NCBI GenBank assembly: GCA_028871795.1
Contig: JAGWMG010000004.1
Location: 62,001-126,000 of the forward strand
Direction of reading: 5' to 3'
DNA: 64,000 nt
Source of the DNA: Alphaproteobacteria bacterium
GTDB taxonomy: Bacteria > Pseudomonadota > Alphaproteobacteria > Micropepsales > Micropepsaceae
A program made the translations under genes and the position numbers. The notes below the pieces were generated by a model that saw only the letters and a program-made list of their open reading frames with translations, was not told the origin of the DNA and made no database searches. Below, piece by piece: positions 1-64,000 of the stretch. How positions within the stretch are numbered: the stretch's first letter is position 1; every line of letters starts with the position of its first letter.

Positions 1-197
1 TAGCGGCCGTTGCCGTTCCACATACTTGCCACGGTGTCCAATTCATCCGCCGTGCACACTCGCCATCCGCCACATACGATGCGACGCGTGCAGGCAATTC
101 ACCACAAACGGTTTGCAGGGATGGTTGCGAACGCCATTGTGCTTTCGCTGCAGTCGAAACTAGAATTCCTCCCGGATCAAACCAGGGGCTTCACGCC

Positions 198-578
198 ATG
201 AAACTCTTGCTTCGTCGCAATGAGCGCTCGTCCATAACAGGCAAGCCGATTTATATTCTCGAAATGCGCGCCGAACTTTCAGCGGAGGAGAAGGGCTGGA
301 TCGACAAATACAAATTCGGCCCGTCGCTTCTTTATTCGAAGAAGGGCAAACCGAACGCCAACGCCGACACCTTGGCGGGCGTCGGACAGATTCTTCTCCA
401 CTATGCGATGGACCTCACCGTGTCCGTGAACGACCTCGTGAACGGCAAGAAGATCGAGTGCAAGGACATCATGGAGATGCTGGCCGTCGAAGCACAGATC
501 AAGGAAGCGGCGCAGAATTTCGCGAATGTCCTCCGCGCGGCGTCGCAGTTCGGCGGCGAGGAAGTGATCGAACTCTAA
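198..578 (+). CDS. Conserved hypothetical protein directly upstream of the conjugation-type ATPase
   Basis: ORF of 126 aa; stop is 2 bp before the next ORF, so it probably shares an operon with it. Confidence 0.7.
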   Translation: MKLLLRRNERSSITGKPIYILEMRAELSAEEKGWIDKYKFGPSLLYSKKGKPNANADTLAGVGQILLHYAMDLTVSVNDLVNGKKIECKDIMEMLAVEAQIKEAAQNFANVLRAASQFGGEEVIEL

Positions 579-579
579 C

Positions 580-3183
580 GTGGCGATCAACCTCTTCAGC
601 TGGCTAATCCCCGGCACCAAGGACCGGGAAATCCGGGACACGCGTTCGTCATGGGAGCGCGCCGAGAAAGCATGGAAGGCGTCTCCGCTCGCAACCCAGG
701 ACCCAGGTGGGTTTGCGGACGAAATAGTGCGGGAGGCGATGGGCCGCGTGGATCGGATGCCCGCGGTGCCGGTGCTGACCGCTCTCTGCGAAGCAACTGA
801 AGAACTCGCCCGTGCCGAATCAATCGGCGATGTAGAGCCGTTGTGGAGCGTCATTGAGGAGAATGTCGAGGCCGCGGTCGGATTCCGAGAAATGATCGCG
901 CGCCGCTCGGCATGGGCGACAAATTTCAAGGTGATGCGCGGCGCGTGGGTCAAACTCCTTTCCGGTCCCTACCGCGAATTCGTGAAAGCGCTCCCCGAAT
1001 CGTGCTTCGGGCAATGGGACGAGAAGGGAGAGTTCGAGGTTCCGCTCATCGACCTTCTCGACAATCCCGCCGAGGTTATCGAACGCTTCATTTCGTTTCC
1101 GTTCGACGACCAAGCGCTCAGTCTCAAGCTTTTCGACGAAAATCGCGGGCGTCTCCGTGGTCGCATCGCGGAAGCGTCGGGCATGTCGTTTGCCGACATG
1201 GCGCAGGGAAAGAAGAGCGTCATTCCGCCCACCGCGCAGAAGGGACTGAGCGCGCGTGAACTCTTAGACCTGTATTTGGGCGGTACGCCGTTCGCGGACC
1301 TCTTCGCGCTTCCGGTCCCGTTCTCCGTGCCGCAGCACGTCCGCTTCGAGCACTGCCACGTCATAGGCGGTACGGGACACGGCAAGACGCAGCTGTTGCA
1401 GAAGATGATCTATGCCGACTTGGTCCAGTCGCAATACGACCGCCGTTCCGTGGTCGTCATCGACAGCCAGGGCGACATGATCCAGAAGCTCTCGCGCCTC
1501 GAATTGTTCTCCCCGTTCGTGGGGAACGGCCTCGGTGAGCGGTTAGTGCTTATCGATCCTTCAGACGTGTTGCATCCGGTCGCCCTGAATCTCTTCGATG
1601 CGCACCTGGAGCGTGTCGCGGACTATGACCCCGCCGACCGCGAGCGGGTCTTAAACGGCGTCGTGGAGCTATACGAAACATTCTTCGACGCGCTTCTCGG
1701 GGCCGAACTCACCGCCCGGCAGGACGTGGTTTTTAGATACATCGCCCGCCTCATGCTCGTCATTCCGGGCGCGAATATCGAGACCCTGATGCGCCTCATG
1801 GAGAACGGGCGCGAATACAAGTCGTACATGGACCGGCTGGAGGGAGCCTCCCGCCGCTTTTTCGAGACGGAGTTTTTCAACCCGTCGTTCGCCGCGACGA
1901 AAACCCAAATCTCGAAGCGCTTGTGGGGCGTTCTCTCCACGCCCGCCTTCGACCGCATGTTCTCGCAGAAGGAGAACAAGCTCGACCTCTTCGAGGCCCT
2001 GAACGGCGGGAAAGTGATCCTCGTCAACACCGCGAAGGATTTGCTCAAGGACGAGGGCAGCCGACTGTTCGGCCGATTCTTCATCGCTATGCTCTCGCAA
2101 GCCGTCCTGGAGCGCTCCACGCTCCGGGAGAAAGATCGGAACCCCACGTTCGTGTACGTGGACGAGGCACACGAATACTTCGATGATCGCGTCGAGACGA
2201 TATTGAACCAGGCCCGGAAGTTCAGCGTCGGCCTCACGCTCGCGCACCAAAACCTCGATCAGCTTTCCACGCGACTTCGCGCGACGCTCCTTTCCAATAC
2301 CAGCATCAAGTGCGCGGGAGGCGTGTCCGCGAAGGACGCGCGCACCATCGCTGACGAGTTGCACACGACGCCCGAGTTCATCGACGGCATGAGGCGGAAA
2401 GGCCCGAAGACCGAGTTCGCGGTATGGGTCAAGAACGTCACGCCCCACGCCGTCCGAGTCACGGTCCCGCTCGGATTCCTTGAGCGCCAACACGCGCTCG
2501 ACGAGGAGGATTATGTGGTCCTCCTTGAGCGGAACCGGGAGCGGTATTGCGGTGTGCCCGAGTTCGGCGCGGTATCGTTGCCCCCTCCCAAGCCGCCCAA
2601 CGTTGTAGCACTGCCGCCTTCGCCGGTATCGCTACCGGAGCGTCCGGTACATGTTCAGCCAATTGAACCTCGCGAACTCGGCAAAGGAGGTCCGCAGCAC
2701 CGGTATCTCCAGTCGCTGGTGAAGGAACTGGCGACGGCGCAGGGTCTCAAGGCAACCATCGAAGCGGCGCTGCCGGGGAGCGGGCAGGTGGACGTGCTCC
2801 TGGAGCGGGATGGCGCCCTCGCCGCCGTCGAGATTTCCGTCTCAACGCCCGTCGAGCATGAAATCGAGAACGTGCGGAAGTGCCTCGCAGCGGGGTATCC
2901 CCGCGTGGCAGTGATTCTCGCCAAATCCAGGGCCACACAGGCGAAGTATGAATCTGCCATCCTCGAAGCGTTCTCCGGGGAAGAGAAGCAGCGGGTCTCT
3001 TTCCATACTCCCGAGGGGATACCGGAATATCTCCTTTCCATTGTCCCGAAGGCGGTGCCGAAGGAATCCACCGTCCGCGGATACCGGGTGAAGGTGTCCC
3101 AGGCCGGTACGTCGCCGGAGGAAATCCGCGAGCGCCGGGAGGCGGTGGCAAAGGTGATTGCCCGGTCGCTCACGAGCGGTTAG
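580..3183 (+). CDS. VirD4/TraD/HerA-like DNA-translocating ATPase with C-terminal PD-(D/E)XK-like domain
   Basis: Walker A GGTGHGKTQLLQ, Walker B FVYVDEAHEYF; C-terminal segment GQVDVLLERDGALAAVEISVST resembles a restriction-endonuclease-like fold. Confidence 0.8.
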   Translation: MAINLFSWLIPGTKDREIRDTRSSWERAEKAWKASPLATQDPGGFADEIVREAMGRVDRMPAVPVLTALCEATEELARAESIGDVEPLWSVIEENVEAAVGFREMIARRSAWATNFKVMRGAWVKLLSGPYREFVKALPESCFGQWDEKGEFEVPLIDLLDNPAEVIERFISFPFDDQALSLKLFDENRGRLRGRIAEASGMSFADMAQGKKSVIPPTAQKGLSARELLDLYLGGTPFADLFALPVPFSVPQHVRFEHCHVIGGTGHGKTQLLQKMIYADLVQSQYDRRSVVVIDSQGDMIQKLSRLELFSPFVGNGLGERLVLIDPSDVLHPVALNLFDAHLERVADYDPADRERVLNGVVELYETFFDALLGAELTARQDVVFRYIARLMLVIPGANIETLMRLMENGREYKSYMDRLEGASRRFFETEFFNPSFAATKTQISKRLWGVLSTPAFDRMFSQKENKLDLFEALNGGKVILVNTAKDLLKDEGSRLFGRFFIAMLSQAVLERSTLREKDRNPTFVYVDEAHEYFDDRVETILNQARKFSVGLTLAHQNLDQLSTRLRATLLSNTSIKCAGGVSAKDARTIADELHTTPEFIDGMRRKGPKTEFAVWVKNVTPHAVRVTVPLGFLERQHALDEEDYVVLLERNRERYCGVPEFGAVSLPPPKPPNVVALPPSPVSLPERPVHVQPIEPRELGKGGPQHRYLQSLVKELATAQGLKATIEAALPGSGQVDVLLERDGALAAVEISVSTPVEHEIENVRKCLAAGYPRVAVILAKSRATQAKYESAILEAFSGEEKQRVSFHTPEGIPEYLLSIVPKAVPKESTVRGYRVKVSQAGTSPEEIRERREAVAKVIARSLTSG

Positions 3184-3255
3184 AGGTCGCGGCAATTCGT
3201 ATCCCAACTACGCTCGGTGACGACACAATCCTCTCGGCCTTCTGGTCGTCTGTTG

Positions 3256-3501
3256 TCAGTGCCTCACACCGTCCGAAAGACTCCGTGACCCGGCCAGGGT
3301 GATGGCGACTTCCCCTTCCAGCGTGGCCCGCTCCGCCTCGTCCAGCTCCGCGTAACGGGAGGAGATGTGGTTCGAGATACGCGACCAATCCGCTCCCCAG
3401 ATCGCCATCGCTTCCCGGCACCACTTTTCTACCAGCACTGCCAGAGAGGCGTGTCGTTCCGTCGCGCTCAACATTTTTGATGGGTTACTCAAAGTACCCA
3501 T
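3256..3501 (-). CDS. Small hypothetical protein
   Basis: 81 aa ORF in an otherwise empty interval between two plus-strand genes. Confidence 0.4.
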   Translation of the reverse strand: MGTLSNPSKMLSATERHASLAVLVEKWCREAMAIWGADWSRISNHISSRYAELDEAERATLEGEVAITLAGSRSLSDGVRH

Positions 3502-3567
3502 ATCTCCGCAAACCGCCCTGAATCACCCAGAGATGCTCGGGGAACTTGAAGGAGCGCACAACGAGCC

Positions 3568-4137
3568 ATGTCTGGAAACGAACACGTATTGAGCGGGCAC
3601 AATGCTCTCAGGATAGAAATCGTGACCACGATGGAACAATTGCAGCACGCATACGCCGTCCGGGCAATCTGCTTCATGGAGGAAACGGGCTTGCCCGCCG
3701 ACCACGCCTTCGACGGGAACGACCTGCAGGCGACGCACGTCGTCGCATACATCCACGACGAGCCGGTGGGGGCGCTCCGCATCAGGTGGTTCAGCAATTT
3801 CGCCAAGATAGAACGCTCCGCGTTCCGCAAGGCGTACCGCCATCCGCGATACCTCAAGATGGCCGCCGAGTTCGTGTTCACCCACATCGCGCGGAAGGGT
3901 TATGCGCGCGTGATTACCCACGCCTCGCCCGGCTATGCGAGACTGTGGCGAAGCGTACTCGGCTTCACGGAGGTTTCGGGGAAGCCGCCAGCCGTCTATC
4001 ACGATGAACCCCACGTCGAGCTGATTAAAGAGCTGACCGTCCCGGAAAGCGCGATCACGCTCGCGACGGACCCGGCGGTCTTGTTCCGGACGGAGGGAGA
4101 TTGGGACCGGGCAGCCAAGCACGAGCAACTCCATTGA
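3568..4137 (+). CDS. GNAT-fold acyl/acetyltransferase
   Basis: Pattern AYAVRAICFMEETG...GALRIRWF...EFVFTHIARKGYARVITHASPGYARLWRSVLGF. Confidence 0.65.
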   Translation: MSGNEHVLSGHNALRIEIVTTMEQLQHAYAVRAICFMEETGLPADHAFDGNDLQATHVVAYIHDEPVGALRIRWFSNFAKIERSAFRKAYRHPRYLKMAAEFVFTHIARKGYARVITHASPGYARLWRSVLGFTEVSGKPPAVYHDEPHVELIKELTVPESAITLATDPAVLFRTEGDWDRAAKHEQLH

Positions 4138-4421
4138 AACCGCGCGTACGCAGAAACGGCGTGTCCACGGACTACCGGTATCTGAAACAGATTTTTGAGA
4201 TTCACGGTTTTGCCGTTCGTCGGCTCGTGGGGGGAGAATACAAGATGCTCCCGGAGCTTGCTGAGCTGTGCGAAGACATCGGGAACCTCTACCTCGATGT
4301 CTCCGACGAAATCCGCGAGAGCATCATGTCGGGGAACGAACAGCAGACTGCAAAGGCGGAAACACGGCAATCCGGTCAAGGGTACCTTCAAATACGTCCT
4401 TTGGAAGGTGGCGGAGGTTGA
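4134..4421 (+). CDS. Hypothetical protein (TTG start overlapping the previous stop)
   Basis: In frame with ORF 4101-4421; TTGA overlap at 4134-4137; 3' end overlaps the convergent LysR ORF. Confidence 0.4.
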   Translation: MKPRVRRNGVSTDYRYLKQIFEIHGFAVRRLVGGEYKMLPELAELCEDIGNLYLDVSDEIRESIMSGNEQQTAKAETRQSGQGYLQIRPLEGGGG

Positions 4422-5493
4422 GATCGGGCGCAAACCAAGACGAAGAAGGGCTGAATAGCTCGGACAGCCAGTCGTACACGAGCCGTACGGGCTTTGCCTG
4501 CAGGCGGTCGGACATCGCCAGAATATGCAAGGGCAGTGCGATGTGCACATCAAGGTCGAGCGGGATGGCGACCGGGTCGGCAAGGGTATAGCTGCCCAAC
4601 AGGGCGATCCCCATGCCGGACTTCGCGAGAAGCGCGTAGGCGAAAGAATTATCGCACCAGTGCGCGATGACGCCTCGTGATACCGCTTTCTGCCATTGAT
4701 CCCACACGCCCGTCTTTGCCGCGTAGTATTCCGTGTCCAAGAAGAAATGCGCTTCGAGATTCGACCGGGTCGGCATGCCGTAGCGTTCGACATAGCTGCG
4801 GCTGGCCTGCGGGATGAGGTGCACACATCCGAGCGCTCGCGATGTGATACCGCCGTTTGCCGGCATATACCCCACCATGATGTCGGCCTGGTTGTCGCGG
4901 AAGGCGGTCAGGCTGGTCGGGTTGCGGACATGCAGTTGAATCTTCGGGTACCGTTCGCTGAAGGCCGGAAGGCTTGGCGCGATGAACAGGCCGGCCAGCG
5001 CCTCGGTCACGCTCACCCTGACAAGTCCCTCGGCGCCTTTGCTTTCGGCCAGAAGGTCGTGAGAAATTTCGAACAGTTTTTCATCGAGTGCGATCAGTGT
5101 CTCCGCAAGTTCTCGGCCTTTGTTCGTGAGCTTGATGTTGTTTTGCGAGGATACGACGAGCTGCGAGCCGACGACGTCTTGGAGGCGGCGGACTTGGCGG
5201 CTCACCGTCGGCTGGCTCATGCCGAGTTCTTCCGCGGCGCGGTTGAAGGACTTGGCCTTCGCCACCGCCAGGAAAACGCGCAACTCGCCCCAGAACGGCC
5301 CGCTGAGAATCCGTGGGTTATCAAGCGGCGACTGGTTGAGCGTTTTTTGCGTCTGGTCGAACGGGGCAGGCGGATGTGGCGCCGGACGCTGCTTGGCGTA
5401 GTGGGAAGTCGGGCGCATCGGTCTCTTTCCCCTCGACACGCGCGATTTATTCGGGCGGACTCGCGGGCGACTATTTGAACCCAAGAACTTCAT
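4324..5493 (-). CDS. LysR-family transcriptional regulator (start may be at 5418)
   Basis: N-terminal HTH FLAVAKAKSFNRAAEELGMSQPTVSRQVRRLQ followed by a substrate-binding domain. Confidence 0.88.
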   Translation of the reverse strand: MKFLGSNSRPRVRPNKSRVSRGKRPMRPTSHYAKQRPAPHPPAPFDQTQKTLNQSPLDNPRILSGPFWGELRVFLAVAKAKSFNRAAEELGMSQPTVSRQVRRLQDVVGSQLVVSSQNNIKLTNKGRELAETLIALDEKLFEISHDLLAESKGAEGLVRVSVTEALAGLFIAPSLPAFSERYPKIQLHVRNPTSLTAFRDNQADIMVGYMPANGGITSRALGCVHLIPQASRSYVERYGMPTRSNLEAHFFLDTEYYAAKTGVWDQWQKAVSRGVIAHWCDNSFAYALLAKSGMGIALLGSYTLADPVAIPLDLDVHIALPLHILAMSDRLQAKPVRLVYDWLSELFSPSSSWFAPDLNLRHLPKDVFEGTLDRIAVFPPLQSAVRSPT

Positions 5494-5672
5494 CCTGAGA
5501 AAGAGGGAAGTGAGGATAAAACGGCGCCATAGCGATTAACGCACAACTTTGTCGTGCTGCTCGGCTTAGGGCCGCGCATCACATCGATTCCCAATCGCTC
5601 ACCGTCGGATTATCCTTTGACGGCCGCTGGAGCGGCGGTCGGATCGTGGTATCCTCGCCCCTCGGAGAGCCT

Positions 5673-5945
5673 ATGAGACTGACTATCGCGCTTTTGTTCG
5701 CGGCGCTCTCGGCAACGGCGGCTCTCGCCGCCATGTCGGATGCCGAGATCAAGCAAGCCGTCATCCAGGAATCCATCGCGAGCTATCCCGGGGCGTGCGC
5801 GTGCCCCTATAACGTCGCACGGAACGGCAGCAGGTGCGGACGGCGGAGCGCATACAGCCGGCCAGGCGGATACGCTCCGATCTGCTATGAAGTCCAGGTG
5901 AAGCGGGAAATGATCCGCGCATACTGCCAACAGCATGGGCAGTAG
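5673..5945 (+). CDS. Small secreted cysteine-containing protein
   Basis: Signal peptide MRLTIALLFAALSATAALAA followed by CACPYNVARNGSRCGRRSAYSRPGGYAPICY. Confidence 0.7.
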   Translation: MRLTIALLFAALSATAALAAMSDAEIKQAVIQESIASYPGACACPYNVARNGSRCGRRSAYSRPGGYAPICYEVQVKREMIRAYCQQHGQ

Positions 5946-6146
5946 ATGGAAGACATCGACATCTGGCGCAGCGCCAACCAGCTCATCACATCGTACGGCG
6001 ACAAAGCCGCGGAGGTCGCGGCGGGCAAGGTGATCGAAATGCAGCGCGCCAAGGATGGGGAAGGCATGGCCGTGTGGGTCAGCGTCATGCTGGCGATTCG
6101 GGAACTGACGAAGGACGAGGTCGATCCTGGGAGTCCAATCAACTAA
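5946..6146 (+). CDS. Small hypothetical protein (DUF6961-like)
   Basis: 66 aa, DIWRSANQLITSYGDKAAEVAAGK...AVWVSVMLAIREL; starts directly after the previous stop. Confidence 0.55.
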   Translation: MEDIDIWRSANQLITSYGDKAAEVAAGKVIEMQRAKDGEGMAVWVSVMLAIRELTKDEVDPGSPIN

Positions 6147-6192
6147 GGACATTCCTGTTGGGCGAAGGCTTCCGCTTTTGATCGGGGAGCCT

Positions 6193-6660
6193 CTAGGGCG
6201 ACAGCTTTTCATCAATCCGCAATTCCTCGACGAGGCGGTCCAATTCAGGCAGACGGCTCCTTGGCCGTCCGCCGCGCTCCCACTTGAGGACTGTCGCTTT
6301 ATCAACTCCCAGCATACCCGCCAGGTCGGCGCGGGACATGCCCCGGTGGCGGCACACATAGGCGATCTGCTGAGGGATGGTTATGGGATCGGGACAGACG
6401 GGGTCGAAGCCCAGGAACCGGATGATGGCCGGCCAACATTCGTTCTCGGGCTGATGTGCTCCGCTTTCCCACTGCGTCACGGCAGCGCCCCGCACCCCTA
6501 TGAGCGTCGCCGCGGCTTTGCGGGTTAAGCCGAGAGTTGCGCGCCGGTGCCGCAGGTGCCCGGCCAACCCCTTTGGCTTCCAGGCAGGAGGAGGATTTTT
6601 GGCGGATTTCAGCCATAAATTCTCAACCGCCAAAAAGGGAACGCCCAAGAAGGCTTGCAA
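6193..6660 (-). CDS. XRE-family regulator with two helix-turn-helix segments
   Basis: LGLTRKAAATLIGVRGAAVTQWESGAHQPE and GMSRADLAGMLGVDKATVLKWERGGRPR; true start probably downstream of 6660 (minus sense). Confidence 0.75.
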   Translation of the reverse strand: MQAFLGVPFLAVENLWLKSAKNPPPAWKPKGLAGHLRHRRATLGLTRKAAATLIGVRGAAVTQWESGAHQPENECWPAIIRFLGFDPVCPDPITIPQQIAYVCRHRGMSRADLAGMLGVDKATVLKWERGGRPRSRLPELDRLVEELRIDEKLSP

Positions 6661-7552
6661 TTACGCCCTGCGGTTCGCACGGGGCGATTTTCTCGTGGTC
6701 TACGATGCCGAAGACCGCCCCGAGCCCGATCAGCTGCGCAAGGCGGTCAAGCGCTTCCGCGAGGCGCCGCCCGAAACCGCATGTCTTCAGGCCCGCCTGT
6801 CGATCGACAATGCGGACGATTCCTGGATCGCGCGCATGTTCGCGCTCGACTATGCCGTTTGGTTCAAGGCGCTTCTGCCGGGATTGGACAGCCTTGGCGT
6901 TCCGATGCCGCTCGGCGGCACGTCGAACCATTTCCGCACTTCGATCCTGCGGGCGGTCGGCGGCTGGGACCCGTTCAATGTGACGGAGGACGCCGATCTG
7001 GGCATCCGTTTGGCACAACTGGGGTACGGGATCTCGATGCTCGACTCGACGACATTCGAGGAAGCTCCCGTGCGGCTGGGTTCCTGGCTCAAGCAGCGTT
7101 CGCGCTGGCTCAAGGGTTATATGCAGACCTGGCTGGTGCACATGCGCGACCCGGCCGCCCTCACCAGACGGGTTGGCTGGCGCGGTGTCTTGGCAATGCA
7201 ATTGTTCCTTGGCGGCGCGGTGTGGTCCGCCCTTTTCAATCCCGTGCTGTGGCTGGTGTTTGTTGTTTCCTGCGTTTGTTTGCGTTCGCATGGAGATCTG
7301 CGGGCGGTGGAAATGCTGGCGCGGATTTCGGGACTTGGTCTGCTCGCGGCCAACGTCCTGCTCAGCGGCCTCGCCATCTCCGGCGCGCGACGCAAAATGG
7401 TTCTGGTGTGGTGTGCGCTCTGTTTCACATTCTATTGGGTCCTGATTTCCGTCGCTGCGTACCGGGGCCTTTGGCAGCTCGTCTTCAAGCCGTTCTATTG
7501 GGAAAAGACGGCGCACGGGCAGGGCCGTTCGCACGATATTCCCGGTTCTTAG
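6646..7552 (+). pseudogene. Family-2 glycosyltransferase, N-terminally truncated
   Basis: KACNYALRFARGDFLVVYDAEDRPEPDQL...TEDADLGIRLAQLGYG...KQRSRWLKGYMQTW is the interior and C-terminus of a processive-type GT2; the N-terminal part is absent. Confidence 0.75.
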
Positions 7553-7555
7553 GCC

Positions 7556-8347
7556 ATGCGGTTCCTTCTGACCGCGGCAGTCCTTTTCCTCGCCGGCTTC
7601 TGCACGGAATTCGCGCGCGCGGGCGCTTGGACGCTGGATCGCGGTCAAGTGCAGGTCATTTCCGGCGTGACCATGAGCACGGCGTCGCGCAGGTTTGATG
7701 CCGCGGGCAGGCCGACGCAAAAGGTCGTGTTCGAAAAGTTGTTTGGCCAGAGCTGTCTTGAATACGGTTTGACGGACGCCGTCACGCTTTACCTGGCGCC
7801 CGAATACGTGATGGCGCGATCGGGCGCTCAAGGCGCGGCCGCGATCCCGGCGCGCAACGCCGCGGTCGAGGCGGGCGCTCGCGTGCTCTTGCTCACGCGC
7901 ATCGGCATGTTTTCGGTCCAGGGCTCGGCAAAAACCGCCGGGGCCTTCGATATGGCGACCTCGGCCTACAAGGCTGCTGGCCGTCAGGTCGAGCTTCGCC
8001 TTTTGTACGGCAGAAACTACAAGCTGCTGGGACTCGATGGTTTCGCCGATCTGCAAGCGGCGGAGCGCTGGATCAGGCGACCTCGCCCGAACGAAATGGC
8101 GATCGATGCTACGATAGGACTGTGGTTTACTCCCAAGACGCTGGCGATGTTCAAGAGCTACAACATCGTCAGCGGCGGAGGCGTCAAGGCGCCATACACC
8201 TATTACCGCATGCACAAGCTCGAACTGTCGGTCGTGCGCCAACTAACCAGCTCGTGGTTCGTGCAGGTCCTCGCTTTCGCGTCTCCGGCGGGGCAAAACA
8301 TCGTCGCCGAACATGGGATCGGCTCGGCGCTGTGGTACCGTTTCTAG
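7556..8347 (+). CDS. Secreted or outer-membrane hypothetical protein
   Basis: Signal peptide MRFLLTAAVLFLAGFCTEFARA; starts 3 bp after the GT stop. Confidence 0.65.
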   Translation: MRFLLTAAVLFLAGFCTEFARAGAWTLDRGQVQVISGVTMSTASRRFDAAGRPTQKVVFEKLFGQSCLEYGLTDAVTLYLAPEYVMARSGAQGAAAIPARNAAVEAGARVLLLTRIGMFSVQGSAKTAGAFDMATSAYKAAGRQVELRLLYGRNYKLLGLDGFADLQAAERWIRRPRPNEMAIDATIGLWFTPKTLAMFKSYNIVSGGGVKAPYTYYRMHKLELSVVRQLTSSWFVQVLAFASPAGQNIVAEHGIGSALWYRF

Positions 8348-8435
8348 GCTTCACTAGGCGCGAACTGCGACGGGGCCAAAAGTCACTCGAAACGGAATGG
8401 ATGTTCTCTTTTTCGCGCTAACCATTTGATTTTAT

Positions 8436-8511
8436 TGGTGCCGGCTGGGGGACTCGAACCCGCGACCCCGTGATTACAAATCACGTGCTCTACCAACTGA
8501 GCTAAGCCGGC
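8436..8511 (-). tRNA. tRNA-Thr (UGU)
   Basis: Minus strand gccggcttagctcagttggtagagcacgtgatttgtaatcacggggtcgcgggttcgagtcccccagccggcacca; anticodon TGT, encoded CCA. Confidence 0.95.
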
Positions 8512-8555
8512 CTGCCCACGGGCATATTACGGCGCCGGGCGGCGCGCAACCTTCG

Positions 8556-9236
8556 TCAGGCGCCTGGGCGCGGCGATATCGAGATCTTGTCCGGCGCCAG
8601 CGCACCCCCCGACAGGATCATCGCCATGGCCTGGTCGATCGGGATGTCGGTGGGGATGAGCTTCGCCACGGGCAGGATTTCGAGATAGCCCGTGGTCGGG
8701 TTGGGGGCGGTCGGCACGAAAACCGTGGCCAGTTCCTCGCCTGTCCTGGAATCCGGGAAAACGCGCATGACGAAGGCGAGCGTCTTCAGACCTTCGTGCG
8801 GAAACTCGATCAAGACCACGCGCTGGGCTTCGTCCGGTGTTTGCCGCAGCACGTCCACCAGTTTCTTCGAAGCCGAATAGATGGTCTCGACAAGAGGAAT
8901 CCGCGTGATGATCCGCTCGAAGACGTGGATCAGACGCTGACCGATCACGCGCGAGGCGATGGCGCCGATGGAATAGAGGGCAAGCAGAGCCACAAGCACG
9001 GCGATCAGCCAACGTACCGTCACGCTTTCCAAAAGCGGCGCCAGGCTCGGCACGCGGTCATCGAGGAAGTCCGTCAACTCGAGGGCCAGCGGGTGCCCGG
9101 CCTGCGACAGCACGTCGAGGAAGAAGTCGAATACCAGCCATACCGCGATCAGCGGCGAAATCGTCAAGATGCCCGCCAGCAGGTTTCCCCGGAAGTTGGC
9201 GTGGTAGAACGATCGCCGTTCCGGCGTGTTTGTCAT
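8556..9236 (-). CDS. DUF502 family membrane protein
   Basis: FRGNLLAGILTISPLIAVWLVFDFFL and PLVETIYSASKKLVDVLRQ. Confidence 0.85.
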   Translation of the reverse strand: MTNTPERRSFYHANFRGNLLAGILTISPLIAVWLVFDFFLDVLSQAGHPLALELTDFLDDRVPSLAPLLESVTVRWLIAVLVALLALYSIGAIASRVIGQRLIHVFERIITRIPLVETIYSASKKLVDVLRQTPDEAQRVVLIEFPHEGLKTLAFVMRVFPDSRTGEELATVFVPTAPNPTTGYLEILPVAKLIPTDIPIDQAMAMILSGGALAPDKISISPRPGA

Positions 9237-9334
9237 GGCGGCCCTGGCCTGCTCGTTCGAGCGAATATGTTGGACGGATTCGCGCTCCCCTGTAATCTCC
9301 GGGCTCTGCTTCGAACTTGCAACTGTCGGTCCAT

Positions 9335-11053
9335 ATGACACGGATTTTGATCACCAGCGCCCTGCCATACATCAATGGGGTCAAGCATTTGGGCAATCTG
9401 GTCGGCTCGATGCTGCCGGCCGACGTCTATGCCCGCTTCCGCCGCGCCAGGGGCGACGAGACGCTGTTCATCTGCGCCACCGACGAGCACGGCACGCCTG
9501 CCGAATTGGCCGCGCTGGAAGCCGGACAAGACGTCGCAACCTATTGCCGGGAACAGCACGCCATCCAGAAGGAGATCGGCAAGCGCTTCGCCCTGTCATG
9601 GGACTTCTTCGGCCGCTCTTCGAGCGTGCAGAACCGCGAGCTGACCCAGCACTTCGCGCGCGTGCTGTGGAAGCGCGGGCACCTCGATGTCCGCACCACG
9701 AAGCAGGTCTATTCGCACGCCGAAAAGCGCTTCCTGCCGGACCGCTATGTGATCGGCAGCTGTCCGTATTGCGGCTACGAGCGCGCCCGCGGCGACCAGT
9801 GCGAGAATTGCACGCGGGTGCTCGATCCGACCGACCTGATCGATCCGCGTTCCGCTGTTTCCGGTTCCGGCGAAATCGAAATCCGCGAAAGCGCGCATCT
9901 CTTCCTGAAGCAGTCGGAATTCGTCGAGCAGCTGCGCGCCTGGATCGAAAGCCACGAGAACGACTGGCCCAATCTCGTGCTCTCCATCGCCCGCAAATGG
10001 CTGGACGAGGGGCTCAAGGACCGCGGCATCACGCGCGACCTGGAATGGGGCATTCCCGTTCCGGACGACATCGGCGACGGCAAACTGAAAGGCAAGGTGT
10101 TCTACGTCTGGTTCGACGCCCCGATCGAATACATCGGCGCGACGAAGGAATGGGCGGACGCGGGCGGCAAAGGCGACGCGTGGCGGGGTTGGTGGTACGG
10201 CGAGGCCGCCAAGGACGTCCGCTATTACGAATTCATGGGCAAGGACAACATCCCGTTCCACACCGTCGGATTTCCGGTCACGATCATGGCTTCGGGCGAA
10301 CCCTGGAAGCTGGTCGACCGGCTGAAGGGCGCCAATTACATCAATTACGACGGCGGGAAGTTCTCCACCTCGCAGAAGCGCGGCGTGTTCATGGATACGG
10401 CGCTCGAACTCCTGCCGGCCGACTACTGGCGCTATTACCTGATGGCGAACATGCCGGAGAGTTCCGACAGCAACTTCACCTGGGAACATTTCGCCGGCGT
10501 CGTCAACAAGGATCTCGCCGATGTGCTCGGCAACTTCGTCAACCGCATAACCAAGTTCACGGCGGCACGCTTCGAAGGCTGCGTGCCGGGCGAGGGCAGT
10601 TACGGCGCGGAGGAGACGGGTCTTATCGTGGAACTCGATCACCGCGTGGCGCAGTATTCAGCACATCTGGAACAGATCGAATTCCGCAAAGCGCTGGCGG
10701 AGTTGCGCGCGATCTGGGTCGCCGGCAACGAATACCTGACCCGCGCCGCACCCTGGACGCACATCAAGAGCGATCGCGCCAAGGCGGCCGCCGGCGTGCG
10801 CATGGGTTTGAACCTTGTACATCTGCTTGGCCATCTGTCCTGGCCGGTGATCCCCACCGCGGCGAGAGCCATCCACGAGGCGATCCAGCCCGCGCCGAAA
10901 GTCATTCCCTGGCCCGGAGAACCTATGGCGGAATTTCTTGACGCTCTTGAAGCGGGTCAGCAGATTCACGCGCCGGATGTCCTGTTCGCGAAGGTCACCG
11001 ACGAACAAGTGGTGGAGTGGAAAGTGCGCTTCGGCGGCGAGACGAAACCATGA
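9335..11053 (+). CDS. metG: Methionine--tRNA ligase
   Basis: MTRILITSALPYINGVKHLGNLVGSMLPADVYARF; KFSTSQKR (KMSKS-like); zinc cysteines CPYCGYERARGDQCENC. Confidence 0.96.
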   Translation: MTRILITSALPYINGVKHLGNLVGSMLPADVYARFRRARGDETLFICATDEHGTPAELAALEAGQDVATYCREQHAIQKEIGKRFALSWDFFGRSSSVQNRELTQHFARVLWKRGHLDVRTTKQVYSHAEKRFLPDRYVIGSCPYCGYERARGDQCENCTRVLDPTDLIDPRSAVSGSGEIEIRESAHLFLKQSEFVEQLRAWIESHENDWPNLVLSIARKWLDEGLKDRGITRDLEWGIPVPDDIGDGKLKGKVFYVWFDAPIEYIGATKEWADAGGKGDAWRGWWYGEAAKDVRYYEFMGKDNIPFHTVGFPVTIMASGEPWKLVDRLKGANYINYDGGKFSTSQKRGVFMDTALELLPADYWRYYLMANMPESSDSNFTWEHFAGVVNKDLADVLGNFVNRITKFTAARFEGCVPGEGSYGAEETGLIVELDHRVAQYSAHLEQIEFRKALAELRAIWVAGNEYLTRAAPWTHIKSDRAKAAAGVRMGLNLVHLLGHLSWPVIPTAARAIHEAIQPAPKVIPWPGEPMAEFLDALEAGQQIHAPDVLFAKVTDEQVVEWKVRFGGETKP

Positions 11054-11550
11054 ACACGGCCGAACAACTCGGCGTCGGAGACCTCGCGGAACTGCGTGCC
11101 CTTCGGCTGGAAGCGCTGGAACAACATCCCGATTGCTTCTGCGCCGATCCCGATCTCGTGAAGGCGCTCACCGACGAACAATGGACGCAAGCCCTCCAAC
11201 GCGGCACTTGGTTCGGCGTGCGCCAGGACGGCGGGCTGGTCGCCATCGCCGCCTTCACGCGGCCTCAGTCCAAGAAGATCGCCCACACCGGGGAATTGAG
11301 CGCGATGTACGTGCGCACCGAGGCGCGCGGGTCGGGAATCGCCGATACGCTGGTGCGCAAGATCATCGAGCACGCCGTCAGCGAAGTCGACCAGATCAAG
11401 CTTACCGTCAATGCCGACAACGCACGCGCCGTCAAGCTTTACGAACGGCACGGCTTCCGGATCGTCGGTCGCGTCCCGCGCTACATTCGCGTGGGCGATC
11501 GGCTGTACGACGAAGTGATCATGCTGCGCACGGTGTCGCCCAGCGACTAA
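11050..11550 (+). CDS. GNAT family N-acetyltransferase
   Basis: ELSAMYVRTEARGSGIADTLVRKIIEHA...LTVNADNARAVKLYERHGF; ATGA overlap with metG. Confidence 0.9.
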   Translation: MNTAEQLGVGDLAELRALRLEALEQHPDCFCADPDLVKALTDEQWTQALQRGTWFGVRQDGGLVAIAAFTRPQSKKIAHTGELSAMYVRTEARGSGIADTLVRKIIEHAVSEVDQIKLTVNADNARAVKLYERHGFRIVGRVPRYIRVGDRLYDEVIMLRTVSPSD

Positions 11551-12299
11551 TCGGTGAGCGGTTCCCAACCCTCGCGGGTCAGCGCTTCCATGGGGCGGAA
11601 GCGGGATTTGTAGGCCATCTTGTCGCTGCCGCCCACCCAGTAGCCGAGATAGACATGCGGCAGTTCGCGCACCTGCGCCTCGCGCACGTGATCCAGGATC
11701 ATCTGGGTGCCGAGGCTGCGTCCCTCTTCGCCGGGGTGATAGAAGCTGTAGACCATCGACAAACCATCTCTCAGCACATCGCTCAGCGCACAGGCGAGAA
11801 GCTGTCCGAGGCCGCCGTCAACGCTCGGCTTGCGGTATTCGACGATGTGCGTGTTAACTGGCGTCTCTTCGACCATGGCCACGTAGTCGAACAGGCCCAT
11901 GTCGGACATGCCCCCGCCGGCATGGCGGGAATCGAGATAGGTGCGCAGGAGCGCGAACTGTTCGCGGGTGGCTTCCGCCGGAACGACCTCGCGGACCAAG
12001 TCCGCATTGCGGCGGACGACGCGCCTCTGGCCGCGCGAATACGCAAACGCGTTCGCCACGATGCGAACGGAAACGCAAGCCGAACAGGCGTCGCAAGCGG
12101 GACGGTAGGCGATGGTCTGGCTGCGGCGGAAGCCGGAATGGGTCAGGGCTTCGTTCAAGGGCTGGGCGAGGGCGCCGTTCAGTCTGGCGAAGACTTTTCG
12201 TTCGGTGCGCCCCGGCAGATAAGGGCATGGCCCGCCCGGAGTCAGGAAAAATTGCGGTACGCGTGTATTCTGTTGTTGCTGGGTCACAGTCCCACTCAC
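11547..12299 (-). CDS. bpt: Aspartate/glutamate leucyltransferase (arginyl-tRNA-protein transferase family)
   Basis: CPYLPGRTERKVFARL...YRPACDACSACVSVRI...YLGYWVGGSDKMAYKSRFRP. Confidence 0.93.
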   Translation of the reverse strand: MSGTVTQQQQNTRVPQFFLTPGGPCPYLPGRTERKVFARLNGALAQPLNEALTHSGFRRSQTIAYRPACDACSACVSVRIVANAFAYSRGQRRVVRRNADLVREVVPAEATREQFALLRTYLDSRHAGGGMSDMGLFDYVAMVEETPVNTHIVEYRKPSVDGGLGQLLACALSDVLRDGLSMVYSFYHPGEEGRSLGTQMILDHVREAQVRELPHVYLGYWVGGSDKMAYKSRFRPMEALTREGWEPLTD

Positions 12300-12374
12300 A
12301 CTGCCGTTGCCCTTGTCACGATTATGGCAATGTATACGGCGGCGGCGCCAGGCTTCAGTGCGGAAAATCCCTTA

Positions 12375-13307
12375 TTAAAGTTGACGGCCCAGCGGTACAG
12401 GCGGCGCCTCGCGCAGCAGTACGACGCTTAACCGCCGGTTGGCCGAGGCATCGGGATCCTCCGGCAGCAACGGCTCGGAGCCCGCCTTGCCGGCGACTTC
12501 GTAAATACGGTCGGAATCCAGTCCCGAGGCGGCGAGGACCGCGCGGCTGGCGTTGGCGCGGGCTGATGAAAGCTCCCAGTTCGTCATTCCGTTTGGGCCG
12601 GAAAAGGCCTTGGCCTCGGTGTGTCCGCTGATCGAAACTCGGTTCGGCAGACGGTCGATGATTTTGGCGATCGTTTCCAGCAGCCGCTTCGTATAGGGCA
12701 TCGGAACGGCGGTGCCTTGCTGGAACATGGGCCGGCCGTCCTGGTCAACAAGCTGAATGCGCAGCCCCTCCGGCGTCTGGTCGATGATCACTTGCTGCGA
12801 CAGCGCGGCGATGTCGGGGTTGTCGCGGATCGACTGATGGATCGCCTCGGCGGCGTGTGCGAAGTCGCCATCCTGGGTGGACGAGGTGTTGTGGTCGGAA
12901 TCGTCGGTGCTCTGCGACTGGGCGTTCGAGCCTTGTCCCTGGCTTTGCGCCGTGCCGCCGTGGCGGTCGGCACTCTCGGTCGTGTGCGATTGGTTGGCCG
13001 GCGAAGGCGGGCTGTTCTTCTGGAGCAACGCGACGGAGCCTCCGGCGCGGGAACTCTCCTGTCCCATCACCTTGCCGCCGAGAACGCCGCCCGAGCCGCT
13101 CAAGGTCTGGGCGATGCTTTGCGGGGCGAAGTAGTCGGCAATGCCGCGCTTCTGCTCGGGCGTCGTCGTGTTTATGAGCCACATCAGCAGGAAGAACGCC
13201 ATCATCGCGGTCACAAAATCGGCGTAAGCCACCTTCCAGGCTCCGCCATGGTGGGCGTGATCCGCTTTCTTGATGCGTTTGATGATGATGGGACTGTCGC
13301 CAGCCAC
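12375..13307 (-). CDS. motB: Flagellar motor stator protein MotB
   Basis: HGGAWKVAYADFVTAMMAFFLLMWLINTT and C-terminal OmpA-like domain ISGHTEAKAF...NWELSSARANASRAVL. Confidence 0.92.
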   Translation of the reverse strand: MAGDSPIIIKRIKKADHAHHGGAWKVAYADFVTAMMAFFLLMWLINTTTPEQKRGIADYFAPQSIAQTLSGSGGVLGGKVMGQESSRAGGSVALLQKNSPPSPANQSHTTESADRHGGTAQSQGQGSNAQSQSTDDSDHNTSSTQDGDFAHAAEAIHQSIRDNPDIAALSQQVIIDQTPEGLRIQLVDQDGRPMFQQGTAVPMPYTKRLLETIAKIIDRLPNRVSISGHTEAKAFSGPNGMTNWELSSARANASRAVLAASGLDSDRIYEVAGKAGSEPLLPEDPDASANRRLSVVLLREAPPVPLGRQL

Positions 13308-13432
13308 GATCCGCTTTCCCCGTACAACATACCCAAAGGCGCCGGAACGGTCTTTTCGCCGCCGCGGTCCTCGCCTAACTTGGCGGCAAGAATGACCGCT
13401 TCGCCTTAACCGAACCTTTCTTCGAGACCGCG

Positions 13433-13915
13433 ATGAGCTTCGACACCCGCACTTTCCGTAACGCCCTGGGCTGCTTCCCGACCGGTGTCGCGGTGGTTAC
13501 GGCAGGCGCCGGCAATGCCGTGATGGGAATTACCGTCAATTCGTTCACGTCGGTATCGCTCGATCCGCCGCTTGTCCTGTGGTGCATGGACCGCAAGTCG
13601 AGTCGTTACCGGACGTTTACCACGGTGAAGAATTTCACGATCAGCATCCTCGGCAGCGCGCACCAGACGGTCTCGGTGCGGTTGGCCAAGCCCGGCGAAC
13701 ACAAACTCGACGGCCTGCCGCTGGCTCCGACGGAGAACGGCCCGCCGGGTCTCGCGGATTCCCTGGCGCTGCTCGAATGCGCGCGCGAAGCGGTTCACGA
13801 CGGAGGCGATCACGCGATCATCGTCGGCCGCGTCCTGCGCGTCACCTGGGACAAGACGGGCGCGCCCCTGCTGTTCTTCCGCGGCCGCTACGGCGCACTG
13901 GCCGAGGAAGGCTGA
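13433..13915 (+). CDS. Flavin reductase family protein
   Basis: RNALGCFPTGVAVVTAGAGNAVMGITVNSFTSVSLDPPLVLWCMDRKSSRY. Confidence 0.92.
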   Translation: MSFDTRTFRNALGCFPTGVAVVTAGAGNAVMGITVNSFTSVSLDPPLVLWCMDRKSSRYRTFTTVKNFTISILGSAHQTVSVRLAKPGEHKLDGLPLAPTENGPPGLADSLALLECAREAVHDGGDHAIIVGRVLRVTWDKTGAPLLFFRGRYGALAEEG

Positions 13916-16281
13916 AGCGTCAGGCGATACTTCGCGGCGGCCTCGACCGCCTTGGGCGCGGTTGGAATCCGGACGTAATCGCCGTGCGCCCACATGGGCA
14001 TCTGATCGTCATAATAGGGCGAAAAAACGTTCCCGGATTCGCCGGTGGTGATCACGTAGAGCGAATTGTCGGGGTGGGCGAGGTCGTAGATCGCCCGGTA
14101 CCCCGAGCCGTGGATCGCGGCGTACGGACGGCTCGACGAGAACTTGAAATCGCCTCGCCGTATGGTGAAGGCGCCGCCGCTGACTTCGATCTCGCGATTG
14201 AAGAGGTTGCCGAGAACGGGGACGTCTCCCAAGGGAAGGTGCGCGAAGATGGCATGGTGCGCCTCGCCCCAGCGCCACTCGGTCATATCGCTGCCGTAGG
14301 CTTCGCGCAATTCCGCCAACGCGTCGTCGAGAGCAAGCCGGATGCGCGAGGCGCAGTCCTCGTGTTTTTTTGTCGTGACGTCGTCGCACCAATGCCCTTC
14401 GCCGTGCTCGTTGCGCAGGACGCGCAGCGTGAAGACCGCATCGTGACTCCAGAAAGCGGTGAATTCGGGGCCGAGTTCATCCGCGATCAACCGCTTCACC
14501 AAGGCGCGGTCCCAGGCTTCGTAGATGAGCGGCTCCGGCCGGCCGGCAGCCATCGCGTAGTCCCATCGGGACAGCATGGCGACGGCCTGGCGCGCTTGCG
14601 GCGTCGGCCACGGCCCCGCCCTCAGCAGCAGCGGCAGCAGGTCCTCGGCATAGCGGTCGTGGATGTCGAGTTGGATCGCTTTGAAGCTTTCCATGGAATG
14701 GCGCGGCGTCTGCGCCAGCAGTTTGTCGATTCGCTGGAAACGGAACGGGTCCTCCCATTCGCGCGTCAGCGTGTAGGGATAACCGGCGGGGACGGTCTTG
14801 TTGTTGGCGGTGGCGATCTGCCCGCTTGGCGGATCGTCGATGCGCGGCAGCCGGTCGAACGGGATGTATCCCTTCCAGTCATAGCGGGCATCCCAGCCCT
14901 TTGCCGGAATCAGGCCGAGCGAATCGTTCGCGGGATCGCGCAGAGGAACACGGCTGGCGAGGATCAGTCCGATGTGACCGTCCGCGTGGGCGTGCACCGC
15001 GTTCTGCATTGGCGAGAGATAATCCCTCATAACCGAGACGAACTCGGCCGTGCTTTTCTCCGAATCGATGTTCACGCTCGCTTCGACCGTCTTGTCGTCT
15101 TCCGTCAGCGCGGTCCAGGCCAGCGCCAGCACGTAGCCCTTCGGCACGAGCCCCTTGATGCGGGGGTAGTCCGCCGGCAGGACGGGACCGTGGCGCGTGC
15201 TGCGTACGGTAATCCTCAGCGGCTTGGCGAAGCGTACGGCGATCGTCTCGACGCGCGTCTGGAAGCGCTCCGTGCCGGTCGGCGTTACATAAGTGTCGCC
15301 CGGCCCCAGCTTTTCGAGATAAAGGTCCTGCGTGTCCGGTCCGGTGTTTGTCATGCCCCAGGCGGAGACGCGGTTGCGCCCGAGCGTAATGCCGGGACCG
15401 CCTGGAAGCACCGCGCCCACCAGGTCTTCTCCCGGAAACGAAAGATGAGCGAGGTACCATATCGAAGGAATCGTCAGTCCCAGATGCGGATCGTTGGCGA
15501 GCAACGGCGACCCCGTCACGCTGCGCGCTCCGGAGACAACCCAATTGTTCGACGCGGTCGTGTCGGGAACCGGGAGTGCGGCCGTGGTGGCGTGCGCGAA
15601 CAGCGAAAGGTACGCGGGCAGGGGATTTTCGGGATCGCCGGGCGTGGGCGGAAGCAGCTCTTCGATCTGGCGTCTGCTCAGCCGCCCGGCAAGACGGGCG
15701 CGCGCGAGTTCGCCATACATGTTCCCGGACAGTGACAACTGCATGTATTTGAGCACGGCAATGCTGTCGGCGGGCCGCCAAGGCTCCGGCGTCACGCCGG
15801 CCAGCGCGAATTCAACGGGCAGCGGGCCTTTGCGCGTTTGCAGATAGGCATTGACGCCGGCGGCGTAGGCTTCGAGCAGCCGGCGCGTTTCGGGCCGCAA
15901 ATGCGCGACCGACCGTTCGGCGAGACGATAAAGCCCGAGCGTGCGGATGAACACGTCGCTGGCGACGCCCGGCTGCCCAACGGCCTCCGCCACTCTTCCC
16001 TGCATGGCGCGGCGGACGAATTCCATCTGCCACATGCGATCCTGCGCCGCCGTGAATCCCAGTCCGAACAACGCATCGGCCCGCGATTTGGCGATGATGT
16101 GCGGGATGGCATGGTCGTCTCGCAGGATACGTACCGGCGCGGACAGGCCGCGAACCCGTACGACTCCGTCATAGTCCGGAAGCGATGCCTTGAATCGCGC
16201 GATCTCGGCGGTTGCCATCACCACCAGCAACAGCAGCACCACCGCCAGTCCGCCTGCCGCCCGCCCCCACCATTTCGACAT
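13888..16281 (-). CDS. Penicillin acylase family protein
   Basis: RILRDDHAIPHIIAKSRADALFGLGFTAAQDRMWQMEFVRRAMQGR and SNNWVVSGARSVTGSPLLANDPHLGLTIPSIWYLAHL (catalytic Ser region). Confidence 0.9.
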   Translation of the reverse strand: MSKWWGRAAGGLAVVLLLLVVMATAEIARFKASLPDYDGVVRVRGLSAPVRILRDDHAIPHIIAKSRADALFGLGFTAAQDRMWQMEFVRRAMQGRVAEAVGQPGVASDVFIRTLGLYRLAERSVAHLRPETRRLLEAYAAGVNAYLQTRKGPLPVEFALAGVTPEPWRPADSIAVLKYMQLSLSGNMYGELARARLAGRLSRRQIEELLPPTPGDPENPLPAYLSLFAHATTAALPVPDTTASNNWVVSGARSVTGSPLLANDPHLGLTIPSIWYLAHLSFPGEDLVGAVLPGGPGITLGRNRVSAWGMTNTGPDTQDLYLEKLGPGDTYVTPTGTERFQTRVETIAVRFAKPLRITVRSTRHGPVLPADYPRIKGLVPKGYVLALAWTALTEDDKTVEASVNIDSEKSTAEFVSVMRDYLSPMQNAVHAHADGHIGLILASRVPLRDPANDSLGLIPAKGWDARYDWKGYIPFDRLPRIDDPPSGQIATANNKTVPAGYPYTLTREWEDPFRFQRIDKLLAQTPRHSMESFKAIQLDIHDRYAEDLLPLLLRAGPWPTPQARQAVAMLSRWDYAMAAGRPEPLIYEAWDRALVKRLIADELGPEFTAFWSHDAVFTLRVLRNEHGEGHWCDDVTTKKHEDCASRIRLALDDALAELREAYGSDMTEWRWGEAHHAIFAHLPLGDVPVLGNLFNREIEVSGGAFTIRRGDFKFSSSRPYAAIHGSGYRAIYDLAHPDNSLYVITTGESGNVFSPYYDDQMPMWAHGDYVRIPTAPKAVEAAAKYRLTLQPSSASAP

Positions 16282-16489
16282 GTCAATCCCGCCCCAGAAC
16301 CGGATGAGGAAGAGTGGCGGGACGGCCGCCGCCGGGCAAGGGGCATCTTCCAGCGCACCATCGGCCGTCATTGCAACGCGTTTCAGCATCTTGAGACGGT
16401 AGCGGCAGGCGTTTTCGGGTCACGAGCCGGGAGCAAAGTACCCCTTCGCCCGTGTGACCTTCCGGCAACTGATCCACAGGCCTCCGACG

Positions 16490-16529
16490 TTGTCACATTT
16501 TCTTCGCGCAGCCGTCACATCGTTGTCGT
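16490..16529 (+). promoter_or_regulatory. Candidate Pho box upstream of the porin/pstS genes
   Basis: Half-sites TTGTCAC (16490), CCGTCAC (16512), TTGTCGT (16523), spaced 22 and 11 bp. Confidence 0.5.
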
Positions 16530-16652
16530 TCCCCGCTGCAATCCATCGGTCGGGCAAAAAAGACCGCTAGGCGGAGGGGCGCCGACCGACGGCGATTCAT
16601 CTCGCGGCTTCGATCTCTGGTCTTTTCCCTTAATTATTGTGGAGAGGGTTCA

Positions 16653-17930
16653 ATGAAGGGGAAGTCAGCATTGATGGCCGGCGTCGCTGCGTTGGCACTG
16701 GTCATATCGGCGCAGGCCGGTCTAGCCGGGAAGAGCAGGTCGGACGGCATGTCCAATTCCAGCCTCGCACCGATGGCGACGGGTCCGAGCAACGAGGAAC
16801 TTTCCGCACGCATCGACGCACTGGAGTCCGAGTTGCAGGCGTCGGAAGTGCGTCAGGCAGCCGACCACGACGCGGTCTCCGCCTGGAAGCCGGTGAGCGG
16901 CTGGTGGGACAACACCTCGATCAGCGGGCGGATGTACTGGGACATCAGCAACGTCAACAACAAGAACGCCGGTGTGGCGAGTTCCGGCAATGGCACGAGC
17001 TTCGACATCAAGCGCTTTTACCTCGGCGTCGACCACACCTTCGACAAGGTCTTTTCGGCGAATCTGACCACCGATTTCAACTACGACAGCGGTCCCGCCG
17101 GCGCCACGCAGGTGTATATCAAGAAGGCCTATCTGCAAGCCAAACTGGACGACGCATTCATCGTGCGCGTCGGTTCGGCGGACCTGCCGTGGATTCCGTT
17201 TGCCGAAGACGTGTACGGCTACCGTTATGTCGAGAACACGTTGTCGGACCGCGCGAAGTTCGGCACGTCGGCCGATTGGGGCGTCCACATCCTCGGCAAG
17301 TTCGCCGACGGGCTGATCGGCTATCAGTTCTCCGTCATCAACGGCAACGGCTACAAGAAGCCGGGCTTTGTCGGTCTCGTCAATCGCACCAACAGCGTGG
17401 ACGTCGAGGGCCGCGTCAACCTCAACTATGAAGGCTTCCAACTCGCTGTCGGCGGCTATTCGGGCAAGCTCGGCGCGGCGCACGGCGTGACTACGTTCCA
17501 CACGGCCCAACGCTTCAACGCGCTGGCCGCATACACGGCCGATGGTTTCCGCGTCGGCGTGGAATACTTCGCCGCAAGCAATTGGGGGCAGGTGACGTCG
17601 GCGACCTCGTCGAACGGCTACGGCTATTCGCCCTTCGCGTCGTATCAGTTCGATCCGCAATGGAGCGTGTTCGGCCGCTATGACTATGTGAGACCGTTGT
17701 CCACCGACGCCTTCCACAAGGCGTTCCACAACGACTATTACAACATCGGCGTCACCTATACGCCGGCCAAGATCGTCGATTTCGCGCTGGTCTATAAGCA
17801 CGATGCGGGCACTTGCGGCATCTTCGGCGACCAGAACGGCATGATCGGCGGCGCTTTCGGCACGGCGTTAACTCCCTGCGCCAACGGTGCCTACAACGAA
17901 GTCGGTTTGTTCGGACAAGTCCGCTGGTGA
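16653..17930 (+). CDS. Outer-membrane porin, phosphate-selective OprO/OprP-like
   Basis: Signal peptide, coiled-coil SARIDALESELQ, beta-barrel repeats, neighbouring pstS genes. Confidence 0.75.
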   Translation: MKGKSALMAGVAALALVISAQAGLAGKSRSDGMSNSSLAPMATGPSNEELSARIDALESELQASEVRQAADHDAVSAWKPVSGWWDNTSISGRMYWDISNVNNKNAGVASSGNGTSFDIKRFYLGVDHTFDKVFSANLTTDFNYDSGPAGATQVYIKKAYLQAKLDDAFIVRVGSADLPWIPFAEDVYGYRYVENTLSDRAKFGTSADWGVHILGKFADGLIGYQFSVINGNGYKKPGFVGLVNRTNSVDVEGRVNLNYEGFQLAVGGYSGKLGAAHGVTTFHTAQRFNALAAYTADGFRVGVEYFAASNWGQVTSATSSNGYGYSPFASYQFDPQWSVFGRYDYVRPLSTDAFHKAFHNDYYNIGVTYTPAKIVDFALVYKHDAGTCGIFGDQNGMIGGAFGTALTPCANGAYNEVGLFGQVRW

Positions 17931-18057
17931 TGACGGCTTGGTTGCGGAAGGCCCGTGCGCTCTCAAGCGCGCGGGCCGCCCGGACACGGCATCAAATGCA
18001 GAAGCCACTTACTTTGCGCATTCGATTTTCCGAATGCCGATCTAGGAAGGAAAGCAG

Positions 18058-19089
18058 ATGAAGAAGTCCTTTAAGACACTGATTACGACGGTTGCGGGCA
18101 CCGCGGCGGCGGCCGTCATCGCCACCAGCGCGATGGCCGTCAATCTGAACGGCGCCGGCGGCACCGCGATCTATCCGGTGCTCGGGCTTTGGGCGCAGCA
18201 CTATCAGCAGAAAACTGGAAACCAGATCAACTACCAGGCGATCGGCTCCGGCGGCGGCATCCAGCAGATCGAAGCCAAGACCGTGGATTTCGCGAATTCA
18301 GACAAGCCGCTGTTGCACGCCGATCTTGTCAAGAACAACCTTATGCAGTTCCCGCAAGTGATTATCTCGATCGTGCCCGTCGTGCATCTCCCGGGCATCA
18401 GAGCGGGCGAACTCGTGATCGACGGCCCGACACTTGCAGACATCTATCTCGGCAAGATCACCAAGTGGAACGATCCGGCGCTCCGGAAGCTCAACCCGAA
18501 GGCGCCGCTGCCGAATATGGCGATCCTCACCGTCCACCGCTCCGACGGATCGGGCACGACCTTCAACTTTACGAACTATCTCGGGAAAGTGAGCCCGGAA
18601 TGGAAGAGCACGGTGGGTTCCGACACCTCCGTTTCCTGGCCGAACGGTATCGGCGGAAAGGGTAACGCGGGCGTCGCGGGCAGCGTGCAGCAGACCGTCG
18701 GTTCGATCGGTTATGTCGAGTACGCCTATGCGAGCCAGAACCATCTGTCTCACATGGACATGATCAACGCAGCCGGCGCCCGCGTTAAGCCGACGATGGA
18801 AGCGTTCCAGACGGCGGCGGCCAATGCCGACTTCACCAAGGTGCAGGATTTCTACCTCATCCTCACCGATCAGCCGGGCGCCGGCAGTTGGCCGATCACG
18901 GCGGCGACCTACATGCTGATGCGGAAAGATTATCCGGCCGCCAGGAACCACGACGTTCTCGTGTTCCTCGACTGGGCGCTGAAGGGCGGCCAGGCGGACT
19001 CCAAGAAGCTCGACTATGTGCCGTTCCCGGATGCGGTCGTGAAGCAGATCGAAGAGTCATGGACGAGCGAACTCCACGCTTGGCCGTAG
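18058..19089 (+). CDS. pstS: Phosphate-binding protein PstS paralog 1 (divergent ligand site)
   Basis: GSGGGIQQIEAKTVDFANSDKPL...LADIYLGKITKWNDPALRKLNP...VHRSDGSGTTFNFTNYL. Confidence 0.88.
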   Translation: MKKSFKTLITTVAGTAAAAVIATSAMAVNLNGAGGTAIYPVLGLWAQHYQQKTGNQINYQAIGSGGGIQQIEAKTVDFANSDKPLLHADLVKNNLMQFPQVIISIVPVVHLPGIRAGELVIDGPTLADIYLGKITKWNDPALRKLNPKAPLPNMAILTVHRSDGSGTTFNFTNYLGKVSPEWKSTVGSDTSVSWPNGIGGKGNAGVAGSVQQTVGSIGYVEYAYASQNHLSHMDMINAAGARVKPTMEAFQTAAANADFTKVQDFYLILTDQPGAGSWPITAATYMLMRKDYPAARNHDVLVFLDWALKGGQADSKKLDYVPFPDAVVKQIEESWTSELHAWP

Positions 19090-19120
19090 ACAATCCTCCA
19101 TAATAAATGTGCTATGAGCA

Positions 19121-19151
19121 GCGTCCGGCGGGATCAGGTCCCGCCGGACGC
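19121..19151 (+). repeat. Perfect 12-bp inverted repeat between the two pstS genes
   Basis: GCGTCCGGCGGG atcaggt CCCGCCGGACGC, no T-tract. Confidence 0.8.
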
Positions 19152-19189
19152 TTGTCTCTGGGGAAAGTTCCTATCGGAGGGTCGTTGAC

Positions 19190-20218
19190 ATGCAGGGATT
19201 GAAAGCTCTCGTTGCCGCGGTCGCAGCGGCTGTCTTGGTTGCGTCCGGCTCATTCGCCGCCACGATCTCGGGCGCCGGCGCGACGTTCCCATACCCGATC
19301 TACGCCAAATGGGCGGGCGCCTACCAAGGCGTGAGCGGCGTCGGTCTCAACTACGCGTCCATCGGCTCCGGCGGCGGCATCGCGCAGATCAAGGCGAAGA
19401 CCGTCACGTTCGGCGCATCCGACGCTCCGTTGAAGCCGGCCGACTTGAACAAGTTCGGTCTGGCCCAGTTCCCGACGGTCATCGGCGGTATCGTGCCGAT
19501 CGTGAATCTTCGCGGCGTTGCCGCGGGACAACTTGTTCTCAACGGCCCCACACTCGCCAACATCTTCCTCGGCAAGATCACAAACTGGAGCGATGCGGCC
19601 ATCAGGGCGCTCAATCCGGGCGTCGCCCTTCCCAACCAGGCGATCACCGTCGTGCATCGTGCCGACGCCTCGGGCACCACCTTTGTCTTCACGACCTATC
19701 TGTCACGGGTCAGCGGCGAGTGGAAAACCAACGTCGGCGCAAACACGGCAGTCGATTGGCCGCTCGGCCTCGGCGCCAAGGGCAATGAAGGCGTCGCGGG
19801 CAACGTCGCCCAGACGTCCGGTTCGATCGGCTATGTCGAATATGCATACGCCAAGGTGAACCACCTCAAGCATACGCGGATGATCAACAAGGACGGCAAG
19901 CCGGTCGTCCCGAACGCCGATACCTTCAAGGCGGCTGCGGCGTACGCGGATTGGGCCCATGCGGCGAGCCAAGGATTCTACATCGTCATCGTCGATCAAC
20001 CGGGCGCCAACGCTTGGCCGATCACGGCGACGACCTACATCCTGGTCTACAAGCAACCGAGCAATCCCGCGGATACGGCCGAAGTCCTCAGGTTCTTCAA
20101 GTGGTCGTACGCCAAAGGCGGCGGCATGGCGCTGAGCCTCGATTACGTGCCTCTGCCGGCCAACGCCGTGCAGGCGATCGAGGCGAGCTGGAAACAGATC
20201 AAAGTCCCAGGAATGTAA
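19190..20218 (+). CDS. pstS: Phosphate-binding protein PstS paralog 2 (canonical ligand site)
   Basis: GAGATFPYPIYAKW, GSGGGIAQIKAKTVTFGASDAPL, HRADASGTTFVFTTYL. Confidence 0.92.
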   Translation: MQGLKALVAAVAAAVLVASGSFAATISGAGATFPYPIYAKWAGAYQGVSGVGLNYASIGSGGGIAQIKAKTVTFGASDAPLKPADLNKFGLAQFPTVIGGIVPIVNLRGVAAGQLVLNGPTLANIFLGKITNWSDAAIRALNPGVALPNQAITVVHRADASGTTFVFTTYLSRVSGEWKTNVGANTAVDWPLGLGAKGNEGVAGNVAQTSGSIGYVEYAYAKVNHLKHTRMINKDGKPVVPNADTFKAAAAYADWAHAASQGFYIVIVDQPGANAWPITATTYILVYKQPSNPADTAEVLRFFKWSYAKGGGMALSLDYVPLPANAVQAIEASWKQIKVPGM

Positions 20219-20244
20219 CCTTCCCAAAGAAGCGACGGGCGACA

Positions 20245-20271
20245 GGGGCGGCTATTGGCCGCCCCTTTTTT
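20245..20271 (+). terminator. Rho-independent terminator after pstS paralog 2
   Basis: GGGGCGGC tattg GCCGCCCC followed by TTTTTT. Confidence 0.9.
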
Positions 20272-20391
20272 GGCACAATTTTCGGAATTCAAGCCATAAC
20301 GGAGAAGCTAACAATCGTTATTATCTTGCACGTTATCATATGGGTGACTATGTTATAGCAGCTTACGAAACTCATATGAGTTTAGATCGCA

Positions 20392-20856
20392 ATGCAACCA
20401 TTTGATTATGATCTTCTTTCTGTCCTTCATGACGTCGCACGGCTGATGCGCACGCGATTCGACCGCTATGCTCGCGCCTACGGGATGACGCGCGCGCAGG
20501 GGCTCATCCTGCTGCGTCTGAAAGTCCAGCCAGGTCTATCGCAGAACGAACTGGCGGCCATTTGCGAGGTCGAGCCGATGACGGTGGCGCGCCTGATAGA
20601 TCGCCTGGAGGCCAACGGCTACGTCAAACGCTGCGACGATCCCAACGACAGACGCATCCACCGGCTGAAACTGCTGCCGGCAGCCGAGCCGATCCTGGCC
20701 GAAATCGCGCGGTACAAGAATCAAATCCGCGACGACCTCGCGCAAGGCCTGGACCCCGCGGATTGGGCGGCGGCGGCGAAAGTCCTTTACCACATCAAAG
20801 ACAAGCTGACGGCCGACGTCGCGGCCGAAGAGCCGCCCGCCGCGGTTGGAGAATAA
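20392..20856 (+). CDS. MarR-family transcriptional regulator
   Basis: GLSQNELAAICEVEPMTVARLIDRLEANGYVKRCDDPNDRRIHRLKL. Confidence 0.92.
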   Translation: MQPFDYDLLSVLHDVARLMRTRFDRYARAYGMTRAQGLILLRLKVQPGLSQNELAAICEVEPMTVARLIDRLEANGYVKRCDDPNDRRIHRLKLLPAAEPILAEIARYKNQIRDDLAQGLDPADWAAAAKVLYHIKDKLTADVAAEEPPAAVGE

Positions 20857-20860
20857 GTCC

Positions 20861-22009
20861 ATGAATGCCATCTCAAGCCACGCAGCCGGCTCTGCCTACA
20901 CCGGTGCCGTTCACGGCCACGCCACGCGTATCCGCGGCTGGCTCGGCGAATTGTGGGCCGACAAGGCGCGGCTGCGCCGTGTCGCCATGATCTCGGGCGT
21001 CTCCGGTGTTGCGTTGGTTGCGCTGGCCCTGTGGCTGACCGGCGACCGCTATACCGGCACCGACGACGCCTATGTCCAGGCCGCCAAGCTGATGGTGACG
21101 ACCGACGTCTCCGGCCTGGTCAAGACCGTGGACGTCGTCCAGAGCCAGCACGTGAAAAAAGGACAAGTGCTGTTCCAAATCGATCCCAGGCCGTTCCAGA
21201 TCGCGGTAGACAACGCCAAGGCGGCGCTCGATCAAAACGTCCTCGATGTGGAGTCGATGAAGGCGACCTATCAGGGCATGCTCGGTCAGACCGCGGCGCA
21301 ACGAGCGCAGGTCCAGTGGGCCCAGATCACCTACAAACGCGACCTGGCGCTGGCGAGCGCCAATGCCATCGCGCCAGCCACGCTCGATCAGGCGCGTACG
21401 GCACTGCAATCGGCGCAGGCGACGCTGGTTTCCCTCCAGCAGAACGCGCAGACGCAACTCGCCAAGCTGAACGGCAACGCAAACCTGCCGCCGCAGCAGG
21501 CGCCGCAGTACCTGCAGGCGCAAGCCGCGCTCGAAGAGGCGCAACGCCAGCTCAGCCACACGGTTGTGCGCGCGCCGTTCGAAGGCGACGTCACGGAGGT
21601 CGATTCGCTGCAGCCGGGGACGCTTGTGATTTCGGCGATGGCGGCATTCACCACCACCAGTGCGGTCGGGCTGGTTTCGACCAGCGACGTCTGGGTGCAG
21701 GCCAACATGAAGGAAACCGACCTGACGCACGTGGCGACCGGCGATCCGGTATCGATAACCATCGATACCTTTCCGGGTCACACCTGGCAGGGCCATATCG
21801 ATGCCGTGAGCCGGGCGAGCGATACCGCTTTCTCGGCCCTGCCGTCCGAGAACGCCAGCAGCAACTGGGTCAAGGTGGTTCAGCGCATTCCCGTGCGCGT
21901 GAAGCTCGACCTGCAGCCGGGCGACCCGCCGCTGCGCGCCGGCATGAGCGCGGTCGTCACCATCGATACGCATCACCGCCGCTGGTACCGGCTGCTGTTC
22001 GGACAGTAG
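20861..22009 (+). CDS. HlyD/EmrA-type membrane fusion protein
   Basis: GTDDAYVQAAKLMVTTDVSGLVKTVDVVQSQHVKKGQVLFQIDPRPFQIAVDNAKAAL. Confidence 0.93.
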   Translation: MNAISSHAAGSAYTGAVHGHATRIRGWLGELWADKARLRRVAMISGVSGVALVALALWLTGDRYTGTDDAYVQAAKLMVTTDVSGLVKTVDVVQSQHVKKGQVLFQIDPRPFQIAVDNAKAALDQNVLDVESMKATYQGMLGQTAAQRAQVQWAQITYKRDLALASANAIAPATLDQARTALQSAQATLVSLQQNAQTQLAKLNGNANLPPQQAPQYLQAQAALEEAQRQLSHTVVRAPFEGDVTEVDSLQPGTLVISAMAAFTTTSAVGLVSTSDVWVQANMKETDLTHVATGDPVSITIDTFPGHTWQGHIDAVSRASDTAFSALPSENASSNWVKVVQRIPVRVKLDLQPGDPPLRAGMSAVVTIDTHHRRWYRLLFGQ

Positions 22010-22020
22010 CGGCGCCGCGC

Positions 22021-23598
22021 ATGACCGCCGCAGCAGAGACCTACACGCACGAGCACTACGACAGCAAGTTCGAGCTGATGGTCGTGGTGATGTGCTCGAT
22101 GGCGGGCGTGCTGATGCAGGCGCTCGACACCACCATCGCCAACGTCGCCCTGCCGAACATGATGGGCGATATGTCGGCCTCGCGCGAGCAGATCACCTGG
22201 GTGCTGACTTCCTATATCGTCGCCGCGGCGGTGATGACGGCGCCGGTCGGCTGGGTGGCCGCGCGTTTCGGCAAGAAGAACATCCTGATCGTTTCGATGG
22301 TGGGCTTCACCGTCACCTCGATGCTGTGCGGGGCGGCTCAAGGCCTGACCGAGATGGTCGTCTTCCGTCTGCTGCAGGGCGTGTTCGGCGCGGCGCTGGC
22401 GCCCTTGTCGCAGTCGGTGATGCTCGACCTCTATCCGCCCGAGAAGCGCGGCCAGATCATGGCGATCTGGGGCATGGGCATCATGCTGGGTCCGATCCTG
22501 GGTCCGACGCTTGGCGGCTACCTCACCGATACGTATAGCTGGCGCTGGGTCTTCTACGTCAACGTGCCGTTCGGTCTGGCGGCGACCGTCGGTCTCTGGC
22601 TGTTCTTCAAGGACACCGTGCGCAACGCCGCGCTGCGGTTCGATTTCTTCGGCTTCGCCGTCATGGCGCTGGGGGTGGGCGCCTTGCAGCTCATGCTCGA
22701 CCGCGGAACCACCAAGGACTGGTTCTCGTCGACCGAGATCGTCCTCGAATGCACGGTTGCGGCTCTGGGTTTCTACCTCTTCGCCGTGCATATGTTCACG
22801 GCCAAGAGCACCTTCATCCAGCGGGGCATCTTCGCCGACAGGAACTTCGTCACCGCGCAGCTCGTGATGTTCATGGTGGGCGCCATGCTGTTGGCGAGCA
22901 CGGCTCTGATGCCTCCGTATCTGCAAACGCTCGGCGGTCACACGGTGACGGAAGCCGGGCTACTGCTGGGGCCGCGCGGCCTGGGCACGATGGTGGCCAT
23001 GGTGCTGGTCGGCAGAGTGTCGAACCATATCGACCCGCGTCTGCTGATGACCGTCGGCACCGCGGCGGTGGCCTGGTCGCTTTGGGACATGTCGGGCTGG
23101 ACGCCGTCTATCGACGATAGCCGCCTGCTGTTCACGACGATCGTCCAGGGCTTCGGCGTGGGCATGGTTTTCGTGCCGCTCAATCTCGTCGCCTTCGCCA
23201 CGCTGCCGGGCCAATACCGCACGGACGGCACCGCCGTCATGAATCTCGTGCGCAACGTCGGTAGCGCCATCGGCATCTCGGTCACCACGACGCTGCTGAG
23301 CAACAGCATGCAGGCGATCCATTCCCAGCTGACCGCCTTCGCCACGCCGTTCAACCGCGCCTTCGCCATCAACGCGCCGTCCATGCTCTACAACCTGGGC
23401 CTGCCGAGCGGACGCGCCATGCTCGATGGCGCAATCCAGATACGCGCCGCCATCGAAGCTTATGCCAACGATTTCCTGTTCATGTTCTACGTCTCGCTGA
23501 TAACATTTCCGATCATCTGGCTGCTGCGCCGTCCGGCGTATTCCAGCAGCGGATACGCAAATGGGAACGGGCAGAAGAAGGCGGAGGGTGCGGAATAA
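22021..23598 (+). CDS. DHA2-family (EmrB-type) MFS efflux transporter
   Basis: QALDTTIANVALPNMMGDMSASREQITWVLTSYIVAAAVMTAPVGWVAARFGKK and about 14 hydrophobic segments. Confidence 0.94.
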   Translation: MTAAAETYTHEHYDSKFELMVVVMCSMAGVLMQALDTTIANVALPNMMGDMSASREQITWVLTSYIVAAAVMTAPVGWVAARFGKKNILIVSMVGFTVTSMLCGAAQGLTEMVVFRLLQGVFGAALAPLSQSVMLDLYPPEKRGQIMAIWGMGIMLGPILGPTLGGYLTDTYSWRWVFYVNVPFGLAATVGLWLFFKDTVRNAALRFDFFGFAVMALGVGALQLMLDRGTTKDWFSSTEIVLECTVAALGFYLFAVHMFTAKSTFIQRGIFADRNFVTAQLVMFMVGAMLLASTALMPPYLQTLGGHTVTEAGLLLGPRGLGTMVAMVLVGRVSNHIDPRLLMTVGTAAVAWSLWDMSGWTPSIDDSRLLFTTIVQGFGVGMVFVPLNLVAFATLPGQYRTDGTAVMNLVRNVGSAIGISVTTTLLSNSMQAIHSQLTAFATPFNRAFAINAPSMLYNLGLPSGRAMLDGAIQIRAAIEAYANDFLFMFYVSLITFPIIWLLRRPAYSSSGYANGNGQKKAEGAE

Positions 23599-24479
23599 TG
23601 CAAACGGCATTCATCGGTTTAGGCGTGATGGGTTATCCGATGGCGGGCCATCTGGCCCGCGCCGGACACGACGTGACGGTCTATAACCGCACCCCGGACA
23701 AGGCGGAACGCTGGACCCGCGAACATGGCGGACGCTCGGCGGCCACGCCCGCGGAAGCGGCCGCAAGCGCGGACATCGTCCTGGCCTGCGTCGGCCGCGA
23801 CGCGGACGTGCGCGCCGTCACGCTGGGCGAGGGCGGAGCCTTCGCCGCGATGAAGAAGGGCGCGGTCTTCGTGGACCACACGACGGCGTCGGCGACCATC
23901 GCGCGCGAGCTTGGCCAAACGGCGGCGGCGCACGGCTTCGGGTTCGTCGACGCGCCGGTGTCGGGCGGCGAGGCGGGCGCGAAGAACGGCCAGCTCGCGA
24001 TCATGTGCGGCGGCAGCGAAACCGATTATGCCAAAGTCGAGATCGTGATCGCCGCCTATGCAAAACAATGCCGCCGGCTGGGTCCGGTAGGCGCGGGCCA
24101 GCTCACCAAGATGGTCAACCAGATCTGTCTTGCCGGGATGATCGAGGCGCTGTCCGAAGGGCTGAACTTCGCGCGTGCGGCGGGCCTCGATCCGCAGGCG
24201 GTCGTGGACGTCATCTCCAAGGGCGCCGCCCAATCGTGGCAGATGGACAACCGTCACAAGACCATGCTGGCGGGGCATTACGATCACGGTTTCGCGGTGG
24301 AATGGATGCGCAAGGACCTGGGCATCTGCTTCGACGAGGCGGCGCGCAACGGCGCGCAGCTGCCGGCGACCAAACTGGTCGACGGCTATTATGCCGAAGT
24401 CGAAGCGATGGGCGGCAAGCGCTGGGACACCTCCAGTCTGTTCGCGCGGCTCGAGGCGCAGCGCAAGGGCAAGCATTGA
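23598..24479 (+). CDS. 3-hydroxyisobutyrate dehydrogenase-family NAD(P)-dependent oxidoreductase
   Basis: FIGLGVMGYPMAGHLARAGHDVTVYNRTPDKAERW, FVDAPVSGGEAGAKNGQL. Confidence 0.93.
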   Translation: MQTAFIGLGVMGYPMAGHLARAGHDVTVYNRTPDKAERWTREHGGRSAATPAEAAASADIVLACVGRDADVRAVTLGEGGAFAAMKKGAVFVDHTTASATIARELGQTAAAHGFGFVDAPVSGGEAGAKNGQLAIMCGGSETDYAKVEIVIAAYAKQCRRLGPVGAGQLTKMVNQICLAGMIEALSEGLNFARAAGLDPQAVVDVISKGAAQSWQMDNRHKTMLAGHYDHGFAVEWMRKDLGICFDEAARNGAQLPATKLVDGYYAEVEAMGGKRWDTSSLFARLEAQRKGKH

Positions 24480-25057
24480 TGGACGCCAAACGCTCCTATC
24501 ATCACGGCGATCTGAGGAACGCGCTGCTCGATGCCGCGCGCGCCATCCTCGAAGAGGAGTCCCTGGCGGCGCTGAGTCTGCGCGCCGTGGCGCGCCGCGC
24601 CGGCGTCAGCCATGCCGCTCCCTACCGACATTTCCCCAACCACGAAGCCCTGCTGGCGGAACTCGCCATCGAAGGCTTCGCCGAACTGCGGGCCGAGATT
24701 GTCGCGGCGGCGGCGGTGCTCGGCGCGGAATCCGACCGCATCACCAAGATCGGCGCGGCCTACATGCGTTTCGTGGCGCGCCGCCCGGCGCTGACGCGGC
24801 TGATGTTCGGCCCGCAGCTTCCCAACCGCGACGCCTTCCCTGCGCTGGGCGAAGCCGCCGACGCGGTCGGCGTCGAGATCGGCAAGGCGCTGCACGATTC
24901 CGCGCTGGGGCTGGCGGTGTGGGCGGCGGTGCACGGACTGGCCATGCTCATCCTGGAGAACGTCATCGACCTCGGCCAGCGGCGCTCGGGCCTCGACGTG
25001 CTGCCCTCGCGGGCGGAAATCCTGCTGCGCAGCCTGTTCGCGGTGACGCGGGAGTAG
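24479..25057 (+). CDS. TetR/AcrR-family transcriptional regulator
   Basis: SYHHGDLRNALLDAARAILEEESLAALSLRAVARRAGVSHAAPYRHFPNHEALLAEL; ATGGA start overlaps the previous TGA. Confidence 0.92.
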   Translation: MDAKRSYHHGDLRNALLDAARAILEEESLAALSLRAVARRAGVSHAAPYRHFPNHEALLAELAIEGFAELRAEIVAAAAVLGAESDRITKIGAAYMRFVARRPALTRLMFGPQLPNRDAFPALGEAADAVGVEIGKALHDSALGLAVWAAVHGLAMLILENVIDLGQRRSGLDVLPSRAEILLRSLFAVTRE

Positions 25058-25201
25058 GGCGCTTCCCTTTCGCTTCACTACAAATCGTTTTTTTTCACTT
25101 CGTTTTCGGCAGAGTCCTCCCGCCCGACATCTGGGACTTTTTCAAAACGCACGCGAACGTTCCCTCCGTCTAAAACTCGTTCACGCTCGCTTTCGCCACT
25201 T

Positions 25202-25264
25202 CCCCCGCTTCGCGGGGGCGGAAAATATCGCGCATTACTTTCTTCCCCCGCATTGCGGGGGAAG
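25202..25264. repeat. Pair of intergenic palindromes (CCCCCGC/GCGGGGG type)
   Basis: CCCCCGCttcGCGGGGG at 25202-25218 and CTTCCCCCGCattGCGGGGGAAG at 25242-25264. Confidence 0.75.
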
Positions 25265-25474
25265 TGCCGAGCGCATAGCGCGAGGCGAAGGGGGCGTCCG
25301 TTCGCAAATGTGCTGATGTAAGGGAAATGGTCGTTCGACCTTGTCGGTTCAAGGGGAGACTGGAAAAAATTATCGCTGCGAGTGCGCTCGAGTCGCAAAC
25401 CGCCGACCGGCAAGGTTCAAGGGGAGTTCGCGACGGCCATGCGCGCGCGGATGCGAGCGGCGGTGGCCGCACTT

Positions 25475-27186
<1,712 letters not shown>

Positions 27187-27422
27187 CTATAGGCCATGCT
27201 TAACCCCCGGCAACGCCAAGATTGACGCGCCGCGAACGGCCTTCTGCGGCGCCGCGCAAAGGACTTAACGAATTGTTTGCCTCGAATGCCGAAGCCGCGT
27301 CCGCACTTTGCCGCTGCCGGGCATTTGCCTGGAGTTCTCCGACAGTTTTTACCCACTTTTAAGGACTGTGGCCTAGGCTTCCTGCACATAACAGGTGGGC
27401 CCCCGCAATAGGGGGAAAGACG

Positions 27423-27932
27423 ATGACGGCACTGGCAAAACCGCAGGAATCCGCGGCGCTCGAGAGCACGCGTACGCTCGGAAAGCATTACCTCGAAACG
27501 CTCAATCTGGTGGAGCGGCTGCATCGCCAGCTGCTCGACGTGATCAAGGACGAACTCGACCGGCGCGAGGAACGCGAGATCAACAGCGTGCAGGCATTGC
27601 TGCTGTTCAATGTCGGCGACCAGGAATTGAGCGCGGGCGAATTGCGTAGCCGCGGGCACTATCTCGGCTCGAACGTCTCCTACAATCTCAAGAAGCTCGT
27701 CGATCTCGGCTACATCCACCACGAACGCTCGGAAGTGGACCGCCGCTCGGTGCTGGTGCGCCTGACGCGCAAGGGGGAGTTCGTGCGCGACATGCTGCGC
27801 GAACTGTTCGCGCGCCATCTGGGCTCGCTGGAAGCGGTCGGCAACGTCACCTCCGAAGATCTGGACGGCCTCAACGGCAGCCTGAAACGGCTGGAGCGCT
27901 TCTGGATCGACCAGGTCCGCTTCCGCCTCTAA
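27423..27932 (+). CDS. LdtR-like MarR/winged-helix regulator
   Basis: INSVQALLLFNVGDQELSAGELRSRGHYLGSNVSYNLKKLVDLGYIHHERSEVDRRSVLVRLT. Confidence 0.85.
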   Translation: MTALAKPQESAALESTRTLGKHYLETLNLVERLHRQLLDVIKDELDRREEREINSVQALLLFNVGDQELSAGELRSRGHYLGSNVSYNLKKLVDLGYIHHERSEVDRRSVLVRLTRKGEFVRDMLRELFARHLGSLEAVGNVTSEDLDGLNGSLKRLERFWIDQVRFRL

Positions 27933-28073
27933 AAGTCTGCCTCCGACTCGTGCCATGATCGCGGCGCAGCCCGCAGCCGGACGCGCGCCCTGAGACAGAA
28001 GATCGACCGCCATCTGCGCCATCACGGGCGCTTCTACGCCGCCGCCGCGTTCGGCGCCGCGGTCTATACGGCC

Positions 28074-28637
28074 TTGCGTCTGGCGCAGGTTCCGGCGGCG
28101 GCCGGCGCCGCGGGCGACGCGTTCTTCGCCGTCTACCTCGCCGCCAGCGCCTGGCTGCTGCTGACGACGGCCAACGCCGACGCGAGACGCTGCGCCGATA
28201 CGGAAGACGAAGGCATCATGGTCGTCGCGGTGATCGCGCTCGCGGCCGTGACGTTCAATGTCGTCGACATCTTCATCGTGCTGAATCAGCAGCACCGGGC
28301 GGATTTGCCGTCGCTGGCGGTGGCGCTCGCCGCGGCGCCGCTCGGCTGGTGCATGTTGCATACCATCGCGGCTTTTCACTACGCAAACCTGTATTATTCC
28401 GTTTCCTGCGAGGAAACTTCCGAGAGGACGTTGGAATTTCCCGGAACAGAGAATCCCAATTTATGGGATTTCGTCTATTTCTCGTTCGTGGTCGGCATGA
28501 CCGCCCAGGTTTCCGACGTGCAGATTCGCACGACGGCGATGCGCCGGGCCGTCACCGGCCATTCGGTCGTCTCGTTCTTCTTCAACACGGTCTTGATCGC
28601 CATGGCGGTGAATGCCGCCGTCGCCGGTGCGGGTTAG
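28074..28637 (+). CDS. DUF1345 family membrane protein (true start probably upstream)
   Basis: AFHYANLYYS...NLWDFVYFSFVVGMTAQVSDVQIRTTAMRRAVTGHSVVSFFFNTVLIAMAVN. Confidence 0.82.
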   Translation: MRLAQVPAAAGAAGDAFFAVYLAASAWLLLTTANADARRCADTEDEGIMVVAVIALAAVTFNVVDIFIVLNQQHRADLPSLAVALAAAPLGWCMLHTIAAFHYANLYYSVSCEETSERTLEFPGTENPNLWDFVYFSFVVGMTAQVSDVQIRTTAMRRAVTGHSVVSFFFNTVLIAMAVNAAVAGAG

Positions 28638-28772
28638 CCAACAGGGGCCGTCGGTGCTACACTGCAACACCGTCGTGTGTGACAAATCGTACGGGCAGGT
28701 TCCGCCGGATTGAACTGTTCGTGGAACTTGTCGGACAATGCGCCGGTTTTGCAGGGGCATAAGAGAAAAGAC

Positions 28773-29990
28773 ATGGCCTTTCCCTATTTTGCCCGGTTCC
28801 AGGACGTACTAGCCGGATTGAAGCGCGAAGGACGGTATCGGGTTTTTGCCGATATTCTGCGCAAGCGCGGAAGTTTTCCTACCGCCGATTTCTACGGCGA
28901 CGACGCCAGGCGCCAGGTCACCGTCTGGTGCAGCAACGACTATCTCGGCATGGGGCAGCATCCGAAAGTCCTCGCCGCGATGCACGAGGCGATCGACAAT
29001 GCCGGCGCCGGCGCCGGCGGCACGCGCAACATCTCCGGCACCACGCATTACCATGTCGAACTGGAACGCGAACTCGCCGATCTGCACCACAAGGAAGCGG
29101 CGCTGCTCTTCAGTTCGGGCTACGTCTCGAACGACACCACCTTGGCGACGCTGGCGAAGCTGCTGCCAAGCGCCGTCATATTCTCGGACGAACTCAACCA
29201 CGCCTCGATGATCGAGGGCATCCGCCACAGCGGCGCCGCGAAGCATATCTTCCGCCACAACGATCTGGCCCACCTCGAAGAGCTGCTGCGGGCCGCCGAT
29301 CTTCCTCTGCCGAAGATCATCGCCTTCGAATCCGTCTATTCGATGGACGGCGACTTCGGGCCGACGGCGGCCATCTGCGACCTTGCCGACAAATACGGCG
29401 CGCTGACCTATCTCGACGAAGTCCACGGCGTGGGGCTCTACGGCCCGCGCGGGGCCGGCGTCGCGGCGCGCGACGGCGCCATGGACCGCATCGACATCAT
29501 CGAGGGCACGCTGGCCAAGGCGTTCGGGCTCATGGGCGGCTACATCGCCGGCAAGGCGGAAGTGGTCGACTGCGTGCGCTCGTTCGCGTCGGGCTTTATC
29601 TTCACGACCTCGCTGGCTCCGGCCATCGCGGCGGGCGCGCTGGCGAGCGTGCGTCACCTCAAGCAGAGCGACGTCGAGCGCAAGACGGTCTACGAGCATT
29701 CGGCGTTGCTGAAAGCGATGTTCCGCAACGCCGGCTTGCCGGTGGTCAACTCGCCGAGCCACATCGTGCCGGTGCTGGTGGGCGATGCCGCGCTGTGCAA
29801 ATCCGTCGCCGACGCGCTGCTGCGCGATCACGCGATCTACGTGCAGCCGATCAATTACCCCACCGTTCCGCGCGGCAAGGAGCGGCTGCGCTTCACGCCG
29901 TCGCCGTTCCACACACACCGGATGATCGACGAACTGGTGCAGGCGCTGGACACGGTGTGGGCGGACCATCATCTGCAACGAGCGGCGTAA
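28773..29990 (+). CDS. hemA: 5-aminolevulinate synthase
   Basis: [63 protein letters not shown]. Confidence 0.96.
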
Positions 29991-29994
29991 AAAG

Positions 29995-30040
29995 CGAATG
30001 GCGAGTGGCGGATGGAACCATTCGCTAATCCCTATTCGCG
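29995..30040. repeat. Imperfect intergenic palindrome, copy A
   Basis: GCGAATGGCGAGTGGCGGATGGaaCCATTCGCTAATCCCTATTCGC; shares a motif with 40620-40657. Confidence 0.6.
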
Positions 30041-30045
30041 TTTCC

Positions 30046-30489
30046 TTATCCTCTGCGCCGGCCCTTCGTCGCGGGCGCGCTGCGGCCCAGCCCGATCTTC
30101 TTGGCGAATTCGGAGCGCTGTGCGGCATAATTTGAGGCGACCATCGGATAATCCGCCGGCAGATTCCATTTGGCGCGGTACTGGTCCGGCGTCAGCCCGT
30201 AGCGCGAGCGCAGGTACCGCTTGAGCATCTTCAGCTTCTTGCCGTCTTCCAGGCAAATCAGGTGTTCGGGCGTCACGGACTTTTTCACCGGCACGGCGGG
30301 TTTTTGCGTGGTCGCCATCTCGCCCGCGCCGCTACCGGACAGACTGCCCAGCGTCGCGTGGACGCTCTTGATCATTGCGGGCAATTCGCTGACCGGAACC
30401 GGGTTGTTGCTGACATAAGCGGCGACGATGTCGCTGGCCAACTTGAGAATATCGTCGCTTCTTGAGACTTCCACGTCGTGATTACCCAT
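30046..30489 (-). CDS. MucR/Ros-family zinc-finger transcriptional regulator
   Basis: SVTPEHLICLEDGKKLKMLKRYLRSRYGLTPDQYRAKWNLPADYPMVASNYAAQRSEFAKKIGLG. Confidence 0.93.
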   Translation of the reverse strand: MGNHDVEVSRSDDILKLASDIVAAYVSNNPVPVSELPAMIKSVHATLGSLSGSGAGEMATTQKPAVPVKKSVTPEHLICLEDGKKLKMLKRYLRSRYGLTPDQYRAKWNLPADYPMVASNYAAQRSEFAKKIGLGRSAPATKGRRRG

Positions 30490-30871
30490 TGTGTTGAAAC
30501 CTCTGTTTCGAGTGAAGATGCAGTTCACCGCGTTGTCTACCGTATTACCTGGGCCTACAGCAAAATCAAGGTGTTCTTCCACACCGATCTGTGAATGAGT
30601 CGGAACGGCCTTAATAATCGACTCCGCCGACACTTACATTATTTTTTGAGTCTCGTTTCTATAGTCTCGCCTATCGGTTGATATTACATGACTGCAACAT
30701 ATAATATTCCCGCTACAGTTGTATGTACTTCCTGTGCGTCGGTTGGCCGAAAGCGCCCGCGTCTGCCTCGTTTTGCTGGCGCTAGATTTGGTAAAGCGGT
30801 AGGGGTACGACCCCCGAGCGCTGCGGCAGCGGACCAAGGCTTGCGCCGGGGCAGCTACGAGCGAGGTGGTC

Positions 30872-32164
30872 ATGGTGGCGAGTCCCGCGGCGAGTTCCGG
30901 TTTTTTCAATCTTGGATTGGCAGCGGCCGACCCGGACCTGGCCCGCGCCGTCGGCGGCGAGTTGAAACGCCAGCAGGACCGGATCGAGCTGATTGCGTCC
31001 GAGAATATCGTCAGCCGGGCGGTGCTCGAAGCGCAGGGATCGGTCCTTACCAACAAATACGCCGAGGGCTATCCCGGCCGGCGCTACTACGGCGGCTGCG
31101 AATATGTAGACGTCGCGGAACAGCTCGCCATTGACCGCGCCTGCCGGCTGTTCGATTGCACTTTCGCCAATGTGCAGCCTCATTCCGGCGCCCAGGCCAA
31201 CCAGGCGGTGTTCTTCGCCTTGATGCGGCCCGGCGACACCTTCATGGGTCTTTCCCTGGCGGCGGGCGGACATCTGACCCACGGTTCGCCCGTCAACCAG
31301 TCCGGCAAATGGTTCAAGCCGGTTCCCTACAGCGTGCGCCGCCAGGATCACCGCATCGATATGGACGAGGTGGAAAGCCTGGCGAAGGAGCACAAGCCCA
31401 AGCTCATCATCGCCGGCGGCTCGGCCTATCCTCGTTTCATCGACTTTGCCCGCTTCCGCAAGATCGCCGACGAGGTCGGCGCCATTTTCATGGTGGACAT
31501 GGCGCATTTCGCGGGATTGGTGGTGGGCGGCGTGCATCCCAATCCGCTCGATCACGCCCAGGTGGTGACCACCACCACGCATAAGACCCTTCGCGGTCCG
31601 CGCGGCGGCATGATCCTGTCGCGCGACGCCGATCTGGGCAAGAAGATCAACTCCGCCGTGTTCCCCGGATTGCAGGGCGGCCCGCTGATGCACGTGATCG
31701 CAGCCAAGGCCGTGGCCTTCGGCGAAGCGCTGACGCCGGAGTTCAAGCGTTACGCGCGCGCCGTCGTCGACAACGCCAAGACGCTGGCCGAGACGCTGCA
31801 CGCCCACGGCCTCGACATCGTCTCGGGCGGCACCGACACGCATCTGATGCTGGTCGATCTGCGCCCCAAGGGCACCACGGGGCGCGCCGCCGAAAAGGCG
31901 CTCGACCGCGCCTTCATCACCTGCAACAAGAACGCCGTTCCCTTCGACACCGAGAAGCCTACGGTCACCTCCGGCGTGCGGCTGGGGTCGCCCGCCGGCA
32001 CCACGCGGGGATTCGGCGCCGCCGAGTTCCGCGAAATCGGAGAGCTGATCGTCGAAGTCGTCGACGCGCTCGGCAAGAACGGCGAGGCCGGCGATGCGGC
32101 CGTCGAAGCCCAAGTGCGCGAACGCGTAAACATCCTGTGCCAGCGTTTTCCCATCTATCCATAA
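30872..32164 (+). CDS. glyA: Serine hydroxymethyltransferase
   Basis: [61 protein letters not shown]. Confidence 0.97.
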
Positions 32165-32173
32165 GAGGCGCCC

Positions 32174-32635
32174 ATGCGCTGTCCGTTTTGCGGTCACGAC
32201 GATACCCAGGTCAAAGACAGCCGTCCCAGCGAGGACAATTCGGCGATCCGCCGCCGCCGTCATTGTCCCGAATGCGGCGGGCGCTTCACCACCTTCGAGC
32301 GCGTGCAGCTGCGCGAGCTGATCGTGGTCAAGAAGAACAACCGCCGCGAGCCGTTCGACCGCGACAAGCTGGAACGCTCGATCAACCACGCCCTGCGCAA
32401 GCGCCCGGTGGAGCGCGAGCGCATCGACCGCATGATCACGGGCATCGTGCGCCGCCTGGAGAGCATGGGCGAGAACGAAATCCCCTCGCCGATGATCGGC
32501 GAGCTGGTGATGCAGGCGCTGCAGAGCCTCGACAAGGTCGCGTACGTGCGCTTCGCCTCGGTCTACAAGAACTTCCGCGAGACCAAGGATTTCGAGAACC
32601 TCATCGGCGAACTCGAGGGCGAGGAGAAGGAATAG
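32174..32635 (+). CDS. nrdR: Transcriptional repressor NrdR
   Basis: [66 protein letters not shown]. Confidence 0.97.
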
Positions 32636-32697
32636 GACGGCCGGGCGGCGGACAGATTTCCTACCTCCCGCCTCGAGGGGGAGGCGAAGAGCGGCGC

Positions 32698-33798
32698 ATG
32701 ACAGCGAACCTTTCAGACCTCCGTCACATGCGCCATGCGCTGGCGCTCGCGGAACGCGCGCTGGGGGCTGTCGCCCCCAACCCCGCCGTTGGCTGCGTGA
32801 TCGTGTCGCGCGAAGACCATGTCGCCGGGCGCGGCTGGACGGGGCGGGGCGGGCGGCCTCACGCCGAGGCCGTCGCGCTGGAACAGGCGGGCGCGGCGGC
32901 GCGCGGAGCGACCGCCTACGTCACGCTGGAACCTTGCGCCCATCACGGCCGCACGCCGCCTTGCGTCAACGCGCTGGTGGAAGCGGGCGTGGCGCGCGTG
33001 GTGGCCGCGGTGGAAGATCCCGATCCGCGCGTGCGCGGCAAGGGCTTCGCCATCCTGCGCGACTCCGGCGTGGAAGTTGCCGCCGGCCCGTGCGCCAAAG
33101 AGGCGGCGGAGCTGAACGCCGGTTTCTTCCTGCGCCTGCGCGAGGGACGGCCGCTGGTCACGCTCAAGATCGCCCAAAGCCTCGACGGCAAGACGGCCAC
33201 GGCGGCGGGCGAAAGCAAGTGGATTACCGGCGAGGCGGCGCGCGCCTACGGACATCTCCTGCGCGCGCGCCACGACGCGATCCTGATCGGCAGCGGCACG
33301 GCGCTGGCCGACGATCCGCAACTGACCTGCCGCCTGCCGGGCCTGGAGGACCGCTCGCCGCTGCGCGTCGTGCTGGACACCAGGCTGAAGCTGAACGACT
33401 GGTCCAAGCTGGCCCAGAGCGCCGCCACGACGCCGACCCTGGTCTTCACCACCGCGGACGGCGGCGGTTCGCTCGCCGCTTGCGGGGTCGAAGTCGCGAA
33501 GATCGCGCGCGACGCCCGCGGCCGGCCCGATGCGGCGGCCGTGCTGAAGGAGCTGGGCAGGCGCGGCATAACGCGCCTCTTGGTCGAGGGCGGGGCGACG
33601 GTCCATGCGACCTTGCTGGACCGCGGGCTGGCGGACCGGCTGGAAATCTTCCGCAGCCCGCTGGTGCTGGGTGCGGCGGGTCACGACGGGATCGATTCGC
33701 TGGCCTCTCTGACCCTGGGAGAAGCGCCGCGTTTCCGGCCCGTCGGCCGGCGACGCTTCGGCGCGGACCTGCTGGAAAGCTTCGCGCGCGAGGATTAG
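32698..33798 (+). CDS. ribD: Bifunctional riboflavin deaminase/reductase RibD
   Basis: MRHALALAERALGAVAPNPAVGCVIV, HAEAVAL...VTLEPCAHHGRTPPCVNAL. Confidence 0.96.
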   Translation: MTANLSDLRHMRHALALAERALGAVAPNPAVGCVIVSREDHVAGRGWTGRGGRPHAEAVALEQAGAAARGATAYVTLEPCAHHGRTPPCVNALVEAGVARVVAAVEDPDPRVRGKGFAILRDSGVEVAAGPCAKEAAELNAGFFLRLREGRPLVTLKIAQSLDGKTATAAGESKWITGEAARAYGHLLRARHDAILIGSGTALADDPQLTCRLPGLEDRSPLRVVLDTRLKLNDWSKLAQSAATTPTLVFTTADGGGSLAACGVEVAKIARDARGRPDAAAVLKELGRRGITRLLVEGGATVHATLLDRGLADRLEIFRSPLVLGAAGHDGIDSLASLTLGEAPRFRPVGRRRFGADLLESFARED

Positions 33799-33807
33799 AA
33801 GGAGCCC

Positions 33808-34401
33808 ATGTTCACCGGACTGGTCAGCGACGTCGGAGAAGTGCGCCATGCGGAAAAGCACGGCGACACGCACTTGGTCATCTCGACGCATTACGACGTG
33901 GCGGCGATGGACGTCGGCGCCTCGGTCGCCTGCGCGGGCGTCTGTCTGACGATCGTCGACAAGGGCGGCGCGAAAGACCGCTGGTTCGCGGTCACGGCGT
34001 CCGGCGAGACGGTGTCGAAAACCACCATCGGGCGCTGGAAGGCGGGCGATCCGGTGAATCTCGAACGCCCCCTGCGCGTGGGCGACGAGTTCGGCGGCCA
34101 CATCGTCACCGGACATATCGACGGCGTCGCCGAGGTGGCCGGGATCGCGGCCGAAGGCGAGTCCGTCCGCATGACCTTCCAGGCGCCCGCGCCGCTGGCG
34201 CGCTTCATCGCGCAGAAGGGGTCCATCGCCTTGGACGGCGTGTCGCTGACGGTAAACGAGGCGGACGGCGCGCGCTTCGGCGTCAACATCATTCCGCACA
34301 CGGCCAAGGTCACGACCTTCGGGCGCCTCAAGGTGGGGGCGAGAGTCAATCTGGAAGTCGATCCGCTGGCCCGCTACGTCGCCCGCCTGGCAAAAGGCTA
34401 G
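33808..34401 (+). CDS. ribE: Riboflavin synthase alpha chain
   Basis: MFTGLVSDVGEV, duplicated barrel; GHIVTGHIDGVAEV. Confidence 0.96.
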   Translation: MFTGLVSDVGEVRHAEKHGDTHLVISTHYDVAAMDVGASVACAGVCLTIVDKGGAKDRWFAVTASGETVSKTTIGRWKAGDPVNLERPLRVGDEFGGHIVTGHIDGVAEVAGIAAEGESVRMTFQAPAPLARFIAQKGSIALDGVSLTVNEADGARFGVNIIPHTAKVTTFGRLKVGARVNLEVDPLARYVARLAKG

Positions 34402-34405
34402 AGCG

Positions 34406-35524
34406 ATGTTCCACGAGTACATCTCTTCGATCGAGGACCTAATCGAGGACGCGCGCAACGGCAAGATGTTCATCCTGGTGGACGCGGAAGACCGCGAGAA
34501 CGAGGGCGACCTCTACGTCCCGGCGCAGATGTGTACGCCGCAAGCGGTCAACTTCATGGCCAAGTACGGCCGCGGCCTTATCTGTCTGGCGCTGACCCAG
34601 GAACGCGCCGACGCGCTGCAGATTCCAATGATGACGCAGGTCAACGGCACGCCCAACCGCACCGCGTTCACGGTCTCCATCGAGGCGCGCGAGGGCATCA
34701 CCACCGGCATTTCCGCGCACGACCGGGCCCGGACGATCGCCGTCGCCATCGATCCGGCAAAGGGACCGCGCGACATCGTGATGCCCGGCCACGTCTTCCC
34801 GCTGGTCGCCCGTCACGGCGGCGCGCTGGTGCGCGCCGGGCATACCGAAGCGGCGGTCGATATTGCCAGACTCGCCGGGCTCAACCCGTCGGGCGTCATC
34901 TGCGAGATTATGAACGACGACGGCACGATGGCGCGCCTGCCCGATCTCGTGCAGTTCGCGCAATTGCACGGACTGAAGATCGGCACCATCGCCGATCTCA
35001 TCGCCTATCGCCGCCGCAACGATCACTTCGTCCGGCGCGCCTTGGACACGACCTTCCAGAGCCACAATGGCGGCGACTGGAAGATGATGGTCTACATCAA
35101 CACCATCGAGTACGCCGAACACATCGCGCTGGTGAAAGGCGACGTCACGACGCCGGAGCCGGTGCTGGCGCGCATGCACGCCGTAAACATCTTCAGCGAC
35201 ATGCTGGCTTATGCGAATTACGGACGCGACGTCCTCGGCGAAGCCATGCGCATCATCGCGCGCGAGGGCCGCGGCGTTGTGGTCGTTCTGCGCCCGACAC
35301 GTCCGACCTTCGTCTCCGATATGGTGCTGCGGCGCGTGGAGGACGACGTCGATCGCCGCCGGGTCAAGGAATACGGAGTCGGCGCGCAGATTCTGCTCGA
35401 CCTCGGCATCAAGGAGATGATCCTTCTCACCGATACGCCGGCGAAGAGAGTCGTGGCGCTGGACGGTTACGGGCTCAACATCGTCGCAACGCGGCCCATC
35501 AGCAGAAAGGACGGGGGCACATGA
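34406..35524 (+). CDS. ribBA: 3,4-dihydroxy-2-butanone-4-phosphate synthase with GTP cyclohydrolase II-like C-terminus
   Basis: GKMFILVDAEDRENEGDLYVPAQMCTPQAVNFMAKYGRGLICLALT, HTEAAVDIARLAGL. Confidence 0.94.
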   Translation: MFHEYISSIEDLIEDARNGKMFILVDAEDRENEGDLYVPAQMCTPQAVNFMAKYGRGLICLALTQERADALQIPMMTQVNGTPNRTAFTVSIEAREGITTGISAHDRARTIAVAIDPAKGPRDIVMPGHVFPLVARHGGALVRAGHTEAAVDIARLAGLNPSGVICEIMNDDGTMARLPDLVQFAQLHGLKIGTIADLIAYRRRNDHFVRRALDTTFQSHNGGDWKMMVYINTIEYAEHIALVKGDVTTPEPVLARMHAVNIFSDMLAYANYGRDVLGEAMRIIAREGRGVVVVLRPTRPTFVSDMVLRRVEDDVDRRRVKEYGVGAQILLDLGIKEMILLTDTPAKRVVALDGYGLNIVATRPISRKDGGT

Positions 35525-35970
35525 CGCCGAATATCCTGATCGTGGAGGCGCCGTTCTATCCGCACATCTCGCGCCTGCTGCTCGACGGCGCGACGGCGGC
35601 GCTGGAGCGGGGCGGGAGTTCGTTCGACAGCGTTTCCGTCACCGGGGCGCTGGAGATCGCGCCCGTCATCCATTTCGCGGTCAAGGGCGGCGAACACGGC
35701 GGCAAGAGCTACGACGGGTTCGTGGCGCTGGGCTGCGTCATCCGCGGCGAGACCCATCATTTCGAGATCGTCGCCGGCGAATCCGCGCGCGCCCTGACGG
35801 ACCTCGGCATCCATTACGGGCTGTGCATCGGCAACGGCATCCTGACCGTGGACGACGAGCAGCAAGCCATCGCCCGCGCCGACCGCACGCAGCGCGACAA
35901 GGGCGGCGACGCCGCGCGCGCCTGCCTGGCGCTGATCGAAATGCGCCACCGCCTCGGCGTTCGCCGGTGA
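35521..35970 (+). CDS. ribH: 6,7-dimethyl-8-ribityllumazine synthase
   Basis: GALEIAPVIHFAVKGG...YDGFVALGCVIRGETHHFEIV...GNGILTVDDEQQA. Confidence 0.95.
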   Translation: MTPNILIVEAPFYPHISRLLLDGATAALERGGSSFDSVSVTGALEIAPVIHFAVKGGEHGGKSYDGFVALGCVIRGETHHFEIVAGESARALTDLGIHYGLCIGNGILTVDDEQQAIARADRTQRDKGGDAARACLALIEMRHRLGVRR

Positions 35971-36464
35971 ACGCCCCCAAGCCGGATGCGGCGGCACGGC
36001 GCGCCGCGCGTCTGGCCGCCGTGCAGGCGCTCTATCAGATGGAGCTGACCGGCGAGGACGCCGGCACCGTGGCGGCGGAATTCGTCGCCTATCGCTTCGG
36101 CCGCGAACCGGAGCAACTGGCATTGGGCGAGCCCGACCAGGCGTTCTTCGCAGACGTCGTGCGCGGCGTGCCGCACCATCAGGCGGAAATCGACGCCGCC
36201 ATCACCGAATGCCTGGCGAGCGACTGGCGGCTGTCGCGCGTGGATTCGATTCTGCGGGCCATCCTGCGCGCCGGCGCCTACGAACTGATCGCGCGCGCGG
36301 ACGTGCCGGTGAAGGTGATCATCGACGAATACGTGGAGCTGTCGCACGCCTTCTTTTCCGGCGAAGAGCCTGCCTTCGTGAATGCGGCGCTCGACAAGCT
36401 GGCACATCGCAAGCGCGCCGCCGAATTCGGCGAACCGCCGCCGGATGACGAAGTGCGGTTCTAG
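35967..36464 (+). CDS. nusB: Transcription antitermination protein NusB
   Basis: ARRAARLAAVQALYQMELTG...SRVDSILRAILRAGAYELIARADVPVKVIIDEYVELSHAFF; GTGA overlap with ribH. Confidence 0.95.
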   Translation: MNAPKPDAAARRAARLAAVQALYQMELTGEDAGTVAAEFVAYRFGREPEQLALGEPDQAFFADVVRGVPHHQAEIDAAITECLASDWRLSRVDSILRAILRAGAYELIARADVPVKVIIDEYVELSHAFFSGEEPAFVNAALDKLAHRKRAAEFGEPPPDDEVRF

Positions 36465-36616
36465 TACGGCCAGGCGCTCAGGATCTGCGTCAGCATCAGA
36501 GCCACCGCGAGGCCCATCGGCAGCAGTCCGAAAAAGCCTATTGTAAAGAAGAGACCGGCGCTCCCGACGGTGGAACTCGACATGTGGCGGGCAACGGCTC
36601 GAGGTTGACGGTTCAT
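36461..36616 (-). CDS. Small hydrophobic hypothetical protein (51 aa)
   Basis: MNRQPRAVARHMSSSTVGSAGLFFTIGFFGLLPMGLAVALMLTQILSAWPY; stop overlaps the nusB stop. Confidence 0.5.
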   Translation of the reverse strand: MNRQPRAVARHMSSSTVGSAGLFFTIGFFGLLPMGLAVALMLTQILSAWPY

Positions 36617-36779
36617 GGCGTCCTCCGAAATCGGCCCGGGCGGAAGGTCCGCTCCGGTAGGCGCCAATGTGGCGGACGCGTCTTGAACCGGCCTTGAAGC
36701 GGCGGTTCATCCGCCGTTCATCGGGCTGGGGGGCGCGGCGGCGGATGTGCGATAATAGGACCGAGCAGAAGGACCGCTC

Positions 36780-37754
36780 ATGGCAGACCGACCGTCCGAA
36801 TTTGCGCTGATCGCAAAACTTTTCGCGCCTCTGGCACAGACGCCGGGCGCGTTCGGACTTCGCGACGATGCCGCATTGCTGCCGCAATTGGCCGGCCACG
36901 ATATTGTCGTAACGACGGACGCCCTGGTCGAAGGCGTGCATTTCCGCGGCGACGATCCGCCCGCTTCAATCGCCAAGAAGGCGTTGCGCGCCAACCTGTC
37001 CGATCTCACCGCGAAAGGAGCGGAGCCGGCAGGATACTTGCTGGCGCTGTCGTTGCCGGCCCACATCGGCATAGCGTGGCTCGAAAGCTTCGCGCGCGGG
37101 CTTGAGGCCGATCAAAAGACATTCTCCGTGCCGCTGCTCGGCGGCGACACCACAGCGACGCCCGGTCCGCTGACGCTGGCGATCACCGCGCTGGGCCATG
37201 TGCCGGCGGGCACCATGATCCGCCGTGCCGGCGCGAAGGCGGGCGAGAGCGTGTACGTGAGCGGCACCGTCGGCGATGCCGGCGGCGGGCTGGCGCTGCT
37301 GAACGGAGAAGGGGCGCGCCTCGGCAAGAATCAACGAGAGGAGCTGATCGAGCGCTACCGCGTACCGAATCCGCGCCTGGCACTCGGGCTGGCCTTGCGG
37401 GGCGTGGCCAGCGCCGCGCTGGATGTTTCCGATGGTCTCGTGGGCGACCTGGGGCATATCGCGGAGGTTTCGCGGGTGCGCATCGTCGTCGAGGCGGGGC
37501 GGATTCCGGTTTCACCGGCTTTGCGCACCCTATGGGGCAGTACGCCGGAAGCGGTCGTGCGCGCGGCGACGGCGGGCGACGATTACGAGATCGCGTTTGC
37601 AGCTCCTTCGGAGCGCGCGGTCATGGACGCCGCCAAGCGTGCCGGGGTCCCCGTGACGCGCATCGGCCGGGTGGAGGAGGGCTGCGGCGTCGTTCTCACC
37701 GGCGCGGACGGGCGCGAAATCCCCGTTCCCCGTGCCGGGTTTACGCATTTTTAG
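36780..37754 (+). CDS. thiL: Thiamine-monophosphate kinase
   Basis: FALIAKLFAPLAQTPGAFGLRDDAALL...VVTTDALVEGVHF...SAALDVSDGLVGDLGHI. Confidence 0.95.
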   Translation: MADRPSEFALIAKLFAPLAQTPGAFGLRDDAALLPQLAGHDIVVTTDALVEGVHFRGDDPPASIAKKALRANLSDLTAKGAEPAGYLLALSLPAHIGIAWLESFARGLEADQKTFSVPLLGGDTTATPGPLTLAITALGHVPAGTMIRRAGAKAGESVYVSGTVGDAGGGLALLNGEGARLGKNQREELIERYRVPNPRLALGLALRGVASAALDVSDGLVGDLGHIAEVSRVRIVVEAGRIPVSPALRTLWGSTPEAVVRAATAGDDYEIAFAAPSERAVMDAAKRAGVPVTRIGRVEEGCGVVLTGADGREIPVPRAGFTHF

Positions 37755-37777
37755 CCACGATTTGCGAGGCTCGGGCC

Positions 37778-38335
37778 ATGCGCCGGATTCTCGCCCCCAT
37801 TCTGCTGCTCCTCTGCACGGTCGCGGCTGCCCCGGCGGCGGCTCCGAAAGAAGGGGCGCCCGGCACCAATGTCGAGATGCCGTTCCTCATAGCGCCCATG
37901 AGCAAAGACGGAAAACTGCTTGGATATGCTTACATTTCGAGCAAGACGGTGGCCTCCTCGCAATCCGCCGCCATCGCCGTGCGCGAGAAGCTCGCCTTCA
38001 TCCAGGATGCCTTCGTGCGCGATGTGAACACGCGGTCTATCAGCAAAGCGGACGATCCGACCGCCATCGACACGGCGCTGCTGAACGCCCGGCTGCTCGC
38101 CGCCGCCAAGCGAATTGTAGGCGGCGACAAGGTTGTCAGGATTGTCTTCACCGCCGCCCAATTCGCGCCGCTGCACCCCAGCGATTCCACCTTGAATCTG
38201 GCGCCGACGTCGGACAAGGCGCCCGCAACCGGCGCGGTCGCGCCTGGACCGGCTCCAGCCCCGGCCCCAAGCAATGCTCCTGCCGCTGCGCCATCCCCCG
38301 CGGCATCTAACCCGGCACAGGGCGCAACACACTAA
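37778..38335 (+). CDS. Secreted hypothetical protein with Ala/Pro-rich tail
   Basis: Signal peptide [22 protein letters not shown]; tail [26 protein letters not shown]. Confidence 0.75.
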
Positions 38336-38459
38336 AGTTGCTTCCCCGACCCGCTTTTGGCATGTTCCGCCGCTTTCGAAGCGGCGGGCCTCCCCGCCGT
38401 GGAATTCGGCGCCGGGCGCCGTTCAACTTGGTCCAAGAGAATCGTCACGAGGGGACACC

Positions 38460-40604
38460 ATGAGCGTGGAGCTTGAACTTGTATTGGCGTGCGGCGTTCT
38501 GGCGCTGCTGTACGGCGGATGGACCGTACGCTGGGTGCTGGCAAAGAACCCCGGCAACGCCCGTATGCAGGAGATCGCCGCCGCGATCCAGGAAGGCGCT
38601 CGCGCCTATCTGAATCGCCAGTACACGACGATCGCCATCGTCGGCGCGGTCGTCTTCGCGCTCGCCTGCTATTTCCTGGGATGGCAAGTCGGCGTCGGCT
38701 ACCTGATCGGCGCGACCCTGTCGGGAGCGGCCGGTTACGTCGGCATGAACGTCTCGGTACGCGCCAATGTGCGCACGGCAGAGGCCTCGCGCCAGGGACT
38801 GGCCGCAGGGCTCACGCTCGCTTTCCGCTCCGGCGCGGTGACGGGATTGCTGGTGGCGGGTCTCGGCCTGATCGGCGTCGCCGGTTATTACGCCTTCCTC
38901 ACCTCGGGTCTCGGCCTCAGCCTGGAGGATCCCCAACAGAGCCGCGTCATCGTGGATTCGCTAGTCGGCCTGGGCTTCGGCGCCTCGCTGATCTCGATCT
39001 TCGCACGGTTGGGCGGCGGCATCTTCACCAAGGGCGCCGACGTCGGCGGCGACATGGTCGGCAAGGTCGAAGCCGGCATCCCCGAGGACGATCCGCGCAA
39101 TCCCGCCACCATCGCCGACAACGTCGGCGACAATGTCGGCGACTGCGCCGGCATGGCGGCGGATTTGTTCGAAACCTATGCGGTGACGACGGTGGCGACC
39201 ATGGTGCTCGCCTCCATCTATTTCTCGGGCGGGACCAAAGCCACCTTGATGCTGCTGCCGCTGGCCATCGCCGGCATGTGCATCATCACCTCGATCATCG
39301 GCACCTACTTCGTGCGGCTGGGGCCGAGCAAGAAGATCATGGGCGCGCTCTACAAGGGCGTCATCACCACCGGCGTATTGTCGCTGATCGGCTTGTGGCC
39401 GTTGATGAACTACCTGCTCGGCGGGATGGATAACCCGTTGCGGCCTGGAGGAACGGGTCTGACCTTCACCGGCACCCAGCTTTTCCTTTGCGGCGCGGTG
39501 GGCCTTGCCATCACCGGCGCGCTGATCTGGATCACCGAGTACTACACCGGCACCAATTTCCGCCCGGTGCAGGCGATCGCCAAGGCATCGATCACCGGCC
39601 ACGGCACCAACGTCATCCAGGGCCTCGCGGTCTCGATGGAATCCACGGCCATGCCCGCGCTCGTCATCTGCGTCGGCATCGTCGCGGCCTATACGCTGGC
39701 GGGCCTGTTCGGCATCGCCATCGCGGTGTCCACGATGCTGTCGCTGTGCGGCATGATCGTGGCGCTCGACGCCTTCGGGCCGGTCACCGACAATGCCGGC
39801 GGCATCGCCGAAATGAGCGGCCTGGAAGGCGACGTGCGCAAGACCACCGACGCGCTCGATGCGGTCGGCAACACCACCAAGGCGGTGACCAAGGGTTACG
39901 CCATCGGTTCGGCGGGGCTCGGCGCGCTGGTGCTGTTCGCGGCGTACACGGAGGATCTCAAATACTTCATCGCCCATTCCGATGCGTACACGTACTTCGC
40001 CGGTTTGAGCGCTCCGACTTTCAGTCTGGCGGACCCCTGGGTCGTCGTCGGTCTCTTCATCGGCGGGCTGCTGCCTTATCTGTTCGGCGGCATCGCCATG
40101 ACGGCGGTGGGCCGCGCGGCGGGCGCCGTGGTCGAGGAAGTGCGCCGTCAGTTCAAGGAAATGCCGGGCATTATGAAAGGGACGCAGAAGCCCGACTACG
40201 GCCGCGCGGTGGACATGCTGACCAAGGCCGCCATCCGCGAGATGCTGGTGCCGTCGCTGCTGCCGGTGTTGTCGCCGATCGTGCTCTTCTTCATCGTCGA
40301 CTTCGTTGCCGGCAAGGAGCAGGCGTTCAATGCGCTGGGCGCCATGCTGCTCGGCGTGATCGTCACCGGGCTGTTCGTCGCCATCTCGATGACGTCGGGC
40401 GGCGGCGCCTGGGACAACGCCAAGAAATGGATCGAGGACGGCCATTACGGCGGCAAGGGCTCCGACGCGCATAAGGCGGCGGTCACGGGCGACACCGTCG
40501 GCGATCCCTACAAGGATACGGCCGGCCCGGCGGTCAACCCGATGATCAAGATCACCAACATCGTGGCTCTGCTGCTGCTGGCGACGCTGGCGCATTTCGT
40601 CTGA
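38460..40604 (+). CDS. hppA: Membrane-bound proton-translocating pyrophosphatase
   Basis: [56 protein letters not shown]. Confidence 0.97.
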
Positions 40605-40619
40605 GGGGATATATTTTTG

Positions 40620-40657
40620 GCAAACGGCGAGTAGGGAAAACCCTATTCGCCGTTTGC
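40620..40657. repeat. 17-bp stem intergenic palindrome, copy B
   Basis: GCAAACGGCGAGTAGGG aaaa CCCTATTCGCCGTTTGC. Confidence 0.8.
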
Positions 40658-40673
40658 TGCCGACCTGAGGCCC

Positions 40674-41147
40674 TTAGTGGCCCGGACCGCCGCCGCCACC
40701 CGGATTTTGTTCCTGCTGGTTCATGCCGCCGCCCGGCATGCCCGGCGTGGCATTGAAGAGCTGCTGCAGGAAGGTCAGTTCGCGTCCCGGCGAGGGCGTC
40801 GTGCGTGTCTCGAAGGCCACGACATGGCCGTCTTCGAGGCTGAAATGCTTGACGCCGGCGACCTTGCCGTCCTTGTCGAAATAGATCGCGAGGACATGGC
40901 GCGATTCGATGGTCGGCGTGAAAAACGCAATCTGCTTCTCGACGCTCGATATGTAATACCAAGCATCGTTGTTGAAGGTGGCTTGCACGGAAGGATCGCC
41001 CAGGCGATCTTCGACCACCGTCTTGCTGTCGGCGCCGACGGTGATGCCGGCCTCTGCGTCGGGGTCCTGCAGATAGCCGCGCTGGCTAATCACGGGCGTG
41101 CAGCCCATCAGCATCAGGCACAGCGAGCAGAGGACGAGTTTTTTCAT
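40674..41147 (-). CDS. bamE: Outer membrane protein assembly factor BamE (SmpA/OmlA)
   Basis: Lipoprotein signal MKKLVLCSLCLMLMGCTPV; SKTVVEDRLGDPSVQATFNNDAWYYISS. Confidence 0.9.
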   Translation of the reverse strand: MKKLVLCSLCLMLMGCTPVISQRGYLQDPDAEAGITVGADSKTVVEDRLGDPSVQATFNNDAWYYISSVEKQIAFFTPTIESRHVLAIYFDKDGKVAGVKHFSLEDGHVVAFETRTTPSPGRELTFLQQLFNATPGMPGGGMNQQEQNPGGGGGPGH

Positions 41148-41217
41148 GCGGCGGAATTCCCTTGTGCGGATGTGCTAGCCTTGGGATGTCTCGCTTGCAA
41201 GACCCGGAAGGCACATC

Positions 41218-41742
41218 ATGCTAAACGCTCTGCGCCGGAGCAAGGTGCGACAATCGCCGGCCGCCAGGCTTTACGCGGCTTTGGTGGCGCGGGCGCGCGA
41301 TCCTGTATTTTTCGCAAGATTCGGGGTCAAGGACAGTCTGGACGGGCGCTTCGACCTGGTGGCTCTGCACGCTTGGCTGGTCCTCGACAGGTTGACCGGT
41401 GCGGACCCCTCCGTGTCTCAGGCCTTGGTCGATGAAATCTTTGCAGCCTTCGACGCAGCGCTGCGCGAACTGGGTGCCGGCGACATCGGCATGGGAAAGC
41501 GGATCAAGAAGCTCGCCAACGCGTTTTACGGCCGGCTGCAAGCCTATAGCGGGGCCGCCGACGAGGCCGCCATGGAGGCGGCTCTGGTCCACAACCTGTA
41601 TCGCGGCGCCTTGGCCCCCGGCGCCAAAGCGGTGGCGCGGTATGCGCTGCGTGCGAAGGCACATCTTCAGGCGTGCGAGGTGGAGGCGGGTGCGATCGAT
41701 TTCGGTCCCCTGCCGGATGAGGAAGCGGCCGATGAACGATAA
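41218..41742 (+). CDS. Ubiquinol-cytochrome c chaperone (CBP3-like) family protein
   Basis: AARLYAALVARARDPVFFARFGVKDSLDGRFDLVALHAWLVLDRL. Confidence 0.88.
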   Translation: MLNALRRSKVRQSPAARLYAALVARARDPVFFARFGVKDSLDGRFDLVALHAWLVLDRLTGADPSVSQALVDEIFAAFDAALRELGAGDIGMGKRIKKLANAFYGRLQAYSGAADEAAMEAALVHNLYRGALAPGAKAVARYALRAKAHLQACEVEAGAIDFGPLPDEEAADER

Positions 41743-42262
41743 GCCGGCGCCGCCCCTGCGCCACTTTTTCGACCTCGGCGATCTGTCGCTGGCCGGCAGC
41801 CGGATCGAGATTTCCGCCGACCGCGACCAGCTGGCGCGCCTGGCGCGCTGGTGCGGCGTGGAGGCCGTATCGGCCTTCGGCGCACAACTGGAGCTTCGCC
41901 GTCTGGCGCCGGCGCGGTTCGCATTCGAAGCGGAGCTGGAGGCCGATGTCGTGCAGAAATGCGTCGTGACCCTCGAACCCGTGGCCGCGCACATCGCCAG
42001 GCGTGTATCGCGCGAGCTACATTTTTCGCCGCATCCGCGCCCGCAAGGCGGCGAACTGACCTTGGCGGCTGGCGACGAAGACGTCCCCGAGGAAATCGCC
42101 AGCCTGGACTACGATCTCGCGGCACCGCTGTTGGAGGAGTTCGTCCTGTCCATCGATCCCTACCCACGCAAGCTGGGGGCGACGTTCGAGCCGCCCGCGC
42201 GAGAAGCCGAGCCTCCCGAAAGTCCGTTTGCCGTGTTGAAGAAGCTCGGCGAACAGGGCTGA
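41732..42262 (+). CDS. DUF177/YceD family protein
   Basis: Position upstream of rpmF-plsX-fabH; CVVTLEPVAAHIARRVSREL. Confidence 0.85.
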   Translation: MNDKPAPPLRHFFDLGDLSLAGSRIEISADRDQLARLARWCGVEAVSAFGAQLELRRLAPARFAFEAELEADVVQKCVVTLEPVAAHIARRVSRELHFSPHPRPQGGELTLAAGDEDVPEEIASLDYDLAAPLLEEFVLSIDPYPRKLGATFEPPAREAEPPESPFAVLKKLGEQG

Positions 42263-42400
42263 ATGGCGGAAAATAGCCGTTTTTCGCGCTTGAATCCCGC
42301 GGCGGTTTCCTGTTCACTCCGCGCCTTGCTTTGCCTGCCGGTCCGGTCGCGCGCTTTCGGCGCGCGGTCCCGTCCGCGCCTTTGGAGTAGGTCTTCCGCC

Positions 42401-42583
42401 ATGGCGGTCCCCAAGAGAAAAAAGTCGCCGTCACGGCGCAATATGCGCCGGTCGCATGATCGGTTGGCGCCGGCGTCCCACAACGAATGTCCCAATTGCG
42501 GCGAACAAAAGCGCCCGCATCACATTTGCGGCGCGTGCGGCCATTACGACGGCCGGGAAGTAGCAGCCAAGGCCAAAGCCTGA
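42401..42583 (+). CDS. rpmF: 50S ribosomal protein L32
   Basis: [22 protein letters not shown]...[25 protein letters not shown]. Confidence 0.97.
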
Positions 42584-42632
42584 TCGGAACGGCGAAAAGC
42601 TCCGGCATTCTCTCTGAGGGGCAGTTGCGATC

Positions 42633-43676
42633 GTGTCCCGCGAATTGACGGTTTCCATAGACGCGATGGGCGGCGACGCCGGCCCGTCCGTGATCGTCTC
42701 CGCGCTCGCCCGCTCGGTGCAGCGCCACCCGAAAGTGAAGTTCATTCTGCACGGCGACGAGCCGATGCTCGAAAAGCTGCTGGGGAAGCGCCGCGCCAGA
42801 TTCGCCAACCGCGTCGCCGTGCGGCACGCGGCGGCATACGTGCGCATGGACGAGAAGCCAAGCCTGGCGCTTCGCCGCGGACGCAACACCAGCATGTGGC
42901 GCGCCATCGAATCCGTTAAGAACGGCGACGCCGAAGTCGTGGTGTCCGCCGGCAACACCGGCGCCTTGATGGCCATGTCGATGTACCAGCTCGGGGTCAT
43001 CGACGGCATCTCGCGGCCGGCAATCGCGGGCTTGTGGCCGACCAAGCGGGGACAGTGCGTGGTTCTCGACATTGGCGCCAATATCGAATGCGACGCCGAC
43101 CAGCTCGTCGATTTTGCGGTGATGGGCGAAGCCTTCGCGCGCGCCGTGCTCGGAATCCAGCGTCCGACGGTGGGCTTGCTCAACGTCGGATCGGAAGAGG
43201 TCAAGGGCCACGACGCGGTGAAGGGTGCCGCCCAATTGCTGCGCAATGCGTCGCTGCCCATGGAATTCGTGGGGTTCATCGAGGGAGACGATATTGCCGA
43301 GGGCACCGTCGACGTGGTCGTGACCGACGGCTTCACCGGCAATATCGCGCTCAAGACGGCCGAAGGAACGGCCAAGCTGGTCATCAGCTATCTGCGCAGC
43401 GCGCTGAAGCGCTCGCTTCTCTCGCGGCTGGGCGCGTTCCTGGCGAGCGGGGCGCTGAAGGCGCTGCGCCGCAAGCTCGATCCGCGGGCGTCCAACGGCG
43501 GCATGTTCCTCGGTCTCAACGGCGTCGTGGTGAAGAGCCACGGCGGAACCGACGCGCTCGGATTCGCCAGCGCCACCGACATGGCCATCGGCATGGCCGA
43601 AGGTGCGGTCAACAAAAGCATCATCGCGGACAGGGCCGGTGTGCAGCAGACAAGCCGGGAGGCGGCCGCCAGGTGA
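42633..43676 (+). CDS. plsX: Phosphate acyltransferase PlsX
   Basis: [21 protein letters not shown]...[19 protein letters not shown]. Confidence 0.96.
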
Positions 43677-44644
43677 TCCGTTCGCATGTCATCGGTTGCG
43701 GCGCGTATCTGCCCAAGGCCGTTCTCACCAACCACGACCTTGCCAAGCGCGTGGACACCAGCGACGACTGGATCGTCGCACGCACCGGAATACGCGAACG
43801 GCGCGTCGCCGGGCCCGGCGAAAAGACGTCCGATCTGGCGTTCGAAGCCGCCCATGCGGCGCTGGCAGGCGCGGGGTTGGCGGCCGACGATCTCGATCTC
43901 GTTGTCTGCGCCACCACGACGCCGGACGAGACCTTTCCTTCCGTCGCCACCAAGATTCAGATGCGGCTGGGGATGACGCGCGGAGCCGCGTTCGACGTCC
44001 AGGCCGTGTGCTCCGGCTTCATTTACGGTCTGGCCGTCGCCGACAATTTCATCCGCTGCGGACAGGCGCGAACCGTTCTGCTGATCGGCGCGGAGTGCAT
44101 GACCCGGCTGCTCGACTGGAACGACCGCACGACCTGCGTGCTGTTCGGAGACGGGGCGGGAGCGGTCGTACTGAAAGCGGCAAAGGGGTCGGGCGGCAAC
44201 GAGGACCGGGGCGTCCTCAACACCAAGCTGTTCTCGGACGGCAGGCTGCACGACATGCTTTATGTGGACGGCGGTCCTTCCTCCACCCAGACGACCGGTC
44301 ATCTCAGGATGCACGGCAAGGAAGTCTTCCGCCACGCGGTGACCAATATCGCAGCCTCGATCGTGGCTTCCCTGGACCACGCCGGGCTCAGGGTCGCCGA
44401 CATCGACTGGTTCGTGCCGCACCAGGCGAATCAACGCATCCTCGACGGAACTTCGAAAAAGCTGGGGATTCCCCACGAAAAGGTGGTCTCGACGGTGGCG
44501 CTGCACGGCAACACCTCGGCGGCGTCCGTGCCCCTGGCCCTGGCCACGGCGGTCGGCGACGGCCGGATAAAGCGCGGTGATCTTGTCCTCCTGGAGGCGA
44601 TGGGCGGCGGCATTACCTGGGGCGCGGCCCTGCTGCGCTGGTAG
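43673..44644 (+). CDS. fabH: Beta-ketoacyl-ACP synthase III
   Basis: [57 protein letters not shown] overlap with plsX. Confidence 0.97.
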
Positions 44645-44729
44645 CCAATCTCAGCAGCATCGCCTATCCCTTTGATGTTGACGGCAAATCCCCAATGCTA
44701 ATAGGGTTGCGCCATCACGAGGGAGTCGT

Positions 44730-45059
44730 TTGACGACCATGACCAGCAGCACGCTGACCCGCGCCGACCTGACAGAGGCCGTGTTCCAAGCCGTCGGCCT
44801 CTCGCGCAACGAATCCGCACAGATGGTCGAGGATATTCTGGAAGAGCTGTGCTCCGCGCTTGCCCGCGGCGAAACGGTGAAGCTCTCCTCGTTCGGCACC
44901 TTTGCCGTGCGGCAGAAATCGCAACGCATGGGCCGCAACCCGAAGACCGGCGACGAAGTTCCGATTGCGCCGCGCCGCGTGCTCGTGTTCCGCCCGAGCC
45001 ATGTGCTGAAGGCGGTCATCAACGGCCAGACGCCGCCCGTCGGCGCGGAAGCGGATTAG
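44730..45059 (+). CDS. ihfA: Integration host factor alpha subunit (ATG alternative at 44739)
   Basis: [32 protein letters not shown]...[30 protein letters not shown]. Confidence 0.95.
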
Positions 45060-45065
45060 GCCGCG

Positions 45066-45557
45066 ATGCTCCTCGGCGCTGCGCAGCTTGCCGTACGCAC
45101 GAAATCGCCCGAAGCCTTCCGCACGATCAGCGAGGTCGCCGGCGAGCTGGACGTGCCGCAGCACGTCCTGCGTTTCTGGGAGAGCCGCTTCGCGCAGGTG
45201 CGCCCGGTCAAACGCGCGGGCGGGCGGCGCTACTATAGGCCCGAAGACGTCGATCTGCTGCGCGGCATCCGCGCGCTGCTGTATTCCGAAGGCTACACGA
45301 TCAAGGGCGTACAGAAGGTATTGCGCGAGCGCGGCTTGCGCTTCGTGGCCGAGGTCGGCCGCGGCGAAACCGTCGCCGAGTCCGCCGTTGCCGAGCCGGA
45401 GATGGCGGAGCGGTTCGCCGCGCGTGTCGTGCGCCTCGACCGCGACACGCCGCAAACGCTGGCGGAAGAAGAGCGCGTGAAGCTGGAAATCCTCTTGGCC
45501 GAACTCTTGCGCTTGAAAAGCCGCCTGCAAGCCGCGCAGCGCGTAAGCGGCGGTTAG
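45066..45557 (+). CDS. MerR-family transcriptional regulator
   Basis: [50 protein letters not shown]. Confidence 0.92.
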
Positions 45558-45992
45558 CCTGCGCCTCGTCGATTACGCCTACCGCTGCGGCGGGAATTTC
45601 TAATAGGCTTTGCGCGAATTGCCGGAACAGGCGCCAGAGTGAGGATGTCATGCATCGGAAATGGTTTCGCAGAATTGGCCTATTATATGTGCCGATCAGC
45701 GTCATGGGGTGAGCTTTAACGCTTTTGACCGGCTTCATTGCCGTTCGCACGTTCCTGATGGTGGATCAGCATTCGCACTCGGCAAGCGACACTCTGATCG
45801 GAGCCGTTCCAATTATCGCCGTCCTGTTTCTCCTTCTTTGGGTCGTTGCGACGCGCTCTGCGCACTCTGGAAACTCGGATTAGGCCGCTGCGGGCGATCC
45901 GGCTCGGTTGCTGTTCGCTAACGCGCCCACTATAGTCCGCCGCCCTTGGCGACAGCCTTGGATATACCCCTGGCGGCCCAGCCGCCGAACGT

Positions 45993-46070
45993 CGGAGCGT
46001 GGCGCAGCCTGGTTAGCGCACCTGTCTGGGGGACAGGGGGTCGGTGGTTCAAATCCACTCGCTCCGACCA
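45993..46070 (+). tRNA. tRNA-Pro (GGG)
   Basis: cggagcgtggcgcagcctggttagcgcacctgtctgggggacagggggtcggtggttcaaatccactcgctccgacca; anticodon GGG. Confidence 0.95.
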
Positions 46071-46338
46071 CCCTGCGCTCGCTGCGCGAGCTTCGGGTGG
46101 CAAGCCAGCCGTCTTCGAGCTTCGGCTTGGCGAGATGACCGCCTCCCTTGACTTTCCGGTAACCTTCCCCCTATACGCTGCCATCCTCGCGATTTGCACG
46201 ACGCGCACTTGGTGCCTGTCATCGCGGGATTACTCGAAACAATCCGTTTTTTCCGAACGTGCATGGGAAGCGGCAACACGCCGTACCCGCGCGTCCGAAA
46301 CGGCCGCCCGATTTGTTGGCGTATTAAAGGAATATTTA

Positions 46339-47562
46339 GTGACCAATCCAACTTTCACCGAGCTCGGCGTCGCCGAGCCGCTTCGGCGCGCTCTCGAGGC
46401 CGAAGGCTATGCGGAGCCCACGCCCATCCAGGTCCGCGCCATTCCGCTGCTGCTGGCGGGGCAGGACCTTCTGGGCCTGGCGCAGACCGGAACCGGCAAG
46501 ACCGCCGCCTTCGCGCTGCCTCTGCTGCAGCATCTTTCCATCGGCCACGAACAGCGGCGGCCGCGTTCGGTGCGCGGCCTGATCGTGGCGCCGACGCGCG
46601 AACTGGCGATCCAAATCCACGACAGCCTGCGGACCTACGGGCGCCATCTCCACCTGCGGACAACCGTCATCGTCGGCGGCGTGAGCCAGCAGGCGCAGAT
46701 CAAGGCGCTGGCCGGCGGCGTCGACATCCTCGTGGCGACGCCCGGCCGGCTTCTCGATCTTATGAACCAGGGCCATGTGCGCCTCGACGGCGTGACGCAT
46801 CTCGTGCTCGACGAGGCCGACCGTATGCTCGACATGGGCTTCATCCGCGACATCCGCAGGATCGTCGCGGCGCTGCTGAAGAAGCGCCACTCCATGCTGT
46901 TCTCGGCCACCATGCCGGCGGACGTGGAACATCTGGCGCAGTCGATCCTGCACCAGCCGGCGCGCATCGACGTGTCGCCGCCGAAGCGCACGGCCGAAAA
47001 CATCGAACAGCGCGTCTATTTCGTCGCCGCGGCGGAGAAGCGCGCGCTGCTCGCCGCCCTTCTCGGGGATTCCACGCTCGAACGCGTTCTCGTCTTCACG
47101 CGCACCAAACACGTGGCCAATCGCCTGGCCGACCATTTGGGCAAGAGCGGTTTCGCCGCCGATGCGATCCACGGCAACAAATCGCAGAACGCGCGTCAGA
47201 AGGCGCTGGAGCGGTTCCGTTCGGGCGACGCCCGCGTTCTGGTCGCCACCGACATCGCGGCGCGCGGCATCGACATCGACAACATCACCCACGTCATCAA
47301 TTTCGAGCTGCCGAACGAGCCGGAAAACTACGTGCACCGGATCGGCCGTACGGCGCGCGCGGGCGCCGCGGGCGTGGCAATCGCCTTCTGCGATCCTGCC
47401 GAGAACGGTTATCTTCGGGACATCGAGAGGCTGACCAAGACGTCGCTCAAGGTCGTGCAAGGCGAGGCGGGTGCCGATCAGCCGAAGCCGATACGCGACT
47501 ACGCGCGGAAGACTCCGTTTCGCGGAAAGCGGCGAGGCAACGCGTCGCGCCGCGCCGCCTGA
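46339..47562 (+). CDS. DEAD-box ATP-dependent RNA helicase (RhlE-type)
   Basis: GLAQTGTGKTAAFALPLLQ, VLDEADRMLDMGF, SATMP, HRIGRTARAG; GTG start. Confidence 0.95.
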   Translation: MTNPTFTELGVAEPLRRALEAEGYAEPTPIQVRAIPLLLAGQDLLGLAQTGTGKTAAFALPLLQHLSIGHEQRRPRSVRGLIVAPTRELAIQIHDSLRTYGRHLHLRTTVIVGGVSQQAQIKALAGGVDILVATPGRLLDLMNQGHVRLDGVTHLVLDEADRMLDMGFIRDIRRIVAALLKKRHSMLFSATMPADVEHLAQSILHQPARIDVSPPKRTAENIEQRVYFVAAAEKRALLAALLGDSTLERVLVFTRTKHVANRLADHLGKSGFAADAIHGNKSQNARQKALERFRSGDARVLVATDIAARGIDIDNITHVINFELPNEPENYVHRIGRTARAGAAGVAIAFCDPAENGYLRDIERLTKTSLKVVQGEAGADQPKPIRDYARKTPFRGKRRGNASRRAA

Positions 47563-47585
47563 AGCGTCGCTTCGATAGGCGCGGA

Positions 47586-48692
47586 TCAAGCTCTGGCGGC
47601 TCGGGCAAGGCCGGTGGCCGCGGGCTTCGCCATTTCGGCGATGTCCGCTCGCCAGCGGGGCAGGGCTTCGGGGCATTCCTTCTGCAGGAATGCCAGCAGC
47701 TTCTCGCGGATCTCGCAACGCAGGTCCCATACCAGCGAGGAATTGCGCGCACTCACCAGCAGGCGAACTTCGACGACGCGGTCGGTGATGTTCGTCACCT
47801 GGAGATTTGCCACGCGGCCGTCCCACCCCTTCATGTCCTTGAGAAGCGCTTCGAATTTCGTCCTGATGCGTTCGACCGGCGCCATATAGTCGAGATAGAA
47901 GAACACGCTGCCGATGATCGCCGAGGAAACGCGCGTCCAGTTCTGGATGGGATTTTCAAGGAAATAGCTGAGCGGAACGACGAGGCGGCGCCAATCCCAC
48001 AGGCGGATGACGACGAAGGTCGAGGTCAATTCCTCCACCCAGCCCCACTCGTTCTCGACGACCACAGCGTCGTCGATGCGGATGGGCTGCGTGATCGCGA
48101 GCTGCACGCCCGCTATGAGGTTGCTCAGCAGCGGCTTCGCGGCCAGTCCCACGGCGAGCCCCGCCACCCCCGCCGACGCGAACAGGCTGATGCCGTATTG
48201 GCGGACGGCGTCGAACGTCATCAAAGCGGAGCCGGTGGCGATGATTCCGATGAGGACACTGGCGGTGCGCTTGAGCACGCGCATCTGCGTAACGGCCTTG
48301 CGCGCCAACAGATTGTCTTCGTTGTCGGTCTTGAAGCGGCTGATGTAACGATCGATCGCCAGGTTGCTCGCCAGGATCGCGATCCATCCCGCCAATACCA
48401 CAAACGCCGCCCCCAGGATTCGGTGCAGGATGCCCGACGTGGCGCGGTCGAGCGGCAGCAACGGCGCCACCAGCGAAGTGGCCAGGAGTACGAGCGCGAA
48501 TTGCGCCACGCCGCCGGCTTTTTGCAGCAGGGCATGGAGCATCGGAAGTTCGAATTTTATGGTGCGATGGAAGATCGTGCGGACGATGCGAAACGCCAGA
48601 AAGACGATCAGCGCGGTCGCAAGCAGATAGGCCGCGGCGACCGCGCTGTCGGGCACCCATGCCAGGAATTCATGTATGGCCCAGAGATTCAT
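47586..48692 (-). CDS. MscS-family mechanosensitive ion channel
   Basis: FASAGVAGLAVGLAAKPLLSNLIAGVQLAITQPIRIDDAVVVENEWGWVEELTSTFVVIRLWDWRRLVVPLSYF. Confidence 0.92.
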   Translation of the reverse strand: MNLWAIHEFLAWVPDSAVAAAYLLATALIVFLAFRIVRTIFHRTIKFELPMLHALLQKAGGVAQFALVLLATSLVAPLLPLDRATSGILHRILGAAFVVLAGWIAILASNLAIDRYISRFKTDNEDNLLARKAVTQMRVLKRTASVLIGIIATGSALMTFDAVRQYGISLFASAGVAGLAVGLAAKPLLSNLIAGVQLAITQPIRIDDAVVVENEWGWVEELTSTFVVIRLWDWRRLVVPLSYFLENPIQNWTRVSSAIIGSVFFYLDYMAPVERIRTKFEALLKDMKGWDGRVANLQVTNITDRVVEVRLLVSARNSSLVWDLRCEIREKLLAFLQKECPEALPRWRADIAEMAKPAATGLARAARA

Positions 48693-50112
48693 GGTGCTCC
48701 CGCCTGCTCGATCGCGCTCCGCCGCCGACGTTTCCGGAAAGCGCTTTCAGGAATTTCGTGCAATAGGCTTCCGCCGTCAGCGCGCAGAGACACTCGAAAA
48801 GGCGGCGGTGCCGGCGCTGGCGTTCCTCCAACGGCATCAGCAAGGCTTCGTTCATCGCCTCGGCGATTTCGTCGGGGTCGTACGGATTGACGATGAGGGC
48901 GTCGTCGAAATAGCTCGCGACACCCGCGAAGCGGGAAAGCACAAGCGCGCCCGGATCGTCGCGGTCCTGCGCCGCCACGTATTCGTGCGCCACGAGGTTC
49001 ATTCCGTCGCGCAGGGGCGTCACCACGCCCACGCGCGCCAGCCTGTAGAATCCCGCCAGCGTCGAGCGCGCCAATCCCTGGCTCATATAACGCAGCGGCA
49101 CCCAGTCGAAAGCGCCGTGGCGGCCGTTGATGTCGCCGGCCATCCGGTTGAGCTCGGGACGCAGCGCCGCGTATTCCGCCACTTCCTCGCGCGACGGAAC
49201 GGCGACCTGGAGGAAGCTGACGTGCTGGCGATGCTCCTGGAATCGCGCCAACAACCGATTGAATGCCTCGAACTTGTTGACGAGACCCTTCGAATAGTCG
49301 AGCCGGTCCACGCCGATCATCAGGTGCCGTCCCGCCAGACTGGCAAACAGGCGCCGACTGTTCTTTCCCCTGGCGGAGCGTTCCGCCTGCTTGTGGAAGC
49401 TCGCGCCGTCGAGGCCGACCGGCGTGACGATGGCGCGAACGGCGTGCGAGGGCGCCGAAACGATCCCGGCATCGTCGCTTGGATAGCGCAGAATCTGATG
49501 CACACAATCCAGAAAGTCGCGATGATGCGCCCTGGTCTGAAATCCGACGACATCGTAGGCGCAAAAATCCTTCAGCAGCCTGGCACCCTGCGGCAGGGCC
49601 CCGAAGACGCTCGGCGGAACGAACGGGATATGAAGGAAGAAACCCATCCGATTGCGGACGCCCAGGTGACGCAACGCTGCGGCCAGGGGAATGAGATGGT
49701 AATCGTGCACCCATATCAGGTCGTCGGGGCGCAGCAGCTTTGCCAGCGCGTGCGCGAACGACTCGTTGACGGCGCGGTAGCCTTCCAGGTGCTCGCGGCG
49801 GAACTCGATCAGGCCCAAGCGGAAATGCAGCAGCGGCCATAGGGTCCCGTTGGCGAAGCCGACGTAGAATTTCTGGTAATCGTCCCGCGACAGGCTGATG
49901 GTCGCGTAGTGGACGCCGTCCTCGACCACGATCTCCGCGTCGGTGCTGGTTTCGTCCGCCGTTCTGCCGCTCCATCCGAACCACAGCGTGCCCGGCGTCG
50001 TCACCGCATCCTTGAGGACGACCGCCAGCCCGCCCGCGCGCGAGCTGCCGCCGCCGGGCGTCAGAACGCGATTGGAAACGATTACGAGGCGTGCCACGGG
50101 CCTTGCTCCCAT
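48670..50112 (-). CDS. otsA: Alpha,alpha-trehalose-phosphate synthase
   Basis: RLVIVSNRV...LIWVHDYHLIPLAAALRHLG...GFFLHIPFVPPSVF...GVDRLDYSKGL. Confidence 0.95.
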   Translation of the reverse strand: MGARPVARLVIVSNRVLTPGGGSSRAGGLAVVLKDAVTTPGTLWFGWSGRTADETSTDAEIVVEDGVHYATISLSRDDYQKFYVGFANGTLWPLLHFRLGLIEFRREHLEGYRAVNESFAHALAKLLRPDDLIWVHDYHLIPLAAALRHLGVRNRMGFFLHIPFVPPSVFGALPQGARLLKDFCAYDVVGFQTRAHHRDFLDCVHQILRYPSDDAGIVSAPSHAVRAIVTPVGLDGASFHKQAERSARGKNSRRLFASLAGRHLMIGVDRLDYSKGLVNKFEAFNRLLARFQEHRQHVSFLQVAVPSREEVAEYAALRPELNRMAGDINGRHGAFDWVPLRYMSQGLARSTLAGFYRLARVGVVTPLRDGMNLVAHEYVAAQDRDDPGALVLSRFAGVASYFDDALIVNPYDPDEIAEAMNEALLMPLEERQRRHRRLFECLCALTAEAYCTKFLKALSGNVGGGARSSRREHHESLGHT

Positions 50113-50576
50113 GTGCGGCTGGAGCCGATGCGCCGACAGGACGATTTCGGCGGGCGCTCCGGAGCGTCGAGAGTTCCCGACAAGTGCCGTCTCGAGCGAC
50201 GAAGCTGCAACCTCCACCTCTTGCTTGGAACAAGCGGAGCGCGATTCTCCCGGCTAATTCGCATGCAGACTGTGACATTGCTGTGATGAATTTGCCGCGG
50301 AATCGCCGGTCCTGCAGGACGCCGCGGGAATCGCGCGTGTGCGGGACACCGCGAGAATTGCCCGTTTGGGGCCGTTTGCGCACCCAACTTGCCTTTGGCG
50401 CGCACAACCCTTATATGGGGAACAGCGACGGCGTTCCGTCAGAAGAAGCGCACTGTTGTACTCCCGACTCGCATTGTGCGCGCCTGGCCGAAACAGCCGA
50501 ACTTCCCGCCTGATAGTCCCCGATCGCACCGTTGAAGCAGGAGCTTCGGCGGCAACACTACGCACTAGGAGCAATC

Positions 50577-50780
50577 ATGCCGATCGGAACAGTAAAATTC
50601 TTCAATACGGCCAAGGGCTTTGGTTTCATTTCGCCGGAAGGCGGCGGCAAGGACGTATTCGTTCATGCGACAGCCGTCGAAATGGCGGGCTTGCGCACGC
50701 TGGCGGAAGGCCAGCGCGTGTCGTTCGACATTCAGCCGGACGCCAAGGGCTCGAAGGCCGTCAATCTGAAGGCGGTGTAA
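50577..50780 (+). CDS. Cold-shock protein
   Basis: MPIGTVKFFNTAKGFGFISPEGGGKDVFVHATAVE. Confidence 0.96.
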   Translation: MPIGTVKFFNTAKGFGFISPEGGGKDVFVHATAVEMAGLRTLAEGQRVSFDIQPDAKGSKAVNLKAV

Positions 50781-50888
50781 AGATCAGACAGGTGCGGCGG
50801 AGAGCAATGTTCTCCGCCGTGTCTGCCCGGTCATCGCGAGCGGAGCGCGCTTGCCGAGCGACGGCCGCCGTCGCTGCGAGGAATCCCA

Positions 50889-51263
50889 ATGACCCATGAC
50901 GAACGCCCTGGGCTGTGCGAGCAGACGCGCGGGTCCGGCGCACGCAAGCCGCCGCCCGATCAGTCCGTCCTGATCGAACTCATCAAGGTCCTCGCGGCCC
51001 ATCCCGGCGGCCTTCGGCGCTGGTCGGTGATGCGCGCCATCCGCAACGAACGCGAAAGAGCGGCGCGCGATATTCCACAGAAGCTCGAGGATGAAGTCGA
51101 GCGCACGTTCCGGCGGTTTTGCGCCGAGAGCGATGACGCAAAGGCGCACGTTGCGGCCGACGCGGTCTTCTACCGTCCGCGGGAAAAAGCGGGCGAGGTC
51201 TGGGCCGTGTTTCCCGATCGCGCCAAGGCGCGCCTCGAAGCCGATCTCGCCGGTATCAACTGA
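50889..51263 (+). CDS. Hypothetical protein
   Basis: 124 aa, QSVLIELIKVLAAHPGGLRRWSVMRAIRNERERAARDIPQKLEDEVERTFRRF; no competing ORF. Confidence 0.6.
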   Translation: MTHDERPGLCEQTRGSGARKPPPDQSVLIELIKVLAAHPGGLRRWSVMRAIRNERERAARDIPQKLEDEVERTFRRFCAESDDAKAHVAADAVFYRPREKAGEVWAVFPDRAKARLEADLAGIN

Positions 51264-51458
51264 CGACACCGACAACGCGGAGCCGGAGGCCCGATTTTGT
51301 CGGGCTCCGGCTCCTTGGACTGGGGTACAAACCCAAGCAATGCACTCGTGCTCTTTGCAACCATCCACGAGCCCGGGTGCCTCAACACGATGCCACAGAG
51401 CCGGCTAGACTGGTGTGACAAGTATGGGGCAAGAATGTCCCGCGCTACGCAATTTGTT

Positions 51459-52982
51459 CTAAGCCTTGGTTCTCAGCCGGACCGTCACTTCAAATCCGCC
51501 ATGCTCGCGATTGCGGCCCGCGACCGTGCCGCCGAGACCCTCGACGTTGCGTTTCACGATCCACAATCCGAGGCCCTGGTGGTTCTCCGCATTAGTCACG
51601 CCGTCCGCGCCCTTGTCGGGCGGCGGCCGAAAGGAAACGTAGCGGTCGAAAATGTGCGCGAGCCGGCTGGGCTCGACGCCGGGGCCGCGGTCCGCGATGC
51701 GAGCGCGGGCGAATTCGCCCTCGCGGTCGAGCGTGACCTCGACTGTGCCTCCCTTGGGGGTGAAGCTCGCGGCATTTTCCAGAAGATTCTCGATCACCGG
51801 CTCCATCAGGTCTTCGTTGGCATAAGCCGTGATGTGACCGGCGATGCGCGTGGACAGGCGCTTTCCCTGCGCTACGAGCGTGACGTCGTAGTCCGCGAGC
51901 ATTTGAACCATGAACCGCGACAGGTCGATCGGTCCCCGCTCGGGGTAGACCACATCGGCGGCGGCCTGTTCGGTGTCCCGCGTCGACGACACCAGCGAGT
52001 CCAGGCGCGCGATCGAACGTTCGATCAACTGCAGGCTGCGCTGCGCGGTGACGTCCGACGCAGCGACGACGCGTCTCAACGGCTCGATCGACTGCGCGAT
52101 GACGGCAAGCGGCGCCTTGAGGGCGTGCGTGTTCTCCTCGGCGGTCTGCTTGATGAAGTTCTGGGAAGAGACCAGCGCTTCGACCAGGGAATCGAAGTCT
52201 TCCGCCACGCGGGTCAGTTCCGGGATCGTGTTGAGTTCGCGAAACGAGATTGCGCCGGTGCCGCGAATGCGGATGCGGCGCGCGGCGCCGCGAAAGCGCG
52301 AAAGGTTCCGCCACAGGTGGATAAAAAGCCAGATGATCAGCGCCGTGCTCAGGATGTAGATTCCCGCCGTGGTCCGCATCGCCGGCGTCTGCCAGAAGGG
52401 CAGGTTGATCGGCGCCGCTGTCAGGTCGGCCGCGTTCTGCGAGGTGATGACGATCCAGCAATCGCCGCCGACGTGGAGCGGCGTCATGGAGGTGAGGACT
52501 TCCTGCTTGCCGGCGGGATTGACGAATTCGCCCGCGAGGTCGGTCGTTCCATTGCACGCCGGAGCCAAGCGCTCGAAGACGCCGGATTGAATCAGCTTGT
52601 GCCGTTCCTGTTTGAGGTAATCCGCCGATACGGGCGGCGAGGAGGCGATGTAGGAAAAATTGCCCTGGCCGGCGCCGGCAAGGCGCACCAGGATTTTCAC
52701 GTTGGTGTTGCCGATGGTCGCCGCATCGAGCGCTTCGCGCAAACTATCCGGCGATTCGTTCCTGAACTTCTCAAAATGGGGGCGAAGCATGGCGGCGATG
52801 ACGCGGCCGGTCTGGCCAGCGGCGTTGCGCAGCAGACCGAATTGCTGACGTTCGGCCCGCTCGAATTGCCAATAAAGGATGAGCGGGACCGTCAGCAATA
52901 TGAGTGCAATGAGGAGAAGTTTCAGCGAAAACGAATGGATAAGGCGCGAAAAAAGAGAGCCCGGCCTACTGCTCGTTTCCAT
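51459..52982 (-). CDS. Sensor histidine kinase
   Basis: NTHALKAPLAVIAQSIEPL (H box), NLLENAASFTPKGG, ADRGPGVEPSRLAHIFDRY, GLGLWIVKRNVEGLGG. Confidence 0.93.
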   Translation of the reverse strand: METSSRPGSLFSRLIHSFSLKLLLIALILLTVPLILYWQFERAERQQFGLLRNAAGQTGRVIAAMLRPHFEKFRNESPDSLREALDAATIGNTNVKILVRLAGAGQGNFSYIASSPPVSADYLKQERHKLIQSGVFERLAPACNGTTDLAGEFVNPAGKQEVLTSMTPLHVGGDCWIVITSQNAADLTAAPINLPFWQTPAMRTTAGIYILSTALIIWLFIHLWRNLSRFRGAARRIRIRGTGAISFRELNTIPELTRVAEDFDSLVEALVSSQNFIKQTAEENTHALKAPLAVIAQSIEPLRRVVAASDVTAQRSLQLIERSIARLDSLVSSTRDTEQAAADVVYPERGPIDLSRFMVQMLADYDVTLVAQGKRLSTRIAGHITAYANEDLMEPVIENLLENAASFTPKGGTVEVTLDREGEFARARIADRGPGVEPSRLAHIFDRYVSFRPPPDKGADGVTNAENHQGLGLWIVKRNVEGLGGTVAGRNREHGGFEVTVRLRTKA

Positions 52983-53724
52983 CCAGCCACCTGTAACCGA
53001 AGCCTGGGTAGTTTTTTATCTGCGCGAAATCCGGATCGACGTCGCGGAACTTCTGGCGGATGCGTTTGACGAAGGCGCGGACATTGGTGCGATAGCCGAT
53101 CTCGCCGTCGCCGGCCATGAAGCCTTCGCCGTGGACGATGTCGTAGATTTCCCGATAACTGACGTCCCGCCCGGACTGCTCCGTCAGATAGGCGACGATG
53201 TTGAACTCCGTCAGCGTCAAGCCGACGTTTGTCTGCTTCCAGAAGGCGCGCCGCGAATCGTAACGCAGCGTCAACTCCTTGAGCTGAATCAATTTGCTGT
53301 CGTCCGGGGACGAGCGCTGGAGGGCTCGCGCCTTGTTGCCGCTGAGGATCAGTTCGATTCGGCGCAGCAGGATCGCAAAGCTTCGCGATTTCTCCACGAA
53401 ATCTACCGCGCCGCCGAGCAGGCCCGCCTCCTCGTAGATCTGATCGTTCAGGACGGTCAGGAAAATGACGGGAATTTCCACTTTTTCGGTGCGCAGGCGC
53501 TGCAGCACCTCGATGCCCGTCATGCCCGGCATTTTCCAGTCGAGCAGGACGAGATCGGCGGTCGGTTCCGTGGCAAGATGGCGGATGGCGGCGGCGCCGT
53601 CGCCGAAGGCGGTGGTGGCGTAGCCCGCATCGACGAGGTTCGTGCTCACGGATTCGCGGAACAGCTCGTCGTCGTCCACGACCAGAACGTGGCCCCGGGC
53701 AGTCTGTACGCTAGCTTGGCCCAT
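52966..53724 (-). CDS. OmpR-type response regulator
   Basis: HVLVVDDDELFRESVSTNLVDAGY...LLDWKMPGMTGIEVLQRL; C-terminal winged helix LTEFNIVAYL...YPGFGYRWL. Confidence 0.93.
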   Translation of the reverse strand: MGQASVQTARGHVLVVDDDELFRESVSTNLVDAGYATTAFGDGAAAIRHLATEPTADLVLLDWKMPGMTGIEVLQRLRTEKVEIPVIFLTVLNDQIYEEAGLLGGAVDFVEKSRSFAILLRRIELILSGNKARALQRSSPDDSKLIQLKELTLRYDSRRAFWKQTNVGLTLTEFNIVAYLTEQSGRDVSYREIYDIVHGEGFMAGDGEIGYRTNVRAFVKRIRQKFRDVDPDFAQIKNYPGFGYRWLDGNEQ

Positions 53725-54190
53725 TGTTCCTCGCTGTCAGAATGCGACGAATACAGGTCTGCGACGTCTCGATCTGTGCGCCGTTGCCGTCGCTGACGCC
53801 GTATTTGAGGGCGTGGAAGTACGACGTCTTGATGTCGGGGTAAAAGAAGATTTGAAGCGAGCAATCGGCGGACGCATAAGTCCACACCAGCGACACGTCG
53901 CTCTTGTTGATGCGGGCAGGGGTGCCGAGCAGCTTTTCGACGGCGGAAGGACCCAGGCCGATGAGGCTGTTGGGGTCGATCGCTGCCACCCTTTCCGGTT
54001 CTTTGGTCTCATGAATCTCTCGGACTTGCCGTCTGGGTTTGACGGGTGGGGCGGCCGGCGGCGGCACCGGCTTCTCCGCCACGGGCTGCAGCTTGGGATC
54101 CGGCGACGTCATGCGGTTGAACAGCGCGCATCCGCTCACCATCGCGCCCAGGACAATTCCGAGCGCCGCAATGCGCCAGAATTGTGGCAT
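53711..54190 (-). CDS. Putative lipoprotein
   Basis: MPQFWRIAALGIVLGAMVSGCALF lipobox; Pro-rich linker, then IGLGPSAVEKLLGTPARI. Confidence 0.75.
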   Translation of the reverse strand: MPQFWRIAALGIVLGAMVSGCALFNRMTSPDPKLQPVAEKPVPPPAAPPVKPRRQVREIHETKEPERVAAIDPNSLIGLGPSAVEKLLGTPARINKSDVSLVWTYASADCSLQIFFYPDIKTSYFHALKYGVSDGNGAQIETSQTCIRRILTARNNGPS

Positions 54191-54503
54191 GCGGAGCTTG
54201 GTGTCGTTCTTTGGCTTGGCGCGCCCGACTGGCGGGCGGCGCGTGCGTCGGTAGTCGGCAGTTCGCACAAACATGCGCGCCTCCTAGTTGACGTTCGCTA
54301 GGCCACTTCCTCATTCGCCAGAGAATTCTGCGCACCGCTCGACGCGGGGCCGATGCTCGGGCTGCGTTGTACCTTCGTCCGCGCAATTAGTAACACGATG
54401 CGCCCTCGATGCCAGCCGTAACTTGGAACGCAAAAGCATTTTCTCGCGGCAGAATCGTCCCGCGCAGCCGGAATTTGAAACAATTGCTTCGCAAAAACCG
54501 CCG

Positions 54504-55256
54504 TTACGGCGCGCCTGCTATTCGCGCATTGAGCGACGCAAGGGGCGCGGGCCTTTGCCGGCTCGGGCCGTACAGGGCGACGATGCCGGCAATGTCTCCG
54601 GGCTGGAGCCCGTTCAAGTTGGCGTTGTATTCGAACGACATCAGTTCCCCTACGGGACTCGGGTGATCTAAGCCCAGCACATGTCCGATCTCGTGAGCCA
54701 GGATGTATCGCAGCTTGTATGATTTCCTTCCGCTGCGGGCGCCGGCGAGGTTCATCGCTGCGGGCACCGCCGCGATCCAATCGACGTCCGGGTTAAGGCA
54801 GATGATTCCCTTGCGGATGACGTCGGGGAAGTCGTCATTGGATGACGACACCGTCGTCACATCGGCGTACGCCAGTCCATCGGGCTTCGCTTCGGCGCTG
54901 ATCAGGACATCGGCCGAAGCTGCGTTCCGCGCTCGAAAGAAACGAACATTCCCCACATTTTCCCACATCGCGAACGCGGCGGACAGTTCGGCGTCGAAGA
55001 CGCGGCGCGGCACGCCGGAGTTCGTAAGCACGCCTGCGATGCTGCCAATGCTGCGACAGTTGACGGTCCCGGATGCGCTCGTCGGGCCGTCCACAACGGC
55101 GTAGGTCAGCGAAGCGCCCGCGCCCAGCACGGGCCGGCCCCATTTCACGTCATGGTCGTCCATTTGAAGGAGGCGGTAGCCTGATTCCGCGTGGGCGGTC
55201 GCAGCGGCCAGTCCCGCTACGGCAAGAAACAGGATGCCGCAGAACATCTTGCGCAT
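54504..55256 (-). CDS. Secreted matrixin-type (M10-like) zinc metalloprotease
   Basis: Signal peptide; HEIGHVLGLDHPSPVGELM matches HExxHxxGxxH followed by a Met. Confidence 0.88.
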   Translation of the reverse strand: MRKMFCGILFLAVAGLAAATAHAESGYRLLQMDDHDVKWGRPVLGAGASLTYAVVDGPTSASGTVNCRSIGSIAGVLTNSGVPRRVFDAELSAAFAMWENVGNVRFFRARNAASADVLISAEAKPDGLAYADVTTVSSSNDDFPDVIRKGIICLNPDVDWIAAVPAAMNLAGARSGRKSYKLRYILAHEIGHVLGLDHPSPVGELMSFEYNANLNGLQPGDIAGIVALYGPSRQRPAPLASLNARIAGAP

Positions 55257-55605
55257 ACGGTGGTCCGCCAAACCGCTTCGGCCGGGCCGCACCGCAGCAT
55301 CCACGCCAAAAAGGTTGCCTACCGGCAACCTTTGAGACACAGCAGGAAAGCGTGCCCAGGTTTTGTCCAATCCGTGCCCAACCGGGCTATTCGCTCGCGA
55401 ACCAGCCAAACTCTGCGCGCGAGCCCGCAAGTCGTCCGGCGAAATGCGCAGTCATAAAAGACAACTGCACAGTACCTCTTTTTTGTCCCACGAAGGTCAC
55501 AACCGCGCAAGGGCGTTGTCGCTAGCCTACTGCGACACTTCGGCGCGCAGGAAATGCTGGTGGGCAGAAACGCCCGGAATACTGGGCCAAACGGAAGAGG
55601 ATACG

Positions 55606-56049
55606 ATGAAGAAACTCTTGATGGCGTCAACGGTCGCCCTACTGAGCGCGGCTTCTTTCAGCCCGGTCTACGCGCAGGCTCCCGCGTCGCCTGCTCAGCA
55701 GCAGACGACGACGCCGGACCAAGGCCAGATGGCGCCGGCCCAGAATCAAACTCAAACTTCGCCGACGGTTGGCACCGCGATGCAGGCCGACCTCACAGGT
55801 CAAACGATCTACAGCAGCAAAGGCCACAAGATCGGAACGGTGTCGTCGATGGCAACGGACGCGCAGGGCCAACAGGCCGCAGTCGTCAGCATTGAGAAGT
55901 TCCTGGGTATGGGCGGCAAGAACGTCCAGTTCCCGGTGAGCTCGCTGTCGCCGAAGGACGGTGGCGGTTACACGACGTCCCTGACGTCAAAGGAGATCAA
56001 GAAGCTGCCTGAGGCATCGGCGGCGAGCACGACGACCCCAAGCCCTTAG
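55606..56049 (+). CDS. Secreted PRC-barrel domain protein
   Basis: Signal peptide; DLTGQTIYSSKGHKIGTVSSMATDAQGQQAAVVSIEKFLGMGGKNVQFPVSSL. Confidence 0.82.
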   Translation: MKKLLMASTVALLSAASFSPVYAQAPASPAQQQTTTPDQGQMAPAQNQTQTSPTVGTAMQADLTGQTIYSSKGHKIGTVSSMATDAQGQQAAVVSIEKFLGMGGKNVQFPVSSLSPKDGGGYTTSLTSKEIKKLPEASAASTTTPSP

Positions 56050-56065
56050 GCGGTCGCCTTAACCG

Positions 56066-56182
56066 GATAGTGGAGCACAATGCCATTCACGACGGACTCT
56101 CCCCCCAAAGCCCCTCGGTCGGCGTTGTGACACTGTGCTCCACTTAACTTACTACTTTTTTCCGGCTCACGGCCGGAGACCA
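56066..56182. repeat. Structured ~117-bp element, unit 1
   Basis: AGTGGAGCACA (56069) pairs with TGTGCTCCACT (56134-56144); conserved core CGGACTCTCCCCC..AAGCCCCTCGGTCGGCGTTGTGAC; T-tract; CCGGC/GCCGG hairpin. Confidence 0.8.
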
Positions 56183-56296
56183 GATAGTGGAGCACAGCGG
56201 CATATACCCGGACTCTCCCCCTAAGCCCCTCGGTCGGCGTTGTGACGCCGTGCTCCACTAACTTATTGTTTTTTTCCCGGCTCGCGGCCGGAGATG
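56183..56296. repeat. Structured ~117-bp element, unit 2
   Basis: Tandem copy of unit 1, starting 117 bp later; AGTGGAGCAC pairs with GTGCTCCACT (56250-56259). Confidence 0.8.
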
Positions 56297-56307
56297 AGGA
56301 GGAAGGT

Positions 56308-56643
56308 ATGCGAAGAAACGACATGACTGGTCGGTCGCTGTTCGCAGCGGTCCGACCCCACGGAAATCTTGCAAGGGCGTTGGCTCTTGCTTCGGTGTTG
56401 GCAGTCGCCGCCTGCGGCACCAATCCGGGCGATCGTATGCTGTCCGGCGCTGGACTTGGCGCGGCTGGAGGAGCCATCATAGGCGCCGCCACGGGCAACT
56501 GGGCCACGGGAGCGGCAATCGGCGCAGTCAGCGGTGCCGCCATCGGCGGCCTGACGAGTCCGTGCGATCTCGATTTGGGCACGCCCTATTGGAGACGGCA
56601 CGGCGGACGCAAGGCCTACGAGAAGCGCTGCGGTCACGACTGA
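56308..56643 (+). CDS. Glycine-zipper lipoprotein
   Basis: Lipobox ALASVLAVAACG; GAGLGAAGGAIIGAATGNWATGAAIGAVSGAAIGGL. Confidence 0.82.
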   Translation: MRRNDMTGRSLFAAVRPHGNLARALALASVLAVAACGTNPGDRMLSGAGLGAAGGAIIGAATGNWATGAAIGAVSGAAIGGLTSPCDLDLGTPYWRRHGGRKAYEKRCGHD

Positions 56644-56889
56644 TCGAACAGCGCTTCCGCGACTAGGGCGGCATTGTGCGGCGCATCGCAGGACTGTGCC
56701 GCACAATGCACGCAGTTGAGTATGCAAATCCCCGATCGGCCGCCGCCGCGCCGTCCGCGCAACGATCCGAAAACCGCGAAGCGGACCGAAACCGGGCTCC
56801 CCTCGGACCGGAAAAATCGCACATCTTGCGCAACCTCACATTAACCAAGAAGAACGACTGTATCCCCCTGCGATCCGAGGGGGGTCCAA

Positions 56890-58506
56890 GTGAGCGTTCA
56901 ACGTCTGCCTCGCGCCGTGCCCGACGCCGCCGGTCCCAAGGCCCTGGAAATGCTGTTCAGGCCGTTGCCTTTTCTCCTGATCGACGGAGGCGACCCCCGC
57001 TTGGCACTCGATCGGGCCATCGGGGCGAACGTCTATGGCTGCCGGCCGCATCCGACACCGGAAACAATGGCATTTTCTTCATCGACGGCGACGTCGATCT
57101 CGGAGCGTGCATACCGGCGTGCTGAAAGCGCCCGCAACGAGCTGTTGCGAGAGAGCATCGAACTGGGCGTGCTCGAAGCCTTCGAACGGCGGATCGAACG
57201 TCTGCGCCGTTCGCTGCGGGCGTGTCTCGAACTGGACGACGCGGAAATCGTCTTTTCACCCTCGGGCACGGACACGCAATTGCACGCGCTTTTCTTCGCG
57301 CGCCAGCTTCTGGACGGACCGGTGACGAGCATCGTCATCGCCGGCGACCAGACCGGAAGCGGCACGGCTTACACGAGCCGCGGACAGAATTTCTCGAATC
57401 GGACCGCGCGGGGAAAATCCGTCGAAAAGGGAGCGCCCATCGAAGGGCTGGCGGACGGCGTCGAAAGCCTTGGCATTTCCCTGTTCGCGCCGGACGGCGC
57501 CGTCCGTTCGACAAGCGAAATGGATGCCGCGGTGATCGAAGCGGTCGCCGGCCAAATACACCTCGGGCGCAAGGTCGTCGTGCAGACGATGGACTCTTCG
57601 AAGCTCGGCTGGCGCGCGCCCTCGGATGGCTGCCTGCGTTATCTGAGCAGCCGCTGGCCGCACGCGATACAGATCGTCGTCGATGCTTGCCAGCTGCGGA
57701 TCGGAAGAGGGCGTATCCGGAGCTATCTGGATCGCGGCTATATGGTGCTGATTACGGGCTCCAAGTTCTTCACCGGTCCGGCATTCAGCGGAGCGGCGCT
57801 GTTTTCGGCGGCGCTTGCGGGCTGCGTTGCCGCTCGGATGCCCAACGGCATTGCGGATTACGCCACGCGCTTCGACCTGCCGGCCTGCTGGCCCGCCCTC
57901 CGCGAGGCTTTGCCCGCGATCCCCAATTTCGGACAATGGCTGCGCTGGGAAGCGGCGTTAGAGGAGATGCGCGCCTATTACGCGCTGCCTTCACCCTATC
58001 GCCGATCGGCGCTCAGGCGCCTGGCCGAAGCGGTTCCGGCGATGATCGCCTCGTCGCGGCATTTGGGGTCGATGTCCGGGCGGGAAAGCCTGGCGGATTT
58101 CTTGGACGACGAGGAAATGTCCAGCCGGACGATCTTCCCGTTCTTCGTAAGGTGCGGCGGCCGCAATCTCGATCTCGACGAAATGACGAGAATCTATCGA
58201 GCCCTCAATCGCGATCTTTCAGCCGCCTTGCCGAAAGAGGCGACGGACTCCGAACGCGCCTTAGCGTCCGTTTCCTGCCATATCGGCCAACCGGTCAAGC
58301 TCCCCGTCGGCACCATCCTGCGCATCGGCATCGGCGCGCGGCACTTGTCCGACGCCTGGTCGGCGGATGCGCGGACGGCGGAGGACAACATCGACGCGAT
58401 CGTCGGCGGCATCCGCACCGTCGTACGCAAGATCGACCTGATCGTGCGCACGGGTATCCACGAACCGGCCGACACGACGGGCAAACCGCTGGCGAGGGCC
58501 GTATGA
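56890..58506 (+). CDS. Atypical PLP-dependent fold-type-I enzyme
   Basis: GTG start with upstream GAGGGGGG; FSPSGTDTQLHALFFARQL, VVDACQLRIGRGRIRSYLDRGYMVLITGSKFFTGPAFSGAALF (candidate Asp and PLP-Lys). Confidence 0.72.
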   Translation: MSVQRLPRAVPDAAGPKALEMLFRPLPFLLIDGGDPRLALDRAIGANVYGCRPHPTPETMAFSSSTATSISERAYRRAESARNELLRESIELGVLEAFERRIERLRRSLRACLELDDAEIVFSPSGTDTQLHALFFARQLLDGPVTSIVIAGDQTGSGTAYTSRGQNFSNRTARGKSVEKGAPIEGLADGVESLGISLFAPDGAVRSTSEMDAAVIEAVAGQIHLGRKVVVQTMDSSKLGWRAPSDGCLRYLSSRWPHAIQIVVDACQLRIGRGRIRSYLDRGYMVLITGSKFFTGPAFSGAALFSAALAGCVAARMPNGIADYATRFDLPACWPALREALPAIPNFGQWLRWEAALEEMRAYYALPSPYRRSALRRLAEAVPAMIASSRHLGSMSGRESLADFLDDEEMSSRTIFPFFVRCGGRNLDLDEMTRIYRALNRDLSAALPKEATDSERALASVSCHIGQPVKLPVGTILRIGIGARHLSDAWSADARTAEDNIDAIVGGIRTVVRKIDLIVRTGIHEPADTTGKPLARAV

Positions 58507-59714
58507 CTATTTGCTGCGACCGCATCGGCGTGGCGAAGCTGACGAAAATGGCCTTCGATGGCGTCAACTTGCGTCCTCTGTGGCACGAACTGATGGAAAA
58601 GGTGACCGACGATGCCGAAGGCGCCGGCATCGGCATGGACCTGTCGGTCATCGCGCAATTGCTGGGAGACCAGGCGACCGGCCTTGCCATCCAAAAGGAA
58701 GTCCTCGGCTATCAGCGACTGTTCCGGTCGCCTTGCGCGACGCCGACGCCGCGATTGCGGGTTCTGGCGCTGGCGGCGGAAATGGACATCGGCGGCAACA
58801 CGCCCATCGAGTTCCTGCTGGAAGGCTCTGATGTCGCGTTGACCACGCTTTATGTCGTTCCCGGCCAGACGTGGCCGAATCCGCTTCCGCAGCACGACGT
58901 GGCTATCGTCGTCGTGCCGGACGACGCCCGGACGCAGGAAACGCTCACCGAAATAGAGTGTCACACCGGCAACTGGCCGTGCAAAATCCTCAATCCACCC
59001 ATGCGGATTCGCCAGCAGGACCGCGACCGCCTCCATCGCCTTTTGAATGCGGTCCCCGGCCTGGGGATTCCCGCGACGGTCCGCATACCCCGAGCCGGTC
59101 TGGCGGAATTGAGCGAAGAGACACTTCCGCGATGGCTGGAGGTAGGACGGTTTCCGTTGATCGCGCGGCCGATCTGTTCGCACGCCGGCCGCGGTCTCGC
59201 CAAACTGGAAACGCCGTCCGACATCGTGGGTTACCTTGCGGAACGCGGCGAAACCGAATTCTTTATTTCTCGCTTCGTCGATTATTTGAGCAAGGACGGG
59301 ATGTTCCGGAAATATCGGCTGGTCTGCGTCGACGGCCGGCCTTACGCCTGCCACATGGCGATTTCCGAGCAGTGGAAAATCTGGTACCTGAACGCCGATA
59401 TGGCGCTCAGCCCGGACAAGCGTGCCGAGGAAGCGCATTTCATGGCGACCTTCGACGACGAATTCGCGGTGCGCCATGCGGCTGCCCTCGCCGAGATGAC
59501 CCGGCGTATCGGCTTGGACTACTTCATGGTCGATTGCGCCGAGACCAAGACGGGAGAGCTTCTGGTCTTCGAGGCGGACAATACGGCCATTGTCCACAAT
59601 ATGGACCCACCGGACATCTATCCCTACAAGGCCCCGCAGATGCAGAAGGTTTTCGACGCCTTCGTCGCCATGCTGTATAAGCGCGCCGGAAATCCTCGAG
59701 CCTGCGCTGCGTGA
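58503..59714 (+). CDS. ATP-grasp ligase (RimK/glutathione-synthetase-like)
   Basis: FPLIARPICSHAGRGLAKL, FFISRFVDYLSKDGMFRKYRLVCVDGRPYACHMAISEQWKIWYLNADM, DYFMVDCAETKTGELLVFEADNTAIVHNMD; ATGA overlap. Confidence 0.82.
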   Translation: MTICCDRIGVAKLTKMAFDGVNLRPLWHELMEKVTDDAEGAGIGMDLSVIAQLLGDQATGLAIQKEVLGYQRLFRSPCATPTPRLRVLALAAEMDIGGNTPIEFLLEGSDVALTTLYVVPGQTWPNPLPQHDVAIVVVPDDARTQETLTEIECHTGNWPCKILNPPMRIRQQDRDRLHRLLNAVPGLGIPATVRIPRAGLAELSEETLPRWLEVGRFPLIARPICSHAGRGLAKLETPSDIVGYLAERGETEFFISRFVDYLSKDGMFRKYRLVCVDGRPYACHMAISEQWKIWYLNADMALSPDKRAEEAHFMATFDDEFAVRHAAALAEMTRRIGLDYFMVDCAETKTGELLVFEADNTAIVHNMDPPDIYPYKAPQMQKVFDAFVAMLYKRAGNPRACAA

Positions 59715-61165
59715 ACGCCAAGAAACGCGAACTGCCCGGCATAACCCTCGATCCCGAAGACTGGTCCGAACTGCGGGCGCTGGGCCATCTTATGCTCGAC
59801 GACATGATCGATTACATTGAGCACGTCCGCGAGCGTCCCGTCTGGCGGCCGATTCCACAAGAGGCGCGCGACCGGTTCCGCGCTGAGCTGCCGCGCGAGG
59901 CGACCGAGCTTGGCGCGGCGTACGACGAATTTTCCCGGTTTGTGGCCCCCTACACGAGCGGGAATATCCATCCCGGATTCATGGGCTGGGTTCACGGCGG
60001 CGGCACGGCGGTGGGGATGCTTGCGGAAATGCTGGCGGCGGGACTTGACGCCAATCTGGGCGGTCGCGACCAGATGCCCATCGAGGTCGAGCGCCAGATC
60101 GTCGAATGGGCCCGTTCGATGTTCGGCTTTCCCGCGGGAGCGAGCGGCGTCTTCGTCACCGGTACGTCCGCCGCGAATCTGCTCGCCGTCTTGATCGCAC
60201 GCACGGGCGCGTTGGGCCGCGAGGTCCGACAAACCGGCGTTTCGGCCAAGGGTGGCGTGCTACGCGCCTACACCTCCACGGGGGCGCATGTCTGCATCAG
60301 TCAGGCCTTCGAAATTTCCGGGCTGGGCTCCGATGTCTTGCGGCGGGTTCCGGCGGATGCGTCATATCGCATGGACCTGCCGGCGTTGCGCCGGGCGATC
60401 GCCGAGGATCGCGCCGCCGGATTGTCGCCGTTCCTCGTAGTCGGCACCGCGGGCACGGTCGATACGGGCGCCATCGACGATCTCGGCGCCTTGGCCGATC
60501 TTTGCGCCAAGGAACAGCTGCATTTTCACATCGACGGCGCCTTCGGCGCCTTGGCGGTGTGGTCTCCCGAACTCGCACCGCTGGTCAAAGGCATCGAGCG
60601 CGCGGATTCCATCGCCTTCGATTTCCACAAATGGGCGCAGGTTCCGTACGATGCCGGGTTCCTGCTGGCGCGCAACGGCGAACTGCACCGCGCGACCTTC
60701 GCTTCGTCCGCCGCCTATCTGCGCCGGGAAGCGCGCGGCCTGGCGGGAGGTTCGCCGTGGCCGAGCGAATTCGGTCTCGATTTGTCGCGCGGATTCCGCG
60801 CCTTGAAGACCTGGTTCACATTGAAGACCTTCGGCACCGACCGCATGGGCGCCGTGATCGCCCGCACCTGCTCTCTCGCGAAGTACCTGGAGCGCCGCGT
60901 CCTGGCCGAGCCGCAGCTCGAATTGCTGGCGCCGGTCGCACTGAACATCGTCTGCTTCCGCCATCGCGGGAACGATGCGCTCAATGCGCAGATTGTCGTC
61001 GATCTGCACGAATCCGGAATCGCGGCTCCGTCCACGACTTCGCTCGGCGGCCGTCTCGCCATCCGCGCCGCGTTCGTCAACCACCGCACGCAGACCTGCG
61101 ACGTCGATGCTTTGGTCGATGCCGTCATCCGGTTTGGGAAGGAACGGTCGGCGCGGGATCAGTGA
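59711..61165 (+). CDS. Group II PLP-dependent decarboxylase (aromatic-L-amino-acid/glutamate decarboxylase family)
   Basis: HPGFMGWVHGGGTAVGMLAEML...GVFVTGTSAANLLAVLIAR...HIDGAFGALAV...DSIAFDFHKWAQVPYDAGFLL; GTGA overlap. Confidence 0.93.
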   Translation: MNAKKRELPGITLDPEDWSELRALGHLMLDDMIDYIEHVRERPVWRPIPQEARDRFRAELPREATELGAAYDEFSRFVAPYTSGNIHPGFMGWVHGGGTAVGMLAEMLAAGLDANLGGRDQMPIEVERQIVEWARSMFGFPAGASGVFVTGTSAANLLAVLIARTGALGREVRQTGVSAKGGVLRAYTSTGAHVCISQAFEISGLGSDVLRRVPADASYRMDLPALRRAIAEDRAAGLSPFLVVGTAGTVDTGAIDDLGALADLCAKEQLHFHIDGAFGALAVWSPELAPLVKGIERADSIAFDFHKWAQVPYDAGFLLARNGELHRATFASSAAYLRREARGLAGGSPWPSEFGLDLSRGFRALKTWFTLKTFGTDRMGAVIARTCSLAKYLERRVLAEPQLELLAPVALNIVCFRHRGNDALNAQIVVDLHESGIAAPSTTSLGGRLAIRAAFVNHRTQTCDVDALVDAVIRFGKERSARDQ

Positions 61166-61866
61166 TGCCCGATGCAGACGGGCGTCGCGGGCTGCTCCGT
61201 CGCGAACTGCGGAAACAGCACGTTGTTCTCCAGATGGATGTGCTGCATCAGGTCGTCGATCAGCTTACGGACTCCGGCATAAAGCGCGTGCCAAGTGGTG
61301 CAGGCCCCGTCGGGCAGCTCGCAATTGTGCGTAAGCGCCTCGATGCGGCGCAACTGCTCGCCGACGTCGTCGTGTTCCAGCCGCATGCGGGCGATGGGAT
61401 GGCCGATCATCGAACTTCCGCCCTCGCACATCAACGGAAACAGGATCTCTTCCTCTTTGCGCATATGGGTGTCGAGTTCGGCGGCCAGTTCTCCGAGCGC
61501 TGCGGCGAGCCCGGCGGGCACTTGCGGGTGATCGCGGTGGACCGCTTCCACACGTTTGGCCAGACGGACAAGCTCCGGCAATTCCTGGCGATGGACGTCG
61601 TGATAGCGGCGCAGAATGTGGTCGATCAGCGCGTTGGGCTCGGATGGCGTTTCGGCGGCGTAGGGATCGAGCGCTTCAAGCTGGCCGACGATTTCGTCGA
61701 GGGGGGCGCCTTTGGCTTGTGCCGCCTTCTCCAGCGCCACGTCGCCGCCGCAGCAGAAATCGAGCTTGTGCTTGCGGAAGACCGCCGTAGCACCCGGCAA
61801 TTCGGCGGCGATGGCGCCAACGGTGCGTTTCTCGAAGGGGCGCCGCGCGTGCATTTCGTTCGGCAT
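61159..61866 (-). CDS. ric: Iron-sulfur cluster repair di-iron protein (DUF542/Ric/ScdA/YtfE)
   Basis: TVGAIAAELPGATAVFRKHKLDFCCGGDVALEKAA; hemerythrin-like HDVHRQELP, HMRKEEEILFPLM, HDDVGEQLR, HIHLENNVLFP. Confidence 0.93.
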   Translation of the reverse strand: MPNEMHARRPFEKRTVGAIAAELPGATAVFRKHKLDFCCGGDVALEKAAQAKGAPLDEIVGQLEALDPYAAETPSEPNALIDHILRRYHDVHRQELPELVRLAKRVEAVHRDHPQVPAGLAAALGELAAELDTHMRKEEEILFPLMCEGGSSMIGHPIARMRLEHDDVGEQLRRIEALTHNCELPDGACTTWHALYAGVRKLIDDLMQHIHLENNVLFPQFATEQPATPVCIGHH

Positions 61867-61908
61867 CGAAAGTTTCTCCTTCTCGGTCTCAATCGGCCGA
61901 TCATAAAG

Positions 61909-61925
61909 AAGTATATCATATACAT
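61909..61925 (-). promoter_or_regulatory. Candidate NsrR operator upstream of ric
   Basis: AAGTATATCATATACAT contains a perfect GTATAT-C-ATATAC palindrome, 43 bp upstream of the ric start. Confidence 0.6.
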
Positions 61926-61982
61926 ATTTAAGGAGAAATTGCCCATGATGCAATGGTTTTTATCGCACTGCGACAATTGGGG

Positions 61983-62429
61983 TCATGCCGTGGCGGCCAG
62001 CAGGCGGCGCATGTGCCGGAATGTGCCCGGTCGCTTGACGGCGTCGGCGAGGGAATAGCCGTCCAACACCTCAAGGAAGGCGAGCAAGGCCTCTTCGAGC
62101 GGCCCGCGCAGGCCGCAGCCCGCGGCGAGGACACAGCGGTTGCGTTCGCGGTCGAAGCATTCCACAAGCGCAAAATTGTCCTCCGTCGCCCGCACGACCG
62201 CACCAAGATTGATGTCGTCCGGTTGCCTGGTCAGGCGCAAGCCGCCGCCGCGCCCGCGCAGGCTCTCCACGAAACCGGCCTTGACGAGCCGATGCGCCAC
62301 CTTGGTCAGGTGATGGCGCGAGATGGCGTAGCGCCGCGCGGTCTCCGCCACGGTGTGAAGTTCGTCCGGTTCCACGGCCAGCAACATCAGCAGGCGCAAC
62401 GCGAAGTCCGTATACAGCGTCAAGCGCAT
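61983..62429 (-). CDS. nsrR: Rrf2-family regulator, NsrR-like
   Basis: MRLTLYTDFALRLLMLLAVEPDELHTVAETARRYAISRHHLTKVAHRLVKAGFVESLRGRGGGLRL; cysteines ECFDRERNRCVLAAGCGLR. Confidence 0.9.
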   Translation of the reverse strand: MRLTLYTDFALRLLMLLAVEPDELHTVAETARRYAISRHHLTKVAHRLVKAGFVESLRGRGGGLRLTRQPDDINLGAVVRATEDNFALVECFDRERNRCVLAAGCGLRGPLEEALLAFLEVLDGYSLADAVKRPGTFRHMRRLLAATA

Positions 62430-62536
62430 GGCAACGCACCCACGAATTAGGTATCCGATATACCGCGATTGCAAACGGCGCCGCAAACCGATTCGCACGG
62501 TTCGCGAAACGGGCAGGGCGGCGCGCACCCGGCGGC

Positions 62537-63901
62537 TTGAACGATACGACGCCGGGGAAGATGATGGCGCCGTCAACGCAGCGATCGATCATGCAATCAT
62601 TCGTCCAGATTTGGGGCTTGGATCGCCTTCTGCCGATCGTGCCCGGCACATTCCTCTCGTGGATCGAGACCCCCATTTTCCTGAGCCAGTTCGGCATGAT
62701 TGCGGCCTCCGGCGCCATCGCCTTCTGGCTCGGAACGAGAGCCCGGCCGCAGTTGACGAAGCTGGCTCTTCATTCGCTGCCGCGGAGCTGGGCGGCGACC
62801 TTCGTCAGAGTGGCGGTGTCGGTCGCGCCGCCCTTGATCTGGCTGCTGGCGCTTTGGTCCGCGGCCGTGATCGCGAAGCTTGCGGGCGTTGCTCTACCGC
62901 TGGTGAACGCGGGAATCGCTCTTCTGGTCGCCTGGGTCTTCATTCGGTTGCTGTCGTTCTTCGTCCGCAGCCCGCTGGCATCGGCCACGATCTCCGTCGT
63001 CGCCTGGAGCATCGCCGCGCTGAGCATCCTTGGGCTGCTCGATCCGCTGGTGCGCCAGCTCGATGCGTCGGCGATCCGTGTGGGGACCTACCGCCTTTCG
63101 GCTCTGACCGCCTTCAATGCGCTGTTCGCACTGGCCGCGCTGCTGTGGCTGACGACGATCCTGTTCCGCTTCCTGCACCGGCAGATCGCCCGCGCGGAGT
63201 CGCTCACCCCGTCCTTGCAGGTCCTGCTCGTCCAACTGCTGCAGATTTTCCTTCCGGCGCTTGCGGTCGTCATCGCCTTGGCGACCGCCGGCATCGACCT
63301 CACGGCGCTGACCGTCGTTTTCGGCGCCGTCGGCCTGGGCGTCGGCCTCGGCCTGCAGCGGCTGGTGTCGAACCTCGTCGCCGGCTTGACGCTTCTGGCC
63401 GGCAAGACGATCAAGCCCGGCGACATCATCGAATACAAGAACAGCTACGGCTGGGTGACGGCCATGGGCGCGCGCTACGTCACCTTGCGCACGCGCGACG
63501 GTGTCGAGCATCTGGTGCCGAACGATTACTTCCTTGAGAACGGCGTCGAGAACTGGTCCTATTCGGACGTCCGCCTCAGGCTTCACGTGCCGGTGGGCAT
63601 CTCCTACGACTCCGACGTGCGACAGGCGATCGCCCTGTGCGTAGACGCCGCGAAAAGCGTGCAGCGCGTCCTAGAACGCCCCGAACCTTTGTGCCTGGTC
63701 AACGCCTTCGGCGACAGTTCCATCAACCTCGAGATCCGAGTGTGGATCGAGGATGCGCGCAACGGCACTCATAACGTCAAAAGCGAAGTCCTGCTGGCGG
63801 TGTGGGACCGCTTCAAGGAAGCGGGCATCAAATTTCCATTCCCGCAACGCGACGTTCATATCGTCTCCGGGCCGCCCGCCGGCGAAGCGATACGGCCGTG
63901 A
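62537..63901 (+). CDS. MscS-family mechanosensitive ion channel (second in window)
   Basis: FGAVGLGVGLGLQRLVSNLVAGLTLLAGKTIKPGDIIEYKNSYGWVTAMGARYVTLRTRDGVEHLVPNDYFLENGVENWSYSD. Confidence 0.93.
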   Translation: MNDTTPGKMMAPSTQRSIMQSFVQIWGLDRLLPIVPGTFLSWIETPIFLSQFGMIAASGAIAFWLGTRARPQLTKLALHSLPRSWAATFVRVAVSVAPPLIWLLALWSAAVIAKLAGVALPLVNAGIALLVAWVFIRLLSFFVRSPLASATISVVAWSIAALSILGLLDPLVRQLDASAIRVGTYRLSALTAFNALFALAALLWLTTILFRFLHRQIARAESLTPSLQVLLVQLLQIFLPALAVVIALATAGIDLTALTVVFGAVGLGVGLGLQRLVSNLVAGLTLLAGKTIKPGDIIEYKNSYGWVTAMGARYVTLRTRDGVEHLVPNDYFLENGVENWSYSDVRLRLHVPVGISYDSDVRQAIALCVDAAKSVQRVLERPEPLCLVNAFGDSSINLEIRVWIEDARNGTHNVKSEVLLAVWDRFKEAGIKFPFPQRDVHIVSGPPAGEAIRP

Positions 63902-64000
63902 ACGCCGGCATTCCGCCGCTGGAACTGGCCTGGCGGCTTGCTCTTGTCGCCGCGCTCGGCATTTTCCTGGGGCTTGCGTTCGAGGAAACCTACAAGCGCG
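63898..64000 (+). CDS. Partial membrane protein, possibly MgtC/SapB-like (truncated by window end)
   Basis: GTGA overlap with mscS; MNAGIPPLELAWRLALVAALGIFLGLAFEETYKR. Confidence 0.5.
   Translation, partial: MNAGIPPLELAWRLALVAALGIFLGLAFEETYKR

Follow-up and report, generated by a model that had tools for sequence, protein, structure and literature searches.

Among the small RNAs of the alphaproteobacteria, the cuckoo/CcsR/alpha-r14 group has an anti-Shine-Dalgarno loop motif that reads CCUCCUCCC (PMC10746234), and at the CIN1 locus a DUF1127 protein gene adjoins the RNAs (PMC10253847). For alpha-r14/NfeR1 the described pattern is one of rewritten stems around a fixed C-rich loop (PMC10746234). 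ChvR of Caulobacter, which is regulated by ChvI-ChvG, is a precedent for an envelope-stress sRNA (PMC6237742). Hairpins between co-oriented genes, like that of puf, are a different kind of element; PMC10253847, citing Klug 1987, describes such intercistronic hairpins in alphaproteobacteria as determinants of segment stability. Inverted repeats between genes are also found as REP and MITE palindromes.

The element described here lies in a window of 64,000 nucleotides (the whole stretch of DNA that was analysed), in the spacer that separates a PRC-barrel gene from the gene of a glycine-zipper lipoprotein. The initial annotation placed it correctly between two envelope genes, and Pfam matches now name them. 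The features of the locus are as follows.

55483-55501, + strand: TTGTCCCA-N6-TCACA box 5' of the PRC-barrel gene; TTGTCC...TCACA is conserved in six species, with an exact match in the window
55606-56049, + strand: gene for a PRC-barrel domain protein of 147 aa with a signal peptide-like N terminus; upstream neighbour (Pfam PF05239, E 5.7e-05)
56068-56146, + strand: unit 1 hairpin (79 nt) with outer helix, inner helix and C-rich apical loop (covariance model match 4.4e-18)
56097-56121, + strand: conserved C-rich loop core of unit 1, CTCTCCCCCCAAAGCCCCTCGGTCG
56162-56176, + strand: small hairpin of unit 1, CCGGCTCACGGCCGG, 3' of a T-rich tract; this genome only; not an intrinsic terminator
56185-56261, + strand: unit 2 hairpin (77 nt), the tandem copy (covariance model match 6.0e-20)
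56213-56236, + strand: conserved C-rich loop core of unit 2, CTCTCCCCCTAAGCCCCTCGGTCG
56277-56291, + strand: small hairpin of unit 2, CCGGCTCGCGGCCGG
56308-56643, + strand: glycine-zipper (YMGG/OmpA-type) lipoprotein gene, downstream neighbour (Pfam PF13436, E 2.6e-08; PF13441, E 1.2e-07)

Like the cuckoo/CcsR/alpha-r14 (NfeR1) RNAs, which can be tandem, the element is alphaproteobacterial and combines variable stems with a conserved C-rich loop. It differs from them in the loop, which in the homologues is CUCUCCCCC(C)..AGCCCC.UCGG and lacks the CCUCCUCCC motif, in having one hairpin per unit instead of two or three and no terminator, and in its neighbours, which encode PF05239 and glycine-zipper proteins instead of DUF1127. 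Because the CCUCCUCCC motif and the DUF1127 neighbour are absent we do not file the element under cuckoo/alpha-r14, and the cuckoo/CcsR likeness seen by the initial annotation does not amount to membership. By analogy, the element perhaps works like these sRNAs or like the puf intercistronic hairpin; with the latter it shares the position between co-oriented genes, but its conserved loop sequence suggests a sequence-specific partner. The likeness to ChvR is one of envelope-stress setting, with an OmpR-type response regulator and a histidine kinase (51459-53724) 2-4 kb from the element; ChvR lies at another locus and has several stem-loops and one known target. REP and MITE palindromes differ from the element, which has no dispersed copies, sits at a fixed syntenic site and has a conserved interior between changing arms.

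The two units follow each other with a period of 117 bp, as the initial annotation had estimated, and are 88% identical by mean column identity (85% by BLAST). Each is a hairpin of about 78 nt, i.e. a long outer helix that ends in an apical loop of about 20 nt. The insert between the arms AGTGGAGCAC/GTGCTCCACT is 56 nt long in unit 1 and 54 nt long in unit 2; the initial annotation gave about 54 nt for each. The perfect arms measure 11-12 bp, the longest perfect inverted repeat at the units being 12 bp, and a perfect inverted repeat of at least 11 bp arose in 0 of 1000 dinucleotide-shuffled versions of the intergenic region. On both strands unit 1 folded better than every one of 200 shuffled sequences (z about -4); the fold of unit 2 was weaker (z -2.1 and -2.9). 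The reverse strand folds too, for unit 1 even better than the + strand. In the + strand fold the apical loop, CTCTCCCCC..AGCCCC.TCG, is mostly unpaired. The stem changes noted previously (ATG opposite CAC in unit 1, GCG opposite CGC in unit 2) are present: a T-A pair is replaced by C-G and, in addition, an A-C mismatch by G-C. The C-rich core, the T-rich tract and the CCGGC..GCCGG hairpin are likewise there; however, the tract and the small hairpin are missing in the relatives and do not form an intrinsic terminator (which would need a short-loop, GC-rich stem with a T run directly behind it), as the T tract begins about 10 nt past the stem. Neither a sigma-70 promoter nor an intrinsic terminator was found in 55400-56400, and none brackets either unit. 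A 16-residue ORF noticed by eye within unit 1 was rejected, as it is retained neither in unit 2 nor in the relatives.

Since a comparison of two copies is weak evidence, the case for a structured element rests on five other species of the same genus, each with one hairpin at the same site. Six full hairpins were aligned with a covariance model built from three of them, because MAFFT misregisters the arms when applied to all six. In this alignment, which leans towards the structure and holds only six to seven sequences, 14 of the 21 pairs are altered on both sides across six sequences (shuffle mean 6.3; 14 was reached in 0 of 500 shuffles). In the outer helix, which is 96.6% paired, this is true for 10 of 15 pairs. 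When the partner is shifted by 1-3 columns, pairing drops from 93% to 28-60%. The outer helix is also formed by every homologue folded singly. The stems range from AGTGGAGCAC to TTGGTGGGTGGC while the loop CTCTCCCCC..AGCCCC.TCGGTCGGCG stays fixed, CTCTCCCCC and TCGGTCGGCG being retained in nearly all intact homologues. In the protein tree G019 groups with this genome and G043 (support 0.94), yet its stem belongs to the TTGGTGGG class; stems have therefore been replaced by paired changes. The proposal of a structured non-coding element with compensatory changes is supported by these same-site homologues. G-U and A-C cells, used as a strand indicator, are about equally frequent in the outer helix, and since the reverse strand also folds, the covariation is compatible with either strand and with a role at the DNA level.

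The genus was sampled with 69 genomes. G043, G048, G032 and G038 have one hairpin between the same gene pair, and gene pair and orientation are constant in all intact cases. G019 is a single case: of its one hairpin, 3' of the PRC-barrel gene, the stem is intact but the loop core is decayed, and only a remnant of the lipoprotein gene is left. Both genes are present in G053 without the hairpin, which is therefore dispensable. Hairpin length is 77-81 nt across the homologues, and the distance from the nearest hairpin to the lipoprotein ATG is 46-79 nt as compared to 11-135 nt between the PRC stop and the hairpin. A BLAST search of this genome with one unit returned only the tandem pair, and covariance-model searches gave no further convincing copies in the genus genomes. 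In a class-wide pattern scan of 387 genomes this genome alone matched (0 of the 386 others). A broader scan of genome contigs gave three matches in MAGs of uncultured Alphaproteobacteria (REEB43, nzgw541, REEB230), which are probably not additional to G043, G032 and G048; four scattered matches in unrelated phyla were taken as chance. The plasmid scan with the pattern gave no match. Rfam 15 has no family for the element: only tRNAs pass the gathering threshold, and the relaxed threshold adds chance-level matches. The element is a genus-restricted candidate for a structured RNA motif and not a REP or MITE, and judging from sequence comparison the hairpin is probably a real, so far undescribed regulatory RNA element.

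A further comparison concerns the promoters of the lipoprotein genes. An exact EcfG promoter, GGAAC-N15..18-CGTT, precedes the glycine-zipper lipoprotein gene in 19 of 30 genus genomes, where shuffling predicts about 0.07 genomes, and these genes are probably general-stress genes. The promoter is found in 19 of 25 members without the hairpin and in 0 of 5 with it (Fisher p about 0.003, for species that are not independent). G032, G038 and G053 have a degraded GGCAC-N16-CGTT; the AAC of the GGAAC box is nearly invariant among characterised EcfG promoters (PMC7083833). G053 has neither the hairpin nor an exact EcfG promoter, so the exact promoter can be missing where there is no hairpin as well.

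We tentatively read the element as a structured intercistronic RNA that is transcribed with both genes and adjusts in cis how strongly the lipoprotein gene is expressed, an explanation whose chances we put somewhat below even. Transcription would start at the PRC promoter and run through the element, here in its duplicated form, and the long covarying helix would present the fixed C-rich loop of about 20 nt to a partner in trans, another RNA or an RNA-binding protein. Such a partner is suggested by the fixed loop sequence on a freely varying stem. Cis action on the lipoprotein gene is weakly favoured by the narrow distance of the nearest hairpin to that gene, by the lack of an exact EcfG promoter where the hairpin is present, and by the decay of the loop where the lipoprotein gene is broken. 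Against it counts that the loop pairs with the start or ribosome site of the lipoprotein gene no better than with a background of Shine-Dalgarno-like sites. The cis intercistronic element is only slightly preferred over the sibling sRNAs of the initial annotation, whose C-rich loops would act in trans as anti-Shine-Dalgarno seeds on other mRNAs, in the manner of cuckoo/alpha-r14 RNAs; as a variant, they might be released by processing of the PRC mRNA in its 3' UTR. This is possible but rather unlikely: the tandem copies, the unpaired + strand loop, the alpha-r14-like pattern of change and the ChvR precedent speak for it, but neither unit has its own promoter or intrinsic terminator, the other species have a single copy, and the loop shows neither the cuckoo motif nor an Rfam match.

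A hairpin that simply protects the 3' end of the PRC mRNA, or aids termination, with Rho loading at the C-rich loop as one variant, and so gives the two genes unequal output as in puf, is improbable. A strong stem does lie 3' of the PRC-barrel gene in all cases, such intercistronic hairpins have the precedent mentioned above, and the loop is C-rich and G-poor; but a hairpin that only stabilises the mRNA can do without loop conservation, the stem has no T tail, and its distance from the PRC stop varies. A mobile hairpin of REP/MITE type or a protein-binding palindrome could be suspected from the perfect terminal inverted repeats, the tandem copy and the absence in G053. We consider it very improbable, as there are two copies here and one per relative, always at one site and not on plasmids, and the dispersed copies that would mark a simple repeat were looked for and not seen. 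Moreover, the terminal repeats differ among species and the interior is conserved, which is the reverse of a MITE.

We regard the hairpin element as a real and new candidate for a structured RNA, with cis action as its proposed mechanism. The motif lies outside Rfam, is supported by covariation and comes from an uncultured alphaproteobacterial genus, and it shows clearly how a loop can be held constant while its stem evolves freely. It is a more speculative and on balance doubtful suggestion that it represents a new riboregulator family, in which a fixed C-rich loop on a freely evolving helix, duplicated here, couples the PRC-barrel gene to a stress lipoprotein and post-transcriptional control has replaced an ancestral EcfG promoter. 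If the promoter swap is real, control of a stress lipoprotein has passed within one genus from the transcriptional to the post-transcriptional level.

The surroundings of the element show some other features. About 105 bp separate the TTGTCCCA-N6-TCACA box from the PRC-barrel gene downstream of it. Five related genomes have a like box there, and it probably serves the transcription unit as a promoter or as the site of a regulator. A copy with one mismatch at 51414-51432 (- strand) adjoins the histidine kinase gene and may serve as a site for the two-component system encoded nearby. In the PRC-barrel gene leaders of this genome (55560-55606), G043 and G048 a short GCCC..GGGC hairpin stands directly 5' of the Shine-Dalgarno site. 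Pairing of the C-rich loop to the PRC start site was better in three species, not here, and was rejected as the matching GGGC is explained by this leader hairpin. Near the start of a gene that resembles trehalose-phosphate synthase by eye, a hairpin GGCGCGCACAA...TTGTGCGCGCC with a loop of about 66 nt (50397-50484) is unrelated in its loop to the C-rich-loop element. Just 3' of the lipoprotein gene a perfect 12-bp hairpin without T tail, GCATTGTGCGGC/GCCGCACAATGC (56671-56709), is possibly the 3' end of the operon. The stretch further 3' (56890-61165) may be a small biosynthetic cluster: it holds a 538-aa ORF without Pfam or NCBIfam match, a 403-aa ORF that matches no NCBIfam family but by eye resembles ATP-grasp proteins, and the gene of a 484-aa protein similar to PLP decarboxylases.
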